A stretch of DNA of 64,000 bases from Verrucomicrobiota bacterium. GTDB lineage: Bacteria; Verrucomicrobiota; Verrucomicrobiia; Verrucomicrobiales; Akkermansiaceae. Positions 1 through 64,000 of this stretch are shown piece after piece. A program made the position numbers and the translations under genes. The stretch spans positions 1 to 64,000 of the forward strand of contig JAPLUI010000331.1 in assembly GCA_026397725.1 (NCBI GenBank). Direction: 5' to 3'. Within the stretch, counting starts at the first letter, position 1. Each line of letters opens with the position of its first letter. The notes beneath the pieces were generated by a model that saw only the letters and a list, made by a program, of their open reading frames with translations, was not told the DNA's origin and did no database searches.

Positions 1-495
1 AGTTATGGCGAAGCGATGGGTGGCGGACAAAAAGGCAATGGCAAGAAGGCGCGGGCCGGCTTGGTGCGGGCGATTATGGCACACCAAGGCTACGAGGCGG
101 ATGCGCGGCATTGGGCTGGCGAGGTTTCGCGGGAATACCGGCTGAGATTGTTGGAAGAGGGGGCGGAGAGGCTCAAGGAGGTGGTGAGCGAGGGTGGTGA
201 GCTTGAGGTGAAGGTGGTGCGCAAGGGGATGAAGCAAGTCGCGGTGGATGCGGTGTTGGAGCAACTGCAGCGGAGCCGGGATGTGGCGATGGGGAAGATG
301 CTGCGCTGCCGGGTGAGATATTTCACGGACGGGGCGGTGATCGGGAGCCGGGGATTTGTGGATGAGGTGTTCCGATTGTGTCGGGGTCGGTTCGGTGGGA
401 CGCGCAAGGACGGGGCGCGGAAGTTGCGAGGCAGTGGTGCGGCAGCGGCTGGGACACTATGGAGCGCGAGGGATTTGCACAAAGGGATCGGGTAA
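1..495 (+). CDS. REP-associated tyrosine transposase (RAYT / Y1_Tnp-like), C-terminal part, 5' truncated by window edge
   Basis: Frame is open from base 1; C-terminal motif LRCRVRYFTDGAVIGSRGFVDEVF...RKDGARKLRG...ARDL resembles the tail of RAYT-type transposases. Confidence 0.6.
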   Translation, partial: SYGEAMGGGQKGNGKKARAGLVRAIMAHQGYEADARHWAGEVSREYRLRLLEEGAERLKEVVSEGGELEVKVVRKGMKQVAVDAVLEQLQRSRDVAMGKMLRCRVRYFTDGAVIGSRGFVDEVFRLCRGRFGGTRKDGARKLRGSGAAAAGTLWSARDLHKGIG

Positions 496-891
496 GATCG
501 GGTCGAAGGCTAATTTCCATCAGTCATCACCCCAGCCACATCTCCAAATCCGCCATCGCCGCCCTGACATTGCCCGTGGCCCCCTCTGCGATCTGGCAGG
601 TGATGGTGATGGGAGCAATCCGTGGTTTCTAAGTACACTCGATACGGCCGGGGCATCTGGCGAGCAGGCGGAGAGGAGGGCTGCGCCCGCGAGGGTGGGT
701 CCCGTGCGATGCCTGTGGCCACGGCCACACCCCCAGCAGCGACATCGCACATTACATGCTGACTGGGGGAGATGTCAGGGTGGGTGGAGTGAGGATGGTA
801 AGAAGGCTTCATGGCCTAAGTCAAGCCCCCTGATGGAGACCAAGCACGCAGAACTCGCCAGTCTCCATATTGGAGCAAACCACTGACTGGG

Positions 892-968
892 GAGCCGGAT
901 GCGGAAGATCCGCAAGTCCGGTTCGGAGGGAGGTGCGGGGCAAGCCAATGCCTCGTCCCTCCTCTATC
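892..968 (+). ncRNA. Group II intron-like domain V/VI remnant
   Basis: GAGCCGGATGCGGAAGATCCGCAAGTCCGGTTC (892-924) folds as a domain V-like hairpin (GAGCCGG/CCGGTTC outer stem, GCGGA/TCCGC inner stem, AT/AAGT bulge), followed by a domain VI-like hairpin GGAGGGAGG...CCTCGTCCCTCC; no RT ORF upstream. Confidence 0.55.
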
Positions 969-1034
969 ATGCCCCCCCACTCACCACCCTTGCGCCAGCC
1001 ACGCACCCGCCTTGGCGAAGCGGCACTGTAACGG

Positions 1035-2006
1035 TCAGGGTTGGGCCGGTCTCGCGGGCTTTTCCGGCTTGGCTGGAGCTTCAGGAGGATTGTCACCCGG
1101 GTTCATGTCGCGCTGGATGCCTTTCCTCAAATCCATGTCGAGGTGCAGGTTCTCAAGGCGTTGGCGGACCTTCTGGGGGGCGGCGGCTTTGTCTTGCGCG
1201 GTATCCCACGGCCCACTCCAGACTTCCTTGCCGCCCTTGTCGAGCACGCGAACCTCACTGCCGCCATCGACCTTTTTCAATTCGATGGAACCGTCCTGAT
1301 CCATCATGTGAATGCTGGAGGCAGTGCTGAAATGGATGCCGGGCCTGCGGCCGTCACCGCCAGCTTCACCACGGGGAATGATTTGGACCCCGCCTGCACC
1401 GCCGGGGATGATTTGGATGCCCATGCCGTTGGCCCCATCTTTGAGTGCTTTCTCAAGCGCCTCGCGCATGCCTGCGCCCAGGTTGTCCATGCCGGGAATG
1501 AGGCCTGCACCCTCGCCTTCGAGCCGCCCCTCTGGCATGGGTGCCGGGCGCTTCCCGAGAACCACGCTGCGCTGGCCAGGTTTGCCCTCGTGGATGAAAT
1601 CGAGGTTGACCTCGTCGCCGGGCTTTTTGTCGCGGATCAGGTCCACCATCTCGCGGTGCGAGGTAACCGCTTGGCCCTCGACCTTGGTGATCACGTCGTC
1701 TTCCGTGAAGCCGGCCTTGGCGGCGGGTCCGGCGGGATCGAGCGAGCGGACGAGCACGCCGCTGTCTGCCGGCAGGTTGAGATGTTTGCCGAGAAAGCGC
1801 GGCAGAGTGCTGGTGCCCAGGCCAAGGTAGGGGGTGGCCTCCACGTTGGCTGCGGCGTTGCTTGGTGCTTGAGCCTCGGGGACTTGAGTGTCGGCTTCCG
1901 GGGCCGCCGCGTTGGGCGGGGGCGGCGCAGTGTCTGCGGGCGTGTCGATGGCGATGGCCGGGAGTGCCAGGGCGAGGCTGGCCAGAAGGGTTGGGCAGTG
2001 TTTCAT
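1035..2006 (-). CDS. Secreted PDZ-domain protein
   Basis: 323 aa ORF with signal peptide (MKHCPTLLASLALALPAIA) and PDZ signature GVLVRSLDPAGPAAKAGFTEDDVITKVEGQAV. Confidence 0.75.
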   Translation of the reverse strand: MKHCPTLLASLALALPAIAIDTPADTAPPPPNAAAPEADTQVPEAQAPSNAAANVEATPYLGLGTSTLPRFLGKHLNLPADSGVLVRSLDPAGPAAKAGFTEDDVITKVEGQAVTSHREMVDLIRDKKPGDEVNLDFIHEGKPGQRSVVLGKRPAPMPEGRLEGEGAGLIPGMDNLGAGMREALEKALKDGANGMGIQIIPGGAGGVQIIPRGEAGGDGRRPGIHFSTASSIHMMDQDGSIELKKVDGGSEVRVLDKGGKEVWSGPWDTAQDKAAAPQKVRQRLENLHLDMDLRKGIQRDMNPGDNPPEAPAKPEKPARPAQP

Positions 2007-2223
2007 AAGAGCATTCTCCTAGCGTCATGCGCGGAAGGATTTGTTTCTTGGCGAATCCGGCCGCACCGGGATGCCGCCGACAATCCATCCCGGCGGGCGC
2101 AGATTACCGTGCCGTTCGCAGCCAGGCGGGCGAATCTCACCCGGTCAAGGGTGGCCCACGGTGAGATTTCCCTTGTAGTTACAGGGAAAATCCAACGAAA
2201 TGATTTATTTGAAATTTTCCGAA

Positions 2224-2262
2224 CTTTTTTCTTGCGTTATGGCAGAAATCGGGTATAGCCGT
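2224..2262 (+). promoter_or_regulatory. Candidate promoter/leader block upstream of first Cys-repeat gene
   Basis: cttttttcttgcgttatggcagaaatcgggtatag is nearly repeated at the same distance (about 120 nt) upstream of the second paralog; TTGCGT-16 nt-TATAGC resembles -35/-10. Confidence 0.4.
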
Positions 2263-2346
2263 GCTATTGCATTGATGGGATGGGTCTGCCCGAGTGGGCA
2301 GTTTCACCTCAAAACTCCAACCCCAACTGATAGAAAGCAACTAGCC

Positions 2347-5300
2347 ATGTCATTTCAACAATACCTGAGAGGTCTGCGACCCCTCATTACTCGCGTCGCC
2401 CTTATCGTGGGCGTCTGCATCGGCGGTTTGGTCTGGTTCCAGTCCTACGGCAATAGCGATCCGGACTTCAAGGTCGCCATTGATGACGCGTCTCCGCCAT
2501 CAGCCGAACTCAGTTTCAACGCTGAGGAAGAAGGTTACTACTACCCGGAATACTTCCAGATGGGTACCTCGCCGGACACCGGTGCCACGCCGGGCCAATG
2601 GATCCCCATTCCGAACAACGAGCAATTCTACCATGCGGGAGTACACCGGGTGTTTGTCCAGATCCCCGGTAATCCTACCCCGAAGAATCTGATGCTGCGG
2701 ATGGTCCGGGTGCAAGCCCAGGTGCGACCGACGATCTTCCCGACCGTCATCACTGCCTGCTCGACCACTCCGGTGGTCACCTCCTGCCCGGCCGGTGCCA
2801 CCTTCTGTACCGGCGTGCCAACCACTTGTCCTGGGGTTGCACCGACCCGTTGTACGGCGTCGGCAACCACCTGCCCGATCAGCCAGATCACCACTTGCCC
2901 GGTGCAATTGACCCGGTGCATCGCCGCCCGCACCCAGTGTCCGACCGTCCTAACCAACTGCCCGGTGCGTGCCACGACCTGCCCGATCCGACCGACATTC
3001 TGCCCGCTGCAAACCACCACCTGCCCGTCGCCCCCCACGCAGTGCGGCGCGGTGGTGAGCACCTGCCCGGTGCGGCCCACCATCTGTCCGCCGAACCTCA
3101 CGCAGTGCCCAACCAAATCCACGTACTGCCCGGCCAAGGTGAGCACGGTCTGCCCGGTGAATCCGACCGTCTGTCCCGCCCAGCCCGTTACCAAGTGCCC
3201 ACGGCTCCCAACCAAGTGCCCCGCCGCTATCACCACCTGTGTGACCCAACTCACGGTCTGTCCGCTTGGGGTCACTTGGTGCCCGCAACTGCCCACGATG
3301 TGCCCCCGCAAAGACACCCAGTGCCCGGTGCGGCCGACCTTGTGTCCGAGTGCGGTGGCGAGCACCGTCTGCCCGGTTAGGACCACTGCCTGTCCGCGGG
3401 TTCCCACCACCTGCCCGGAGCTTGCCCTGCTGACCACCTGCCCGACCAAGCACACCGAATGCCCGCGAGTCCTAACGGCCTGCCCGGGTGGTTTGTTGAC
3501 GCAGTGTTTCCAACCCGCTGCCACTCAATGCCTGCATGTGGTGACCGCATGCGCCTCCGGTCCCACCCAATGCGCGTTGACCGCGACCGAGTGCCCGCTG
3601 CGAATGACCCTCTGCCCGCGCGGAGTCTCGACGTGTCCGATCACGACCACGGTTTGCCCGCAGTTGGGGGTCGCCACCCAATGTCCGCGGGTCATCACCG
3701 TTTGCCCGCAAGTGGTGACTCGTTGCCCGGGCGGCGTGGCTGGATGCACGGACGTGGTCACGGAATTCCCACAAGTCCCGACCCAATGCCCGCAGATCGT
3801 GACCAAGTGCCCGGGCGGTCCGACCCAGTGCCTCGACTACCCGACCATTTGCCACTCCAAGGCCATTGCCACGCAGTGCCCGCCGCAGCTCACCATCTGC
3901 ATGAGTGGGGTCACGAACTGTCCGCTCCGAGCGACCACTTGCCCGGTCTCCGACACCACCTGCCCGCACGTGCAGACGCAGTGCCCGGCTTACAGCACCC
4001 AGTGCCCGACGATCCAAAACACGGTGTGCCCGAGCTTGTTCACCAGTTGCCCGCAGCGCTCCACGCAATGCCCGCAGGGCACGCCGACGGAATGCGCCCA
4101 AATCCTGACGAACTGTGCCGGCCAACAGACCCTGTGTCCGGCCATCGGCGCCACCATGTGCCCGGAAGCCCCCACCCAATGCCCGTCCAAGTCAACCTTG
4201 TGCCCTGGCAACCAGACGCAGTGCCCCGTGTTAGAGACGGTTTGTCCGACGGCACCCACCGTGACCCAATGCCCCGCAACGGTGACCGCCTGCCCCAGCG
4301 TGCTTACCTTCTGCCCGCAAACGTTGACCCAATGTCCCGAACGGATCACCGGCTGCCCGGTGCAGGCAACCCAATGCGTCAACGAAGCGACGCAGTGCCC
4401 GGTTGACACCACCAAGTGCCCGGTCGGAGCCACCTGGTGCCCACAGGACTCCACGAATTGCCCGGAGGATCTCACCCGCTGTCCGGCAACCAAGTCCACC
4501 GTCTGCCCGGTGGCGACCACGACTTGCCCGACTCAGTTGACCAATTGCCCGAGCGAACCCACGAAATGCCCGAGCGATCCGACCCTCTGCTCGGCGGATC
4601 CGGTCTCGACCGAATGTCCGCGGCAGGCCACCAACTGCCCGGCGGTCGATACGGTCTGTCCGCAAACGTCAACCGCCTGCCCGCTGCAGGCCACCAACTG
4701 CCCGACCGGACCCACCATCTGCCCGGATAACCCGACCCAATGCCCGCAGGTTTTCACCCAATGCCCGGCCGATCCGACCCGCTGCCCGAACGGAACCACC
4801 ACCTGTCCGAGCCAGCCGACGGACTGTCCGCAACTATCAACGACGTGCCCGGTGGCTGAAACCACCTGCCCGCAAGCACCCACCCAGTGCCCGCAGGATC
4901 AGCCAACCTGGTGCCCGGCGAGCAGTACCCAGTGCCCGGTGGAACCGACGAATTGCCCGGCCGACGCCCTCACCACTTGCCCGGCCACGCCGACGGTGTG
5001 CCCGCCGCCTGACGGCTCCGCCACCCAGTGCCCACAACAGGGAACCGTATGCCCGCAGGTGCAGACGCAGTGCCCGAGTGGACCGACGATGTGCCCGCAG
5101 GAACCGACCACCTGCCCGGTGATCGCGACGGTGTGCCCGGCTCTTACGGCGGCGACCCAATGCACCGGGAGCGCCACCGAATGTGCGGCGGGCGGGGTGA
5201 CCGTCTGCACGGGGACCTTCACCCAGTGCTCGCAAATCGCCACGGTCTGTGGACCCGACGAACCCACGCGCTGTCCGCCGGTAGCCACCCAATGCCCGAT

Positions 5301-6963
5301 CGAGCAGACCCGCTGTCCGGTTGGTGCCGTGACCACCTGCTCGGCAATCGCCACCCAGTGTCCTGACGGCACCGTTACCACGCTATGCCCGGTATCAACC
5401 ACCGCGTGCCCGACGGTCGCGACAAGCTGCCCGACCCAGCCCACCCTGTGTCCAGAGCAGACCACCGAGTGCCCGACCGTGCAGACCCAATGTCCGGCCA
5501 CCGTGACCGAATGCGTGGACCAAGCGACCGTGTGCCCGGTGGCCTCGACGACCTGCCCGCAGGCCGGGACCGCCTGCCCGGAAGTCACGACCACCTGTCC
5601 GCAGGTCACGACCATCTGCCCGCAACCGGCAACTCAGTGCATGATCGCGCCCACCCAGTGCAGCGGGAACCAGCCCACGACCTGCACGGCGACCACCACC
5701 ACTTGCCCGGCACCCACCTACTGCCCGCAAACGCCGACCGAATGCCCGGCTGCGGCAACGGCCTGCCCGACCATTGCAACGGAGTGCCCGAGTGCCACCA
5801 CGACCTGCCCGCAGACCACGACCGCGTGCCCGCTCGGGGCGACCATGTGTCCGTCTCAATCCACGCAATGCCCGGTGGTGACCACCCAGTGCCCGCAGAC
5901 GCCGACCGAGTGCCCGGCGGATTCTCCGACGACCTGCCCGCTGCTGGCCACCCAATGCTCGGGTGAAGCCACGACCTGCGCAACCAGCGACACCGCATGC
6001 ACGCCAGGGGTCACGGTTTGCGCGACACAGGTCACGACCTGCCCGATCGCCACCCAGCCGACCGTCTGCCCAGCCGCGAGCGACCTGACCAAGTGCCCGA
6101 TCGAGCACACGCAATGCCCGATCCAGCAGACGCAGTGCCCGATCATCACCACCCAGTGCCCGGCCGATCAGGCCGGCTGCGGCGGACCGACGATGACCCC
6201 GACCACACCCACCGAGTGTCTGCCAACATTGACACAGTGCCCGGCGGTTAGCACCGAATGCCCGGTGGTCGCCGGCCAATGCGAACCGACCATCTATCCG
6301 GCGGTTTCCACCCAATGTCCGGAGCAATGGACTGAATGCCCGGCACTCAACCGCACCATCTGTCCGGCGATCCTCACCGAATGCACGGGAAATCAAGCCA
6401 CGGTCTGTCCGGAGATCTTCACCGAGTGCCCGGGGAATCATCCCACGGTTTGCCCTGCGACCGTCACCGAGTGTACGGGGAATCAATCCACGATCTGTCC
6501 GGTGATTGACACCCAGTGCCCGGTAGTCCTGACCCAATGCCCGTTTGATCCGACCACCTGTGGACAAACCACGATGTTCCCGCAGACACCGACCCAGTGT
6601 CCGAGAGTCCAGACCGAATGTCCGGCGCAATCGACCACCTGCCCGATGGGCATGACCCAGTGCCCGACGACCCAGTTCACAGTCTGTCCGGCGCTGTCCA
6701 CCACCTGCGGCGTGTCCCCAACTCAGTGCCCGGCGAACCAGTTCACAGTCTGTGGATCGGTTGCCACCCGGTGCAGTTCGTCCACGACCGAGTGCCCGCG
6801 GAAACTCACCGAGTGCCCGGGCGTCCCAATATCACAGACGGTTTGCCCGTCCCCGCAGCCCACCCAGTGCCCGACCCAACAAAACACGGTTTGCCCGTTC
6901 CAGCCCACCCTGTGCCCGCACCACACCACGGTCTGCCCGGTTGATGCGACCTGCCACCCCTGA
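2347..6963 (+). CDS. Giant membrane-anchored Cys-Pro heptad-repeat protein (paralog 1)
   Basis: ORF 2200-6963; start at ATG 2347 (MSFQQYLRGLRPLITRVALIVGVCIGGLVW...) chosen by match to paralog 2. Hydrophobic anchor, head domain, then [T/S]-x-C-P-x-x-x heptads to the C-terminus. Confidence 0.9.
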   Translation: MSFQQYLRGLRPLITRVALIVGVCIGGLVWFQSYGNSDPDFKVAIDDASPPSAELSFNAEEEGYYYPEYFQMGTSPDTGATPGQWIPIPNNEQFYHAGVHRVFVQIPGNPTPKNLMLRMVRVQAQVRPTIFPTVITACSTTPVVTSCPAGATFCTGVPTTCPGVAPTRCTASATTCPISQITTCPVQLTRCIAARTQCPTVLTNCPVRATTCPIRPTFCPLQTTTCPSPPTQCGAVVSTCPVRPTICPPNLTQCPTKSTYCPAKVSTVCPVNPTVCPAQPVTKCPRLPTKCPAAITTCVTQLTVCPLGVTWCPQLPTMCPRKDTQCPVRPTLCPSAVASTVCPVRTTACPRVPTTCPELALLTTCPTKHTECPRVLTACPGGLLTQCFQPAATQCLHVVTACASGPTQCALTATECPLRMTLCPRGVSTCPITTTVCPQLGVATQCPRVITVCPQVVTRCPGGVAGCTDVVTEFPQVPTQCPQIVTKCPGGPTQCLDYPTICHSKAIATQCPPQLTICMSGVTNCPLRATTCPVSDTTCPHVQTQCPAYSTQCPTIQNTVCPSLFTSCPQRSTQCPQGTPTECAQILTNCAGQQTLCPAIGATMCPEAPTQCPSKSTLCPGNQTQCPVLETVCPTAPTVTQCPATVTACPSVLTFCPQTLTQCPERITGCPVQATQCVNEATQCPVDTTKCPVGATWCPQDSTNCPEDLTRCPATKSTVCPVATTTCPTQLTNCPSEPTKCPSDPTLCSADPVSTECPRQATNCPAVDTVCPQTSTACPLQATNCPTGPTICPDNPTQCPQVFTQCPADPTRCPNGTTTCPSQPTDCPQLSTTCPVAETTCPQAPTQCPQDQPTWCPASSTQCPVEPTNCPADALTTCPATPTVCPPPDGSATQCPQQGTVCPQVQTQCPSGPTMCPQEPTTCPVIATVCPALTAATQCTGSATECAAGGVTVCTGTFTQCSQIATVCGPDEPTRCPPVATQCPIEQTRCPVGAVTTCSAIATQCPDGTVTTLCPVSTTACPTVATSCPTQPTLCPEQTTECPTVQTQCPATVTECVDQATVCPVASTTCPQAGTACPEVTTTCPQVTTICPQPATQCMIAPTQCSGNQPTTCTATTTTCPAPTYCPQTPTECPAAATACPTIATECPSATTTCPQTTTACPLGATMCPSQSTQCPVVTTQCPQTPTECPADSPTTCPLLATQCSGEATTCATSDTACTPGVTVCATQVTTCPIATQPTVCPAASDLTKCPIEHTQCPIQQTQCPIITTQCPADQAGCGGPTMTPTTPTECLPTLTQCPAVSTECPVVAGQCEPTIYPAVSTQCPEQWTECPALNRTICPAILTECTGNQATVCPEIFTECPGNHPTVCPATVTECTGNQSTICPVIDTQCPVVLTQCPFDPTTCGQTTMFPQTPTQCPRVQTECPAQSTTCPMGMTQCPTTQFTVCPALSTTCGVSPTQCPANQFTVCGSVATRCSSSTTECPRKLTECPGVPISQTVCPSPQPTQCPTQQNTVCPFQPTLCPHHTTVCPVDATCHP

Positions 6964-7014
6964 CTGACAAGCACCCGGCGGCCCGCCACCCGGCCTGACT
7001 AACGAAACCACGAC

Positions 7015-7046
7015 GATCAGCCGGTGGCGCAAGCCGCCGGCTGATC
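7015..7046. terminator. Perfect-stem hairpin after paralog 1
   Basis: GATCAGCCGGTGGCGCAAGCCGCCGGCTGATC inverted repeat; a closely related hairpin follows paralog 2. Confidence 0.5.
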
Positions 7047-7278
7047 CGTCCCTGGGGACATGCACGCCCGGGGGAAGGCACGCGGGATTGACGATCCGGG
7101 AGGTCTCATCAACGGGTTGACTTGACGCGCATGTCCGGGGGGAGGCATGACGGATGTCCGGTAGGCCCGCCCGTGCGGTTCGATTCCAGCCGCGCAGCGC
7201 TGCCGTGGAAAGTGCCGGAACCAACGCTGCGCAGGGCGGGGATTTCGGGACCATATCTAATATATTGAAAATGTTGGG

Positions 7279-7314
7279 CTTTTTTTCTTGCGTTGCGGTC
7301 GAAATCGGAGTAGT
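7279..7314 (+). promoter_or_regulatory. Candidate promoter/leader block upstream of second Cys-repeat gene
   Basis: ctttttttcttgcgttgcggtcgaaatcggagtag matches the block at 2224-2262 with few differences. Confidence 0.4.
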
Positions 7315-7397
7315 TGCCACCTGTATCGATGGAAGCGGGTATTGCCCGCTGCCCCGTCCCGACTCCTAACACCAATCATTAGAAAGCAACCCCAGCC

Positions 7398-10300
7398 ATG
7401 TCATTTCAACAAAATCTGAGGGGACTGCGTCCTCTCATGACTCGCGTCGCCCTCATTCTGGGCGTCTGCATCGGCGGCTTGTTCTGGCTCCAATCCTACG
7501 CACTCCCGGACGGAAATCCGGATTTCAAGCTCGCCATTGATGATGCGTCCCCACCATCAGCCGAACTCAGCTTCACCTCTGCGGAAGATGGCTATTACTA
7601 CCCGGAGTATTACGACGAAAAGAAGAAAGAGTGGATTGCCATTCCGAACAACGAGCAATTCCTGAACGCGGGGGTACACCGCGTGTTTGTTCAAATCCCG
7701 GTGGATCCCATGCCGAAAAACCTGATGCTGCGGATGGTCAGGGTGGACGCTCAGGTGCGACCGACGATTTTCCCGGTCGTCGTTACTGCCTGTTCGACCA
7801 CTCCGGTGATCACCGCCTGCCCGGCAGGCCCCACCTCGTGTCCCTCGGTTCTAACCACTTGCCCCGGGGTTGCGCCGACCCGATGCCCGCAGGCCACCAC
7901 CTGCCCGGACGGCGGCATCCAAGTGACCGCTTGCCCGGTGCAATTGACCCAATGCGTCTCCGCTCGCACCCAGTGCCCGACGGTGGCTACCAACTGCCCG
8001 GTGCGTGCCACCACCTGCCCGGCACGGCCCACTTTCTGCGTGGGCTTGAGCGCCACCACCTGTCCCATCCAGCCCACGGCCTGCAGTCCGGTAGTGACCA
8101 CCTGCCCGGTCAGACCCACCGCCTGCCCGGCCAGCCACACGCAATGCCCGACCCAAGCCACGGCCTGTCCGCCCACGGTGGCCACGGTTTGCCCCGTGAG
8201 TGCGACCGTTTGTCCCGCCCAACCGGTCACCAGTTGTCCACAGGCCATGACCCGGTGTCCCGCCCGGATCACCACTTGTGTGACCCAACTCACGGCCTGT
8301 CCGCTTGGTGCCACTTTCTGCCCGCAGCAGCCCACGACCTGCCCTCGCAAGGACACCCAATGCCCGGTGCGGCCCACCTTGTGCCCCAGCGCGGTGACCA
8401 CCACCACATGCCCGGTTAGCAGCACCGCCTGCCCGCGGACGCCCACCGCCTGCCCGGTGGCCCCCGTGCAGACCGAGTGCCCGACCAAACAAACCGAATG
8501 CCCGCGGGTTCTCACGGTCTGCCCGGCTGGCGGCGAGACGCAGTGTTTGCAAACCGCAGTCACCCAATGCAGCCGCATAGTGACCGCATGCGCAGGCGGA
8601 CTCACCAACAGCACCCAATGTTCACTGGTGGCGACCGCGTGCCCACAATCGATGACGCTCTGTCCGCTCACAGTCACCGGGTGCCCGATCACCACGACGG
8701 TTTGCCCGCAGGTGAGCCTCTCCACCCAGTGTCCGCGGGTCGTCACGGTTTGCCCGCAAATGCTGACCCGTTGCCCGGGAGGCGTGGCCGGTTGCACCGA
8801 CGTGGTCACGGAATTCCCGCAAGTCCCGACCCAATGCCCGCAGATCGTAACCCGGTGCCCGGGCGGTGCGACCCAGTGCGTCGACCAACCGACCGTCTGC
8901 CCCGCCATCTCCACCGCCACGCAGTGCCCGCCGCAGACCACCATCTGCACGGGAGGGGTCACGAACTGCCCGCTCCAGCCGACCGCTTGCCCGGTCTCCG
9001 ACACCACCTGCCCGTATCTGCAGACGCAGTGCCCGGCCTACAGCACCCAGTGCCCGACGATCCAGAACACTGTGTGCCCGAGCTTGTTCACCAGTTGCCC
9101 GCAGCGCTCCACGCAATGCCCGCCGGATCCGACCATCTGCACGCAGCAACTGACGAGCTGTGGCGGTCAGCAGACCCTGTGCCCGGACCCCACCGGGGCC
9201 GCCACCATGTGCCCGGAATCTCCCACCCAATGCCCGACGCGGCCGACCTTCTGCCCAAGCGTGCCGACGCAGTGTCCCGAGTACCAGACGATCTGTCCGA
9301 TGGCGGCCACCGTGACCCAATGCCCGGAAAAGGCGACTGAATGCCCGAGCGTGGTCACCTTCTGCCCGCGAGCGTTGACCGAATGCCCAGTGCAAATCAC
9401 CGGGTGCCCGGGTCGGCCGACCGAGTGCATCCGCGAAGCGACCCAGTGCCCGATCATTTCCACGCAGTGCCCGAGTGGTGACACATGGTGCCCGAAGAGC
9501 CCCACGAATTGCCCCCAGGATCTCACCCACTGTCCGGCTACCGCCACCGTCTGCCCGGTGGTGCCAACCACTTGCCCGACCCAGTTGACCAATTGCCCGC
9601 GCGATGCGACGAAGTGCCCGAGCGATCCGACCATCTGTACGCCCGATCCGGTCACGACCCAATGTCCGCGGCAGCCTACCTCCTGCCCGGTGGTCGATAC
9701 GGTCTGTCCGACCGCCCCGACCACCCCGACCGCGTGCCCGGTGCAGGCCACGACCTGCCCGACGGGGCCCACCATCTGCCCGGATGTCCCGACCCAATGC
9801 CCGCAGGTCTTCACCCTGTGCCCGGCGCTCCCGAGCGTGTGCCCGAACGGACCCACCACCTGCCCGAGCCAGCTCACGGTTTGTCCGGAACTGACAACGA
9901 CGTGTCCGGTGGCCGAAACCGCCTGCCCGCAGGGACCCACCCAGTGCCCGGCTATCAGCACCCAGTGCCCGGCGAGCAACACCCGCTGCCCGGTTGAAAC
10001 GACCACTTGTCCGACCACCCCACTCCACACCGAGTGCCCGGTTATCCCGACAAGTTGCCCGGCCACAACCGGCCTGTGCGATGTGGCCACGGTGTTCCCG
10101 CAGGTACCTACCCAGTGCCCGCAAGCGCAAACGCAGTGCCCGACCGGGCCGACGATGTGCCCGCAGGAACCGACCAAGTGTCCGCTGCTCCCGACGGTTT
10201 GCCCGGATCCGACGACGCCGACCCAATGCAACGGGACCACCACCCAATGTGCTGCGGGCAGTGTGACCGTCTGCGCGGCGACCTTTACCCAGTGCTCGCA

Positions 10301-12782
10301 AATCATCACGGTCTGTGCCGGCAGTGAACCCACCCGCTGCCCGCCGGTCGTTACCCAATGCCCGATCGAGCAGACCATCTGCCCGGTTACCACCGTCACC
10401 ACCTGCTCGGGAACTCCTACTCAATGTCCTGACACCACCGTCTCCACGCAATGCCCGCTTGCGGTCACCGCGTGCCCGCCGGTCTCGACAAGCTGCCCAA
10501 CTCAGCCCACCCTGTGCCCCCTGGAGCAGACGCATTGCCCGCCTCCGACGGCGGCAACCCTATGCCCGACGACCGTGACCGTGTGCGTGGACCAACCGAC
10601 CGTGTGCCCCGTGGCCTCGACGACCTGCCCGCAGACCTCAACCATCTGCCCGGAAGCCACGACCACCTGTCCACAGGTCACGACCTACTGCCCGCGGCCG
10701 GCAACCCAGTGCGTGAGCATGCCCACCCAGTGTACCGGGAGCCAGCCCACGAATTGTTCGGGAACCACCACCACTTGCCCGGCACCCACCTACTGCCCGC
10801 AGACCCCGACCCAGTGCCCAAGTACTGCAACGGTCTGCCCGACCAACGCAACGGTCTGCCCGAGTGCTGCCACGGATTGCCCGCGCACCACCACCGCTTG
10901 TCCGGTCGCGGCGACCTTGTGCCCGTCCGGGACAACGCAGTGCCCGGTCGTGCCCACCACTTGCCCGCAGAAGCCGACCGAGTGCCCGGTGATTAGTCCC
11001 GCCACGACCTGCCCGATGTTGATCACCCAGTGCTCGACGGCCGTCACGGCAGCCACGGCGTGCGCAACTACAGCGACCCAGACCCAATGTCCTCACCTCG
11101 GGAGCGCTGCTGTCACCGTTTGCGCAACACAGACCACGACCTGCCCGATCTCAAGTAATCCGACCGTCTGCTCAGGCGCGACCGGCGTCACCAAGTGCCC
11201 GGTCCAGCAAACGCAATGCCCGATCCAGCAGACGCACTGTCCGCAGACTCTGAGTACGGTTTGTCCGGTGGTCCAGACCCAGTGCCCGACAATCCAGACC
11301 CAATGCCCGCTGGACTCCGTGAAATGCGGACCCACGATGTACCCGCAAATCCCCACCCAGTGCCCGGTGGTGTGGCTCACTGAGTGCCCGGTGACCCAAA
11401 CCCAGTGCCCGGTTGTCCAAACCCAGTGCCCGCTTGATCCAGCCACCTGCGGACAAGCCACCGTATTCCCGGAAACTCCCACCCAGTGCCCGGTGGTACA
11501 GACCCAGTGCCCGACCGTCGCTGGCTCATGTGAGCCGACGATTTATCCGGTGGTCCCGACCCAGTGCCCGCTCGATCCGGCCACTTGCGGGACGACCATG
11601 ACCCCGACCCTACCCACCGAGTGCCCGCGACAAACGACGCAATGCCCGGTGCTCGACACCCAGTGTCCTGAGGCGTCCACGGTATGCCCGGTATCGACCA
11701 CCACCTGTCCGGACCTCGACCTGACGAGATGCCCGCTCGACCTGACGAGATGCCCATTCGACCTGACCAATTGCCCGACCGTACAGACCCTGTGCCCGGC
11801 GAGCCAACCCACCGTCTGTGCGACCTTCCCCACCGAGTGCCCGACGGCTGACGGCCAGTGCGGACCCACGATCTATCCGGTGGTCCCGACCGAGTGCCCG
11901 AAGCCGATGACTGAATGCTGGGTCGTCTATACCCACTGTCCGGCCACGGTGACCGAGTGCGTGCAAGAGACAACTGTCTGCCCGACCAAGTCCACCGAGT
12001 GCCCGGTGGTTCCCGGCCAATGCGGACCGACGTTCTTCCCGCAGGTGACCACCGTATGCCCGGCTCAGGTGCCCACGATCTGCCCGGCCAGCCAACCCAC
12101 TGTCTGTGCGACTTACACCACCGAGTGCCCGACGGCTGACGGCAAGTGCGGACCGACGATCTATCCGGCGGTGCAGACCCAGTGCCCGAGTACCTTAACG
12201 GCGTGTCCGGTGATTCCCGGCCAATGCGAACCGACGATCTATCCGGCGACCCAGACCCAGTGCCCGGCGGTCTCGACTCAGTGCCCGGCCGAACCACCTA
12301 CGGTCTGCCCGCGCGGCTTCACCCAATGCCCGAACACCCCGTTCACGGTTTGTCCGGCGATCAGCACCACCTGCGCCGGCACCGTGCCCACGACTTGTCC
12401 GGAGAAAGCCACCGAATGCACCGGCCAGACACCGACGGCTTGCCCGCTGATCCCCACCCAGTGCCCGGCTGTCCAACCGACGCTCTGCATGGCCAAACCG
12501 GTGGTTGTCACAGGCACCGCTGTGGTCTCCGGCAACACGGCGGTCCTGCATGGCACGGTGAACCCGAACGGACTTACAACGAACCCGACGACGTTCCAAT
12601 GGGGCCGGACCACCTCATACGGCAACAACCTGTCGCTTCCGCCGGTCAGTGGTTGGGGTGCGCAGCCTGTGACTGGAAACCTTGACGGATTAGCGCCCAA
12701 GAGCACCTACCATTACCGCTTGACCGCAAAGAACAGCGAGGGAGAGGGCGTAGGACTTGATGCCACCTTCACTACCCCGTGA
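7398..12782 (+). CDS. Giant membrane-anchored Cys-Pro heptad-repeat protein (paralog 2) with C-terminal fibronectin III-like cap
   Basis: 1794 aa; MSFQQNLRGLRPLMTRVALILGVCIGGLFWLQSY anchor, head shared with paralog 1, heptad array, then FN3-like tail (VVTGTAVVSGNTAVLHGTVNPNGL...TFQWGRTTSYGN...YHYRLTAKNSEG). Confidence 0.9.
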   Translation: MSFQQNLRGLRPLMTRVALILGVCIGGLFWLQSYALPDGNPDFKLAIDDASPPSAELSFTSAEDGYYYPEYYDEKKKEWIAIPNNEQFLNAGVHRVFVQIPVDPMPKNLMLRMVRVDAQVRPTIFPVVVTACSTTPVITACPAGPTSCPSVLTTCPGVAPTRCPQATTCPDGGIQVTACPVQLTQCVSARTQCPTVATNCPVRATTCPARPTFCVGLSATTCPIQPTACSPVVTTCPVRPTACPASHTQCPTQATACPPTVATVCPVSATVCPAQPVTSCPQAMTRCPARITTCVTQLTACPLGATFCPQQPTTCPRKDTQCPVRPTLCPSAVTTTTCPVSSTACPRTPTACPVAPVQTECPTKQTECPRVLTVCPAGGETQCLQTAVTQCSRIVTACAGGLTNSTQCSLVATACPQSMTLCPLTVTGCPITTTVCPQVSLSTQCPRVVTVCPQMLTRCPGGVAGCTDVVTEFPQVPTQCPQIVTRCPGGATQCVDQPTVCPAISTATQCPPQTTICTGGVTNCPLQPTACPVSDTTCPYLQTQCPAYSTQCPTIQNTVCPSLFTSCPQRSTQCPPDPTICTQQLTSCGGQQTLCPDPTGAATMCPESPTQCPTRPTFCPSVPTQCPEYQTICPMAATVTQCPEKATECPSVVTFCPRALTECPVQITGCPGRPTECIREATQCPIISTQCPSGDTWCPKSPTNCPQDLTHCPATATVCPVVPTTCPTQLTNCPRDATKCPSDPTICTPDPVTTQCPRQPTSCPVVDTVCPTAPTTPTACPVQATTCPTGPTICPDVPTQCPQVFTLCPALPSVCPNGPTTCPSQLTVCPELTTTCPVAETACPQGPTQCPAISTQCPASNTRCPVETTTCPTTPLHTECPVIPTSCPATTGLCDVATVFPQVPTQCPQAQTQCPTGPTMCPQEPTKCPLLPTVCPDPTTPTQCNGTTTQCAAGSVTVCAATFTQCSQIITVCAGSEPTRCPPVVTQCPIEQTICPVTTVTTCSGTPTQCPDTTVSTQCPLAVTACPPVSTSCPTQPTLCPLEQTHCPPPTAATLCPTTVTVCVDQPTVCPVASTTCPQTSTICPEATTTCPQVTTYCPRPATQCVSMPTQCTGSQPTNCSGTTTTCPAPTYCPQTPTQCPSTATVCPTNATVCPSAATDCPRTTTACPVAATLCPSGTTQCPVVPTTCPQKPTECPVISPATTCPMLITQCSTAVTAATACATTATQTQCPHLGSAAVTVCATQTTTCPISSNPTVCSGATGVTKCPVQQTQCPIQQTHCPQTLSTVCPVVQTQCPTIQTQCPLDSVKCGPTMYPQIPTQCPVVWLTECPVTQTQCPVVQTQCPLDPATCGQATVFPETPTQCPVVQTQCPTVAGSCEPTIYPVVPTQCPLDPATCGTTMTPTLPTECPRQTTQCPVLDTQCPEASTVCPVSTTTCPDLDLTRCPLDLTRCPFDLTNCPTVQTLCPASQPTVCATFPTECPTADGQCGPTIYPVVPTECPKPMTECWVVYTHCPATVTECVQETTVCPTKSTECPVVPGQCGPTFFPQVTTVCPAQVPTICPASQPTVCATYTTECPTADGKCGPTIYPAVQTQCPSTLTACPVIPGQCEPTIYPATQTQCPAVSTQCPAEPPTVCPRGFTQCPNTPFTVCPAISTTCAGTVPTTCPEKATECTGQTPTACPLIPTQCPAVQPTLCMAKPVVVTGTAVVSGNTAVLHGTVNPNGLTTNPTTFQWGRTTSYGNNLSLPPVSGWGAQPVTGNLDGLAPKSTYHYRLTAKNSEGEGVGLDATFTTP

Positions 12783-12858
12783 AATCCACCTGTCAGCCAT
12801 GACCTGACCCCAAACCGTGAAGTCTGAACCAAGCACCGGTTCAGCCATCCATCCCGAT

Positions 12859-12884
12859 CAGCCGGTGGCGCGAGCCACCGGCTG
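12859..12884. terminator. Hairpin after paralog 2
   Basis: CAGCCGGTGGC-GCGA-GCCACCGGCTG perfect 11-bp stem, about 75 nt after the stop. Confidence 0.5.
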
Positions 12885-13407
12885 CTTCGTCTCCGGGGCA
12901 ATGATCGAAAGCGTTGGACCCGCCAAGCCGCCGATGGGTGCAATCCCAGACGGAGCGGAAGGATTCTTCGTCCTTGGGTTTGCCTTTGGCGATGAGGTTG
13001 CGCAGTTTGATGAGGTCGCGGCTGAGGGCTTTGATAGAGCGTCTTACATGGTCGCTTTCCTACTACGGACCCGCATTCCGCCGCAGGTTCCGGCAGGGAG
13101 CTTAAGAATTCCTTACCCAGACTTGTTCCCGGCAAGACCCGGTCGTGCCGCGAGGGCACCCCGGGAATTTTCCGGGCCCCTCCAAAGTTCTGGCTCGACA
13201 TCCCGGGCGTTTGCGGCCACCTTTGCCCCGGTGCCCAGCGGCGATTCCCGCCAACGGAATCCGAATTCAACAAACAAAATTGCCGAACCATTCGCGGCTG
13301 AGAACCTTCCATAACTGTTCAATTTCATTCCATTTGCGCGGTCTCAGCGCTAGTGACGTTAGGCGACGGAAAGCACACAGATCTACAAGCGAAAGGAGAG
13401 ACGACTG

Positions 13408-16365
13408 ATGCGAAGAATCTACGATCCAAGCCTCAAAGCTACCGTTACACTCGACGACTCCGGCGAGCTGCGGGGAATCAACCACCTCGACGAGTACCGC
13501 GAGATCGAGCACCTTCGCGGTCGCGCCGCCGCTGCGGCATACCTCCGCGACATCGCCGGGAAGCTCAGTATCGCGCCGGCAGCGGTGCGCCGCCTCGATC
13601 AGGCGGTGTCGTACCTCGATCCCCAGGAGCAGGCGGTCGAGTACCGCTTCAGCGAGGAGAAGACCCTCTTCGATTCGGCCACCTACGTTTACTATCAGAC
13701 CTACCTGAACGCCCCGGTCTGGGCGGCGGGCGTGACGGCCACGATCAAGCAGGCGCCGGTGCGCGTTGTCGCGGCAACAAACACGAGCGTGCGCGGCATC
13801 GACGCGAAGATGCCGTCGGCTGCAGCCATCAAGCGCTATCGGGCGCTCTTTGCGACCGGAGAGAAGATCGACGGCCCGCCCCGGCGGCTCACCGAGCGGC
13901 TCACGACCGAGCAGCTCGACGCGGCCAACGCCGCCGACTCCGAGCTGCTGGCCGACATCGTCGGCAAGGGCGGTAAGGCCTCCAAAGGGGCCGACGAGGG
14001 CAAGAGGAACCCGCGGCTGATCCGTGGACGCTTCTTCGTCTACCGGTACGACCCCGCCAGTCGGACCACGGATCACGGGCATTCCGCGCACGGGGGAGAC
14101 GCGCCGCAGCCAGGCGCGGCGCAGGGCGATGAGCAGCCGATGTGCGGCACGCCGCCGACGCTGCCGCTGCCGCCGGTGCCCAAGTCGATTCAGGAGGGGC
14201 GCTGGTACCTCGTCGCGGAACTCATCTGTCGCCTGCCGCACGACGGCCGCCAGGTGAACTGGCGCATGCTGGTCGAGGTGGAGACCAACGTGGTGCTTTA
14301 CCTGCGCGTGCTGACATCGAACGTGAACGGGCTCGTGTTCGTCGCCGATCCCATCACCGCCACTGGCGACGCCGCGAACTCGCCGGCGGCTACGGCCGCC
14401 ACGCTGAACCCGTTACGAAGCAGCGTCACGCTGCTGGGCCTGACGGCTCCAGCGCCCGGAAGCAACCAGGCCCTGACGGGCAGCTTCGTGCAGGTCTCCG
14501 ATTTCGAGCTGGCAACGGCTGCGTCTCCCACGGAGGCACCCGGCACCGATTTCAACTACGCCACCCGCACTAACAACTTCGCGGCCGTGAACGCCTATTA
14601 CCTCTGCGACCGCTTCTTCCGGCTGGTCGAAGATCTGGGCTTCCCCATCAGCACCTACTTCGACGGCACGACGTTCCCGGTTCCAGTTGATCATCGCGGA
14701 CGTTTCCAAACCACGGACGGGATTGAGCGAAACGCGTCGTGCTCGGGCGATGGCGACGGCATTGCCAACGTGGACTTCGAGCTGGCGGACCTGACCGACA
14801 CCGCCAATCCGATGGGCATCGCCGCCGACTGGCGGGTCGTGCTCCACGAGCTGGGAGGACACGGCATCCTCAACGATCACGTGAACCAGGGGAGCTTCGG
14901 CTTCTCGCACAGCGCCGGGGACAGCTTCGCCGTGATCCTGAACGATCCGTCCACACAGGCCGCCGACCGCTTCGAGTCGTTCCCGTGGGTGAGTTTCATC
15001 GGCCGACGTCACGACCGCAGCGTGGCCGGCGGTTGGGGCTGGGGCGGCACGAACGACGTGGGCGGGTACTCGAGCGAACAGATTCTCGCCACCACCATGT
15101 TCCGCGCCTATCGCTCGATTGGCGGAGACTCGACCGATGTCGGTCGGCGCGAGTTCGCCGCACGCTGCATGGCCTACCTGATGCTGCGTGCGGTCGGGAC
15201 GCTAAGCCCGACGAGCAACCCCGCCTCGCCTGCGCAGTTCCTCGACGCTCTGATCGCCGCCGATGCCGGCAACTGGACCTCGGAGGGGATCTTCGGCGAC
15301 GCCTATGGAAAGGTGCTCACCTGGGCTTTCGAGAAGCAGAACCTCAACGGCGGTGCGGTGCCCAGCGTGGACGTTTACATCGACGACGGCCGGGCCGGCG
15401 AGTACGCCTATCTCCCCGTGCATTGGGCGACCACCACGATCTGGAACCGGCGCAGCAGCGACGGGATGCCCGCCCACGAGGAGCCGGCGCTCGGCGAGAC
15501 CAATTACGCATATGTGAAGGTTAAAAACCGGGGCACGACGATCGCCAACGACGTGATCGTAAAGGGCTACCACTGCAGGCCGTCGACCGGCGTGCTCTGG
15601 CCGAACGACCTGCAGCCCATGGCCACCGCGCAGATGTCGGCTGGAACCCTCCAGCCCAACAACGCGGAGGAAAAAACTGTCGGGCCGTTCGAGTGGACGC
15701 CGGTGACCAACGCCTGGGGCCACGACTGCATGCTGATGATCGTGTCGGCGACCGGCGACCCGAGCAACGTCGACAAGTTCACCGCCGGCGAGGTGGTGGA
15801 GGACTGGCGCCTCGTACCGAACGACAACAACGTGGCTCAGCGAAACGTGACGCTCGTCCCGGGCGGCGGCGGGCTGCGGGGCCTGATGGCGGGGCTGCAC
15901 GGCAAGGGCTTCTGGGTGGGCAACCCAGGTCGCCGGGCCGCCCACGTTGCGGTATCGGTGGAACTGCCGTCGCTCCTGGCGCGTCGCGGGTGGCGGATCG
16001 GCCTGCGCGACCTGCCGGCGAACGGCACCCGCCTGAAGGCCCGCGAGCAGCGCCTGGTGACCTTTGAGGTCCACTCCGGCGTGCCGTTCACCACGGCCGA
16101 GGTGACGGAGGCGGCTGAGCGGGACATCGTCGTGACTGCCACCGCCGACGGGGCGCTCATCGGCGGTATGGTGTACCGGATCGATCCCGAGATCGAGATG
16201 CCGTTCAACGACCGCACGTCCGAGGAACGGAAGGAGGGGTGCCGCGATAAAGCCAAACAGCTCCTCGCCTGCTTGAACCTCTCCGGCGGCAACGTGAAGC
16301 GCGTGCGCGTCCGCAAGGTTGTGATCGATGTTGAGATGGAGAGCGACGACTCCGGTTGCGACTAA
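13408..16365 (+). CDS. Fungalysin/M36-like metallopeptidase-domain protein
   Basis: 985 aa; HELGGHGILNDHVNQGSFGFSHSAGDSFAVIL zinc-site region (HExxH); no obvious signal peptide. Confidence 0.6.
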   Translation: MRRIYDPSLKATVTLDDSGELRGINHLDEYREIEHLRGRAAAAAYLRDIAGKLSIAPAAVRRLDQAVSYLDPQEQAVEYRFSEEKTLFDSATYVYYQTYLNAPVWAAGVTATIKQAPVRVVAATNTSVRGIDAKMPSAAAIKRYRALFATGEKIDGPPRRLTERLTTEQLDAANAADSELLADIVGKGGKASKGADEGKRNPRLIRGRFFVYRYDPASRTTDHGHSAHGGDAPQPGAAQGDEQPMCGTPPTLPLPPVPKSIQEGRWYLVAELICRLPHDGRQVNWRMLVEVETNVVLYLRVLTSNVNGLVFVADPITATGDAANSPAATAATLNPLRSSVTLLGLTAPAPGSNQALTGSFVQVSDFELATAASPTEAPGTDFNYATRTNNFAAVNAYYLCDRFFRLVEDLGFPISTYFDGTTFPVPVDHRGRFQTTDGIERNASCSGDGDGIANVDFELADLTDTANPMGIAADWRVVLHELGGHGILNDHVNQGSFGFSHSAGDSFAVILNDPSTQAADRFESFPWVSFIGRRHDRSVAGGWGWGGTNDVGGYSSEQILATTMFRAYRSIGGDSTDVGRREFAARCMAYLMLRAVGTLSPTSNPASPAQFLDALIAADAGNWTSEGIFGDAYGKVLTWAFEKQNLNGGAVPSVDVYIDDGRAGEYAYLPVHWATTTIWNRRSSDGMPAHEEPALGETNYAYVKVKNRGTTIANDVIVKGYHCRPSTGVLWPNDLQPMATAQMSAGTLQPNNAEEKTVGPFEWTPVTNAWGHDCMLMIVSATGDPSNVDKFTAGEVVEDWRLVPNDNNVAQRNVTLVPGGGGLRGLMAGLHGKGFWVGNPGRRAAHVAVSVELPSLLARRGWRIGLRDLPANGTRLKAREQRLVTFEVHSGVPFTTAEVTEAAERDIVVTATADGALIGGMVYRIDPEIEMPFNDRTSEERKEGCRDKAKQLLACLNLSGGNVKRVRVRKVVIDVEMESDDSGCD

Positions 16366-16761
16366 CGTTTGGTCACAAGGAATATGACCAGAGAATGGCG
16401 ACAAGAGCATGGAGATTGGAACGCTTCCCTCTTGTTCGTGTGTCGTAATTCTTTTGTCTAACGCTCGCTTGTGGAACGGGTGTGGGGAAACTCGTGGCAC
16501 CCACGTTCCAAAGGAGGACTGGCAGAGGTGATAGCCGCAACAAACCGCAAGGAGCACCAAGCTGGCGAGCAATCCCACCCCACCCTGCGGCAACGCCCAG
16601 CCAGTTAGGCATTGGCATCGATCCAGGATCTCGGGCCCGGTGTAGTTGGAACTGTGACACGTTTATCACAAATTCGCGGGTTGTCGTGGCCGCGTTTCCG
16701 GGCGCATAATGCATGGGTAACGGCGGTTCCATGGCGGGCTGCCCGATCATTTCAGAGAAGC

Positions 16762-17178
16762 ATGAATACTTCCGTGTTTGCGCGGATCAACCCCCTCCAT
16801 CCCATGTCCCCGATCTCCACCTCTCCCCAATTCTACGGCACTCCTGCCGCCGTTGGCCACAGTCCGATTCGCCTGATGTCGCTGCTACGGCTCATCTTCT
16901 TCAGCGGCCCCAAGGTTCTGGTCTCCTCGCAAATCAGCGTGAAATGCGCGGTCGCGATGGTCACGATGTGCGCTCCGGCCCTGCTCTTCTGCGCGCTGCT
17001 CACGCTCCCGGCCCTTATTTTCCAATCCCCGCAACAGCACGCCTACTTCTACTTCGCCAAGGTGCTTGACGAGGATCCGACCCGCTGGTTCGTGCTGTTC
17101 CTCTCAGGCATCTGCGTGATTTTGTCGCTGGCCCTTCCAGCCACCATGTCGGCACCGCGCGATTCAATGGATTTGTGA
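16762..17178 (+). CDS. Small membrane protein, hypothetical
   Basis: ORF with two hydrophobic segments (VAMVTMCAPALLFCALLTLPALIF; WFVLFLSGICVILSLALPA). Confidence 0.45.
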   Translation: MNTSVFARINPLHPMSPISTSPQFYGTPAAVGHSPIRLMSLLRLIFFSGPKVLVSSQISVKCAVAMVTMCAPALLFCALLTLPALIFQSPQQHAYFYFAKVLDEDPTRWFVLFLSGICVILSLALPATMSAPRDSMDL

Positions 17179-17271
17179 GTTATCGCGGCGAGGCTCCGCA
17201 GGGCACTCATTCCCAACTCCTTGGAATGGGCCCCCGGATAGGTATCCTTGGCGTTTCGCCGACAATCCAGC

Positions 17272-17808
17272 TCACACCCCCGCCAGCCACAAGGCGGCAT
17301 GGATCTTGAAATCGATGACCATGCCCTCCGCCTCACGGGCGGCCAGCCATGCGCGGAGCAGTGCCAGCGGCACCTGATGCACGATGATGTCCTCACTGCC
17401 AACCCCGCCGCCCGCATGCTCGCGGCTCAACCCGGTGGCATGGAACAGATGCAGAAACTCGGAAGTCATGCCCGCCGAGGTGGGGGTGGTGAGCAATTTC
17501 GTCACCGACTCCGCCCGGTAACCGGTTTCCTCGAGCAGCTCGCGGCGGGCGGTCTCGGCCAGTGATTCGCCCTGGTGCTCGACCTCATCGCCCACCAGGC
17601 CCGCCGGGATTTCTATCACGCGGCACTGCACCGGGATGCGGAATTGCTCGACGAGCACGATCTCCCGGTCCGGCGTGATGGCGAGGATGCCCACACAGCA
17701 ATCCGACTGAGGGCGGCGCACGAAGTCCCACTGGCCGATGCGGTAGAGGCCGAGCCAGCGGGTTTCAAACAGTGTCTCAGGATTGGGCATGAATGTAAAA
17801 TGGCTCAA
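17272..17808 (-). CDS. NUDIX hydrolase (ADP-ribose pyrophosphatase-like)
   Basis: Nudix box-like ETARRELLEETGY and upstream IEIPAGLV. Confidence 0.85.
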   Translation of the reverse strand: MSHFTFMPNPETLFETRWLGLYRIGQWDFVRRPQSDCCVGILAITPDREIVLVEQFRIPVQCRVIEIPAGLVGDEVEHQGESLAETARRELLEETGYRAESVTKLLTTPTSAGMTSEFLHLFHATGLSREHAGGGVGSEDIIVHQVPLALLRAWLAAREAEGMVIDFKIHAALWLAGV

Positions 17809-17857
17809 AGAAACGATGGCGCAAGCGCGTAAAGACCGCTACCTCTGCCGCGTGCTG

Positions 17858-19009
17858 ATGTCCCGCCACGATTTCCAGATTCCCGTCCTTTTCAGGCACC
17901 GTATTGTTTTCACGCGAAATGCTTTCGCGCCGGAGAATGCGGAGTTGGCAGATATTCTCCGCGAAGGCGGGGGCCGCCGCGCCATCGCTTTCATTGAGGA
18001 ATCCGTCGCCGCCGTTTGGCCCGGGTTGCTGGATGCCGTGCAGGCATACTTTGCCGATCTGGATCTGACTTTCTGCGGGAGTGCCGTGTTGCCGGGTGGC
18101 GAGGCGGTCAAGACCGATGATTCGCTGGTCCGCCGCATCTGGGAAGCACTTGATGCGGTCCACATCGATCGCCATTCCTATGCGCTGGCCATCGGTGGCG
18201 GGGCGTTCCTGGATGCGGTCGGTTTCGCCGCTGCCACGGCGCACCGCGGCGTGCGCCTCGTGCGTTTTCCCACCACCACCTTGTCTCAGGACGATGGCGG
18301 CGTGGGCGTGAAATGCGCCATCAATGGCTTCGGGAAGAAGAACTGGATCGGGGCCTTCGCCGTACCCTTTGCCGTGATCAACGATTTCAGTTTTCTCCAC
18401 AGCCAGGATTCGGAAACCTGCCGCGCAGGCTTGATCGAGGCGGTCAAGGTGGCCTTGGTCAAAGATCCGGAGTTTTTCGAGTGGATTGAAGTCCGTCTGG
18501 AAGCACTCGCCGCGCTCGACCCGGCGGTGCTCGAGCCCTGCGTTGAGCGCTCGGCCCTGTTGCATGCGTGCCACATTGCCACCGGCGGCGATGCCTTCGA
18601 ATCCGGCTCGAGTCGCCCGCTCGACTTCGGACACTGGGCGGCCCACAAGCTGGAATCCCTCACCGGCTACGAGCTGTCACACGCACCCGCCGTCTCGATC
18701 GGATTGGCGCTCGACACCCTCTATTCCGTGCGCTCCGGATTGCTTGCCGCAAGGTCCGCCGAGCGCATCATGCGGGTGCTCGACGCGCTTGGGCTGGCCA
18801 CTTACCATCCGGCGCTTGATTGGACGGACCGAGCCGGTCGCCGCCGGATTTTCGTCGGCTTGGACGAATTTTGCGAACACCTGGGAGGTGAACTCACCGT
18901 GCTGCTGTTGCAGGATCTCGGCGTGGGGGTGAACGTCCACCAATTGGACGAGTTGCTGCTTGGTGAGTGTATCGATCAACTCAGGCAGCGTGCGGCAAAG
19001 CACGCATGA
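17858..19009 (+). CDS. 3-dehydroquinate synthase-family sugar phosphate cyclase (EboD-like)
   Basis: PGGEAVKTDDSLV, AIGGGAFLDAVGFAAATAHRGVRLVRFPTTTLSQDDGGVGVKCAINGFGKKNWIGAFAVP motifs of the DHQS fold. Confidence 0.75.
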   Translation: MSRHDFQIPVLFRHRIVFTRNAFAPENAELADILREGGGRRAIAFIEESVAAVWPGLLDAVQAYFADLDLTFCGSAVLPGGEAVKTDDSLVRRIWEALDAVHIDRHSYALAIGGGAFLDAVGFAAATAHRGVRLVRFPTTTLSQDDGGVGVKCAINGFGKKNWIGAFAVPFAVINDFSFLHSQDSETCRAGLIEAVKVALVKDPEFFEWIEVRLEALAALDPAVLEPCVERSALLHACHIATGGDAFESGSSRPLDFGHWAAHKLESLTGYELSHAPAVSIGLALDTLYSVRSGLLAARSAERIMRVLDALGLATYHPALDWTDRAGRRRIFVGLDEFCEHLGGELTVLLLQDLGVGVNVHQLDELLLGECIDQLRQRAAKHA

Positions 19010-19102
19010 GGCGTCCCGCATGGTTCTGACCCTGCTCCCGGCGGATGAATAATGTTTCACATTTCCGCTTGTCATCGGCGGGACCCTCGATAGCATCGCC
19101 GC

Positions 19103-20716
19103 ATGCTCATGAAGTTCTCAATGCTGTCGTTTTGCTCCATTCTGCTTGCCGCCCACCTTCAAGCTGCGGTTTCCCTGCCCATGGGAGGCTCCGAGGCTCT
19201 CTCCGCCGCCAATGTCGAAGGTCCGGCCAAGGAAGCCCTCACCTTGTTCCGCGAGGGCCGCCACGCCAAGGCCCTCGAACTCGCCAAGCCGCTCGCGTTG
19301 AAAGGCAATGCCGATGCTCTCTATCTGATGGGCTATGCCTATGAGACCGGCCAAGGCGTTGAGGTCTCCCGCGAAACCGCCCTCGAATACTACCGCAAGG
19401 CCGCCGCCGTGGGCCACAAGGATTCCACCTATCGCCTGTCCTTCATCCTCCTCGCCTCGGAGGACGAAACCGAACGCAGCCAAGCCCGCGAAGCCCTCGA
19501 AAAAACTTCCAAGGACGATCCCGCAGTCACCGGACGCATCCTCGGCGAAGCCTACCTCCGCGGTCGCCTCACCAAGGAAGCGGACTATGAAAAGACCGTC
19601 TTTTGGTGGACCCAGGCAGCGAATGCCGGGGATTTGCCCTCGCTCCTGCTGCTTGCCCGCCTCAATGAAGGCCAATTCGGTTTTGCCGACAAGAAAGACG
19701 CCAAGGCGGCCCTGGGGTTCTACGCCAAAGCCGCCGGCCTCGGTGACGCCCCCTCCATGGTCGCCCTCGGCTCGCGTCTGCTCAATGGCGACAAGGACAT
19801 CCGCAATGAAAAAGATGGCCGCGAGTGGCTCAAGAAAGCCATCGATGCCAAGGAATACTCCGCCTACCTCGCCCTCGGCGACTTCGAGGAAAACGTCAAG
19901 AAAGATCCCAAAGCCGCCCTCGTCCTTTATGAACGCGGCAAGGACGCTGGCCAGGTCGATTGCATTCTCCGCGCCGCCGATGCCTACACCGAAGGCAAAG
20001 GCACCGAAAAAGACCCGGATCGCGGTGTCAACCTGCTCGAAGGTGCCGCCAAAGCCGGCAGCCCCTTGGCACACTACCGGCTCGCCGTCAAACGTCTGAG
20101 TGCTGACAAGCCGGACCTCCTCCTTGGCTATGGACACCTCCTGAGCGCAGCGTCCGGCGGTCTCCTCGAAGCCCAAAACGAACTCGGCCTGTTCTATCTG
20201 TCGGGAAAACTCGCGCCGGTGGATCCCGCTGGAAAACCCATCCCGGATGGTCCGGCCGGTGTCGCCTGGCTGACTCGTGCCGCCCAAGGCGGGCTGGCCC
20301 AGGCCCAAAACAACCTTGGCACCCTCTTCGAGCAAGGGGCTGGCAGCGTCCCGCAAAACCTCAGTAACGCCGGCCAACTCTACGCGCTTGCCGCCAACCA
20401 AGGCCATCCCGGTGCCACCCTCGCACTGGCCCGCCTCTACTCCAAGGGCACCGGTATCGCCATTGACCTTCCCAAGTCCTGGGCACTCGCCACCCTCGCC
20501 GCCGAACGGGGCGAGGACACCGCCAAAAAATTTGCCAGCGATCTCCATGAAAAGCTCGACGAAACTCAGCGTGCCAAAGGTCTCAAGGACCTTGAAGCCA
20601 TCAAGACAGGCAAGCCCACCGACCCAAAGCCTGAGGATGCCAAAGCCGAAAAAACGACGCCGCCAAAACCTGCGGATGTCAAGCCGGCGCCGAAATCGCC
20701 CAAGAATCCCAAATAA
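19103..20716 (+). CDS. Sel1-like repeat secreted protein
   Basis: Signal peptide and repeated A-x-x-L-Y-x-x-G-x-x-Y-x-x-G-x-G-V motifs; Lys/Pro-rich tail. Confidence 0.8.
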   Translation: MLMKFSMLSFCSILLAAHLQAAVSLPMGGSEALSAANVEGPAKEALTLFREGRHAKALELAKPLALKGNADALYLMGYAYETGQGVEVSRETALEYYRKAAAVGHKDSTYRLSFILLASEDETERSQAREALEKTSKDDPAVTGRILGEAYLRGRLTKEADYEKTVFWWTQAANAGDLPSLLLLARLNEGQFGFADKKDAKAALGFYAKAAGLGDAPSMVALGSRLLNGDKDIRNEKDGREWLKKAIDAKEYSAYLALGDFEENVKKDPKAALVLYERGKDAGQVDCILRAADAYTEGKGTEKDPDRGVNLLEGAAKAGSPLAHYRLAVKRLSADKPDLLLGYGHLLSAASGGLLEAQNELGLFYLSGKLAPVDPAGKPIPDGPAGVAWLTRAAQGGLAQAQNNLGTLFEQGAGSVPQNLSNAGQLYALAANQGHPGATLALARLYSKGTGIAIDLPKSWALATLAAERGEDTAKKFASDLHEKLDETQRAKGLKDLEAIKTGKPTDPKPEDAKAEKTTPPKPADVKPAPKSPKNPK

Positions 20717-20856
20717 GGGCGCGGTGACGGCTGGAGATTCCCGGGCGGCGTGGGTTCGGTGGTGGCGGATGAGTGGGGCGGATTGAGGTTGGGCCGAGAC
20801 GGCGCAGCACGACCGGGATGCGGCTGGCATCGATAAATGGTTGAGCCATTCGCTTC

Positions 20857-21561
20857 TCAATCGGCACTCAGGTACTTGTAGTCCTGCAGGTTCAGGGCCT
20901 GCAATTTCCCCTCGGCATCATCATATAGGACGACCACATAGTTGCCGGGCTCGCCGACGGGGATGGACGGGAGTTTGCCGGATTTGCAGCGCAGCGGGAC
21001 GTAGCCCTCGGGATAATGAATGGGGGTTCTGGCAAGGGTCAGGCGCTTGACGAAAACCTTGGTCCACTTGCCATTCGGCGCCCTGATTTCCACTTCGTGC
21101 TCGGGGGTCTGGGAAACCGAAACAAAGGTGGCGGTACGCTTGGTTTCGGGGTCCAGTTGTTTGAGCCGGAGAATGCGCATCGCCCAGTGGGCGGCCTGGT
21201 CATCGCTGGCCGGAACCCGCTCGGCGAAGGGAATCAAGGTGACGGTGTTGTCGGCAACCAAGGCGATGCGGGTGACTCCGTCCCGCACGCCGACCCGTTT
21301 GAGGGTGATTTGATGGGCACCGGGGGTGAGACCGATGCCGCCGGTGACATCACCCAGTTGGTAACCGTCCGCATTCATGACCTCGCCGTCGATGAGCAGT
21401 TGGAGCCGATCCTGGCCCTGGGCCAGGGCGTTGACGATGCGCACAAACCCGACTTTTCGCGGCGGCGTTTCCGGTGCAGCGGTTGGCGCGACCAGCCAGC
21501 AGCACCCGAGCACGCAGGCGAGCCGCAGGGAAAAGTGGCTCGAGTCAGAAGTCGTTTGCAT
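20857..21561 (-). CDS. Secreted hypothetical protein
   Basis: Start at 21561 (MQTTSDSSHFSLRLACVLGCCWLVAPTAA) inside ORF 20857-21963; DUF4397-like opening VGFVRIVNALAQGQDRLQLLIDGEV. Confidence 0.6.
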   Translation of the reverse strand: MQTTSDSSHFSLRLACVLGCCWLVAPTAAPETPPRKVGFVRIVNALAQGQDRLQLLIDGEVMNADGYQLGDVTGGIGLTPGAHQITLKRVGVRDGVTRIALVADNTVTLIPFAERVPASDDQAAHWAMRILRLKQLDPETKRTATFVSVSQTPEHEVEIRAPNGKWTKVFVKRLTLARTPIHYPEGYVPLRCKSGKLPSIPVGEPGNYVVVLYDDAEGKLQALNLQDYKYLSAD

Positions 21562-24514
21562 GGATGACAGTCGGATGGAATTTGTCAGGATCGATGGCAC
21601 CATCGCTGTCGCGCTCGCCCGGATCGGCAAACAGGGTGAAGACCTTGCGGACTTCCGCGAGGACTTCAGGCGCGGCGTTGGGGGCGGTGCCGGGCGCGAT
21701 GGCCTGGCCGACGACCCACACGCGGAAGTTGCGCGAGCGGACGGTGGCGGCTTCATAAACGCGGGCGAAGACTTCCTCGGCGGCGGAGTCCGACCACTGG
21801 ACGCGGGTATTGTTAGGGAGGTGGACGCCGGGGCGATACATCGCCGGGTTGCCAAAGACCGGGTTGCCAGCCGGGTCTTTGACCAGCGCGAGTTCGGAGG
21901 GACTGGCAAAGGGCCGTGAGCGGATGATGGCCTCTGCCACCAGGTCCGCCTCGGTTCTAACATCGTTGGAAGGGGCCTGCAGTGAGGTCGGGGATGGCGG
22001 CGGTGCCAGCAGTGGCGGTCCTTGGTGATTCAGGCTGCCGGGCACGCATGCCAGCAGCGGATCCTGCTCCAAGGCCCCGGCGGCAAGTGCCCGCAAGGCA
22101 TCCTGGGTGGCGGTGTTGAGATTCAGATGGCCGCGGATTTCCACCAGGTTGCCTTCGCACAAGGCACGCTCCGCGGCTCTCGAGTGCCCGGCATGGAACA
22201 GGTCTAACAGATTGCTGGCCCGCCTGCCCGGTTGGTCGAAGGCCGGGTGTTCGGGGCGTCCGATGCGCAGCGAATTGCCGCCGCCGTGGTCCGGGCTGGC
22301 GGGGCTGCCAGGCAGCACGTCGGGCCAGACGAATCTGGTGGCTGGCATGAGACCGTTGCGGATGGAGGTCGTATCCTGCGGGCTGTCGTAGGTCGGTTGC
22401 CACAGCAGCGGGTCATGGATGCGTCCGAGTTCGGTGGCACTGAAGAAGCGTCCGGCATTGGAAATCCGCTGCGGGGCCTGTGCTGCGCTGGGGTTTTGTG
22501 CCCAGTGGTATCTGGAGTCGGTGGGGATCACCGCATCATCTTGCGAGAGCGGCCAGGTGCCGACGCATGAGTCGTGGCCGCCGTCCGGCCATTCGGATGG
22601 GAGCACGCGGCCGTAGGTCTTGGGTTTGCGGGCCGCATCGGAATCATAGATCGTGCTGCGGCGGATGTTGCGGCGATTGGGGCTGGAATTTTCGGGATTG
22701 GCGTTTTCGGCGAGTGGCGTGTTGCGAAGATAATAGGAGATGCGTGGATCACCGAGGTTGTCGATTTCGGAACCATAAGCCCCGAGGACGAGCGCGGCGA
22801 CGGTGGCCTTGGACGAGAAGCGGGGTTTGTTGAGTTCAAACTCGAGGCCCTTCTTCTGGCGGATGAGGCCGGCGGCGCGGTCCACTTCCTGGCCGTTCCA
22901 CCGCAGGGAAACCCCGGCCGCGCCCTCCGCTTCGGTCAGGCTGAATTTGTTTGCCACCACGATGCTGGCGGGACCGACATCAAGGGTGTAGGAGACGGCC
23001 GCGAATTCATGGACTTGGTATTCATTGGCCTTGAGCGCCACCTGGATTTCAGGCGACCAGAATCGGCCGTCAATTTCGGTGAGTTGATGGGTGGCTCTGG
23101 CAGGATTCCGGAGCAGCGCCGGATCATCGAAGCGGGTGGAGCCGGTGCCTGCACCAATGCCTTCCATCGGCAACGCAACTTCATAACTGAGGCGGGCCAT
23201 CCCGCTGACCTCCTGGGTGTTCATGTTCCAGAGTTCGGCAAACAGCTTGAAGTGCCACTTGAGGAGGTGGCGGCCCCCGACTTGCTGTGCGCCCTCGTAA
23301 CGGATTTGCAGTGCCAGTTCGCTGATGAGCGGAAAACCATCCAGGCCGCGGTGGCTGCCGGAAACCAGGGTGGACACGGTGTCGGTGTCGGCGTAGTCGA
23401 TGGCATTGGCGGCCAGGGTTTTCACATAGTCATCGGGGAAGCCGCCCTTGCGGGTGTCAAAATCAGGCAGCGCCTGCTTGATGAAGGCGGCCATTGGCTC
23501 GACTCCGGCCGGGCCCATGGCCAGAATGGCGTTGAGATTGAGCTTTGGCTCGCCGACCACCGCGGCAGCAATCCCGGCGGCAAACGGCACGCAGGGCCGC
23601 TCGAGGTAGGGCCGCACCATGGTTGTTAGATTCTCCTCGACCGCGCGGGCCCGCGTATCGGTTAGATGGCCGTGGGGGTCGCGGGTGAGTGGCGGTTGGA
23701 TGGCGGCGGCGGCCAGCAGCGAGTTCGGGGAAATGAGCGAGCGGCGGTTCTGGATGAGCGTTTTGGCAAGGGTTCCGGGTTGCTCGGCGGTGGTGGCGGG
23801 ATCGATGGCATGGAGGGAGATGCGATCCAGGGCGGGTTCGTCGGGAGCGGCGGGTGCCGGATTGAGGCCGGGTGCGGGGAAAGGCCAGGCGGTGCCGGCA
23901 TGGACGCCGCCGGGGCCATCCGTGTTGCCTGCGGTGTTAGGGTCGAGTTTCCCCTGCAGATCTTCGACCCAGAAGGCGTAGCGGGCGACGACCTGGTGCT
24001 TCTCGTTGAAGATGGGGAGCCACGCGGCGCGGACGCGGTCGAGGTACGGGAGGGTGCCCAAAACGGTGGCTGCGCCGGGCTCGGAACCGACGAGTGACTC
24101 GATGTCCGGAGAGCTGAGGCGCGGCGTGTCAGGCGGTGGCGTGGTGGCACTGAAGAGCGGAACGTAGCGAAAGGAAATGACCCCTTCGGCGGATTTCCGG
24201 CCTTGCGCGAGAAATAGCATCGGGGCTGGTTCGCGGCCTGTCTCAAGCGGACGCTTGAGGACGGCTTGGAGTATGATGAAGCTGTCGTTGGAGGCTTCGA
24301 GGTGGAGGATTCCCCTGACGTATTCGCGGCCGGCGTGGGCGGCGAGTTCGGCCCGCTGGTGATCGACGTAGCAGCGTGCGGTGCGGCGCTCGTTGCCGAC
24401 GACGAGGAGGATGCCCACTGCCAGCATCAACAAGGCGGAGACGATGACGAGCACCGCAGCCAGGGTGAAGCCTGGCCTCGGGGACTGGTTCGGTCGTGGT
24501 TTATTGGGCGGCAT
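21545..24514 (-). CDS. Verru_Chthon cassette protein A-like (large pilin-like/GspK-like)
   Basis: Start at 24514 (MPPNKPRPNQSPRPGFTLAAVLVIVSALLMLAVGILLVVGNERRTARCY); large size and adjacency to three prepilin-like genes. Confidence 0.7.
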   Translation of the reverse strand: MPPNKPRPNQSPRPGFTLAAVLVIVSALLMLAVGILLVVGNERRTARCYVDHQRAELAAHAGREYVRGILHLEASNDSFIILQAVLKRPLETGREPAPMLFLAQGRKSAEGVISFRYVPLFSATTPPPDTPRLSSPDIESLVGSEPGAATVLGTLPYLDRVRAAWLPIFNEKHQVVARYAFWVEDLQGKLDPNTAGNTDGPGGVHAGTAWPFPAPGLNPAPAAPDEPALDRISLHAIDPATTAEQPGTLAKTLIQNRRSLISPNSLLAAAAIQPPLTRDPHGHLTDTRARAVEENLTTMVRPYLERPCVPFAAGIAAAVVGEPKLNLNAILAMGPAGVEPMAAFIKQALPDFDTRKGGFPDDYVKTLAANAIDYADTDTVSTLVSGSHRGLDGFPLISELALQIRYEGAQQVGGRHLLKWHFKLFAELWNMNTQEVSGMARLSYEVALPMEGIGAGTGSTRFDDPALLRNPARATHQLTEIDGRFWSPEIQVALKANEYQVHEFAAVSYTLDVGPASIVVANKFSLTEAEGAAGVSLRWNGQEVDRAAGLIRQKKGLEFELNKPRFSSKATVAALVLGAYGSEIDNLGDPRISYYLRNTPLAENANPENSSPNRRNIRRSTIYDSDAARKPKTYGRVLPSEWPDGGHDSCVGTWPLSQDDAVIPTDSRYHWAQNPSAAQAPQRISNAGRFFSATELGRIHDPLLWQPTYDSPQDTTSIRNGLMPATRFVWPDVLPGSPASPDHGGGNSLRIGRPEHPAFDQPGRRASNLLDLFHAGHSRAAERALCEGNLVEIRGHLNLNTATQDALRALAAGALEQDPLLACVPGSLNHQGPPLLAPPPSPTSLQAPSNDVRTEADLVAEAIIRSRPFASPSELALVKDPAGNPVFGNPAMYRPGVHLPNNTRVQWSDSAAEEVFARVYEAATVRSRNFRVWVVGQAIAPGTAPNAAPEVLAEVRKVFTLFADPGERDSDGAIDPDKFHPTVIHANDF

Positions 24515-25247
24515 GGCAGCCAAAACGGATGAGGGTGGCGTAAACTTCAAGGTTGCGGCTGGTGGCGGCTTGCGGGGCCGGGCCCACCAGTTTCGCGGCG
24601 GGGCTGGCAGCGTCCCAAGCTGCGGAATCCGCCAGTTTTGCGACCAGTTCACGGCGGGCAATGACGAGGCGGACGGCGAGGGCGGCGGGGGCCTCCGTCG
24701 TGGATATTTCCCAATCGTGCCAGCGGCCGGAGGCGTCGCGGGATTGCGGGCGAGCCTCGAAGCCGAGGATGCCGAAAGCGACGGGCTCATCGCGCTCGGT
24801 GGCGGTGAACAGGCTGGCGGGGTGGAAGTCGCGGAGGGCTTGGAAGGTGGCGTGGCTTTCGCGGAAGCCGCGCATCAGACAGCGCACGGTCTTGCTGTTG
24901 ATGACGAGGTCCTTGAGGTAGTAATGAATGGCGCAGAGATCGCCGATGCGGCCCGTTGCGGATTGGGCGTCGGGGGCTTGGAGGCTGAGGAAGCCGAGGC
25001 GATCACCGGAGGCGGCAGGGCTGTGCTCAAACACACTGTCCTGGTGGAAGCTGGCGCTGTTGAGATCGGCAGTGAGTTGGGTGAGTGCGGCGCGGGCTTC
25101 CTGTTCGGCACTGACGCCGCCGCCGATGCGCACGTAGTCGTCGCGGGCGCGACCGAGCAGGGACAGGGCCGCCATCACGACTATCAGGCCAAGCGTCATG
25201 GACACCAGCACCTCGATGAGGGTGAAGCCGTGCCGGGGTTGGTGCAT
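24501..25247 (-). CDS. Verru_Chthon cassette protein C-like prepilin
   Basis: MHQPRHGFTLIEVLVSMTLGLIVVMAALSLLGRAR prepilin signal. Confidence 0.7.
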   Translation of the reverse strand: MHQPRHGFTLIEVLVSMTLGLIVVMAALSLLGRARDDYVRIGGGVSAEQEARAALTQLTADLNSASFHQDSVFEHSPAASGDRLGFLSLQAPDAQSATGRIGDLCAIHYYLKDLVINSKTVRCLMRGFRESHATFQALRDFHPASLFTATERDEPVAFGILGFEARPQSRDASGRWHDWEISTTEAPAALAVRLVIARRELVAKLADSAAWDAASPAAKLVGPAPQAATSRNLEVYATLIRFGCHAAQ

Positions 25248-25252
25248 GGAAA

Positions 25253-25765
25253 TCACGGGAGCCGGGTGAAAAAATCGAGTTTCTGGCGTTTTGCGACCGG
25301 GGCGGCGGACGGGTATTCGAGCGTCAGGCGCAAGTTCAGCATGGGCGGGCCGCCGGGCTGGGCAGGCGAGCGCTGGGTGCGGATGGAGGCGAGGTAGCGG
25401 ATCGGTTCGTCGGCGAGGTTTTTGAGTCCCCGGTGGTAGGCCTCCGGGTCGGCGAGGCCGAGGGCGCGGCCATCGGCGGCGAAGGCGAGAGCGAGAACTT
25501 CGCCCGGTGCCGGAAACGGCTGGCCGCGAGTGAGTGTGGGGAGGAAGCGAGCGTTGCCGGCATGGGCGGCCTCGATTTCGTTCAGGCAGGCCGGGATGAT
25601 CCAGGCGCAACGGGTTTCCGCTTGAGCGGCGGCGGTACTTTGCCCGGATCTGGCCATCACCGCGAACACCAGCGGCAAAGCCACCGCCAGCACGCCCATG
25701 GCGAGGATCACCTCAATGAGCGAGAAACCGGCAGCGGTGGCGTGCGTGGAGCGGGGCGTGTTCAT
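25253..25765 (-). CDS. Verru_Chthon cassette protein B-like prepilin
   Basis: GFSLIEVILAMGVLAVALPLVFAVMARSGQS prepilin signal. Confidence 0.7.
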   Translation of the reverse strand: MNTPRSTHATAAGFSLIEVILAMGVLAVALPLVFAVMARSGQSTAAAQAETRCAWIIPACLNEIEAAHAGNARFLPTLTRGQPFPAPGEVLALAFAADGRALGLADPEAYHRGLKNLADEPIRYLASIRTQRSPAQPGGPPMLNLRLTLEYPSAAPVAKRQKLDFFTRLP

Positions 25766-26481
25766 CCGTCGGAACGATATGGCCGGGCCACGATGCGCCC
25801 GATTTTAAACTGATTCTCCGCGATGGTGTGCGCGGCACCGTTGGGGGTCGGGGACGGTTGCCCGCCCCGGTAGGTGCCATCGGCGATCCGCAGGACCACC
25901 GGATCCGAGCCGGTTGGCCACAGCAAGCCGCCGCGCGGGGTGAAGGCGATGGTGAAAAACCGCCCTTGGGTCGGCTGGTTTTCCGCGAGGTAACGGATGA
26001 GGGTTTCCGGTTCGTCGCGGGGATTGCGGAGGCCATTGACTGCGCCGGGAAGGATGACGGTGCCGCTTGGCAGGGCATGCCAGCGGCGGATGAGAATGCC
26101 ATCCAAGGTCGTGGGGTCGGTGGGCCATTCGTTGATTTTGAAAATTCCGATGCGGCAGCGTTCGTCGGCGGCGGGGAGATCGCCGGGTTCGGCAATCGCC
26201 AGCACCGTGATCGAGCGCGAGCTGATTGCCATGCTGCGGGCTTGTTCCACCAGACCGATGAAGGTGTCGGCTGCGGTTTTCCGAGCATGCCCGGCGCTCG
26301 CTCCAAGCATCCGCAGCCCTGCGGCCATCAGCAATGAAATCACCGCCATGACGGCGACCAATTCGACGAGCGAAAATGCCGCATGCGGTTGTCCGGAGCG
26401 CGATTTGAGGGGAGTTCTCACCCGGGGGAGGGGTGCAAGACGGGGCAAAACGACCGAGTGCCGCCTGCTTTCAAAAAGCAA
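25762..26481 (-). CDS. Verru_Chthon cassette protein D-like prepilin
   Basis: AFSLVELVAVMAVISLLMAAGLRMLGASAGHARKTAAD prepilin signal; overlaps downstream gene by 4 bp. Confidence 0.7.
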   Translation of the reverse strand: MLFESRRHSVVLPRLAPLPRVRTPLKSRSGQPHAAFSLVELVAVMAVISLLMAAGLRMLGASAGHARKTAADTFIGLVEQARSMAISSRSITVLAIAEPGDLPAADERCRIGIFKINEWPTDPTTLDGILIRRWHALPSGTVILPGAVNGLRNPRDEPETLIRYLAENQPTQGRFFTIAFTPRGGLLWPTGSDPVVLRIADGTYRGGQPSPTPNGAAHTIAENQFKIGRIVARPYRSDG

Positions 26482-26713
26482 ACACGAAATCGCGCCGCTT
26501 ACAAGCGAGAAAGTTGGATGAAGCCGAAAAAAACAACCTGACTGCGACTAACCGGCATCGGCCATGGCCCGCCGGGCTTCATCTGACTCGCCGAACCAGC
26601 CGCGTTTTGCCAACTCGCTGGAACAAGAAAGCACTGTATTGTTAGGCGACAGGGTTCAAAATGAAAGATGGCACCGCCGATGAACACCCGCAGAAGCTGC
26701 GGTCCGCGGTTGC

Positions 26714-28360
26714 TCAACGAGTATTCTGGATGGCGGCCATCGCCGCATCGTGTCTCGCTTTTTGCACATTGGTCAAAGTATTGAAAGCCGGGCGCGGACC
26801 GCTGCCGCCTCCCACCACCCTTCCGAAGCCCTTGGCCACGCTGAAGAATTTAACGGTGCCGTTTTTCATCTGGCAGCTTCCCCCGCCGCCGCTCCACGGG
26901 TTGTTGTCGGCGAAGCCGCGACCGACATCGTCGCCATGAGTTATCATTCCTCCGCGCGTGATTCTGCGACCGGTCTTGGGATCGAAATAGCGGTTCATCT
27001 GCGCATCGCCGGGCGGCACCGCGCTGCTCATGGTATAGTTTTGCACGGTTCCGCCGCTCCCGGTAACCAACAGCCGGTTGCCGTCGGCGTCGAGCGTGTA
27101 GGCGGTGTCCAGCGCCGGCGTGCCTGGCAGATGCACCGTCGAGCCCACCAGTCGGTCCAGCGCGTCGTAGGTTAGCGAGGTGCCGCGACCACTGACGGCA
27201 TCGGCCTGCGTGGTTTTGGACTGCGTCCGGCTGTAGCTGCCGGCGAGGTCCGCGAGCAGGGACGGTGTTTGGGCGGTGCCGTGACGAACACGGCCGATCT
27301 GCTGCCAGCCGAAATCGCCGACAGGGTTGGTCGGACTGAGCTGGCCATCCCAATCAATCCGGGTGTTGATGCCATTGGCGCGGGTCAGGCTCACGACGCG
27401 GTCGCCGGCATAGCCGATGTTTGTTAGAGAAGGAAACGATATGCCGTCCTTGGTGGTGGCCACGTTGGTGACGCAATCGAGCGCGTTGTAGACGTAGGTG
27501 ACGACGCGCCCGCTCGGATAGGTCAGCGAGCGGCAATTGCCGGTGGCGTCAAAGGTGCGGGTGGTTGTGAGACCGTCCTGGGAGGCGCTCACGGCGTTGC
27601 CGAGCGAATCGTAGGCGAAGGCGAGACTCGAAGCGTCGTTGTTCGCCAGCACCAGCCGCGAACAGCCGTCGTAGGCAAAGGTTTCAAAGGTGGTGGTGGC
27701 CACAGCGGCGCCCTGCACGTCGACGTCACGGCGAAGGAGGCGGTCGCACAGGTCGTAGGTATTGGTGCTGACCGTGCCGTTGGCGTCGGTCTCGCCGAGC
27801 AGGTTGCCGCGCGGACTCCAGACGAGCGAACTGTGGGTGCCGTCGGCATGGGTGATGGCGACGAGCCGGTCACGAGAATCGTAGGCATAACCCGTGGTGT
27901 TGCCGTTGCCATCGGTGGATGTCAGGCACCGCGAGTTGAGGTCGAAACTCGCATGGCTGCTGCGGATGACGGTGGTCGGCTGGACCGATGACGACCCGGC
28001 GTAGTCGGTGCTGGTTAGACAATTCCCCAGCAGGTCGTAGGCATAAGTGGAGTCGTTGCTGTTCGGGTCGGTGGCATGCACGACCCGGCCGAGCGAGTCA
28101 TAGGCGCAACTGGAGGTGTTGCCGACGTTGTCGGTACTGCTACCCCAGCGTCCTAACGGATCAAAGACATTCGTGAGCGAGAATTGCGCCACTTCGTTGT
28201 TGGAAAGAAAGGTTTGGAAGATGGTGGTGGGCAGGCCGGCGGCGTCGCGAACACTGGCGAGCACCTTGCTGCCGCCCGGGCTGGCGATCGACGCGAGCCG
28301 GCCCGCCGTGTCGTAGGCATACGCGGTCGTGTGGCCAAGCCGCTGGCCATGCCAGCCCTG
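26714..28360 (-). pseudogene. RHS/YD-repeat protein fragment, N-terminus missing
   Basis: Many YD repeats (YAYDTAGRLASI, CAYDSLGRVVHATDP, YAYDLLGNCL) and DPKTGRRITRGG core-like end; homology stops abruptly near 28340-28370. Confidence 0.7.
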
Positions 28361-28369
28361 CTGCTGCTG

Positions 28370-29281
28370 AAACACGGCGACACCGTTTCTCTCGCCATCG
28401 TCCACCGCCGCCTCGGCAAGCGCGACCAATCCCGCGACGTTCTCGAAAAGGTCACCCTCATCAAGGACATCTCATGCGCTGATCCCATCCGCGCCCATCT
28501 CGAAATCCTTCATGATTTTTCAGTGTGGAAACTCGCTGACGATTTTCCCTTCGACAAAAAGTCCCCCTTCGTCTCGCTCCACACCGCCTGGCAGAAACGC
28601 CTAGGCTCCTGCGCCCTATCTAACGATTTTTACCGCGAGATTGCCGACTGGTATTTCTGGGCGCTCCATCAATATGCCACCCGAACAGCGCTCGTTCCGG
28701 GAAAAGAAAAAGCAAGACGAGCGCTACGATCCCAATTTCGGCATCACGAACCTTTGGCACCCTGCCGAATCGTTCCAAGATTACGACAAGGCGCGGCACG
28801 ATTCAAAAGCCTGGATTGCCCTCGCCGGGCGCGTCCCCTTCCTCAACGGCGGCCTCTTCGATTGTCTCGACGACAAGACCGGCAAGAAGGCTGACAACTT
28901 CATCCTCGACGGCTTCTCTGACAACCCGAAGCTCTCATGCCACCTCCCGAACGATCTCTTCTTCGGCCCAGAGCGCACCGTGGACCTCTCCAAGGACTAT
29001 GGCGAGGAGGATAAACGCACCGCCCGCTCGAAGAAAGCCAAGGTCCGCAGTCTCATCGAAATCCTCTCCCGCTACAAGTTCACCATTGAGGAAAATACCC
29101 CGCTCGAAGAGGAAATCGCCCTCGATCCCGAATTGTTAGGAAAGGTCTTTGAAGACCTGTTAGCTTCCTACAACGAGGACACCCGCACCACCGCACGCAA
29201 AGCCCTCGGGGCCTTCTACACCCCGCGCGAAATTGTCACCTACATGGTGGATGAATCGCTCAAGTCTTACCTCCTCACGTC
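28370..29281 (+). pseudogene. Type IIG restriction-modification (Eco57I-like) gene fragment, frameshifted and truncated
   Basis: KHGDTVSLAIVHRRLGKRDQSRDVLEKVTLIKDIS in one frame, then ELLGKVFEDLLASYNEDTRTTARKALGAFYTPREIVTYMVDESL in another; ends in an inverted-repeat element. Confidence 0.65.
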
Positions 29282-29362
29282 TGTAGCGGCGGTCTGTGAC
29301 CGTCGCACTTCGTCCGGGAAAGCGCTTGGCACAACCAGCGACGGTCGCAGACCGCCGCTACA
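29282..29362. repeat. REP-like imperfect palindrome, copy 1
   Basis: TGTAGCGGCGGTCTGTGACCGTCGC...GCGACGGTCGCAGACCGCCGCTACA. Confidence 0.75.
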
Positions 29363-29382
29363 ACGCCGACGCAGGATCGCCT

Positions 29383-29461
29383 TGTAGCGGCGCTCTGTGA
29401 GCGCCGAAGCCAAAGAGATGCGCGATGCATTTGCCAGCGACGGTCACAGACCGCCGCTACA
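29383..29461. repeat. REP-like imperfect palindrome, copy 2
   Basis: TGTAGCGGCGCTCTGTGAGCGCCG...GCGACGGTCACAGACCGCCGCTACA. Confidence 0.75.
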
Positions 29462-29485
29462 ATTCCAAAGCATCCACGGGAAGAA

Positions 29486-30406
29486 TCAGCGTTTCCGGCG
29501 AGTCACCAACACTCCGCTGGCGAGTAACGTCAGGACCACGCAACTTGGTTCAGGGATGACACTGGCAACGCGGAAGCCGATGACGTCGTTCTCGCGCGAC
29601 GGGCCGAAGTAGTTGCGGGACGAGGAGACAAGGCTGTCGACGTCGTCGAGCCAGGAGCCCCCGCGCAGGCCGCGATTCGAGCCGGAGATGACGGCCTCAT
29701 GCCACTCCCAAGCGTTGCCGCCCTGGCCATACGTGCCGTAGGAACTCGGAGTGCCATAGCCGACATTGACCAGTCCAGTGGCAGATGGATAATAATTCGC
29801 ATCTGCCGTGGTGATAGTGTTCCGTCCGTTGGGATAGAGCGAGTAGGTAGAGGTGGTGGCGTTGTAATACGCCGCCTTATACCACTCGTTTTCGCTGGGG
29901 ATGTAAACCATAGCCCCGAGGTTTACCATGATGATGCCGCTGGTGGCCCCGTTGAGCGTGTAGGCTCCCGTCTCCATGCTGGCGCTGCCTTGTCCGTTGC
30001 CCAGCCAGTTGCTGAAGCGTGCCGCGTCAAACCACGTTACTCCAACCACCGGCATGTTCGCGTAGGTGCTGCCCACACTGTAGCTATAACTGCCGCTAAC
30101 GCCGCTTCGGGTGATGTTGCTGCCGTAGGTGCCTGCGGTTCCCATGGTCGAATTGTAAATCCCGCTGCTGTTGGAAGCGCCCTTGGCGTTGAGGAAGTCC
30201 ACGTATTGCGCGTTGGTCACTTCGTAGGTGCCGATCTTGTAGGCGTGATCCACCGCACCGTAGCCGGTGGAGTCCGCCAAATTATTGACATTGCCGATAG
30301 TCGTCCAAGTCGTCCAGCTCATGCTGACCACGGCCAGAGCCGGAGTGACGAGCGAAACGCCGGCCAAAACGGCCAGCCCGATGGATGTGATGATGCGTTG
30401 TTTCAT
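29486..30406 (-). CDS. SUMF1/formylglycine-generating-enzyme-like domain protein with PEP-CTERM tail
   Basis: YEVTNAQYVDFLNA, PVVGVTWFDAARFSNWL, NEWYKAAYY, GNAWEWHEAV, RGGSW motifs; C-term VIPEPSCVVLTLLASGVLVTRRKR. Confidence 0.85.
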   Translation of the reverse strand: MKQRIITSIGLAVLAGVSLVTPALAVVSMSWTTWTTIGNVNNLADSTGYGAVDHAYKIGTYEVTNAQYVDFLNAKGASNSSGIYNSTMGTAGTYGSNITRSGVSGSYSYSVGSTYANMPVVGVTWFDAARFSNWLGNGQGSASMETGAYTLNGATSGIIMVNLGAMVYIPSENEWYKAAYYNATTSTYSLYPNGRNTITTADANYYPSATGLVNVGYGTPSSYGTYGQGGNAWEWHEAVISGSNRGLRGGSWLDDVDSLVSSSRNYFGPSRENDVIGFRVASVIPEPSCVVLTLLASGVLVTRRKR

Positions 30407-30477
30407 GGTGATTGCATGTAAGACTCCGCATCATATGCTCCCCCCCCGAGTCAATGATTATTTTCATGTTCGCCAAT

Positions 30478-31380
30478 TTATTTTCCGGCGGTTTCGGGAG
30501 CCTTCGCGAAGCCGGTTGGCGGTGGCAACGCACTGCCCGACGGCTTCCACAGCATGTCCACCGGCACGCCATACTTGGCGGCGGTTTCAAGGATCAGCTT
30601 CGCGTCACTGGCACGGCGTTCGATTTCCTCACCGAAATCCGCACCCAGCTCGGCGTAGTGGTCGCTGAGGGTCTTGAGACCCATTTCCACGTCGGCGCGG
30701 TTCTGTTGGGCTTCGCGGCCCGCATCGACAGTCACACGCCTCGGAGCCACTGAACTGATCTTCCACCAACCCGCGATGGGCGGCAGCAGGCCGCGGCTGA
30801 TGGCGTCACCGATGACGTAGGCCCACACCGGGCGGATGAAGCGCCGTTCAAGGATCATCTGGCGGAACGAAAACCGCCGTTCGGCCTTGGCAACAATCAA
30901 ACGCACACCCGCGCCGTCGATCTTGCTGGAATCCGCCGCAAACTCGAACGGGATCATGCCCAGCGCGGAATCCCGCCGCAAGTGCTCAAGGAAGCCGGTG
31001 AATGTTGGACTCGGGCGGTTGGATTGGAAACTGTCTAACGACTCGTCCGGCTTGAGGGCGACCAGCTTGCCGCCGACGATGCGCTGGAGCGATACCGGGT
31101 CGCTCGTGTCACCCGTGCCGCCGGTCCCGCCCACCACGAAGTCACCGTTGTCGTCGATCTCGCCGCGTGCCGTCTTGAGGATGCGCGACACGTCGGCGTT
31201 GTCTTTGACCGCCTGTTTCTCCAGCGCCAGCATATCCATTTCGTCGAGGACGTGGTTGATCGAACTATGAGATAGCCACCCGGCACGATCTCCAACTTGT
31301 AGTTCTCCAGATACTCGCGCCATGCCAGCGCCAGACGCTTTTGATAGAACTGCTGAATGAGCGACACGTCCCCACGCCGG
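30478..31380 (-). pseudogene. Phage portal protein (lambda-like) remnant, frameshifted
   Basis: SYSRS... equivalent part MSLIQQFYQKRLALAWREYLENYKLEIVPGGYLI in one frame, then FRQMILERRFIRPVWAYVIGDAISRGLLPPI...GLKTLSDHYAELGADFGEEI in another. Confidence 0.55.
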
Positions 31381-31489
31381 GCGGCAGCCTTGGCACGGAG
31401 ATATAACTTTGCCAGCCGGCCCTAGCTCATGGCGCACAGGGCGTTCCAGTGGAATCCGGTGTTCTCCCTCGGCGCGTTCTGGTTGGTTA

Positions 31490-32071
31490 TCACAACACCT
31501 CGTCGATGGCGCGGCGGGCTTCCTTCTGGATGCCGGTGGCGTCGAGACCCGACAGGATCGGCGGCAATTCCTGCTCGAATTTATTGCGGAGCATCGCCGT
31601 TGCCTGCGCCACGAACTCGGTCCACATCTGCCGCACGTCCTCGACCGCCACATACTCGCCGCGCCGGATGCCCAGCCGCAGTTCACGTTCCTCCACTTCT
31701 GCCAGCAGCTTGCGGGCCTTGAGCGAGGTTTCGATGTCGCCGGCCTGTGGGGTGAGTTCGCCACCCTTGAGGTCGTTGCGTCGCATGAACTCCTGCCACG
31801 CGGCCACGTCATGCAAGCCGTTGGCGGCGGGCTTCGGCGCGTCCTTGCGCTTTTTCCAGGTGTTGAGCGACTGGCGGGTGATGCCGAGGACGGCGGCCAA
31901 CTCGACATAACTGGCTGCCGTGGCAGGGGCGGCCCCGGTGCCGGTCGCCATCGACTGCAACATGGCCCGCTCCGTGCGGGTCAACTTGCCGCCCTTCTGC
32001 CCGCGACCGACAAGGTTCGCAAAGTCGCGGGTGAGCAGTTTTTTGGCAATGTCGGGCGCAACGGCATCCAT
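31490..32071 (-). CDS. Phage DNA-packaging/terminase small subunit-like protein
   Basis: HTH-like YVELAAVLGITRQSLNTWKKRKDAPKP then Glu/Arg-rich helix AGDIETSLKARKLLAEVEERELRLGIRRGEYV. Confidence 0.6.
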   Translation of the reverse strand: MDAVAPDIAKKLLTRDFANLVGRGQKGGKLTRTERAMLQSMATGTGAAPATAASYVELAAVLGITRQSLNTWKKRKDAPKPAANGLHDVAAWQEFMRRNDLKGGELTPQAGDIETSLKARKLLAEVEERELRLGIRRGEYVAVEDVRQMWTEFVAQATAMLRNKFEQELPPILSGLDATGIQKEARRAIDEVL

Positions 32072-32557
32072 CTGCCGGGGGCGGAGGCGTCAACCTACTC
32101 AAGAATGGCGTGAAAGAAATGAGCCACCAAGGTCCGATGCGACCTTGCACAAGTCGATCACATAGGTATCCACAGCCTTGGTCACCTGCGCTTCTTTCAG
32201 CTCCCCGCTTTTTGCGATGCCCAGGGTGCTGACTGCGGCATAGCTGATCGCTTGCACCCCCCGGCCCGGCAACACCTCATGCTTGAGTTCACCTTGAGGG
32301 TCCTCATTACTGCTAAGAAATTGCTTTGGTGGTGAAGGCCGTTGAAAGAGCCGGTGGCCGGATCGGGGGGCGGGAAAAGGAGGCGGGGAGTTGCGGAGGC
32401 ATGACTTGGGGTTGTGTTTCGGAGTTTCGGGTTAGCGGCAGGATTGCGGTTTCGATTGGATGGCGGGTGGCTGGACAGGTCGAATCGGCTGCGGTCGAAT
32501 GGCCGCTTCCTATCGAGAAACGGATTTTGGCCTGCAACCCCGCCTATATGGTTCAAA

Positions 32558-34726
32558 CTACTTCTTGATCACGGCCGTGGCTTCGCGCAGCAGGATTCTT
32601 GCCAGGACCCAATCCCACCAGTAACCATATGGGTTGTTATCGTGGTGATAGTTTTCAACCATGGTGCGGCTTCGGGCCAGCTCGCTGCGTGCCCCATCCG
32701 TCTGGCCGAGGCGGAAGTGAGCCATGGCCCGCACCAGGTTGACGCTGGCATTCAATGCCGCGTCGGGATCCTTGAAATCCAAGGAAGTTTCGCACATCGC
32801 CACGGCTCCCGCATCATCGTGCTGACGGTATTTCATGAGGGCCAGCGAAAATGCGCGCCAAGCGGCAAACCCCTCGTTGAATTGGGGTCCGCTTTGCTCC
32901 AGGGATGTTGCGGCCAGCTCGGCGAGTGGATCCAGCGAGCGGAGGATGTGGCTGTCCGCCGGCGTCAACAGGCTGATCTTGATGATGCGGTCGGCCCACG
33001 ACGGGTTGGTGGTGGTGGCATAATGAGCGATGGCCGCACGCCGAAACCGTTCATAGCCAGCCACATCCCCGGCCTCGACCAGAGCGGCACCATAGCGCAG
33101 GCAATCCAAGGAGGTGATGTCCCATTGATTGGATTCGCCCATTTGAAACAAGACCGTGTAACGCGTGCAAGCTGGTTGCCAGCGCTCATTGACGGTATGC
33201 CAGTCGCCCAGCGTGCGATACAACGCGGCGTATTCCAGCCCGACCTCGGCAGTCGGGATGCCGTGGATCAGTTGGTCGGCGGCGGCGAATTGATCGCGGG
33301 TCAACAACAGCATGGCCTGGGTCAGCTTTTGCCGGTTCTCGCCTGCCTGACGCAAGCGCACCTGCTCGCGGAGTGCCACGCGTTCCCTGAGAAAAAGCCA
33401 GGTGGAAGTGCCCAAGCCGATCATCAGCGCGACGACCACGGCGGTGCCTGCGGCGAACACCACCCGGTTCCGGCGCAACATTTTTTGCAGGCGGTAGATC
33501 CGGCTCGGCGGGCGTGCCAGCACCGTCTCGTGGTTCAGGTAACGCTGCAAATCCGTCGCCAGGGCGTTCACCGTTTCATATCGCCGCCGCCGGTCCTTCT
33601 CCAGCGCCTTCATCACGATCCAATCCAGATCGCCGCGCAGCGACGAGACGAGTTGCCTCGACTCCGCGTGGTGCTGGGCGGCGATGGCGGCGAGCCGCGT
33701 GTTGCCCAGGGTGGTCAGCAGGGTCGATGGCGGCGGCGGCTCGGTCTCGCGCAGGGTGCGGCACATTTCAACCATCCCGGACTCTAGCAGTTTGGTGGAA
33801 TCAAACGGGGTTTGTCCGGTGAGCAATTCATACAGCAACACGCCCAGGCTGTAGATGTCGCTGCGGGTGTCCACGTCCAGACCGCTGGTGTCCGCCTGCT
33901 CGGGACTCATGTAGGCGGGCGTGCCGATGAATTGCTGCACGGCGGTGAAAAGCGTGTGGTCGGCGAGCCTGCCTTCGGTGGCTTTGGCAATGCCGAAATC
34001 GATCACCTTGGGTACCGGCGTGCCATTCTCCAATGCGACCAGGATGTTGGACGGTTTGATATCGCGATGAATCACCCCCTTTTGATGCGCGTGCTGGATG
34101 GCATGGCAAATTTGGATGAAAAGCTCCAGCCGTTGCCGGGTGCCGAGATGGTTCTGGTCGCAATAGTCGGTGATTGTCACCCCCTGCACCAACTCCATCA
34201 CAATGTAGGGCCGGCCGGATTCGGTGGCCCCGGCATCCAGCACATGGGCGATGTTCGGATGGGCCATCAAGGCGAGCGTCTGCCGCTCCGCCTCAAAGCG
34301 GGCGATGACCTTTTCCGTATCCATGCCCAGCCGGATGATTTTCAGCGCCACCCGGCGGCGCAGCGGACGCGCCTGTTCGGCCTCATACACCACGCCACAG
34401 CCGCCTTCACCCAGCCGCCGCAACAATTGGTACCGGCCAATGACCGTGCCACAGGCGCTCCCCGCCGTGTCGGCAGGGCCCGGCGCGTGCGGCAACGCGA
34501 CGCTGGATGTTAGATGCGGGACCCCCGCGCCGTCCGTCAGATGCACCGGGCTCACCCTGAAGAATTCTTCCGCCGACGCATGCACGGCTAACAGCTTCTC
34601 GAGGCGGTTCCGCACCTCTGGATTGCCGCTGCATGCCTGGTCGAGAAATGCCGTTCGCGCCGACGGATCTGCCAGTTCGATGGCGGATCCGAACAGTTCT
34701 TTCTCGATGGGTCTGGATTGGGTCAT
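32558..34726 (-). CDS. Serine/threonine protein kinase with transmembrane segment and TPR-like C-terminus
   Basis: YQLLRRLGEGGCGVVYEAE (P-loop), VIHRDIKPSNIL (catalytic loop), VIDFGIAKA (DFG), GTPAYMSPEQA. Confidence 0.9.
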   Translation of the reverse strand: MTQSRPIEKELFGSAIELADPSARTAFLDQACSGNPEVRNRLEKLLAVHASAEEFFRVSPVHLTDGAGVPHLTSSVALPHAPGPADTAGSACGTVIGRYQLLRRLGEGGCGVVYEAEQARPLRRRVALKIIRLGMDTEKVIARFEAERQTLALMAHPNIAHVLDAGATESGRPYIVMELVQGVTITDYCDQNHLGTRQRLELFIQICHAIQHAHQKGVIHRDIKPSNILVALENGTPVPKVIDFGIAKATEGRLADHTLFTAVQQFIGTPAYMSPEQADTSGLDVDTRSDIYSLGVLLYELLTGQTPFDSTKLLESGMVEMCRTLRETEPPPPSTLLTTLGNTRLAAIAAQHHAESRQLVSSLRGDLDWIVMKALEKDRRRRYETVNALATDLQRYLNHETVLARPPSRIYRLQKMLRRNRVVFAAGTAVVVALMIGLGTSTWLFLRERVALREQVRLRQAGENRQKLTQAMLLLTRDQFAAADQLIHGIPTAEVGLEYAALYRTLGDWHTVNERWQPACTRYTVLFQMGESNQWDITSLDCLRYGAALVEAGDVAGYERFRRAAIAHYATTTNPSWADRIIKISLLTPADSHILRSLDPLAELAATSLEQSGPQFNEGFAAWRAFSLALMKYRQHDDAGAVAMCETSLDFKDPDAALNASVNLVRAMAHFRLGQTDGARSELARSRTMVENYHHDNNPYGYWWDWVLARILLREATAVIKK

Positions 34727-34793
34727 GCAGCGGTGTGCCGTCCTTCATTTCCATAAGCGTAATGCGTGCGGGAAACCCGCCATCACGGGCCTG

Positions 34794-35351
34794 TCATATT
34801 TCCTCCTGAATGATTACGAAGAGACGAGTCTTGGCGTAAGCCCATTGCCGATCCACCGTGCGTTCGCTCACGTTGAGGATGGCCGCGACCTCGCCGTTGG
34901 TCAGCCCGCAGAAGAACTTCAGGGTGATCACCCGGGCGCTTTCCGGGTCTTCCTCCTCCAACCGCCCCAGACATTGATCCACCAGCAACACCTGATCCTC
35001 CGCCGTCACGCTGGCCAAATCCAGACCTTCGATCCACACCTTCACCAGCCCCCCACCGCCTTTGAGGCTCAGCTTGTGCCGCGCCCGGTCCACGAGAATC
35101 CGCCGCATCGCCAGGGCCGCCGCGCGAAAAAAATGCGCCCGGTTCTGCCACGTCCGATCACCCTCTTGCACCAGGCGCAGCCAGGCTTCATGCACCAGCG
35201 CGGTCGGCTGCAGCGTCTGCCCCTCCGCTTCCCCGGTCATGTATGCGCCGGCCTGACGCCGCAACTCATCATAGACCAGCGGCAGCAATTCCTCGGAGGC
35301 CTGGCCCTCACCACGGGCAATGCCGTCAAGAATCAGCGTTACGTCGTTCAT
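34794..35351 (-). CDS. ECF-type RNA polymerase sigma factor
   Basis: LLPLVYDELRRQAGAYM...LQPTALVHEAWLRL...ALAMRRILVDRARHK...FFCGLTNGEVAAILNVSERTVDRQWAYAKTRL. Confidence 0.9.
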   Translation of the reverse strand: MNDVTLILDGIARGEGQASEELLPLVYDELRRQAGAYMTGEAEGQTLQPTALVHEAWLRLVQEGDRTWQNRAHFFRAAALAMRRILVDRARHKLSLKGGGGLVKVWIEGLDLASVTAEDQVLLVDQCLGRLEEEDPESARVITLKFFCGLTNGEVAAILNVSERTVDRQWAYAKTRLFVIIQEEI

Positions 35352-35413
35352 CAGGGGTGAGGTGGATGTGTAGAGTGGTCAGGGACTCTAGCCTGGCCTC
35401 CCGCTCCGGTCAA

Positions 35414-35460
35414 GCCCAGTCGGCGCAGCCCAGTCGGCGCAGCCCAGTCGGCGCAGCCGG
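35414..35460. repeat. Tandem repeat, about 14-bp unit CCCAGTCGGCGCAG, three copies
   Basis: cccagtcggcgcagcccagtcggcgcagcccagtcggcgcag. Confidence 0.8.
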
Positions 35461-35680
35461 CGCAGCGAGCGCTACACCCAGGCACTCCGCAAGTGCCGCG
35501 ACGAACTGCAACTCGACCTCGAGCGGAGCGAGGACCAAAAATCCGCGCTCGACAGGGCAGTGTCGCGCAAGGAGCAACTCATCGAACAACACATGGAGCG
35601 GATGGACACCACTATTAAACAGGGTGTCAGAGAAGCAGTCAGAACCCTGCTTGACGCCATCATCATCACCAACCGTCCCG

Positions 35681-36424
35681 TCAGTTCTCCCTGCCCTGTT
35701 GCGCCCGCCTCCGGCGCTGGCATCCTCTGCGGCGGGTGCGCAGGAGCAGGCCGGAAGCAAGTAAACCGGCGAGAGCCAGCGCATTGGCCGGCTCGGGCAC
35801 GGCGGCCAGGGTCATCGACCAGGAGTTGAGTTGCATGGTGCCGCCGGTTTCCATGTCGGCGATGAAGCAATACCAAGTGCCGTTAGGGTCGGGGGTGACG
35901 AGGCTGTTCACAAGGTCGTCCAGAGTGGCAGAGGCACGCTCGTCGCCACTCACCACGGTGTCGGGGTCGGCCAAACGCCGGTCCGGCTGCCAGGTGCCGA
36001 CGAGGATGCCGTCGCCCGTCAGTTCATGGAATTGGGATTGATAGGTGTGGATGTCATAGGCCGCGCGGTCGCTCAGGGTGATGTTCAAGCCACCGTCATC
36101 GTAGCCGGCGGGCAGCAGGACGCTGCGTCCCGGACGGTTGAGCAGCACCGCCATGTCGTAGCTGCCGGCGGGGGTTTGGTGTGCCAGATAGGCATACAAG
36201 TCCCCGACGTAGCCGCCATAGCCGGTGCCCTGGATGTTCAATGACAGATCCAAGGTGTAGCGGGTGTTCACGGCCAGGCCGGAAACCACGAGGGCACGCA
36301 GGATGCCGTTGGCGTCATGGTCGGGAATGGCGAGCGGCGAAACGAGGATGTCGGAGAAGGTGCTGGCGGCGGATGCTCCCGTGGCCAGGGTCAGACCCAG
36401 TGCGAGTTGTTTGATGAGGTTCAT
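35681..36424 (-). CDS. PEP-CTERM sorted secreted protein
   Basis: Signal peptide MNLIKQLALGLTLATGASA; C-term AVPEPANALALAGLLASGLLLRTRRR; P-domain-like NGTWYCFIADMETGGTMQLNSWSMTL. Confidence 0.75.
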   Translation of the reverse strand: MNLIKQLALGLTLATGASAASTFSDILVSPLAIPDHDANGILRALVVSGLAVNTRYTLDLSLNIQGTGYGGYVGDLYAYLAHQTPAGSYDMAVLLNRPGRSVLLPAGYDDGGLNITLSDRAAYDIHTYQSQFHELTGDGILVGTWQPDRRLADPDTVVSGDERASATLDDLVNSLVTPDPNGTWYCFIADMETGGTMQLNSWSMTLAAVPEPANALALAGLLASGLLLRTRRRGCQRRRRAQQGREN

Positions 36425-36442
36425 GTGAGGGGGCCGTGGGGG

Positions 36443-37960
36443 TTATTTTTTGAAGCGGTAGAAGCGTGGGGAGTCGGTGGCCCCGGGGTCAGTGATGACC
36501 AGGCGGCCGTCCGCCCCTGCGGTGATGGATCCCAGCGGCGTCCAGAAGGACAGGTCGCTGCTCGCCTCCGCCTGATAGAGCCGGTTCGGGATGGCGGCAA
36601 AGGTCAGCACTTTGCCAGCTCCGTGCGGGTTGTTCACGATGCCGCCAGCCAGCAGCGTCGCGGGACTGGTGGTGAAGCTGGTGCCGGGCGTGTGCAGGGT
36701 CACCCTGGCGGTCGCGGTGCTCAAGGTGCCATTGGCCAGCACATAGTCGAAATACGCCGGGGTGCTGTCCGCCAGGCCGGCGGCGGGGGTGAAGGTAATC
36801 CAGCGCCCGCTCAGGCTGACGGTGCCGCCGGACACCGCGCTGACCGTGCTGATGGACAGACTGCGGCCTAACGAATCGCTGTCATTGGCGAGCAACTGCG
36901 CCACGGCGATCTTGGTGGCACCTTGCGGCGAACGATTGTCCAAAGTGTCGTCCACCGCCGTCGGCGGCGTTGCCACGCTCGGAGTGGTCGGCGTGCCTTT
37001 GCTGATGCGGTGGTTGTAGGAATCCGCCACGTAAAGATTGCCCACGCTGTCCACCGCGATGCCCAACGGCCATGAGAAATTCGCGGCACTGCCGATGCCG
37101 TCTGCCCCGCCAATGATGCCGGCAATGCCCCCGACGGTCGTCACCACCCCGGCCGCCGTCACCTTCCGGATCGTGTTGTTATACATGTCAGCCACGAACA
37201 CGTTGCACGCGCTGTCCACCGCCACGCCGGTAGGATAGTAAAACAACGCCGCGCTGCCCGTGCCGTCCACACTGCCATAAGCCCCCGCGCTGCCCGCCAG
37301 CGTCGTCACTACCCCCGCTGCCGTCACCTTTCGGATCGTGTAGTTGTACATGTCAGCCACGAACACGTTGCCCGCGCTGTCCACTGCCACGCCGGTAGGA
37401 TAGTAAAACAACGCCGCGTTGCCCGTGCCATCCGCACTGCCAGGATTCCCCGCGCTGCCCGCCAGCGTCGTCACCACCCCCGCCGCCGTCACCTTCCGAA
37501 TCGTATGGTTGTAGGTGTCCGCCACATACACGTTGCCCGCGCTGTCCACCGCCACGCCATAAGGATAGTTAAACCGCGCCGCGCTGCCCGTGCCATCCGC
37601 GTTCCCCGGGCCGCCCGGCAGGCCGGCGAAGTTGGTCCAGGCATAGACGGGGTCAGACTGGCCCGGCGCGGGAAGGCTGGCCGCCAGGAGCACCGCGACC
37701 AGCGTCAGGAAAGCGAGACCGGGACGCCAACGGGAAGGGAAGGGAAGGGAAGGGAAGGGAAGGGAAGGGGCGGAGGGCGCGGTCAAGAAAAGCAACGACT
37801 CCGGACAAATTGCTGTTGAGGTTGGCACACATGGGAAAGAGGGAGTGAAAACAAGCGTTCGACTGCCCTTGCCAAGTTCTTTCAGAATATTTTCTATTTT
37901 TTCAAAGAAATCATGGGGATGCGTTGCCGATGGTTGCATACCCCTGCCGGTTCCTGCCAT
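36443..37960 (-). CDS. NHL-repeat secreted protein with Ig/cadherin-like domain (start uncertain)
   Basis: Repeats YPTGVAVDSAGNVFVADMYNYTIRKVTAAGVVTTLAGSAG; later AVDDTLDNRSPQGATKIAVAQLLANDSD. Confidence 0.8.
   Translation of the reverse strand: MAGTGRGMQPSATHPHDFFEKIENILKELGKGSRTLVFTPSFPCVPTSTAICPESLLFLTAPSAPSLPFPSLPFPSRWRPGLAFLTLVAVLLAASLPAPGQSDPVYAWTNFAGLPGGPGNADGTGSAARFNYPYGVAVDSAGNVYVADTYNHTIRKVTAAGVVTTLAGSAGNPGSADGTGNAALFYYPTGVAVDSAGNVFVADMYNYTIRKVTAAGVVTTLAGSAGAYGSVDGTGSAALFYYPTGVAVDSACNVFVADMYNNTIRKVTAAGVVTTVGGIAGIIGGADGIGSAANFSWPLGIAVDSVGNLYVADSYNHRISKGTPTTPSVATPPTAVDDTLDNRSPQGATKIAVAQLLANDSDSLGRSLSISTVSAVSGGTVSLSGRWITFTPAAGLADSTPAYFDYVLANGTLSTATARVTLHTPGTSFTTSPATLLAGGIVNNPHGAGKVLTFAAIPNRLYQAEASSDLSFWTPLGSITAGADGRLVITDPGATDSPRFYRFKK
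37732..37770. repeat. Pentanucleotide microsatellite (GGGAA) of about 7.6 units
   Basis: gggaagggaagggaagggaagggaagggaagggaagggg. Confidence 0.95.
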
Positions 37961-38070
37961 TGATCCACGATCTTTGATCCACGCTCCCCTGCCACCGGAG
38001 GGCAGTTCGACCGCTCTGGCTACGTCCGACAGGTGGGAGCGGCTGCGGTGTTAGGTGTGCGGAATACACG

Positions 38071-38116
38071 GCGCGAGACGCGCCGTCCACGGCCTGCGGC
38101 GGGACGCCGCAGCCAC
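38071..38116. repeat. GC-rich dispersed repeat, copy 1
   Basis: gcgcgagacgcgccgtccacggcctgcggcgggacgccgcagccac; related sequence at 56108-56155. Confidence 0.5.
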
Positions 38117-38302
38117 TTCCAGGACGACGTTGGTGATTGGTTGCTTCAAACATGGTGTCGGAGAAGCAGTTAGGAGGGATCGGTCGCCGGGAGGAAGTAG
38201 GGCGGCTCCGGCCTCGGGCCGCCCACTGGTCCGCCGTTAGGCGGTGATGGAGCGCGGGGCATGGAGCGCGCATGGGCGGGCTGAAGCCCTGCCTCTATCA
38301 TG

Positions 38303-39592
38303 TCAGATGACCCGCGACCAGAGAACCTTGAGGTAGCGGGATTCCGGATAGTTGGAGAGGGTGGGGTGGTCGGGGCCGGCCCCGGTGCGATCGAAGGTTT
38401 GCAGGCGCAGGTTGCGGCGGTGGGCGGAGGTGATGACGATGCGCTCGAACTCGCCCGCACCTAACTGGCCGGAGCAGGAACAGGTGACGAAGAGCCCCGC
38501 CGGGGCAACGAGTTGCAGCGCGAGTTTGTTGAGGTCGGCGTATTTGGCGATGCCGAGTTCGTCCTCGCGGCCATGGATGAACTTGGGCGGATCGGCGATG
38601 ACGAGGTCCCAGGTGCGGCCGTTGTCGATCATCGTGCGCAGCCAGGTGAAGGCGTCGGCATGGGTGAACTTGACCTTGGCGGAGTTGAGGTTGGCATTGC
38701 GCTTGGCCATGGCCACGGCGGATTCATCGAGATCGACGGCGGTGACTTCGCAGGCCCCGCCCAACGCCGCGGCGAGCGCGAAACCACCAGTGTAACAGCA
38801 GAGGTCCAACACCTGGCGCCCGGCGGCCAGCACGCCGAATTTCCTCCGGTTGTCGCGTTGGTCGCAGAAGAAGCCGGTTTTGTGGCCTTGGCTGAAATCG
38901 ACTTCGTAGCGGATCCCGTGCTCGCGGATCTTGACCGAGCGAACGTGGTCGGACACCGCGCCGCCGACGCGCGGGATGCCCTCGATGCGGGCGAGGTCGG
39001 GGTCCACGCTAACCACCAGGCGGCGGGTACCGAAGCACTCGTGCAAGAGCGGCAGCCAACCCGGCAAGCGTTGCCAGGCAGCGAGGTTGGTGAGTTCCAC
39101 GGCGAGCACATCGGCGAACTTGTCGGCCACCATGCCGGGCAGAAAATCCGCGTCGCCATGGATGGCGCGATAGGCGTCGGTGTCGGCGTCGAGCTGGAGG
39201 ATCTCGCGGCGCAACGCGGCGGCGCGGCGGATGGCGGCCTCGAAAAATGTTTCGTCGATGGCGTCGGGCGAGTGGCTGACGACGCGCAGGGGCATGCGGG
39301 ACTTTGGGTTCCACAGGCCCCAGCCGAAGTGGGTGCCTTCCTTGCCGAGCACTTGGACGAGCGTGCCGGGGGTGGCGTCGCGCGACACCTCGCCGATCAT
39401 TTTCGGCCAGATCGAGGGGTGGAAGGTTTGGTATTTGATTTGGACGCTCGGCACGGGGGGATGAAGCGCGAGCCACCGGGAGATGTCGAACCAATAGTGA
39501 GAGGTGGCGCCGGCTTGAAGCAAGACCGATCCGCAAACCGGGTTTGCCAAGTGGGCGGAAATCGGGGATGCTCTCCGTCCATGAAAATGCAC
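38303..39592 (-). CDS. rlmI: Class I SAM-dependent rRNA methyltransferase (RlmI-like)
   Basis: DFSQGHKTGFFCDQRDNRR, VLDLCCYTGGFALAAA, DLVIADPPKF, LFVTCSCSGQL. Confidence 0.8.
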   Translation of the reverse strand: MHFHGRRASPISAHLANPVCGSVLLQAGATSHYWFDISRWLALHPPVPSVQIKYQTFHPSIWPKMIGEVSRDATPGTLVQVLGKEGTHFGWGLWNPKSRMPLRVVSHSPDAIDETFFEAAIRRAAALRREILQLDADTDAYRAIHGDADFLPGMVADKFADVLAVELTNLAAWQRLPGWLPLLHECFGTRRLVVSVDPDLARIEGIPRVGGAVSDHVRSVKIREHGIRYEVDFSQGHKTGFFCDQRDNRRKFGVLAAGRQVLDLCCYTGGFALAAALGGACEVTAVDLDESAVAMAKRNANLNSAKVKFTHADAFTWLRTMIDNGRTWDLVIADPPKFIHGREDELGIAKYADLNKLALQLVAPAGLFVTCSCSGQLGAGEFERIVITSAHRRNLRLQTFDRTGAGPDHPTLSNYPESRYLKVLWSRVI

Positions 39593-40762
39593 CGTTTGTT
39601 AGCCGAAGCCGCTGCTGCCATTGCCAAAGCCGTTTTTCGCGAGCATCGGGTGCTTGATCATGCCTTGGCGGAGGCGTTTGAGGAAAACCCCAAGTGGGGC
39701 AAGCGCGACCGGGGCTTCATCGCGGAGACGGTGTTTGAAGTGGCACGCTGGCGGCGGGTGCTGGGGTTTCTGGTGGATAGCGAGGAAACCACCGCCTTGT
39801 GCGCCGCCCAATGGGTGCGGATGGGCCACGAAGTCCCTGCATGGTGGACCTACAAGGGCGCGACGCCCGCCGAAATGAGCGCCCGCGAGGCACAACTGGC
39901 CAGCCAGCCGCGAGCGGTGCGGGAGTCGATCCCCGATTGGCTGGATGCGGTGGGCGAGGCGGAGTTGGCGGCGACCTGGGATGCGGAACTCGCCGCCCTC
40001 AACCAGCGGGCGGCGGTGTTTCTCCGCGTCAACACGCTCCGGGCCACCCGGGCGGAGGTCATCGCCTGGCTGGCCGAATCCAACATCGCAGCCGGTGCCG
40101 TCCCGGATTTGCCAGAGGCCTTGGTGCTGGCGGCGGGAAAATCCCTGCCCAAGGCGCTGCGCCTTGATGGCCGGGTGGAAATCCAGGACGCGGGCTCGCA
40201 GATGATCGCTCCGTTGTTAGATCCGCAACCGGGCGAGCGCGTCATCGATGCCTGTTCCGGCGCGGGGGGCAAATCGCTGCATCTGGCGGCGCTGATGCAC
40301 AACGAGGGCCGCGTTTTCGGCATGGATGTGGATGCGAAAAAGCTGGTGGAACTCGCACGCCGGGCGAAACGCGCGGGGGCCACTTGTGTCAAAACCAAGT
40401 CGATCACGGCGGCCACTGCGGCGGACTTTGTCGGCGTGGCGGACCGCTTGCTGATTGATGCGCCCTGCTCCGGCCTGGGCACCTTGAAGCGCCAGCCGGA
40501 TCTCAAATGGCGGCTCAAGCCCGCACAACTCGAGCGGGTGCGCGGGCTCCAGGCGGAACTGCTGGACACCTACCCCGCGATGCTCAAGCCGGGCGGACGG
40601 CTGGTGTATGCCACTTGTTCGATCCTGCCCTCGGAGAACCGCGCGGCAGTGGCCAGGTTGTTAGAAAAGGGCGGCTTCAGCATGGTGGAGGAACGCCCGG
40701 TATCGCCGGCGGCGACCGGCTTTGACGGGTTCTATGCGGCGGCCCTGGTGAAGGACGGTTAG
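39581..40762 (+). CDS. 16S rRNA m5C methyltransferase, RsmB/NOL1/NOP2/Sun family
   Basis: DACSGAGGKSLHLAAL, LIDAPCSGLGTLKRQPDLKW, LVYATCSILPSEN. Confidence 0.85.
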   Translation: MKMHRLLAEAAAAIAKAVFREHRVLDHALAEAFEENPKWGKRDRGFIAETVFEVARWRRVLGFLVDSEETTALCAAQWVRMGHEVPAWWTYKGATPAEMSAREAQLASQPRAVRESIPDWLDAVGEAELAATWDAELAALNQRAAVFLRVNTLRATRAEVIAWLAESNIAAGAVPDLPEALVLAAGKSLPKALRLDGRVEIQDAGSQMIAPLLDPQPGERVIDACSGAGGKSLHLAALMHNEGRVFGMDVDAKKLVELARRAKRAGATCVKTKSITAATAADFVGVADRLLIDAPCSGLGTLKRQPDLKWRLKPAQLERVRGLQAELLDTYPAMLKPGGRLVYATCSILPSENRAAVARLLEKGGFSMVEERPVSPAATGFDGFYAAALVKDG

Positions 40763-40775
40763 GGCCCTGGCAGGC

Positions 40776-41774
40776 TCAGTTCGAGGCCGGTTTGAGCATG
40801 CGTTCGGCGAGCGCCTTGAGGTCTTCCACGGGGATGGCGAAACTTTCGGCGCGATTGGCGCGGGCAATGTTCATGCCGATGCAGCGGCCGTCGAGATCCA
40901 GCAGCGGGCCGCCGACGACGGATTTCGCGCCCAGGATGTCATGCTGGAGAATGCGCGGGAAGCCGCTGCGGCGTTCGGAAAACAAGCCGCTCATTTGGTC
41001 GTTGCGGTTCATCAGGTCGGTCATCTCATTGAGTGCCATGAGGCGCACCTCGACGGTGAGTTCCGCGTCATTGCGGCGGTAGGTGACCTTGGCAGTGGTG
41101 CCCGCCTTGAGGTCTTTGAGGGCGGCGGTCACGTCTTCGCGCTTGCCCACCGGTTTGCCATCGACGGCGAGGATCACATCGCCTTTCCGGAGGCCGGCTT
41201 CCTTGGCGCCGCTCTTGTCCTGGACATCGGCGATTTCCAGTTCCTTGGCATCCAGCTTGAGGATCACGCCGAGGGCGGCGCCTCCGGCGGTGGGGATTTC
41301 GCGGATTTTGGCGCTGACGATGCCGGCGAGGACGCGGCGGTGGGTGCGGGTGCTGGCGCCGTTGGCCACCACCCAAGTGCCTTGTGGCACGGCGCTGGTG
41401 GGGGCAAAGTTCACCGGGGTCAGGCCGCTGGCCTCGATTTTCACGTGTGCGACGTCCCAGCGCGGATCCACCGTGATGAGCTTGACCTCGGCGTAGTGTG
41501 TGGCATCCACCGCGACGGTGGGATGCTTGATGTCTTGAAACTCGCTGGCTTTGGTCAGGATGTCTCCGTCGGGGGAAATCACCACGCCATAAGCGGCCTC
41601 GCTGCGGCCATCATAAATGACCGCACTGGATTTCTGGATGATCTGGCGCTGGGCGTCAAAGGCCGCCAGCACGGTGGGACCCGTGGTGCGATAGGCGGTT
41701 TCCAAGGTTTGATCGCCCAGGGTGCGGGCGATCAGCGCGAGGACGAGGGCGGGGAGGAGGAGTTTAGCGGACAC
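40776..41774 (-). CDS. HtrA/DegP-like PDZ protein with degenerate catalytic residues
   Basis: Trypsin-like fold motifs with TKASEF in place of TAAHV and SVVGGPLL in place of GDSGGPL; PDZ GLRKGDVILAVDGKPV. Confidence 0.75.
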   Translation of the reverse strand: MSAKLLLPALVLALIARTLGDQTLETAYRTTGPTVLAAFDAQRQIIQKSSAVIYDGRSEAAYGVVISPDGDILTKASEFQDIKHPTVAVDATHYAEVKLITVDPRWDVAHVKIEASGLTPVNFAPTSAVPQGTWVVANGASTRTHRRVLAGIVSAKIREIPTAGGAALGVILKLDAKELEIADVQDKSGAKEAGLRKGDVILAVDGKPVGKREDVTAALKDLKAGTTAKVTYRRNDAELTVEVRLMALNEMTDLMNRNDQMSGLFSERRSGFPRILQHDILGAKSVVGGPLLDLDGRCIGMNIARANRAESFAIPVEDLKALAERMLKPASN

Positions 41775-42744
41775 CGAGTTTGAGTTTGAAGGTTAGAGGT
41801 TTTTCAGCGCGGAGGGCTTCGATTTCGAGCGGGTCGCCCGGGGCCATTTCCTTGAGCAGCCCTTTGAATTGTTCGCGGGTTTTCAGGTCGGTGCCATTGA
41901 GCTTGAGCAGCACATCGCCCACCTTGAAGTCCGCTTTTTCAGCGGCGCTGTCCTTGCCCACTTTGGTCACGGTCAGGCCACCTTCGGGACGTTCACTGGT
42001 GGCCAGGCCGAGCAGGCCCTTGCCTTTCTCGGGTTTTTTGACAAACGGGCCTTCGCCGATGAACTCGGATTGGGTCAGGCCCTCCCAGTTTTTGAGAAAC
42101 ACGCTCACGGGGACGTGCATGTTCATGAGCAGATTGGTCCCGACCCGCGAGTGGATGCCGATCAACTGGCCTTGCAGATTGAACAGCGGACCGCCGGAGT
42201 CCCCGCCGATGAGGGTGCAGTCGGATTGAAACGTGCTTTCCTTGATGCCAATCAGCCGTCCCAACCGCACGACGGAGCCGCGCTCCTTGTCGAAGCCGCC
42301 GGAATGCCCGAGCGAGAAAACCCAGTCGCCGAGGCGGGTGGACTCATCGCGTTCCATCTCGACGCAGGGGAATTTCTCCTTGTCGGTGATTTTGACCATG
42401 GCGGCATCGGCATCCGCGACGACGCCGAGGGATACCGCCTTGAACTTGCGCCCGTCCTCGAGCACCACGGTTAGATCCTTGCCCACGCCGCCGGAAACAT
42501 GCGAGGCGGTGAGGACGATGCCATCTTCGGAGACCAGCACGCCGCTGCCGCTGCCTTGGCCCAACTCGATGCACACGGTGGCATTGCGGGCCGTGGCCAG
42601 CACCTGGGTTAGGGCGGTCTGGATGGTTTCCAGATCCTTGCGGTTTTCGGGGGCTTTCTTGTCATTCACATAGGGTCGTGCCGATGCGGCGGAGGCACTC
42701 CATGCCAAGAGGGTCGTCAACAAGCAGGTGAGCAGGTGTTTCAT
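41764..42744 (-). CDS. HtrA/DegP-like serine protease with PDZ domain
   Basis: VLTASHVSGGVGKD, ADAAMVKI, GGDSGGPLFNLQGQLIG, PDZ FKVGDVLLKLNG; signal peptide MKHLLTCLLTTLLAWSASAASA. Confidence 0.85.
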   Translation of the reverse strand: MKHLLTCLLTTLLAWSASAASARPYVNDKKAPENRKDLETIQTALTQVLATARNATVCIELGQGSGSGVLVSEDGIVLTASHVSGGVGKDLTVVLEDGRKFKAVSLGVVADADAAMVKITDKEKFPCVEMERDESTRLGDWVFSLGHSGGFDKERGSVVRLGRLIGIKESTFQSDCTLIGGDSGGPLFNLQGQLIGIHSRVGTNLLMNMHVPVSVFLKNWEGLTQSEFIGEGPFVKKPEKGKGLLGLATSERPEGGLTVTKVGKDSAAEKADFKVGDVLLKLNGTDLKTREQFKGLLKEMAPGDPLEIEALRAEKPLTFKLKLGVR

Positions 42745-43026
42745 CACAGGGGAAGAGCGGCACCCTAGCCTGATCCCGTCTTTCGCGCAACCCCGGACCT
42801 TGGGGATTTGCCTGGCGGGGTGCATGACAAAAAAGTCAGAACGATCCCGTGATGCCGGAACCTGGCGGGCGGGCGTCTCAAGGAGCGGCGGACTGCCGAT
42901 CCGCCGTTGCCCATGTTGAACCAATGAGTGGAGGAAATCCGCTGGCCATTGCCCGCTCATGGTCGAGGGCGCTTCGGTAAGCGCCCCTCCGTGACATTTT
43001 TGTCATGCACCCTGCCTGGCGGCGGC

Positions 43027-44061
43027 TCAGACCCGGCGCAGCCTGTCCGCCAGCCGGTCGCGCTGGGCGGCCGGTGGCAAGGCGGCACTGGAAAAAGCGA
43101 TCACCGCACCCACGCCCGCGGCGTGGTCACCGCCGAGGCGGGGTTCCACCGCGAACTCAGGAAACCGGTACTTGGCCCGCCAGCGCAGCCATCCCCCGAG
43201 GCCCAGAGCTGCCGCGATGGCACCCGCCAGCGCCATGCCGGGAAGGGCGAGCGCTGCGGCGATGGGGCGCACGGTTGCCCATTTTGCGGCAAGCTGCGAG
43301 GGCGGTTTCACCAGTTTGGGTTTCCGGGTCAGGGCGGGTGGCTGGTCCTCCGGGGTCGCCTCGCTGCCGGGCGGGTGTTCCATCCAATAGATGCGGATCG
43401 CCATTTGGACGGTGAAGGCTTCCAACTGTTCCTGCGGGTTGATTTTTTCCGAGGCCAGCATGACCGCGCTTTGCAGCGCCCGCCGTTGCTCCACCGCCGG
43501 CACCGCATCCGTCAGGGCCGGGCTCAAATGCAGCACCGCTTGTTGGGGCGCGTCCAAATAGTAATAAACCAGCACCGCCGGACGACCGTCCGTGAAAAGC
43601 CGCTCGCTCACTTCCTCCTCGCGCACTTCCCCCGGAATCGCCTGGTCCTTGTTGAACACATAGATGAAAAGATCGATGGTGGAATCATCCGCATGCCGTT
43701 TCAGAAAGGCCAGCCGCTCGCGGGTCGTCCGCCGGTCCAGCAAGCCCTGGGGGTCGATCAAATAGGCTTCCGGGCGAGCCCCAAAGTAGGCCGCCAGAAA
43801 TTTTCCGGGAACCTCCGCCGGAGGGGATTGATCCGTGGCAAGTTCCTCCAGCGTGGGCTTTTCAAGATCCGGCGGCAGGGGCTCGGGCGGCGCGTCCGGG
43901 CCGGGGCATTCTGTTAGAAGCGACATCCCTGGCAGCCAGCCGGATTTTTCCAGGTCCTGGTGTTCCGGTTCATTCCAGGCCGGCAGCGGGATCTCGTTCT
44001 GAGCCTGCAGCAAGGCGCATGGCAGCAAGGTCGCGAGCAACACCCGGAACCGCGGTTTCAT
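43027..44061 (-). CDS. Membrane protein, TPM-domain-like
   Basis: Signal peptide MKPRFRVLLATLLPCALLQA; IDLFIYVFNKDQAIP...GRPAVLVYYYLDAPQQ; hydrophobic C-terminal segment. Confidence 0.45.
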   Translation of the reverse strand: MKPRFRVLLATLLPCALLQAQNEIPLPAWNEPEHQDLEKSGWLPGMSLLTECPGPDAPPEPLPPDLEKPTLEELATDQSPPAEVPGKFLAAYFGARPEAYLIDPQGLLDRRTTRERLAFLKRHADDSTIDLFIYVFNKDQAIPGEVREEEVSERLFTDGRPAVLVYYYLDAPQQAVLHLSPALTDAVPAVEQRRALQSAVMLASEKINPQEQLEAFTVQMAIRIYWMEHPPGSEATPEDQPPALTRKPKLVKPPSQLAAKWATVRPIAAALALPGMALAGAIAAALGLGGWLRWRAKYRFPEFAVEPRLGGDHAAGVGAVIAFSSAALPPAAQRDRLADRLRRV

Positions 44062-44717
44062 CGTGGCACCTCCCATGGGTTGGGGCTTTGCGCCTCGGCC
44101 GCCAGGGACTGGCCGCCACGCAGCGGACGGGCCGAGGCCCCCATGCGGACTGGTGGCAGCACCTTGCGGGCAAAGCTCTCCGGCTTGCGCCGGGCTTGCC
44201 GGCTGCGCTTGCGCAACACCCAACTCAGTTGCTCCAGCGCCTTGATCATGCCATCCGCGTAACGGCCTTCCAGCCAGTGGGAGTGAGCCCGCGCAAGGCA
44301 GTCGAACGTATCCGCCTCCTCCAGAAAGGGATCCAGCAAATAGCCGAATGTCACGCCCGCCACCTTGGCTTGCGCATCGATCGCGAACAAAATGCCCGCC
44401 GCGTTCGGCTTTTCAAGCGGCACCTCCTCGAAGACCGCCCGATTCAGCAGCCAAAAGCCAAACTGCCGCAACTCCGACACATCCTGAAAAGCGCCGGTGT
44501 AAATGGCGACGAACAACTGGGGAAAGCGCCGGCTGAATTGATCCATTGCCGCTGCCACCCGCTTGTGCTCGGCCCGCCGCAGCAAGCCCGCCGTGTCCGC
44601 CAGGCAGCGCATCCTCACCTCTCCTTCCCCAAAGCCCGCATCCGCAAGCGTGAACCCACAATGCGGACAGGCGGCCGCCGCACGGTGGATCGGTTGCACA
44701 CAACGAGGACATTTCAT
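44058..44717 (-). CDS. Zinc-ribbon plus TPM-like domain protein
   Basis: MKCPRCVQPIHRAAAACPHCGF zinc ribbon; FVAIYTGAFQDVSELRQFGFWLLNRA TPM-like; 4-bp overlap with downstream gene. Confidence 0.5.
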   Translation of the reverse strand: MKCPRCVQPIHRAAAACPHCGFTLADAGFGEGEVRMRCLADTAGLLRRAEHKRVAAAMDQFSRRFPQLFVAIYTGAFQDVSELRQFGFWLLNRAVFEEVPLEKPNAAGILFAIDAQAKVAGVTFGYLLDPFLEEADTFDCLARAHSHWLEGRYADGMIKALEQLSWVLRKRSRQARRKPESFARKVLPPVRMGASARPLRGGQSLAAEAQSPNPWEVPR

Positions 44718-44880
44718 TTCAAGGAGGGCACCGCCACCCTGCCGAATGGAACCTGCTTCGTCAAAACGAAAATTCAGGAAACGTGAATTTATTCCCGGGC
44801 CGGGCGGCAATTCCGCTGTGTGGGTGGGATTTTCATCTTCTGCGCTTGCTTCTTGCGTCTGGCTTGCTGATGCTCCGGCC

Positions 44881-46809
44881 ATGCGCGTGATGGCACTTAC
44901 AGGCGGGATAGCTTCAGGAAAATCAACGGTTTGCCGCTTGCTTCGCGAGTGTCTGCCCTCAGTCGTGATCTTCGACTCGGATTTGGCGGTCCGGAAGATG
45001 TTGGAAAACGATGCGGAAATCACCGCCGTCGTGGCCGAGTCCTTTGGCCCCATGGCGCTGGACTCCCAGGGCCGGGTGGATCGCCACTTCCTGCGGGGGC
45101 GCGTGTTTGCCGATGATGCGGCCCGCCTGCAACTCGAAATCGTCATTCATCCCCGGGTGTTGCAAGAATGTCTTGCGGCACGCCACCAGGCCGCACAGAG
45201 TGGCGCGACGCTTTTTCTCGCTGACATTCCGCTTTTCTTTGAAAGGGGGCTGGATTTCGGCCAGGAGCAGGTGCTGGTCGTCGCCTCCTCCCGGGCCACC
45301 CAGATCCAGCGGCTCAAGGCACGCAGCGGGTTCGATGAATCCATGATCGAATCCATTCTCGCGGTGCAACTGCCGACCGATGAGAAGATCCGCCGTGCGG
45401 ATGTGGTGTTTTGGAACGAGGGTCCGCCCGCCGTGCTCAAAGCCCAGATCCGCCGTTTTTCCCAATCCCACCTCATGACCCTCAACACCGCCCCCGAAGC
45501 TGCGGAAACCAGCACCCCTAACGTCGTTGTCGTCGTCGATCATCCGCCGGTGCCGGTATCCGTGGATATCAACCAGTTCCGGCTCAAGTCGCTGGCCGAG
45601 CTGCAGTCGATCGCGGAAAACATTCCCGCCCGCATCCCCGGCGGCCTCGCCAAGAGCCAACTGATTTACGAATTGCTTTGCTACTACGCCCGCGAAGGCA
45701 CCTGGCTCGTTGGCGAGGGCATCCTCGAGTTGTCCAAGGACAACTTTGCCATCCTCCGCGATCCGAGCCGCAGCTTCCGCCCCGGTCAGGACGACATCTA
45801 TGTGACCGGTGGGCTGGTCCGTGACCACAGCTTGCGCAACGGGCAGCACCTCAAAGTCCGCGCCCGGGCCCCGCGCGAACGCGACAAGTATCTGGTGGCC
45901 ACGGAAATCGTCGAGGTTGAGGGCATTCCGGCTGCCGAGTACCAAGCGCCGCAGGAGTTCGACAGTCTCACCCCGCTCTTTCCGAATGAACGGATTCATC
46001 TCGAAGGCGAAGGCGCGGATTTTCTGGGCGTCCGCGCGATCGATCTCATCGCCCCGCTCGGCAAGGGCCAGCGTGGCATCATCGTCGCCCCGCCGCGGGG
46101 CGGGAAAACCATTCTGCTCAAGCAAATCGCCCGCTCCATCCGCCTCAACCACCCGGCTGCGGAGTTGATCATCCTGTTGCTGGATGAACGCCCCGAGGAG
46201 GTCACCGACTTCGAGGAAACCGTCGGCACGCCAGTGTTTTCCTCCACCTTTGACGAGGCGCCGCGACGCCATGCGCAGGTTGCGGACATCGTCATCGAGC
46301 GGGCCAAGCGGCTCGTTGAGCGCGGCAAGGATGTGATCCTCCTGCTGGACAGCCTCACCCGGCTCGCCCGCGGTCACAACTCGGCGATGCAGGGGGGGCC
46401 GATCGGCTCCGGCGGCGTCAGTCCCGTGGCCCTCCAGAAATCCCGCAAGTTTTTCGCCACCGCCCGCAACGTGGAGGAAGGGGGCTCGCTCACGGTGCTC
46501 GCTACCGCGCTGATTGAAACCGAAAGCCGCATGGACGACGTGGTTTTCGAGGAGTTCAAAGGCACCGGCAACATGGAAGTCCGCCTCGACCGCGAACTCG
46601 CCGAGCGCCGCGTGTTCCCTGCCATTCACATCCCCCAATCCGGCACCCGCAACGATGACCGGCTCTATCATCCCGACGAATTCCTCAGAGTGGTGGACAT
46701 CCGCAAGCAACTCGCCCAGTTGCCGATCGGCGATGCCATCTCCACGCTGCTAACCAATCTGCGGGCCACCAAGACCAACGCCGAACTGCTGCTGCGCGGG
46801 CTTCGTTAG
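44881..46809 (+). CDS. Fused dephospho-CoA kinase / transcription termination factor Rho
   Basis: N-part MALTGGIASGKSTVCRLLREC...FDSDLAVRKML (CoaE); C-part GQRGIIVAPPRGGKTILLKQIARSI...LLLDERPEEVTDF...LLLDSLTRLARGHN...GTGNMEVRLDRELAERRVFPAI (Rho); continuous ORF without stop. Confidence 0.85.
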   Translation: MRVMALTGGIASGKSTVCRLLRECLPSVVIFDSDLAVRKMLENDAEITAVVAESFGPMALDSQGRVDRHFLRGRVFADDAARLQLEIVIHPRVLQECLAARHQAAQSGATLFLADIPLFFERGLDFGQEQVLVVASSRATQIQRLKARSGFDESMIESILAVQLPTDEKIRRADVVFWNEGPPAVLKAQIRRFSQSHLMTLNTAPEAAETSTPNVVVVVDHPPVPVSVDINQFRLKSLAELQSIAENIPARIPGGLAKSQLIYELLCYYAREGTWLVGEGILELSKDNFAILRDPSRSFRPGQDDIYVTGGLVRDHSLRNGQHLKVRARAPRERDKYLVATEIVEVEGIPAAEYQAPQEFDSLTPLFPNERIHLEGEGADFLGVRAIDLIAPLGKGQRGIIVAPPRGGKTILLKQIARSIRLNHPAAELIILLLDERPEEVTDFEETVGTPVFSSTFDEAPRRHAQVADIVIERAKRLVERGKDVILLLDSLTRLARGHNSAMQGGPIGSGGVSPVALQKSRKFFATARNVEEGGSLTVLATALIETESRMDDVVFEEFKGTGNMEVRLDRELAERRVFPAIHIPQSGTRNDDRLYHPDEFLRVVDIRKQLAQLPIGDAISTLLTNLRATKTNAELLLRGLR

Positions 46810-47046
46810 CAATCTCCGCATGATGAGATCACCTTCTGGGGTCGCGGTTGGGGCGGGGACCCCTCGTGGCTGCGGATGCGCTCGTTCCCCGCCGCTCCTT
46901 GAGACGCCCGCCCGCCAGTTTGCGGCATCACGGGATCGTGCTGGCTTTTTTGTCATGCACCCGGCGATGGCGGCCGCCGCCGCTTGCGCTTGACCGGGTT
47001 GCATGGTACGGGTAGAAACGTCCGGTAGCCTGGCCTGCGGCAGGCA

Positions 47047-47110
47047 CCACCAGCCACCAGCCACCAGCCACCAGCCACCACCAGCCACCACCAGCCACCA
47101 CCAGCCACCA
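47047..47110. repeat. Heptanucleotide-type tandem repeat CCACCAG with CCACCACCAG variants
   Basis: About 4 copies of CCACCAG then 3 of CCACCACCAG immediately 5' of dapF. Confidence 0.9.
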
Positions 47111-47119
47111 AGACCTCCC

Positions 47120-47947
47120 ATGCTGCTTCACTTTTTCAAAATGAACGGTTCCGGCAATGATTTCATTGTTGTCGATAATCGCGATCGCTCGCTCTCCGCC
47201 GCCCTGGATGCGGATACCATTGCCGCGCTGTGTGACCGCCACCGCGGCATCGGCGCGGATGGCTTGTTGGCCGTCGAAGCGGCCCGCAAGGGTGCGGATT
47301 TCCGCTTCCGCTATTACAATGCGGACGGCGGCGAGGCGGAGATGTGCGGCAATGGGGCCCGCTGCTTTGGCCGCTTCACCGCCCACCTTGGGAAGCAGCC
47401 GCGCCAGCGCGTCACCTTCGAGACCATGGCTGGCACGCTGGCCGCCGAGATGATTGATGACAACGTCCGCATCGCCATGTCCGAACCGAAGGACCTCAAA
47501 CTCAACACCGCGGCCCGAGCCCCCGGCCTGGAGGTGCCTCTGCATTTCCTCAACACCGGCGTGCCGCACGTCGTCGCCTTTCTGGCCAGCCCGGAGGTGT
47601 TGGATGATTTCGATGTGTTCACGCACGGTGGCGCCATCCGCAACCATGAGGCCTTCGCCCCTGCCGGCACCAACGCCAATTTTGCCGCAGTGCTGGCCCC
47701 GGGCCACCTCGCCATCCGCACCTTCGAGCGCGGCGTCGAGGACGAAACCCTCGCCTGCGGCACCGGCATGGTCGCCGCCGCGCTGGTGCATCACCTCCTG
47801 ACCGGCACGCCCAGCCCGATCCAGGTGGACGTCGAGGGCGGCGACACCCTGGCAATCGGGTTTGAGAAATGTGGCGAGCAGGCCTTCAAAAACGTCACGC
47901 TGACCGGGCCGGCGGATTTTGTGTTCGAGGGCGAGATCGACATCTGA
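47120..47947 (+). CDS. dapF: Diaminopimelate epimerase
   Basis: FFKMNGSGNDFIVVDNR, MCGNGARCFGRF, ERGVEDETLACGTGM. Confidence 0.95.
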   Translation: MLLHFFKMNGSGNDFIVVDNRDRSLSAALDADTIAALCDRHRGIGADGLLAVEAARKGADFRFRYYNADGGEAEMCGNGARCFGRFTAHLGKQPRQRVTFETMAGTLAAEMIDDNVRIAMSEPKDLKLNTAARAPGLEVPLHFLNTGVPHVVAFLASPEVLDDFDVFTHGGAIRNHEAFAPAGTNANFAAVLAPGHLAIRTFERGVEDETLACGTGMVAAALVHHLLTGTPSPIQVDVEGGDTLAIGFEKCGEQAFKNVTLTGPADFVFEGEIDI

Positions 47948-48007
47948 AAGGTGGCTTGAAAAATTCGGCTTGGATGACGTGCGCGGATGGTTCATGCTCC
48001 GCCCGCC

Positions 48008-48892
48008 ATGCAATTTTCAGGCACCTACACCGCCCTAATCACGCCGTTTCGCGCCGGCGAGCTGGATGTTCCCGCGTTTCAAGCCCTGATTGAGCGCCAG
48101 ATTGCCGGTGGCGTGGACGGCCTCGTCGCGGTCGGCACCACCGGGGAATCCCCCACGCTCGATACGGCAGAACACCTTGAAGTGCTCCGGCTGGCCGTCG
48201 AGTTTGCCGCCGGCCGCTGCCAGGTGGTCGCCGGCACCGGCTCCAACGCCACCGCCGAGGCGATCGAACTCACCGTGACTGCGGAGGCCCTCGGGGCCAC
48301 TGCTTCACTGCAGGTTTGTCCCTACTACAACAAGCCCTCGCAAGAAGGTCTCTATTTGCATTTCAAGGCCATTGCGGAGGCCACCGGCTTGCCGCTCATG
48401 CTGTACAGTGTGCCGGGCCGCTCGGTCATTGAAATCGCCCCGGAAACCGTGGCCAGACTCGCCGCGGATTTTCCTAACATCATCGCCATCAAGGAAGCTG
48501 GCGGCTCGGTGGATCGCATCAACCAACTGCTGCAGGTGGTGCCCGAGGAGTTCAGCATTCTGTGCGGCGACGATCCGCTCACGCTGCCTTTCATTGCGTG
48601 TGGGGCCACCGGGTTGGTGTCGGTGGCCTCCAATCTGATTCCGGATGTGATTGCCCGGCTGGTGCGGGCATGTCTCAATGGTTCGTTTGATGAGGCGCTC
48701 GCCATTCAAAAGCATTACTACCCGCTCATGCGTGGCCTGATGTCGCTCGATGTCAATCCGGTGCCGATCAAATCCGCCGTGGCCATGCAGGGCCATTGCA
48801 CCGCCGAATTCCGCCTGCCGCTTGCGCCGCTGTCCCCGGCCAACACCGAGCGTCTGACCATGCTCCTCGAATCCTACAACCTGTTGCCCTGA
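48008..48892 (+). CDS. dapA: 4-hydroxy-tetrahydrodipicolinate synthase
   Basis: GTYTALITPFR, VGTTGESPTL, PYYNKPSQEGLYLHF, LYSVPGRS, IIAIKEAGGSVDRI. Confidence 0.95.
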   Translation: MQFSGTYTALITPFRAGELDVPAFQALIERQIAGGVDGLVAVGTTGESPTLDTAEHLEVLRLAVEFAAGRCQVVAGTGSNATAEAIELTVTAEALGATASLQVCPYYNKPSQEGLYLHFKAIAEATGLPLMLYSVPGRSVIEIAPETVARLAADFPNIIAIKEAGGSVDRINQLLQVVPEEFSILCGDDPLTLPFIACGATGLVSVASNLIPDVIARLVRACLNGSFDEALAIQKHYYPLMRGLMSLDVNPVPIKSAVAMQGHCTAEFRLPLAPLSPANTERLTMLLESYNLLP

Positions 48893-48897
48893 TGACC

Positions 48898-48977
48898 GAT
48901 AACCGATAACCGATAACCGATAACTGGTAACTGGTAACTGATAACTGATAACTGATAACTGATAACTGATAACTGAT
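48898..48977. repeat. Heptanucleotide tandem repeat GATAACC/GATAACT/GGTAACT, about 11 units
   Basis: gataaccgataaccgataaccgataactggtaactggtaactgataact(n). Confidence 0.95.
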
Positions 48978-48988
48978 TTTCCCCCGCC

Positions 48989-50056
48989 ATGTCAAAACTC
49001 TACATCCCCGGACCCATCAATGTTTCCAAGGCAACCTTTGCCGCCATGAGCCAGCCGATGATCGGCCATCGTGGCAGCGAGTTTGAAGCGTTGTACGCGT
49101 CCGTCCAACCCGGCCTGCAACAACTCGCCGGCACCACCCGCCCGGCCTATCTATCCACTTCCTCCGCCTGGGGGGTGATGGAGGCCTCGCTGCGCAACCT
49201 GTGCGCCAAGAAAGTCCTCACCCTTTGTTGCGGCGCGTTTTCTGACAAATGGTTCGAGGTCGCCGGAAAAATGGGCATCGCTGCGGATAAGATCCAAGTC
49301 GAGTGGGGCGAGGCGATCTCGCCGGAAGCGGTTCGCGCCAAGCTGGAGGAGGGTGGGTTTGATCTGGTGACGCTCATCCACAACGAGACCTCGACCGGGG
49401 TGATGAACGATCTGGCTGGCATTGCCAAGGTGGTCAAAGCCTTTCCCGGCGTGATCTTCGTGGTGGATTCCGTGTCCTCGTTTTCCGCCGTGCCCATTGC
49501 GATGGATGCGCTCGGCATCGATGTCCTGCTGGCCGGAGTGCAGAAGGCGCTGGCCTTGCCACCGGGCCTGACGGTGTTTTTCTGCTCCGGAGCCGCGCTG
49601 GAGCGTGCCAAGAGCCTGCCGCACCGGGGCTACTATTTTGATTTCGGCGAGTTTGCCAAGAACGCGGAGAAAAACAACACTCCCTCCACGCCGGCCATCT
49701 CCCTCATCTTCGGTCTCCAACACATCCTCGGCACCATCGCCGAGGAAGGCTTGGAACAACGTTATGCACGCCATGCCGCGAACAACGCCCTCATCCACAC
49801 CTGGGGCGCACGCCACGGGTTCCCTAACTTCGCAGCCGCCGGCCATGAGTCCGTCTCGCTCACCTGCTTCAGGAAACCGGAGGCTTTCGATCAGGCCGCC
49901 TTCATCAAGAACCTCAGGGCTCGGCACGGCTACATCATCAACGGCGGCTACGGCAAAATCAAAGGCCTCACCTTCCGCATCTCCAACATGGGCAACGAAA
50001 CCGCCGCCACCATGCAGGAACTCATCAACGCCATGGATGAGGTGCTGGGGTCATAA
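48989..50056 (+). CDS. Class V aminotransferase (serine-pyruvate / alanine-glyoxylate type)
   Basis: IPGPINVSKATFAAMSQPMIGHRGSEFEAL; VVDSVSSFSAVPIAMDALGIDVLLAGVQKALALPPGL (PLP-Lys region). Confidence 0.85.
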   Translation: MSKLYIPGPINVSKATFAAMSQPMIGHRGSEFEALYASVQPGLQQLAGTTRPAYLSTSSAWGVMEASLRNLCAKKVLTLCCGAFSDKWFEVAGKMGIAADKIQVEWGEAISPEAVRAKLEEGGFDLVTLIHNETSTGVMNDLAGIAKVVKAFPGVIFVVDSVSSFSAVPIAMDALGIDVLLAGVQKALALPPGLTVFFCSGAALERAKSLPHRGYYFDFGEFAKNAEKNNTPSTPAISLIFGLQHILGTIAEEGLEQRYARHAANNALIHTWGARHGFPNFAAAGHESVSLTCFRKPEAFDQAAFIKNLRARHGYIINGGYGKIKGLTFRISNMGNETAATMQELINAMDEVLGS

Positions 50057-50099
50057 CTTGAGTGGTTGACCAGCTTCGGAAAAGTGGGCCAATCCCACC

Positions 50100-50214
50100 A
50101 TGGTCGTCACCTTGGAAGCCAAACGCCGTCTCACGGTTCCCACCAGTCTCGCCCCAATCTCCTCGGGACACCATCGAAGCATGGTTCAATGCCGCGGAGG
50201 ATGTGATCGTTTGA
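50100..50214 (+). pseudogene. AbrB/SpoVT-like antitoxin remnant
   Basis: VVTLEAKRRLTVPTSLAP then, after a frame change, PRDTIEAWFNAAEDVIV. Confidence 0.4.
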
Positions 50215-50309
50215 GGGAATTGCCGGCTCTCTGAGGTGGGCAGTGTACTGGCGGCTTCAGTTGATTTCCTGTTTCCATTCAGTTCCCTTCACCTCAACCT
50301 TGCCCCCCG

Positions 50310-51050
50310 ATGCGCCGTACCGCAAGCGTCCAAACCCGTTTCCAGGCCCTGGAGATTTGGAAATCCGATACCACCACCGAGTTCCGCGTGGCCGGGGCAA
50401 TCCATGCCTCCCACCACCAGCGGCGCTTCCTAACAGGATTGGCATGGGACCTCATCGTTGCCGCCGCCCTGCTCCGCGCCGAGGGTCCGCCGCGCTCGGT
50501 CCTGATGCTGGGCTTGGCCGGCGGCACCTCCTGCCGTGTGCTGCGCCACCTGCTGCCGGAGTGCCGGCTCACCGCCATCGACATCGATACCGAACTCATC
50601 GCCCTCGCCCGCGAACACATGAACCTTGATGCGCTCCATATCGAAACCATCATCACCGACGCCTATCCGTGGCTGGCAAACAACCGGCGCACCTTCGACG
50701 TCGTGTTTGATGACATCTATCTGGCAGGCCAGACCGACGTCTTCCGCTCGCGGGCCTGGGATCCGGCACTGCTCGGGCATCTGCGCCGCGCCGTGGCACC
50801 CGGCGGCTTGCTCGCCGTCAACCTCGTCACCGGTGCCGGCCACCGCAGCATGCAATCCCACACCCGCAACATTTTGCGGGAGGCCTTCCCCATCGTGCGC
50901 AGTCTCAAGACCGCCGAGTGCATGAATGAGATTCTCGCCGCCGGCGAGTCCGTGGCGACCCGCACGCGACTCGAGGCCTATGCCGGGGCGTTTCGCGAGT
51001 GGCGCGACCAGATGTTTTGGGACCGCATCGAAGTCAGGAAGCTAACCTAG
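50310..51050 (+). CDS. Spermidine synthase-like SAM methyltransferase
   Basis: VLMLGLAGGTSCRVLRHLLPECRLTAIDIDTELIALAREHM...FDVVFDDIYLAGQ. Confidence 0.65.
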   Translation: MRRTASVQTRFQALEIWKSDTTTEFRVAGAIHASHHQRRFLTGLAWDLIVAAALLRAEGPPRSVLMLGLAGGTSCRVLRHLLPECRLTAIDIDTELIALAREHMNLDALHIETIITDAYPWLANNRRTFDVVFDDIYLAGQTDVFRSRAWDPALLGHLRRAVAPGGLLAVNLVTGAGHRSMQSHTRNILREAFPIVRSLKTAECMNEILAAGESVATRTRLEAYAGAFREWRDQMFWDRIEVRKLT

Positions 51051-51062
51051 TCCGCACCAGCC

Positions 51063-52460
51063 ATGCCAGCCGCCGCCGATCCCGTGGTCCGGGAACTCTA
51101 TCAGAACCACCGCTATCCGGCCATGAGCCATCCGCTCGCGGACCCCGCCGTGACCGCCGTCGCCGCAAGGCTCGGCGGGCTAACAACCGCGCCTCCGCAG
51201 CAGGCCCGCATCCTTGAGATTGGCTGCGCCTCGGGTCACAACCTGTTGCCGCTCGCCAGACGCTGGCCGGCGAGCCGGTGCCTCGGCCTCGACCTAACGG
51301 AAAATGCCATCGCGGACGCGCGGCAGCTTGCGGTGGCAGCGGGCATTGGCAATGTCACGTTTCACGCCGCCGATCTCCGGGACTTTGATCCGGGCGGCGA
51401 ACCCTTTGATTTCATCATCGCCCACGGGTTTTTCTCCTGGGTTCCGGATGAGGCGAAACTGGCATTGTTCGAGTTCTGCCGACACCATTTGGCACCCTCC
51501 GGGATTGCCACCATCAGCTTCAATCTGGCGGCAGGCTGGGTGCCGCGCCTGCCGGTGGTCGCCATGGTGCGCGTGCTGCAGGAATGCGCCGGCGGAGATC
51601 TGTTAGCCACGCTTGAGCTGTTGCGCGAGGCCACCGATCCCGCCACCCCACACGGCGCGAACGTCCGTTCGATCATCGATGACATGCTGGCCAAGGGGCC
51701 GGACATTCTGGCCTTCGACGACTTCGGGCCGGTCAACGATCCGTGGCCGTTTGATCGCTTTGTGATCACCGCCGCCACGGCCGGCCTGCGCTGGCTGGGC
51801 GAATCCGATCCGGCGGAAAACCTCCCCTCAGCGCTTGGCGACGCGTCGCGTGCGGCCTTGGGACCGCTGGCCGCAAGCCCGCTGCAGGCCCAACTCGCCG
51901 CCGATTTTGTCGTCGGCCGGACCTTCCGCTCAGGCGTGTTGTGCCGGGATGATGCGCCCACGCAGCCCGGCCTGACCAGCGACACGGTCGTTGACTTCTC
52001 CGTGCGCCAGGGTGCGGTGACGCCCACCAGCGCCGATCCGCTGGTCCGGGCCTTGTATCAGGCGCTCGCTGCCGTTGCCCCGGCCTGCGTGCCCATGCCG
52101 GAAATCCTTGCCGCCCTGCCGGAGGCCAACCCGGCCGCACTGGCCCGGCTGGTTTTCGATGGCATCACGCGCGGCTTCATCCGGCCACGGATCGAGCCGC
52201 TGCGCTTCGACCCGCAGCCGCCTGCGTGCCCGGCCCTCAATGCCTTCCTGCTGGCCTGTGCCAGTCGGCGCTTGCCACTGGTTGATGTTTGGCACCAGCC
52301 ATGCGGTTTTCCGGCGGCCCACTATCAAGTCCTCGCCGCCATGGACGGCAGCCGCACCCACGCCGAACTTGCCGCGCTGGCAAGCAGCCGCTGTCCCGAG
52401 CTGGCCTTCGAGCCATGGCTCCGGCATCTGGCGGGACGCGGCATGTTCATGCCAGACTGA
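51063..52460 (+). CDS. SAM methyltransferase with methyltransferase regulatory domain (PKMT-like)
   Basis: [64 protein letters not shown]. Confidence 0.7.
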
Positions 52461-52581
52461 GAAAATCCATCAATTCAACAGTCATTCCCGCAGTCTGAGC
52501 TTGCCAATTTCGGATTTCGGGTTCAGGCGCATCTTTCCCGCTTGCCAGCCCCGGAAAAGTTGTCATCCTTGCGCTGTTCAC

Positions 52582-54117
52582 ATGATTACCCGTCTGTTTT
52601 CGGCAGCCCTGCGCGGAGTGGAGGCCCAAGAGGTGGAGGTCGAGGTCAACGCCCACGGTGCTGACAAGCCGATCATTGTGATCGTGGGCCTGCCGGACGC
52701 GGCGGTCCGCGAGTCGTCGCAGCGGGTGATCTCCGCCATCGGAGCCTCGGCCCTCAGCCTTGATGATGGCATCAAGATCGTCAACCTCGCCCCGGCGGAT
52801 TTGAAAAAAGAAGGCCCCTCGTTTGATTTGCCCATCGCCCTGGCCATGGTCGCCGCCAGCGGTACCAAGGTGCTGCCGGTGGACGATTGCTGCGTGGTCG
52901 GCGAACTCGGCCTCGATGGGGCGGTGCGCCCGGTGAAGGGGGTGCTCGCGATTGCCCTCGAAGCAAAACGCTGCGGCCGCACCCGCTTGCTGGTCCCGGA
53001 TGAAAACGCGCCGGAAGCGGCCGTGGTCGAGGGCATCCGGGTGTTCCCGATCCGCAATCTCCGTGAGGCCTGGGACTTTCTCAACGGCAAGCAGGTCATT
53101 CCGCCCTTCAATCTGGATCGCCGGGCGTTTTTCAATGCCCACCGGTCCTATGAGGTCGATTTCGACGAAGTCAAAGGCCAGCACCACGTCAAACGCGCCC
53201 TCGAAGTCGCGGCCGCCGGCAACCACAACCTGCTCATGGTCGGTCCACCCGGCACCGGCAAATCGATGCTCGCCAAACGCATCCCCACCATCATGCCGGA
53301 CATGACCGAGGAGGATGCGATTGAAACGACCAAGATCCATTCGATCACCGGCCTGTTGGATCCGAAGCGGGCGTTTCTAACCACCCGGCCGTTCCGCGCG
53401 CCGCATCACACCATTTCCGATGCCGGCCTGCTCGGCGGCGGCACCAATCCGGGGCCGGGCGAAGTCTCGCTCGCGCACAACGGCGTGCTCTTCCTGGATG
53501 AATTGCCCGAGTTCCGGCGGCAAACCCTGGAGGTGATGCGCCAACCGATGGAGGACGGTTATGTGACGATTTCCCGTGCCGCGGGCTCGCTGACGTTTCC
53601 CTCGCGCTTCATGTTAGTCGCCGCCATGAACCCGTGCCCCTGCGGTTACTATGGCGATCCGAAACGGGCCTGCCGCTGCTCGTCCCGCCAGATCGAAAAC
53701 TACCGGCAGCGGATTTCCGGACCATTGTTAGACAGGATCGACCTGCATGTGGAGGTGCCCTTGGTGGATTTCCGCGAACTCGCCTCCAACACCCCGCTTG
53801 GGGAATCGTCCGGGGCAGTCCGCCAGCGGGTGGTCGCCGCACGCCAGATCCAGCTCGAACGCTTCCGCAAGTCCGGCCATTCCACCAACTCCGCGATGAC
53901 TTCGCGCCAGGTCCGCCAGCATTGCCAGCTCGACGCGGAAAGCACCGGCTACCTCGGGCAGGCGATGGAGGAAATGCACTTCTCCGCCCGCGCCCACGAC
54001 CGCATCCACAAGGTCGCCCGCACCCTGGCCGATCTGGCAGGTGCCCCGGCCATCCGTCCGCAGGACATTCTGGAAGCCATCCAATACCGCGCGCTGGACC
54101 GCAAGTTGTTTGTATAG
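52582..54117 (+). CDS. comM: ComM/YifB family Mg-chelatase-like AAA+ ATPase
   Basis: [93 protein letters not shown]. Confidence 0.95.
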
Positions 54118-54126
54118 GGAGAACCA

Positions 54127-54777
54127 GTGATGAACCAGAATGAGAATGATGGGAAGAATGAGAATGATGGGATAAATGCCTCCCATGCCTCCCATGCCTC
54201 CCATCCTTCCCATGCTCCCGAGCGACTTCTGCCGCCACGCGGCAACTACAAAACCCTGCTCTCCTTCCAGAAAGCTGAAGTGGTCTATGACCTGACCTTC
54301 CGTTTCGCGCACAAGTTCCTGCTCAGGGGTGATCGCACCATCGACCAGATGATCCAGTCCGCGCGGTCGGGCAAAAAGAACATCCTTGAAGGCAGCAAGG
54401 CCGGGCGGACTTCGAAAGAGACCGAACTCAAGCTGACGAACGTCGCTCGCGCCAGCCTGGAGGAATTACTCGATGACTACGAGGATTTCCTGCGTGCCCG
54501 CGACCTGCCGAAGTGGGACAAGGAATCCACTCAAGCACGCTACGTACGCCGCCTCGGTCGAACCACGCCCCACACCTTCGAACTCTATCGCGAATTCGTG
54601 GAGACCCGCCCCCCGGAGGTCGTCGCCAACATCGCCATCTGTCTCATCCATCAGACCAATTTTCTCATCGACCAGCAGCTACGCCGTCTCGAAAAGGACT
54701 TTATCGAGCAGGGCGGCCTGCGCGAGCGCATGACCCGCTTGCGACTCGCCCACCGAAACAAACCGCCCCGGGAATGA
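54127..54777 (+). CDS. Four-helix-bundle protein (S23/IVP/Avd-like) with low-complexity N-terminus
   Basis: Core FLLRGDRTIDQMIQSARSGKKNILEGSKAGRTSKETELKLTNVARASLEELLDDYEDFL; N-term NENDGKNENDG..ASHASHASHPSH. Confidence 0.75.
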   Translation: MMNQNENDGKNENDGINASHASHASHPSHAPERLLPPRGNYKTLLSFQKAEVVYDLTFRFAHKFLLRGDRTIDQMIQSARSGKKNILEGSKAGRTSKETELKLTNVARASLEELLDDYEDFLRARDLPKWDKESTQARYVRRLGRTTPHTFELYREFVETRPPEVVANIAICLIHQTNFLIDQQLRRLEKDFIEQGGLRERMTRLRLAHRNKPPRE

Positions 54778-54821
54778 TCCGCATGCCTCCCATCATTTCT
54801 ATCGTTCCCATCCTCCTCGCC

Positions 54822-55441
54822 ATGAAAATCATCCCCGCCATTTTTGAGGAACGCGAAATCCGCCGACTCTACGATGAGAAAACCGAAACCTGGTTCTGCT
54901 CGGTCGTGGACATTGCCCAGGTTCTCACTCGGCAACCGGATTAGTTACTACTCAGGTATGGCAGAATCATTTATGGCAGAATCATTTCAGAATTGGAAAA
55001 AGTCATTGGATCAACCCCTGTCTGTGCGCATCCGCACGCAGACAGGCCGACCAGTGATGAATCCCCCTCAAGACTCTTGAAAAGCCATCAATGATTCTGC
55101 CATGAATTCTTTGGAACCTGAGTAGTAAACCGGATTACAAGGCCGCCCGGAACTACTGGAAGGTTCTGAAAAACCGTCTCGCCAAGGAAAGAAGTCAGTG
55201 GGTTACAAATTGTAACCCACTGAAATTGCCCGCCGACGACGGTAAATGCTACCTCACCGATGTCGCCAACGCCGAAACCCTGCTGCGGCTCGTCCAGAGC
55301 GTTCCAAGTCCCAGGGCCGAGCCGATCAAACTCTGGCTCGCCAAGGTCGGCTACGAGCGCATGCAGGAGATGTCCGACCCCGCGCTTGCCCTTGAACGCG
55401 CCCGCACCACCTGGCAGCAACACGGACGCAGCGAAAAATGA
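54822..55441 (+). pseudogene. Bro-N/KilA-like (phage antirepressor-type) gene interrupted by a short element
   Basis: IIPAIFEEREIRRLYDEKTETWFCSVVDIAQVLTRQPD | YKAARNYWKVLKNRLAKERSQWVTNCNPLKLPADDGKCYLTDVANAETLLRLVQSVPSPRAEPIKLWLAKVGYERMQE; frame rejoins when 54944-55137 is removed. Confidence 0.8.
54944..55128. mobile_element. MITE-like element with TIR TTACTACTCAGGT and flanking direct repeat ACCGGATTA
   Basis: TIRs TTACTACTCAGGT / ACCTGAGTAGTAA; subterminal ATGGCAGAATCATT inverted copies; flanks 54935-54943 and 55129-55137 identical. Confidence 0.8.
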
Positions 55442-55553
55442 ATCCAACAACGCATGACGGGGCAGGAATTGTGCTTTTGTCATCGGTCACTGTTTATTAT
55501 TCCGCCGATCTTTCCGATCTTCCGGCGGCGACACCACGGTCACCGGCGGCACG

Positions 55554-56100
55554 TTGGTTCTGAAATCAGCCCGCTTGGCGGTTGCCTCCGCAGTCAGAAT
55601 CACCAGCGGCAGCACCATGAACCTCGACTTCACCGGCACCGATGTCGTAGGTGCCTTATATCTCGGCGGAACCCAACAAGCCAACGGCCTCTATGATTCC
55701 TCCAACCCCGGCGGCCTCATCACCGGCACCGGCAGGATCCAGGTCGGACCCTTTGTGAGCAATGCCGCCTGGGCCGCCGCCAACGCGCCCGGCCAAGGCA
55801 CAGCGCTAGACCATGACCGCGACGGCGTGGCAAACGGCGTGGAATACTTCATGGGCAAATCCGGCAACGACTTCATCGCCAATCCCGGCATCGCGGCCGA
55901 CGGCACCGTCACCTGGCCGAATAGTCCGGCCTTCAGCGGCAGCTACGCGGTGCAGACTTCGGCGGATCTGGTGGAGTGGACCGATGTGACCGAGGATGTA
56001 ACTCAAGTCACCAACAACTCAGACTCGATTGTGTGGACGCGGCCCGTCGGCCCGGAGCGCCGATTCGTCCGCTTGCTTGTGACGCCGAATTGGTCTAAGC
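55554..56100 (+). pseudogene. C-terminal fragment of autotransporter-associated beta-strand-repeat-type protein
   Basis: LVLKSARLAVASAVRITSGSTMNLDFTGTDVVGALYLGGTQQANGLYDSSN...DHDRDGVANGVEYFMG...SGSYAVQTSADLVEWTDVT; no signal peptide. Confidence 0.6.
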
Positions 56101-56107
56101 AGGCTCG

Positions 56108-56155
56108 TTGCGGCGGGACGCCACAGCCACGGCCTGCCGCGAGACGCGTCAGCCA
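56108..56155. repeat. GC-rich dispersed repeat, copy 2
   Basis: ttgcggcgggacgccacagccacggcctgccgcgagacgcgtcagccac; cf. 38071-38116. Confidence 0.5.
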
Positions 56156-56238
56156 CGATAGCTGCCCATGGTGCGGGTCTCGTGCCAGCCAGCGATCCAT
56201 TCCGAATGAGTTTCTGCGCACGGTTGTGGTTCAAATTT

Positions 56239-56873
56239 CTAACGGCTCGAGATCCGTTGGGGTGCGGATTCAAACTGCATATTGCCGTAACGTTTGGTGT
56301 AGGCGGGATCACCGGAGGAGGTGACGAGGAAGTTGCGGCCCTTCGGGTAGTAACTGCGGAAGAGTTTGAGGGCGGCGCTATCGAACGCGCCCGGCTGCCT
56401 CTTGCACTCGATCACGTCCACCTGGTCGCGGCGGTGGGTGAGAATGAAATCCACCTCGTGCCCCGCCTTGTCGCGCCAGTAGCAGGCAGGCGTTTCCGGG
56501 AATTGGGCTTGGATATGTTCCAGCACCAGATGCTCCCAGAGCGTGCCGCAATCGTCCGGGCGCAGCGGATCCCAGCCGCGGGCAAAACTCACGAAGCCGG
56601 TGTCGAAGGCATGAACCTTGGGTTGTCTAACAATCTCGTTGTGGCCGCCGCCATGGAACGGATGAGATGCACCACCGTGACGGCAGGGGTGATTTCCAGC
56701 GCGTGCAGATGCCTTGCCACGGTCGGCCGGGTGATACCTAGTGCCGAAGCGGCTCTTGTCACCTCAAACTGCCCGCCGCTCTGCCGTAGCATGAACTCCA
56801 ACAGCGCGTTGAAACGATTCATGTCCCGGAAGCCGAACAGGCGCTGGATATCGCGGGCAAAAAACGAGTCCAT
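56239..56873 (-). pseudogene. DUF4143-type ATPase C-terminal part, frameshifted and N-terminally truncated
   Basis: FNALLEFMLRQSGGQFEVTRAASALGITRPTVARHLHALE in one frame, then FARGWDPLRPDDCGTLWEHLVLEHIQAQFP..YWRDKAGHEVDFIL..VDVIECKR in another. Confidence 0.7.
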
Positions 56874-56966
56874 CCACTCACGGTAGAAGGCGGGCTGTTT
56901 CGCTGCGGCTAAGGCCCCGTAAAGAAATAGACCTTACAAAATCTGCATGTTAGCATGGAATCAATT

Positions 56967-57087
56967 TGGTAAAATCATGATAGGGTAAAATCATGAAGAA
57001 CTGGAATTGTGCTCCCGTTATCGGGAATTATGATCTTTTCTTCCATCATTTTACCCTCCATCATTTTACCCCTCCATCATTTTACCT
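56967..57087. repeat. MITE-like AT-rich element with inverted tandem GGTAAAAT(C/G)ATG repeats
   Basis: GGTAAAATCATGATAGGGTAAAATCATGA ... (TCCATCATTTTACCCC)x3. Confidence 0.6.
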
Positions 57088-57229
57088 AATTTCCGAATGA
57101 TCAAACTTCTAACGCCATGTATATTTATTTACGGCTCCTAACAGTGCGGGCGGCAGGCCGCCGTGAAACAGGCGTTGTGGTAGTGAGTTATGGCATCTTT
57201 CACGCTCTTTTCGCTTGCCAGTGGGGGCC

Positions 57230-57840
57230 GAAATGCGCAAATTGTTTACTGTTCATCTGATTCCCCAACTTTCTTCAGCAGCCCTGCGGGGCGTGGAGGC
57301 CCAGGAGGTGGAGGTCGAAGTCAACGCCCATGGTGCTGACAAGCCGATGATCGTGATTGTCGGCTTGCCGGATGCCGCGGTGCGCGAATCGTCGCAGCGG
57401 GTGACCTCGGCCATCGGCGCCTCCGCGCTCAAGCTTGGGGATGGCATCAAGATCGTCAACCTCGCGCCGGCGGATTTGAAAAAAGAGGGACCCTCGTTCG
57501 ATCTGCCCATCGCCCTGGCGATGATCGCCGCCAGCGGCACCTAAGTGCTGCCGGTGGATGATTGCTGCGTGGTGGGCGAACTCGGGCTCGATGGGGCGGT
57601 GCGCCCGGTCAAGGACGTGCTCTCGATCGCCCTCGAAGCGAAACGCCGCGGCCGCACCCGCTTGTTAGTTCCGGATGGGAACGCGGCGGAAGCGGCGGTG
57701 GTGGATGGCATCCGGGTGTTTCCGATCCGCAATTTGCGGGAGGCCTGGGAATTTCTAACCGACAAGAAGACAACACCACGCCAAACGCGTGCTCGAGGTG
57801 GCCGCGGCGGGAAATCATAATCTGCTCATGGTCGGAGAAT
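57230..57840 (+). pseudogene. Truncated comM/yifB paralog (5' part only, in-frame stop and deletion)
   Basis: Near-identical protein to comM N-terminus ([44 protein letters not shown]); TAA at 57542-57544; breaks off before the P-loop. Confidence 0.9.
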
Positions 57841-57919
57841 AACACCCGTGACAAAACCGAAGCCTGAACCGACCAAGAGGGTTCCGTCCGAAGGCCCCAA
57901 GCCGGGTGGCCCTTAGCGT

Positions 57920-58897
57920 TCACTGCTCGAGAGTTTGCGACGGGGATTGACCGAACAGCCGCTTGTATTCCACCGCAAACCTCCCCAGTTGCCAAAATCC
58001 GCTTGAAAGGGCGACTTCCTTGACACTGTGCTCGCGGCTGTTAGAACGCTGCAAGGCGTGGTGGACCTGGCGCATTCGCCGGAGTTGGAGATATCGCAAC
58101 GGACTCACCCCGAGTATCGATTGGAATACATCCCGCAGCGTTCTTTCCGGAACCCCGGTCGCAGCGCACAGTTCGGCAAGATACACCGGGGAATCGGCCT
58201 TCTCATGGAGAAACGCACGGGCCCTACTGAACGTCTTCATGCGGTCGATCCGGTGCCCGATTCCGCGACACCCCTCGGCTTGACCGATCACCAAGGCCAG
58301 CCGGGTGAGCAATTCGCGCTCGGCGGTCCGGCGGACTTCCCCTGATAGAAACATGGCGGGTGAACCTTCGGCACTGGCCCGCAGTGATCCGATGGTATCC
58401 ATCAGCATGCGCAAGGTCTCGGCTCCCGGGTTCAGGAAAGCAAAACGGCCTGGCTCGACCGGCATGCTCCCGATTCCCAATCCGCGCAGAGAGTCTTCCA
58501 GAATCGGGTTCGGAATGGGGATCATCGCATACTCCCCGTCTCCGGCAGCCACCGAGCAATGCTCCGATCCCTCTCCATAGAGCTGCACCAAGGGACCTCC
58601 CTCCTGACGGATTCCATTGACCGTCGGGAACAGTCGGTAGTTCAGATCCATTAACAAGGAAACGTGGCCCGGGGTGGCGCTGCCAGTGGCAATCCACGGG
58701 GTCGATTTGGTGCCGTAGCGGAAAACCATGCGCTCCAGCGGCACCAGGGACACCGTGTTGATGAAACTTCCCGCCCGAATCTGGGTGATTTCCGCATCCT
58801 CGTGCTTCAGGAAATCCTTGAAGCCGTCGCATTCTGAAAAGGAGAGTTTTACCGCTTGATGGAACATGGACGGAAAGGGTGGAGTCGGCGCGTTCAT
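57920..58897 (-). CDS. AraC-family transcriptional regulator
   Basis: C-terminal HTH LAELCAATGVPERTLRDVFQSILGVSPLRYLQLRRMRQVHHAL...VKEVALSSGFWQLGRFAVEYKRLFGQSPSQTL. Confidence 0.9.
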   Translation of the reverse strand: MNAPTPPFPSMFHQAVKLSFSECDGFKDFLKHEDAEITQIRAGSFINTVSLVPLERMVFRYGTKSTPWIATGSATPGHVSLLMDLNYRLFPTVNGIRQEGGPLVQLYGEGSEHCSVAAGDGEYAMIPIPNPILEDSLRGLGIGSMPVEPGRFAFLNPGAETLRMLMDTIGSLRASAEGSPAMFLSGEVRRTAERELLTRLALVIGQAEGCRGIGHRIDRMKTFSRARAFLHEKADSPVYLAELCAATGVPERTLRDVFQSILGVSPLRYLQLRRMRQVHHALQRSNSREHSVKEVALSSGFWQLGRFAVEYKRLFGQSPSQTLEQ

Positions 58898-59063
58898 TGC
58901 GCTTGCCGATTTTGCATAGCGAATTTTCAGAAAATTCCCAGCAAATTTTCGGTGCTGTGCTTCAGTCGTAGCTCGTCACCGTCCCGGTTTCCAGCATGCC
59001 GCAGGAAACTCTTGCCCGCCTCGTTCCCCAAATCCCCGGCTTTTGATTCAACCAACCCCCTCA

Positions 59064-59897
59064 ATGAAACCACCATCCGCCATCGCCGCACTCTGTTGCG
59101 GATTCCTCACCCTCGGTGCCGCTGCTGCGCAGGCCAAAAAGCCTAACGTGCTCGTCATCATGGGTGACGACATCGGCATCTTCAACATCAGCGCCTACCA
59201 CCAGGGCATGATGGGCTACAACACGCCGAACATCGACCGCCTGGCCAAGGAAGGCGGCATGTTCATGAGCTACTATGCCCAGCAGAGCTGCACCGCCGGA
59301 CGCTCGGCGTTTATTACCGGGCAGTTGCCGTTTCGCACCGGCCTGAGCAAGGTCGGTCTGCCCGGTGCCGAGCTGGGACTGCGCAAGGAAGACCCCACCA
59401 TTGCCGAGTTGCTCAAACCGCTCGGCTACATGACCGGCCAGTTTGGGAAAAACCATCTGGGCGACAAGGATGAGTTCCTGCCCACCAACCATGGATTTGA
59501 CGAGTTTTTCGGCAATCTCTACCACCTCAATGCCGAGGAAGAACCGGAAAACGCCGACTATCCGAAAAACCCCGAGTTCAAAAAGAAGTTCGGGCCGCGT
59601 GGGGTGATCAAGTCCTTTGCCGGCGGCAAGATCGAGGACACCGGCCCGCTGACCATCAAGCGCATGGAGACCATCGACGAGGAAGTGTTGGCCATGACCC
59701 AGGATTTTCTGGGACGTGCCAAGAAGTCCGACAATGATTGGTGGTATCGCCGCGCCTTCATCGCCGTGCCGGTCCAGAACATCGTCGGCAAGACGCTGAT
59801 GTCGTTCAAGGAGTTCCCACCACGCCAGAAACCCTCGAGCTTCACCATCGACCAGGCGATGGAAGCTCTGTCACGCCCCGCCGCGCCCAGTCAGTAA
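59064..59897 (+). CDS. Arylsulfatase-like protein with large internal deletion
   Basis: KPNVLVIMGDDIGIFNISAYHQGMMGYNTPNIDRLA, CTAGRSAFITGQ; C-term AVPVQNIVGKTLMSFKEFPPRQKPSSFTIDQAMEAL joined directly after SDNDWW. Confidence 0.75.
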   Translation: MKPPSAIAALCCGFLTLGAAAAQAKKPNVLVIMGDDIGIFNISAYHQGMMGYNTPNIDRLAKEGGMFMSYYAQQSCTAGRSAFITGQLPFRTGLSKVGLPGAELGLRKEDPTIAELLKPLGYMTGQFGKNHLGDKDEFLPTNHGFDEFFGNLYHLNAEEEPENADYPKNPEFKKKFGPRGVIKSFAGGKIEDTGPLTIKRMETIDEEVLAMTQDFLGRAKKSDNDWWYRRAFIAVPVQNIVGKTLMSFKEFPPRQKPSSFTIDQAMEALSRPAAPSQ

Positions 59898-59973
59898 CCC
59901 GCCACGATCCCACGCGGTGGACCGTAATCCAACGGTCCACCGTTTGCCTATTCAACAACCTTCCACGATAACC

Positions 59974-62337
59974 ATGAAAACCAACCCGTTGCTCACGACC
60001 CTCGGCCTCGCGCTCGGCGGCTTCTTCATGCCGACTGCCAGGGCCCAGGAAATCCTGCCGTTTCCGCCCGCACCGTCCGCTTCCACTCCGGGGCTGACAA
60101 TCCAGGATTCCACCTACAAGAAACGCGTGGAGCCGAAGCGCCTGGCCGACGGCACGCCTAACATCCTGATCATCCTGATGGACGATGTGGGGCCGGCGAC
60201 GCCCTCGACCTACGGTGGCGAGATCCACACGCCGACGCTCGACCGCGTGGCGCAGATGGGCGTCTCGTTCAACCGGTTTCACTCCACGGCCATGTGTTCG
60301 CCCACACGGGCGGCGCTGCTCACCGGGCGCAATCACACGTTCGTTGGCAACGGCCAGATCGCGGCGATTGCCAATGACTTCGACGGCTTCAGCGGCGTCA
60401 TCCCGAAGTCGTCGGCCACCGTCGCCGAGGTGCTCAAGGACTATGGCTACAACACCGGGTGCTGGGGCAAGTGGCATAACACGCCCGAAGAGCAGATCAC
60501 GTCCAAGGGGCCGTTCGATTACTGGCCGACGGGCTACGGCTTCGAGTATTTCTACGGGTTTCTAGCAGGTGAAGCCTCGCAGTATGAACCGACCCTGACG
60601 CGCAACACCACCGCGGTCACCACACATCTGCCCAAGGGCTATCACCTCACCGACGACATCGCGACCGACGCGATCACGTGGCTGCGCGAACAGAAGGCCT
60701 ACGCGCCGGACAAACCGTTCTTCATGTATTGGGCACCGGGCGCATCGCACGGCCCGCACCAGATCATGAAGGAATGGGCGGACAAATATAAGGGCAAGTT
60801 CGACGACGGTTGGGACAAGTATCGCGAGCGCGTCTTCGTGAATGCCAAGGCAAAGGGCTGGATTCCGCAAAACGCGCAACTCACGCCGCGCCCGGAATCG
60901 ATGGCGTCGTGGGATTCCATTCCCGAGGATGAAAAGCCGTTCCAGCGCCGCTTGATGGAAGTCTTCGCCGGCTTCACCGAGCACGCCGACTACAACGCCG
61001 GCCGGGTGATTGATGAAATTGAGAAGGAAGGAAAGTTAGACAACACGCTGATCTTCTACATCTGGGGCGACAACGGTTCCTCTGCCGAAGGTCTGTATGG
61101 CACCATCAGCGAGCAGCTCGCGCAGAACGGAATTCCAACAAAAATCTCGCAGCACCTTGAGGCGCTGAAGGAACTCGGTGGCCTCGATGCCCTCGGCGGT
61201 CCCAAGACCGACAACATGTATCACGCCGGCTGGGCGTGGGCAGGCAGCACGCCATACAAATCCACCAAACTCGTCGCCGCCCACTTCGGCGGCACCCGCC
61301 AGCCGATGGCTGTGTCCTGGCCCAAGCGTATCAAGGCGGATCCGGCGGCGCGGCCGCAGTTTCATCACGTCATCGACATTGTGCCGACGATTTACGAATT
61401 CACCAAGATCACGCCGCCGAAAGTGGTGAACGGCTTCGAGCAGGACCCGATTGCCGGTGTCAGCATGGTCTATGCGTTTGACGATGCCAAGGCACCGGGG
61501 ACGCGCAAGACCCAGTTCTTCGACATCATGGCCAGCCGCGGAATCTATCATGACGGCTGGTTCGCCAGCGCCCCAGGCCCGCGTGAACCATGGGTGGGCG
61601 GCATGCCAAAAGGTGTCAAGGAATGGTCTCCTCTAACGGACAAGTGGGAACTCTACAACATCGACGAAGACTGGAGCCAGGCGATTGACCTCGCCGCCAC
61701 GAATCCGCGGAAACTCGAGGAAATGAAACTGCTCTTCCTGCTAGAATCCACGAAGAACAAGAACCTGCCCATCGGTGGCGGCTTGTGGTCCACCGCGATG
61801 TTCCATCCCGAGGACGCGCCCGCATCCACTCTCACGGAATGGACCTTCGATGCGCCCATCACCCGCATGCCGGAATCCGCCGCGCCCAAGCTCGGCAAGG
61901 TGGACAGCCTGGTGACCATGGACGTGGATGTGCCCGCAAATGCGAACGGCGTGCTGTATGCCTTGGCCGGCTTTTCCGGCGGTGTCACCTGTTATGTGAA
62001 GGATGGTTTCCTTTGCTACGAGTTCAACCTCTTTGAAGTCCAACGCACCAAGCTCAAGTCCGAGAACAAGCTGCCGATTGGCAAGGTAAAGGTCGAAGTC
62101 GAATCCAAACTAACGGCCAAGATCGGCGGACCGATGGACGTCGCGCTGAAGGTCAATGGCAAGGAAGTTGCGCAGGGCCGGGTGCCCGCCGCCATGTCAC
62201 TCCACTTCACCAGTAATGCGACCTTCGACATCGGCACCGACCTGGACTCGCCCGTCTCGCTCGATTACTTCGACCAAGCCCCGTTCCCCTTCAATGGCAC
62301 CATCGGCAAAACGACAATTGTCTATTTGAAGAAATAA
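59974..62337 (+). CDS. Arylsulfatase
   Basis: NILIILMDDVGPATPSTYGG, CSPTRAALLTGRNHT, GYNTGCWGKWHNTP, WELYNIDEDWSQAIDLA; signal peptide. Confidence 0.95.
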   Translation: MKTNPLLTTLGLALGGFFMPTARAQEILPFPPAPSASTPGLTIQDSTYKKRVEPKRLADGTPNILIILMDDVGPATPSTYGGEIHTPTLDRVAQMGVSFNRFHSTAMCSPTRAALLTGRNHTFVGNGQIAAIANDFDGFSGVIPKSSATVAEVLKDYGYNTGCWGKWHNTPEEQITSKGPFDYWPTGYGFEYFYGFLAGEASQYEPTLTRNTTAVTTHLPKGYHLTDDIATDAITWLREQKAYAPDKPFFMYWAPGASHGPHQIMKEWADKYKGKFDDGWDKYRERVFVNAKAKGWIPQNAQLTPRPESMASWDSIPEDEKPFQRRLMEVFAGFTEHADYNAGRVIDEIEKEGKLDNTLIFYIWGDNGSSAEGLYGTISEQLAQNGIPTKISQHLEALKELGGLDALGGPKTDNMYHAGWAWAGSTPYKSTKLVAAHFGGTRQPMAVSWPKRIKADPAARPQFHHVIDIVPTIYEFTKITPPKVVNGFEQDPIAGVSMVYAFDDAKAPGTRKTQFFDIMASRGIYHDGWFASAPGPREPWVGGMPKGVKEWSPLTDKWELYNIDEDWSQAIDLAATNPRKLEEMKLLFLLESTKNKNLPIGGGLWSTAMFHPEDAPASTLTEWTFDAPITRMPESAAPKLGKVDSLVTMDVDVPANANGVLYALAGFSGGVTCYVKDGFLCYEFNLFEVQRTKLKSENKLPIGKVKVEVESKLTAKIGGPMDVALKVNGKEVAQGRVPAAMSLHFTSNATFDIGTDLDSPVSLDYFDQAPFPFNGTIGKTTIVYLKK

Positions 62338-62997
<660 letters not shown>

Positions 62998-63079
62998 GAC
63001 TTCAATCTAACAGACACGAGAGGAAAGTTTGAGCAGCTCGCCGCCTATTGCTGCTTCCTCTCAAGAAGTGAATCCAACC

Positions 63080-64000
63080 ATGCAATCACCAAGCGCATTT
63101 CGAATCCTGGCTCTGGGGCTGGCGCTCGCCATCGCCAGTTGTACGAACTACTCCAGTGTCAGCGAAAAGCGTCCCGCCTACCAGTCGCCTTCGGCAGCCG
63201 GGCAGTTAGTCGCCCAAGCCCTCAAGCATCCCGCGAAGGAACCTTTGGTGCAGGTTGGCCGTTATCTGGATGCGGCCGCCGCCGCCGCAGACGTCCTGGA
63301 AAAAAATCCCGGCGATGCCCAGGCACGCGCGGATTATAACTTTGCGGTCGCCCGGATTTTCGATGCCGTCAACGAGTCCGGCTTGGATCCGTCAACAGCG
63401 CCGTTGCCGTGTCCGGGGACCAGCCAGCAATGGAGCTTTTCCCTCAAGGCCAATACGCGCTACCATTACAATCTGAGCAACTTCAAGCTCCTGCCCGCTG
63501 ACCGTTATCGATTCAAGGGCAAGCTGGTGGTGGAACAGGCCGAGAAGCAAGGTCTTGGAGCTCCGCTGGTGGCCGTCAGCAAGATCGATGTCACCAAGAT
63601 CGATGCCTTCGCCCAAGGGAAACACGCATACTACGGCATGACCGGCGTCGTGGAGTTCAATGGGCGGAACGCCGCCGGCAGTGTCATCGATCCGCTCTCG
63701 GTCGAGACGGTCAGGATGGATGGCCGGACCTATCCGTTAGCAGCCAATTTCACGGCGCCCATCGCCTTGGCCCTTGCGGAATTGAAACCCCGGAACAAGG
63801 AACTCGGCCGCCTGTTCAAGCCCGATGAGTATGCCGCCCAAGTCCGCCTCGCGCGGCTGCAACCTTATGATCCGAAGAAGATCCCGATCCTTTGCGTGCA
63901 TGGCCTCGGCGATTCCCAGGCCACCTGGGCCCCCATGATTGAAAGCCTCAGGGCCGATCCCGTCATCCGGGCCAATTACCAGATCTGGTTCTTCAGTTAT
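63080..64000 (+). CDS. Alpha/beta-hydrolase lipoprotein, 3' truncated by window end
   Basis: Lipobox LAIASC; IPILCVHGLGDSQATWAPMIESL lipase-like oxyanion region; open to end of window. Confidence 0.75.
   Translation, partial: MQSPSAFRILALGLALAIASCTNYSSVSEKRPAYQSPSAAGQLVAQALKHPAKEPLVQVGRYLDAAAAAADVLEKNPGDAQARADYNFAVARIFDAVNESGLDPSTAPLPCPGTSQQWSFSLKANTRYHYNLSNFKLLPADRYRFKGKLVVEQAEKQGLGAPLVAVSKIDVTKIDAFAQGKHAYYGMTGVVEFNGRNAAGSVIDPLSVETVRMDGRTYPLAANFTAPIALALAELKPRNKELGRLFKPDEYAAQVRLARLQPYDPKKIPILCVHGLGDSQATWAPMIESLRADPVIRANYQIWFFSY

Follow-up and report, generated by a model that had tools for sequence, protein, structure and literature searches.

We identified, in a freshwater Verrucomicrobiota bacterium of the family Akkermansiaceae, two neighbouring genes for giant, export-type proteins built around a seven-residue unit, T-x-C-P-x-x-x. 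Both lie on the forward strand of the window, by which we mean the whole 64,000-nucleotide stretch of DNA that was analysed. We consider it an even question whether they belong to an undescribed extracellular polymer of Verrucomicrobiota, in which the T-x-C-P heptad would go together with an inner-membrane pair of GIFT-domain proteins (A and B) and a WCxxC-containing partner (C), and which would be spread sparsely and possibly horizontally. The repeat and its association with A, B and C match nothing that we searched (Pfam, NCBIfam, PDB, open-access literature) and are new in that sense, while exported structural proteins rich in Cys are, as a broad class, already known. The parts of the two genes are as follows.

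2318 to 2346, forward strand: 5′ leader of the first repeat gene, CCCCAAnTGATAGAAAG...GCCATG, from an upstream comparison of nine genes
2347 to 6963, forward strand: complete gene for heptad protein 1 (1538 aa, 191 Cys)
2347 to 2448, forward strand: putative signal peptide of protein 1 (MSFQQYLRGLRPLITRVALIVGVCIGGLVWFQSY), cleavage placed by eye
2449 to 2745, forward strand: head domain of protein 1, a predicted small beta-sandwich ending at an invariant PTIFP (AlphaFold2 and alignment)
2749 to 6960, forward strand: heptad array of protein 1, T-x-C-P-x-x-x, with 190 Cys
7369 to 7397, forward strand: 5′ leader of the second repeat gene, which has TTAGAAAGCAAC...GCCATG in common with the leader of the first
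7398 to 12782, forward strand: complete gene for heptad protein 2 (1794 aa, 208 Cys)
7398 to 7505, forward strand: putative signal peptide of protein 2, with an S-Y-A end, cleavage placed by eye
7506 to 7790, forward strand: head domain of the second protein, with 77% identity to head-proximal sequence of protein 1
7791 to 12488, forward strand: heptad array of protein 2, with 207 Cys and extra T-[IM]-[YF]-P units
12489 to 12779, forward strand: possible C-terminal Fn3-like domain of protein 2 (weak Pfam matches, below cut-off)

A sequence-only reading of this DNA had described two giant open reading frames of about 1540 and 1794 residues, each with some 200 Cys in a seven-residue Cys-Pro repeat, and the lengths and Cys counts given above bear it out. 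Of the 190 Cys-to-Cys intervals of protein 1, 145 measure exactly seven residues, as do 151 of the 207 in protein 2; none of 200 shuffles per array gave more than 23 such cases. Thr occupies position −2 relative to Cys in 96% (protein 1) and 94% (protein 2) of cases, and Pro follows 77% of Cys in each protein. The motif first proposed, [T/S]-x-C-P-x-x-x, thus stands for its Thr, Cys and Pro but loses its Ser alternative, Ser being rare. Cys makes up about 12–13% of the arrays, with one Cys-Pro per heptad; in occasional T-[IM]-[YF]-P units an aromatic residue takes its place. At the DNA level, a strict pattern for three consecutive units gave 129 matches in the window and none in 100 shuffles. 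The variable positions showed no clear higher-order periodicity of 14 or 21 residues and thus offered no basis for deriving a strand-pairing or solenoid register. A coiled-coil heptad, which had already been doubted on account of Pro, does not fit the frequency of Pro after Cys, and AlphaFold2 modeled no helix among the repeats.

The two proteins are collinear paralogues with 68% identity across 1518 aligned residues, end to end. Their differences are distributed over the three codon positions as 340/288/476 with a GC3 of 0.79, which supports the forward frame, and a dN/dS of 0.46 indicates purifying selection. Identity at the four variable positions per unit is 49% when the paralogues are compared in register and about 11% when shifted by one repeat; because these positions match in register only, the arrays are neither a DNA satellite nor scrambled by slippage. 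Motif-mimicking 21-bp satellites do arise by chance, as in viral contigs and in a Streptomyces plasmid record, and would lend themselves to a reading of the frames as read-through of a 21-bp DNA repeat rather than as proteins. We regard such an artefact as exceedingly improbable here, since that non-coding reading is contradicted by the collinear conservation, the codon-position bias, the dN/dS value, the conserved signal peptide, head and leader, and the presence of orthologues in other lineages. We read the long open frames of the opposite strand as shadows of the heptad codons. The leader CCCCAAnTGATAGAAAG...GCCATG is common to both genes and to most orthologues among the nine genes compared upstream, and its conservation among the orthologues fixes the start codons.

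Across eight proteins of the genus, conservation reaches 99.3% in the Cys columns, 173 of 179 of which are invariant, compared with 96% for Thr and 93% for Pro. This pattern supports Cys as the most conserved residue of the array and as one that is probably under structural constraint. An odd number of mature Cys was counted in six of the twelve proteins compared, one of the twelve being cut by a contig end, and complete pairing inside a single chain is consequently impossible in those proteins.

The N-termini comprise a basic n-region, a hydrophobic core and an S-x-A/S-x-G end, which reads S-Y-G, S-Y-A, S-N-A or S-H-A among the orthologues of the genus. Remote relatives share this layout and end in ATA before Q (genome G368) or VAA before E (G455), as in AxA-type signal peptidase I sites, and signal peptides were read in heptad proteins from all five lineages that carry them. 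The sequence-only reading had placed the proteins outside the cytoplasm behind an N-terminal anchor. Its extracytoplasmic placing agrees with the export-type N-terminus; the anchor is the less likely alternative, as the S-x-A and AxA ends, judged by eye, favour cleavage, and a Sec signal peptide removed by signal peptidase I is the more likely interpretation of these sequences.

The head domain, about 100 residues long, was modeled alone by AlphaFold2 with a mean pLDDT of 68.8 and consists of beta strands only, save one short turn; its model found no significant fold match in the PDB. Structure prediction of the repeats, as the earlier reading had suggested, was run on the head with about 27 repeats; pLDDT stayed below 35 through almost all of the repeats, where no helix was modeled. 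With seven sequences, this low confidence is uninformative and is not evidence of disorder. At the other end, the C-terminal domain of protein 2 matches Pur_ac_phosph_N (E 0.0023) and fn3 (E 0.033) below the Pfam cut-offs. Protein 1 has no C-terminal domain and lacks the Fn3-like one, and in most members of the genus the array runs to the C-terminus without a terminal domain. In the G455 relative, a Lamin Tail Domain (LTD) scoring 34.1 bits against a cut-off of 34.3 is fused to the heptad array (L182 3664-5256); Trk potassium-transport genes adjoin this gene. The earlier statement that no named family is recognisable held in the Pfam, NCBIfam and PDB searches: the repeat matched no Pfam or NCBIfam family at E<=1, and against PDB chains gave no match beyond chance aldolase hits, with E 0.09 or worse, on the C-terminal domain.

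The genome that contains the window (G000) is an assembly of 12.6 Mb with 96% completeness and 5.5% contamination, far larger than the listed genomes of the same genus (about 2–7 Mb). Named orthologues come from lake metagenomes labelled Akkermansiaceae or Verrucomicrobia. Around the heptad genes, the window contains the following features.

1 to 495, forward strand: open reading frame truncated by the window edge, with a C-terminus resembling a REP-associated (IS200-like) transposase by eye
890 to 967, forward strand: group II intron domain (Rfam, 40.9 bits against a gathering score of 40), 5′ of the heptad genes
1035 to 2006, reverse strand: exported-looking PDZ-domain protein (PDZ_2, E 1.4e-14), divergent neighbour of heptad gene 1
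13408 to 16365, forward strand: 985-aa protein with an HELGGH motif, downstream of heptad gene 2

Motifs of the HELGGH type are typical of zinc metallopeptidases; the 985-aa protein has no Pfam match. The neighbourhoods compared showed no counterpart of the PDZ-domain gene next to relatives’ heptad genes, and across relatives the heptad genes of the window have no conserved neighbourhood apart from A/B(/C).

To describe the distribution of the repeat, samples of public genomes were used: 196 relatives, an order sample of 387 and a phylum sample of 388. A heptad protein occurs in 7 of the 196 relatives. The carriers G000, G018, G026, G036 (a tandem pair), G057 (two) and G066 (a fragment) fall within a single genus, and the seventh, G137, belongs to a different family. 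Pattern searches of the wider samples added G717, from the same family and another genus, and G368 and G455, from other families of the wider phylum; read directly, the arrays of these three are unmistakable heptads with signal peptides. On sequence grounds, the family is rare and patchy, present in at least five Verrucomicrobiota lineages. No heptad arrays were found in phages, and a viral origin was rejected, the pattern scan of IMG/VR having matched only 21-bp satellites in viral contigs. The plasmid match in a Streptomyces record is likewise pure satellite DNA: a ‘plasmid’ stretch of Streptomyces sp. f51 (L243, NZ_CP149799.1) consists almost entirely of a 21-bp satellite on which giant hypothetical proteins are annotated, and probably reflects an error of assembly or annotation. 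Weak matches on Borrelia plasmids were judged compositional. In the open-access literature, we found no paper that names a T-x-C-P repeat or ties DUF4350 to Verrucomicrobia.

Proteins A and B are paralogous membrane proteins of about 840 aa each, encoded in tandem and related with a profile-profile probability of 99.9%. Each is laid out as several TM helices, a GIFT domain, two further TM helices and a DUF4350-type domain. Their profiles match the IFT52 GIFT domain in the PDB (E 3e-7). With Pfam, DUF4350 (cut-off 30.4) was scored at 69 bits in A of G368 and at 37 and 36 bits in A and B of G036, and IFT52_GIFT at 30.9 bits in B of G137 (cut-off 27.2). By these sequence matches A and B qualify as members of the GIFT/DUF4350 superfamily. 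In G368 the repeat gene is followed directly by the A/B genes; the distance to them is about 1.2 kb in G036 and about 23 kb in G018. G137 encodes the TM part as a separate gene, and a run of genes on one strand contains, in this order, a 474-aa gene (RHS-like by eye), the repeat gene, a small gene, TM-A, A, TM-B, B and C. In the window’s own genome, the A/B/C cluster lies on another contig (C350:7472-13505), unlinked to the window. Protein C is an exported protein with an SxxYxKAVKEA motif and one to three WCxxC(xxxH) motifs, and its gene adjoins that of B in six genomes. Protein C at L208 12474-13505 and its homologues are Pro/Ala-rich, exported and carry a repeated YYWCxxCKxYHxR motif; they have no family match, and C of G137 gave a weak match to DsbE. 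The leader motif of the heptad genes was sought in front of A and not found.

A is present in all ten repeat-bearing genomes. Among the 196 relatives it occurs in eight, the seven repeat carriers plus G097, whose A/B genes lie on a 6.6-kb contig; the naive hypergeometric P for this co-occurrence is 4e-12, a value whose weight is lowered by phylogeny. A was detected in 9 genomes of the order sample (387) and in 6 of the phylum sample (388), all repeat carriers included. The repeat and A/B occur together in all five separate lineages, and the genes are adjacent or near in three to four genomes. These sequence comparisons support a repeat protein that is nearly always co-inherited with A/B, as far as the samples indicate, with partial linkage. 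Since the repeat fits no searched family, recurs in five lineages and is co-inherited with A/B, the data suggest a new surface-building or metal-binding system.

Four genomes (G097, G272, G402 and G467) encode A without a detected repeat gene; either A/B serve other cargo there too or the repeat gene was missed. An A/B-type pair without a heptad protein lies near an RHS-repeat protein in G272 (L237 4116-8716), and near an RHS-repeat protein and a 1742-aa TSP3 giant in G402 (L238 55-3695). A/B may serve several giant exported proteins, given this adjacency. The heptad chain could then be the stalk of an adhesin or contact surface, with A/B as a general module for the export and display of heptad, RHS and TSP3 giants, and the Fn3-like and LTD domains at the C-terminus of some arrays would suit such a role. 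We think this rather improbable: the arrays of most genus members have no terminal domain, and RHS and TSP3 genes are common in Verrucomicrobiota, so their adjacency in two genomes may be chance.

GIFT domains are also present in Wbp1 of the oligosaccharyltransferase, where sugar binding has been proposed (PMC7226087), and on that basis one can picture a mucin-like matrix, an exported Thr/Pro chain that is O-glycosylated, with glycans handled by A/B and Cys cross-links secondary. Thr constitutes 12–20% of residues, one per heptad and close to Pro, and a Wzy_C (O-antigen ligase) gene adjoins A in G272. However, G272 is the only genome with that arrangement and has no detected repeat gene, A and B contain no glycosyltransferase fold by Pfam and NCBIfam, and conservation of Cys exceeds that of Thr, all of which leave a glycosylated matrix a fairly slim prospect.

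We tentatively propose, at slightly less than an even chance, that the heptad proteins form an exported, Cys-cross-linked extended fibre, sheath or coat served by an inner-membrane module of its own. Export (from sequence features), the heptad architecture, selection on Cys, and the co-inheritance and partial linkage with A/B(/C) are the parts of this proposal that our sequence comparisons support. From these we infer signal cleavage, cross-linking, the fibre or coat form and the roles of A, B and C. A Sec signal peptide would bring the chain over the inner membrane and then be removed. The beta-sandwich head would be followed by about 150–200 T-x-C-P-x-x-x units in a long chain stiffened by Thr and Pro, which would expose one thiol per seven residues. 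Outside the inner membrane, where conditions are oxidising, these thiols could join each chain to itself and to its neighbours and so build an insoluble fibre, sheath or coat, to which some paralogues would add C-terminal domains, Fn3-like here and a Lamin Tail Domain in a remote relative. The inner-membrane A/B pair and the small exported WCxxC protein C would serve maturation, modification or export of the heptad protein. The sequence-only reading had suggested a disulfide-laddered fibre, sheath or metal-binding rod, which we likewise find plausible. Counting against our proposal are the low-confidence model of the repeats, the unlinked A/B/C cluster of the window’s genome, the four genomes with A and no detected repeat gene, and the distribution of disulfide-forming enzymes.

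Oxidation that depends on Dsb proteins was without support: DsbB was found in none of the 22 genomes tested, and VKOR, present in 3 of 10 repeat carriers and 2 of 12 non-carriers, does not track the heptad family. Since neither enzyme follows the repeat, binding of metal or haem has to be weighed. A chelator with many sites, exported and binding soft metals or haem through the Cys of its Cys-Pro pairs instead of forming disulfides, would agree with the missing DsbB and rare VKOR, with the Cys content and the Cys-Pro in each heptad, and with the conservation of Cys above all other residues; Cys-Pro is a known haem-regulatory dipeptide. Yet the regular seven-residue spacing differs from the CxC/CxxC clusters of metallothioneins, free thiols would oxidise outside the cell, and the compared neighbourhoods have no metal-transport gene in common. 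We consider a thiolate sink unlikely, if still worth keeping in mind, and continue to favour the cross-linked fibre or coat.

If the proposal is correct, these proteins would represent a new class of regularly spaced Cys polymer with its own membrane module, in relatives of the Chlamydiae and Planctomycetes, bacteria whose envelopes are already unusual. The structure of an oxidised T-x-C-P heptad and the role of the GIFT/DUF4350 membrane pair would become testable, and a chain of more than 1,400 residues with a thiol at every seventh would be of interest for materials and metal recovery.

Several known systems resemble parts of this one. B of G455 weakly matches GldG, a gliding/T9SS ABC component (E 2e-9); an assignment of A/B as GldG was rejected, the best score with TIGR03521 being 36.5 bits against a cut-off of 389.85. 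The N-terminal TM module of B recalls the exosortase/archaeosortase family, with one weak TIGR04178 match (E 0.023). B was rejected as an exosortase because that match, at 15 bits against a cut-off of 23, occurs in 1 of 10 members only, B has no catalytic ACSG-type motif and the heptad proteins carry no CTERM sorting signal; a profile comparison with one true exosortase of the window’s genome also gave no match. A and B share GIFT domains with IFT52 and Wbp1 and differ from both in their N-terminal multi-TM module. For the heptad proteins themselves, the sequence-only reading had pointed to a relative of the Chlamydiae, which the Verrucomicrobiota genome confirms, and had offered OmcA/OmcB as a conceptual comparator only. 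That restraint was justified. The chlamydial proteins are likewise exported and Cys-rich and come from a related phylum, and by analogy the likeness could extend to cross-linking, but OmcB is not a heptad repeat, and the heptad proteins match no OmcA/OmcB family in Pfam, nor any Pfam or NCBIfam family at E<=1. Among PVC bacteria, Cys-rich proteins with a YTV domain have been reported in cell-wall preparations of planctomycetes, only from Planctomycetales (PMC8567305). The heptad proteins resemble these in being Cys-rich and, by analogy, possibly in belonging to the envelope, and differ from them in having no YTV domain and no Pfam family at E<=1. We regard OmcA/OmcB and the YTV proteins as functional analogues at most.
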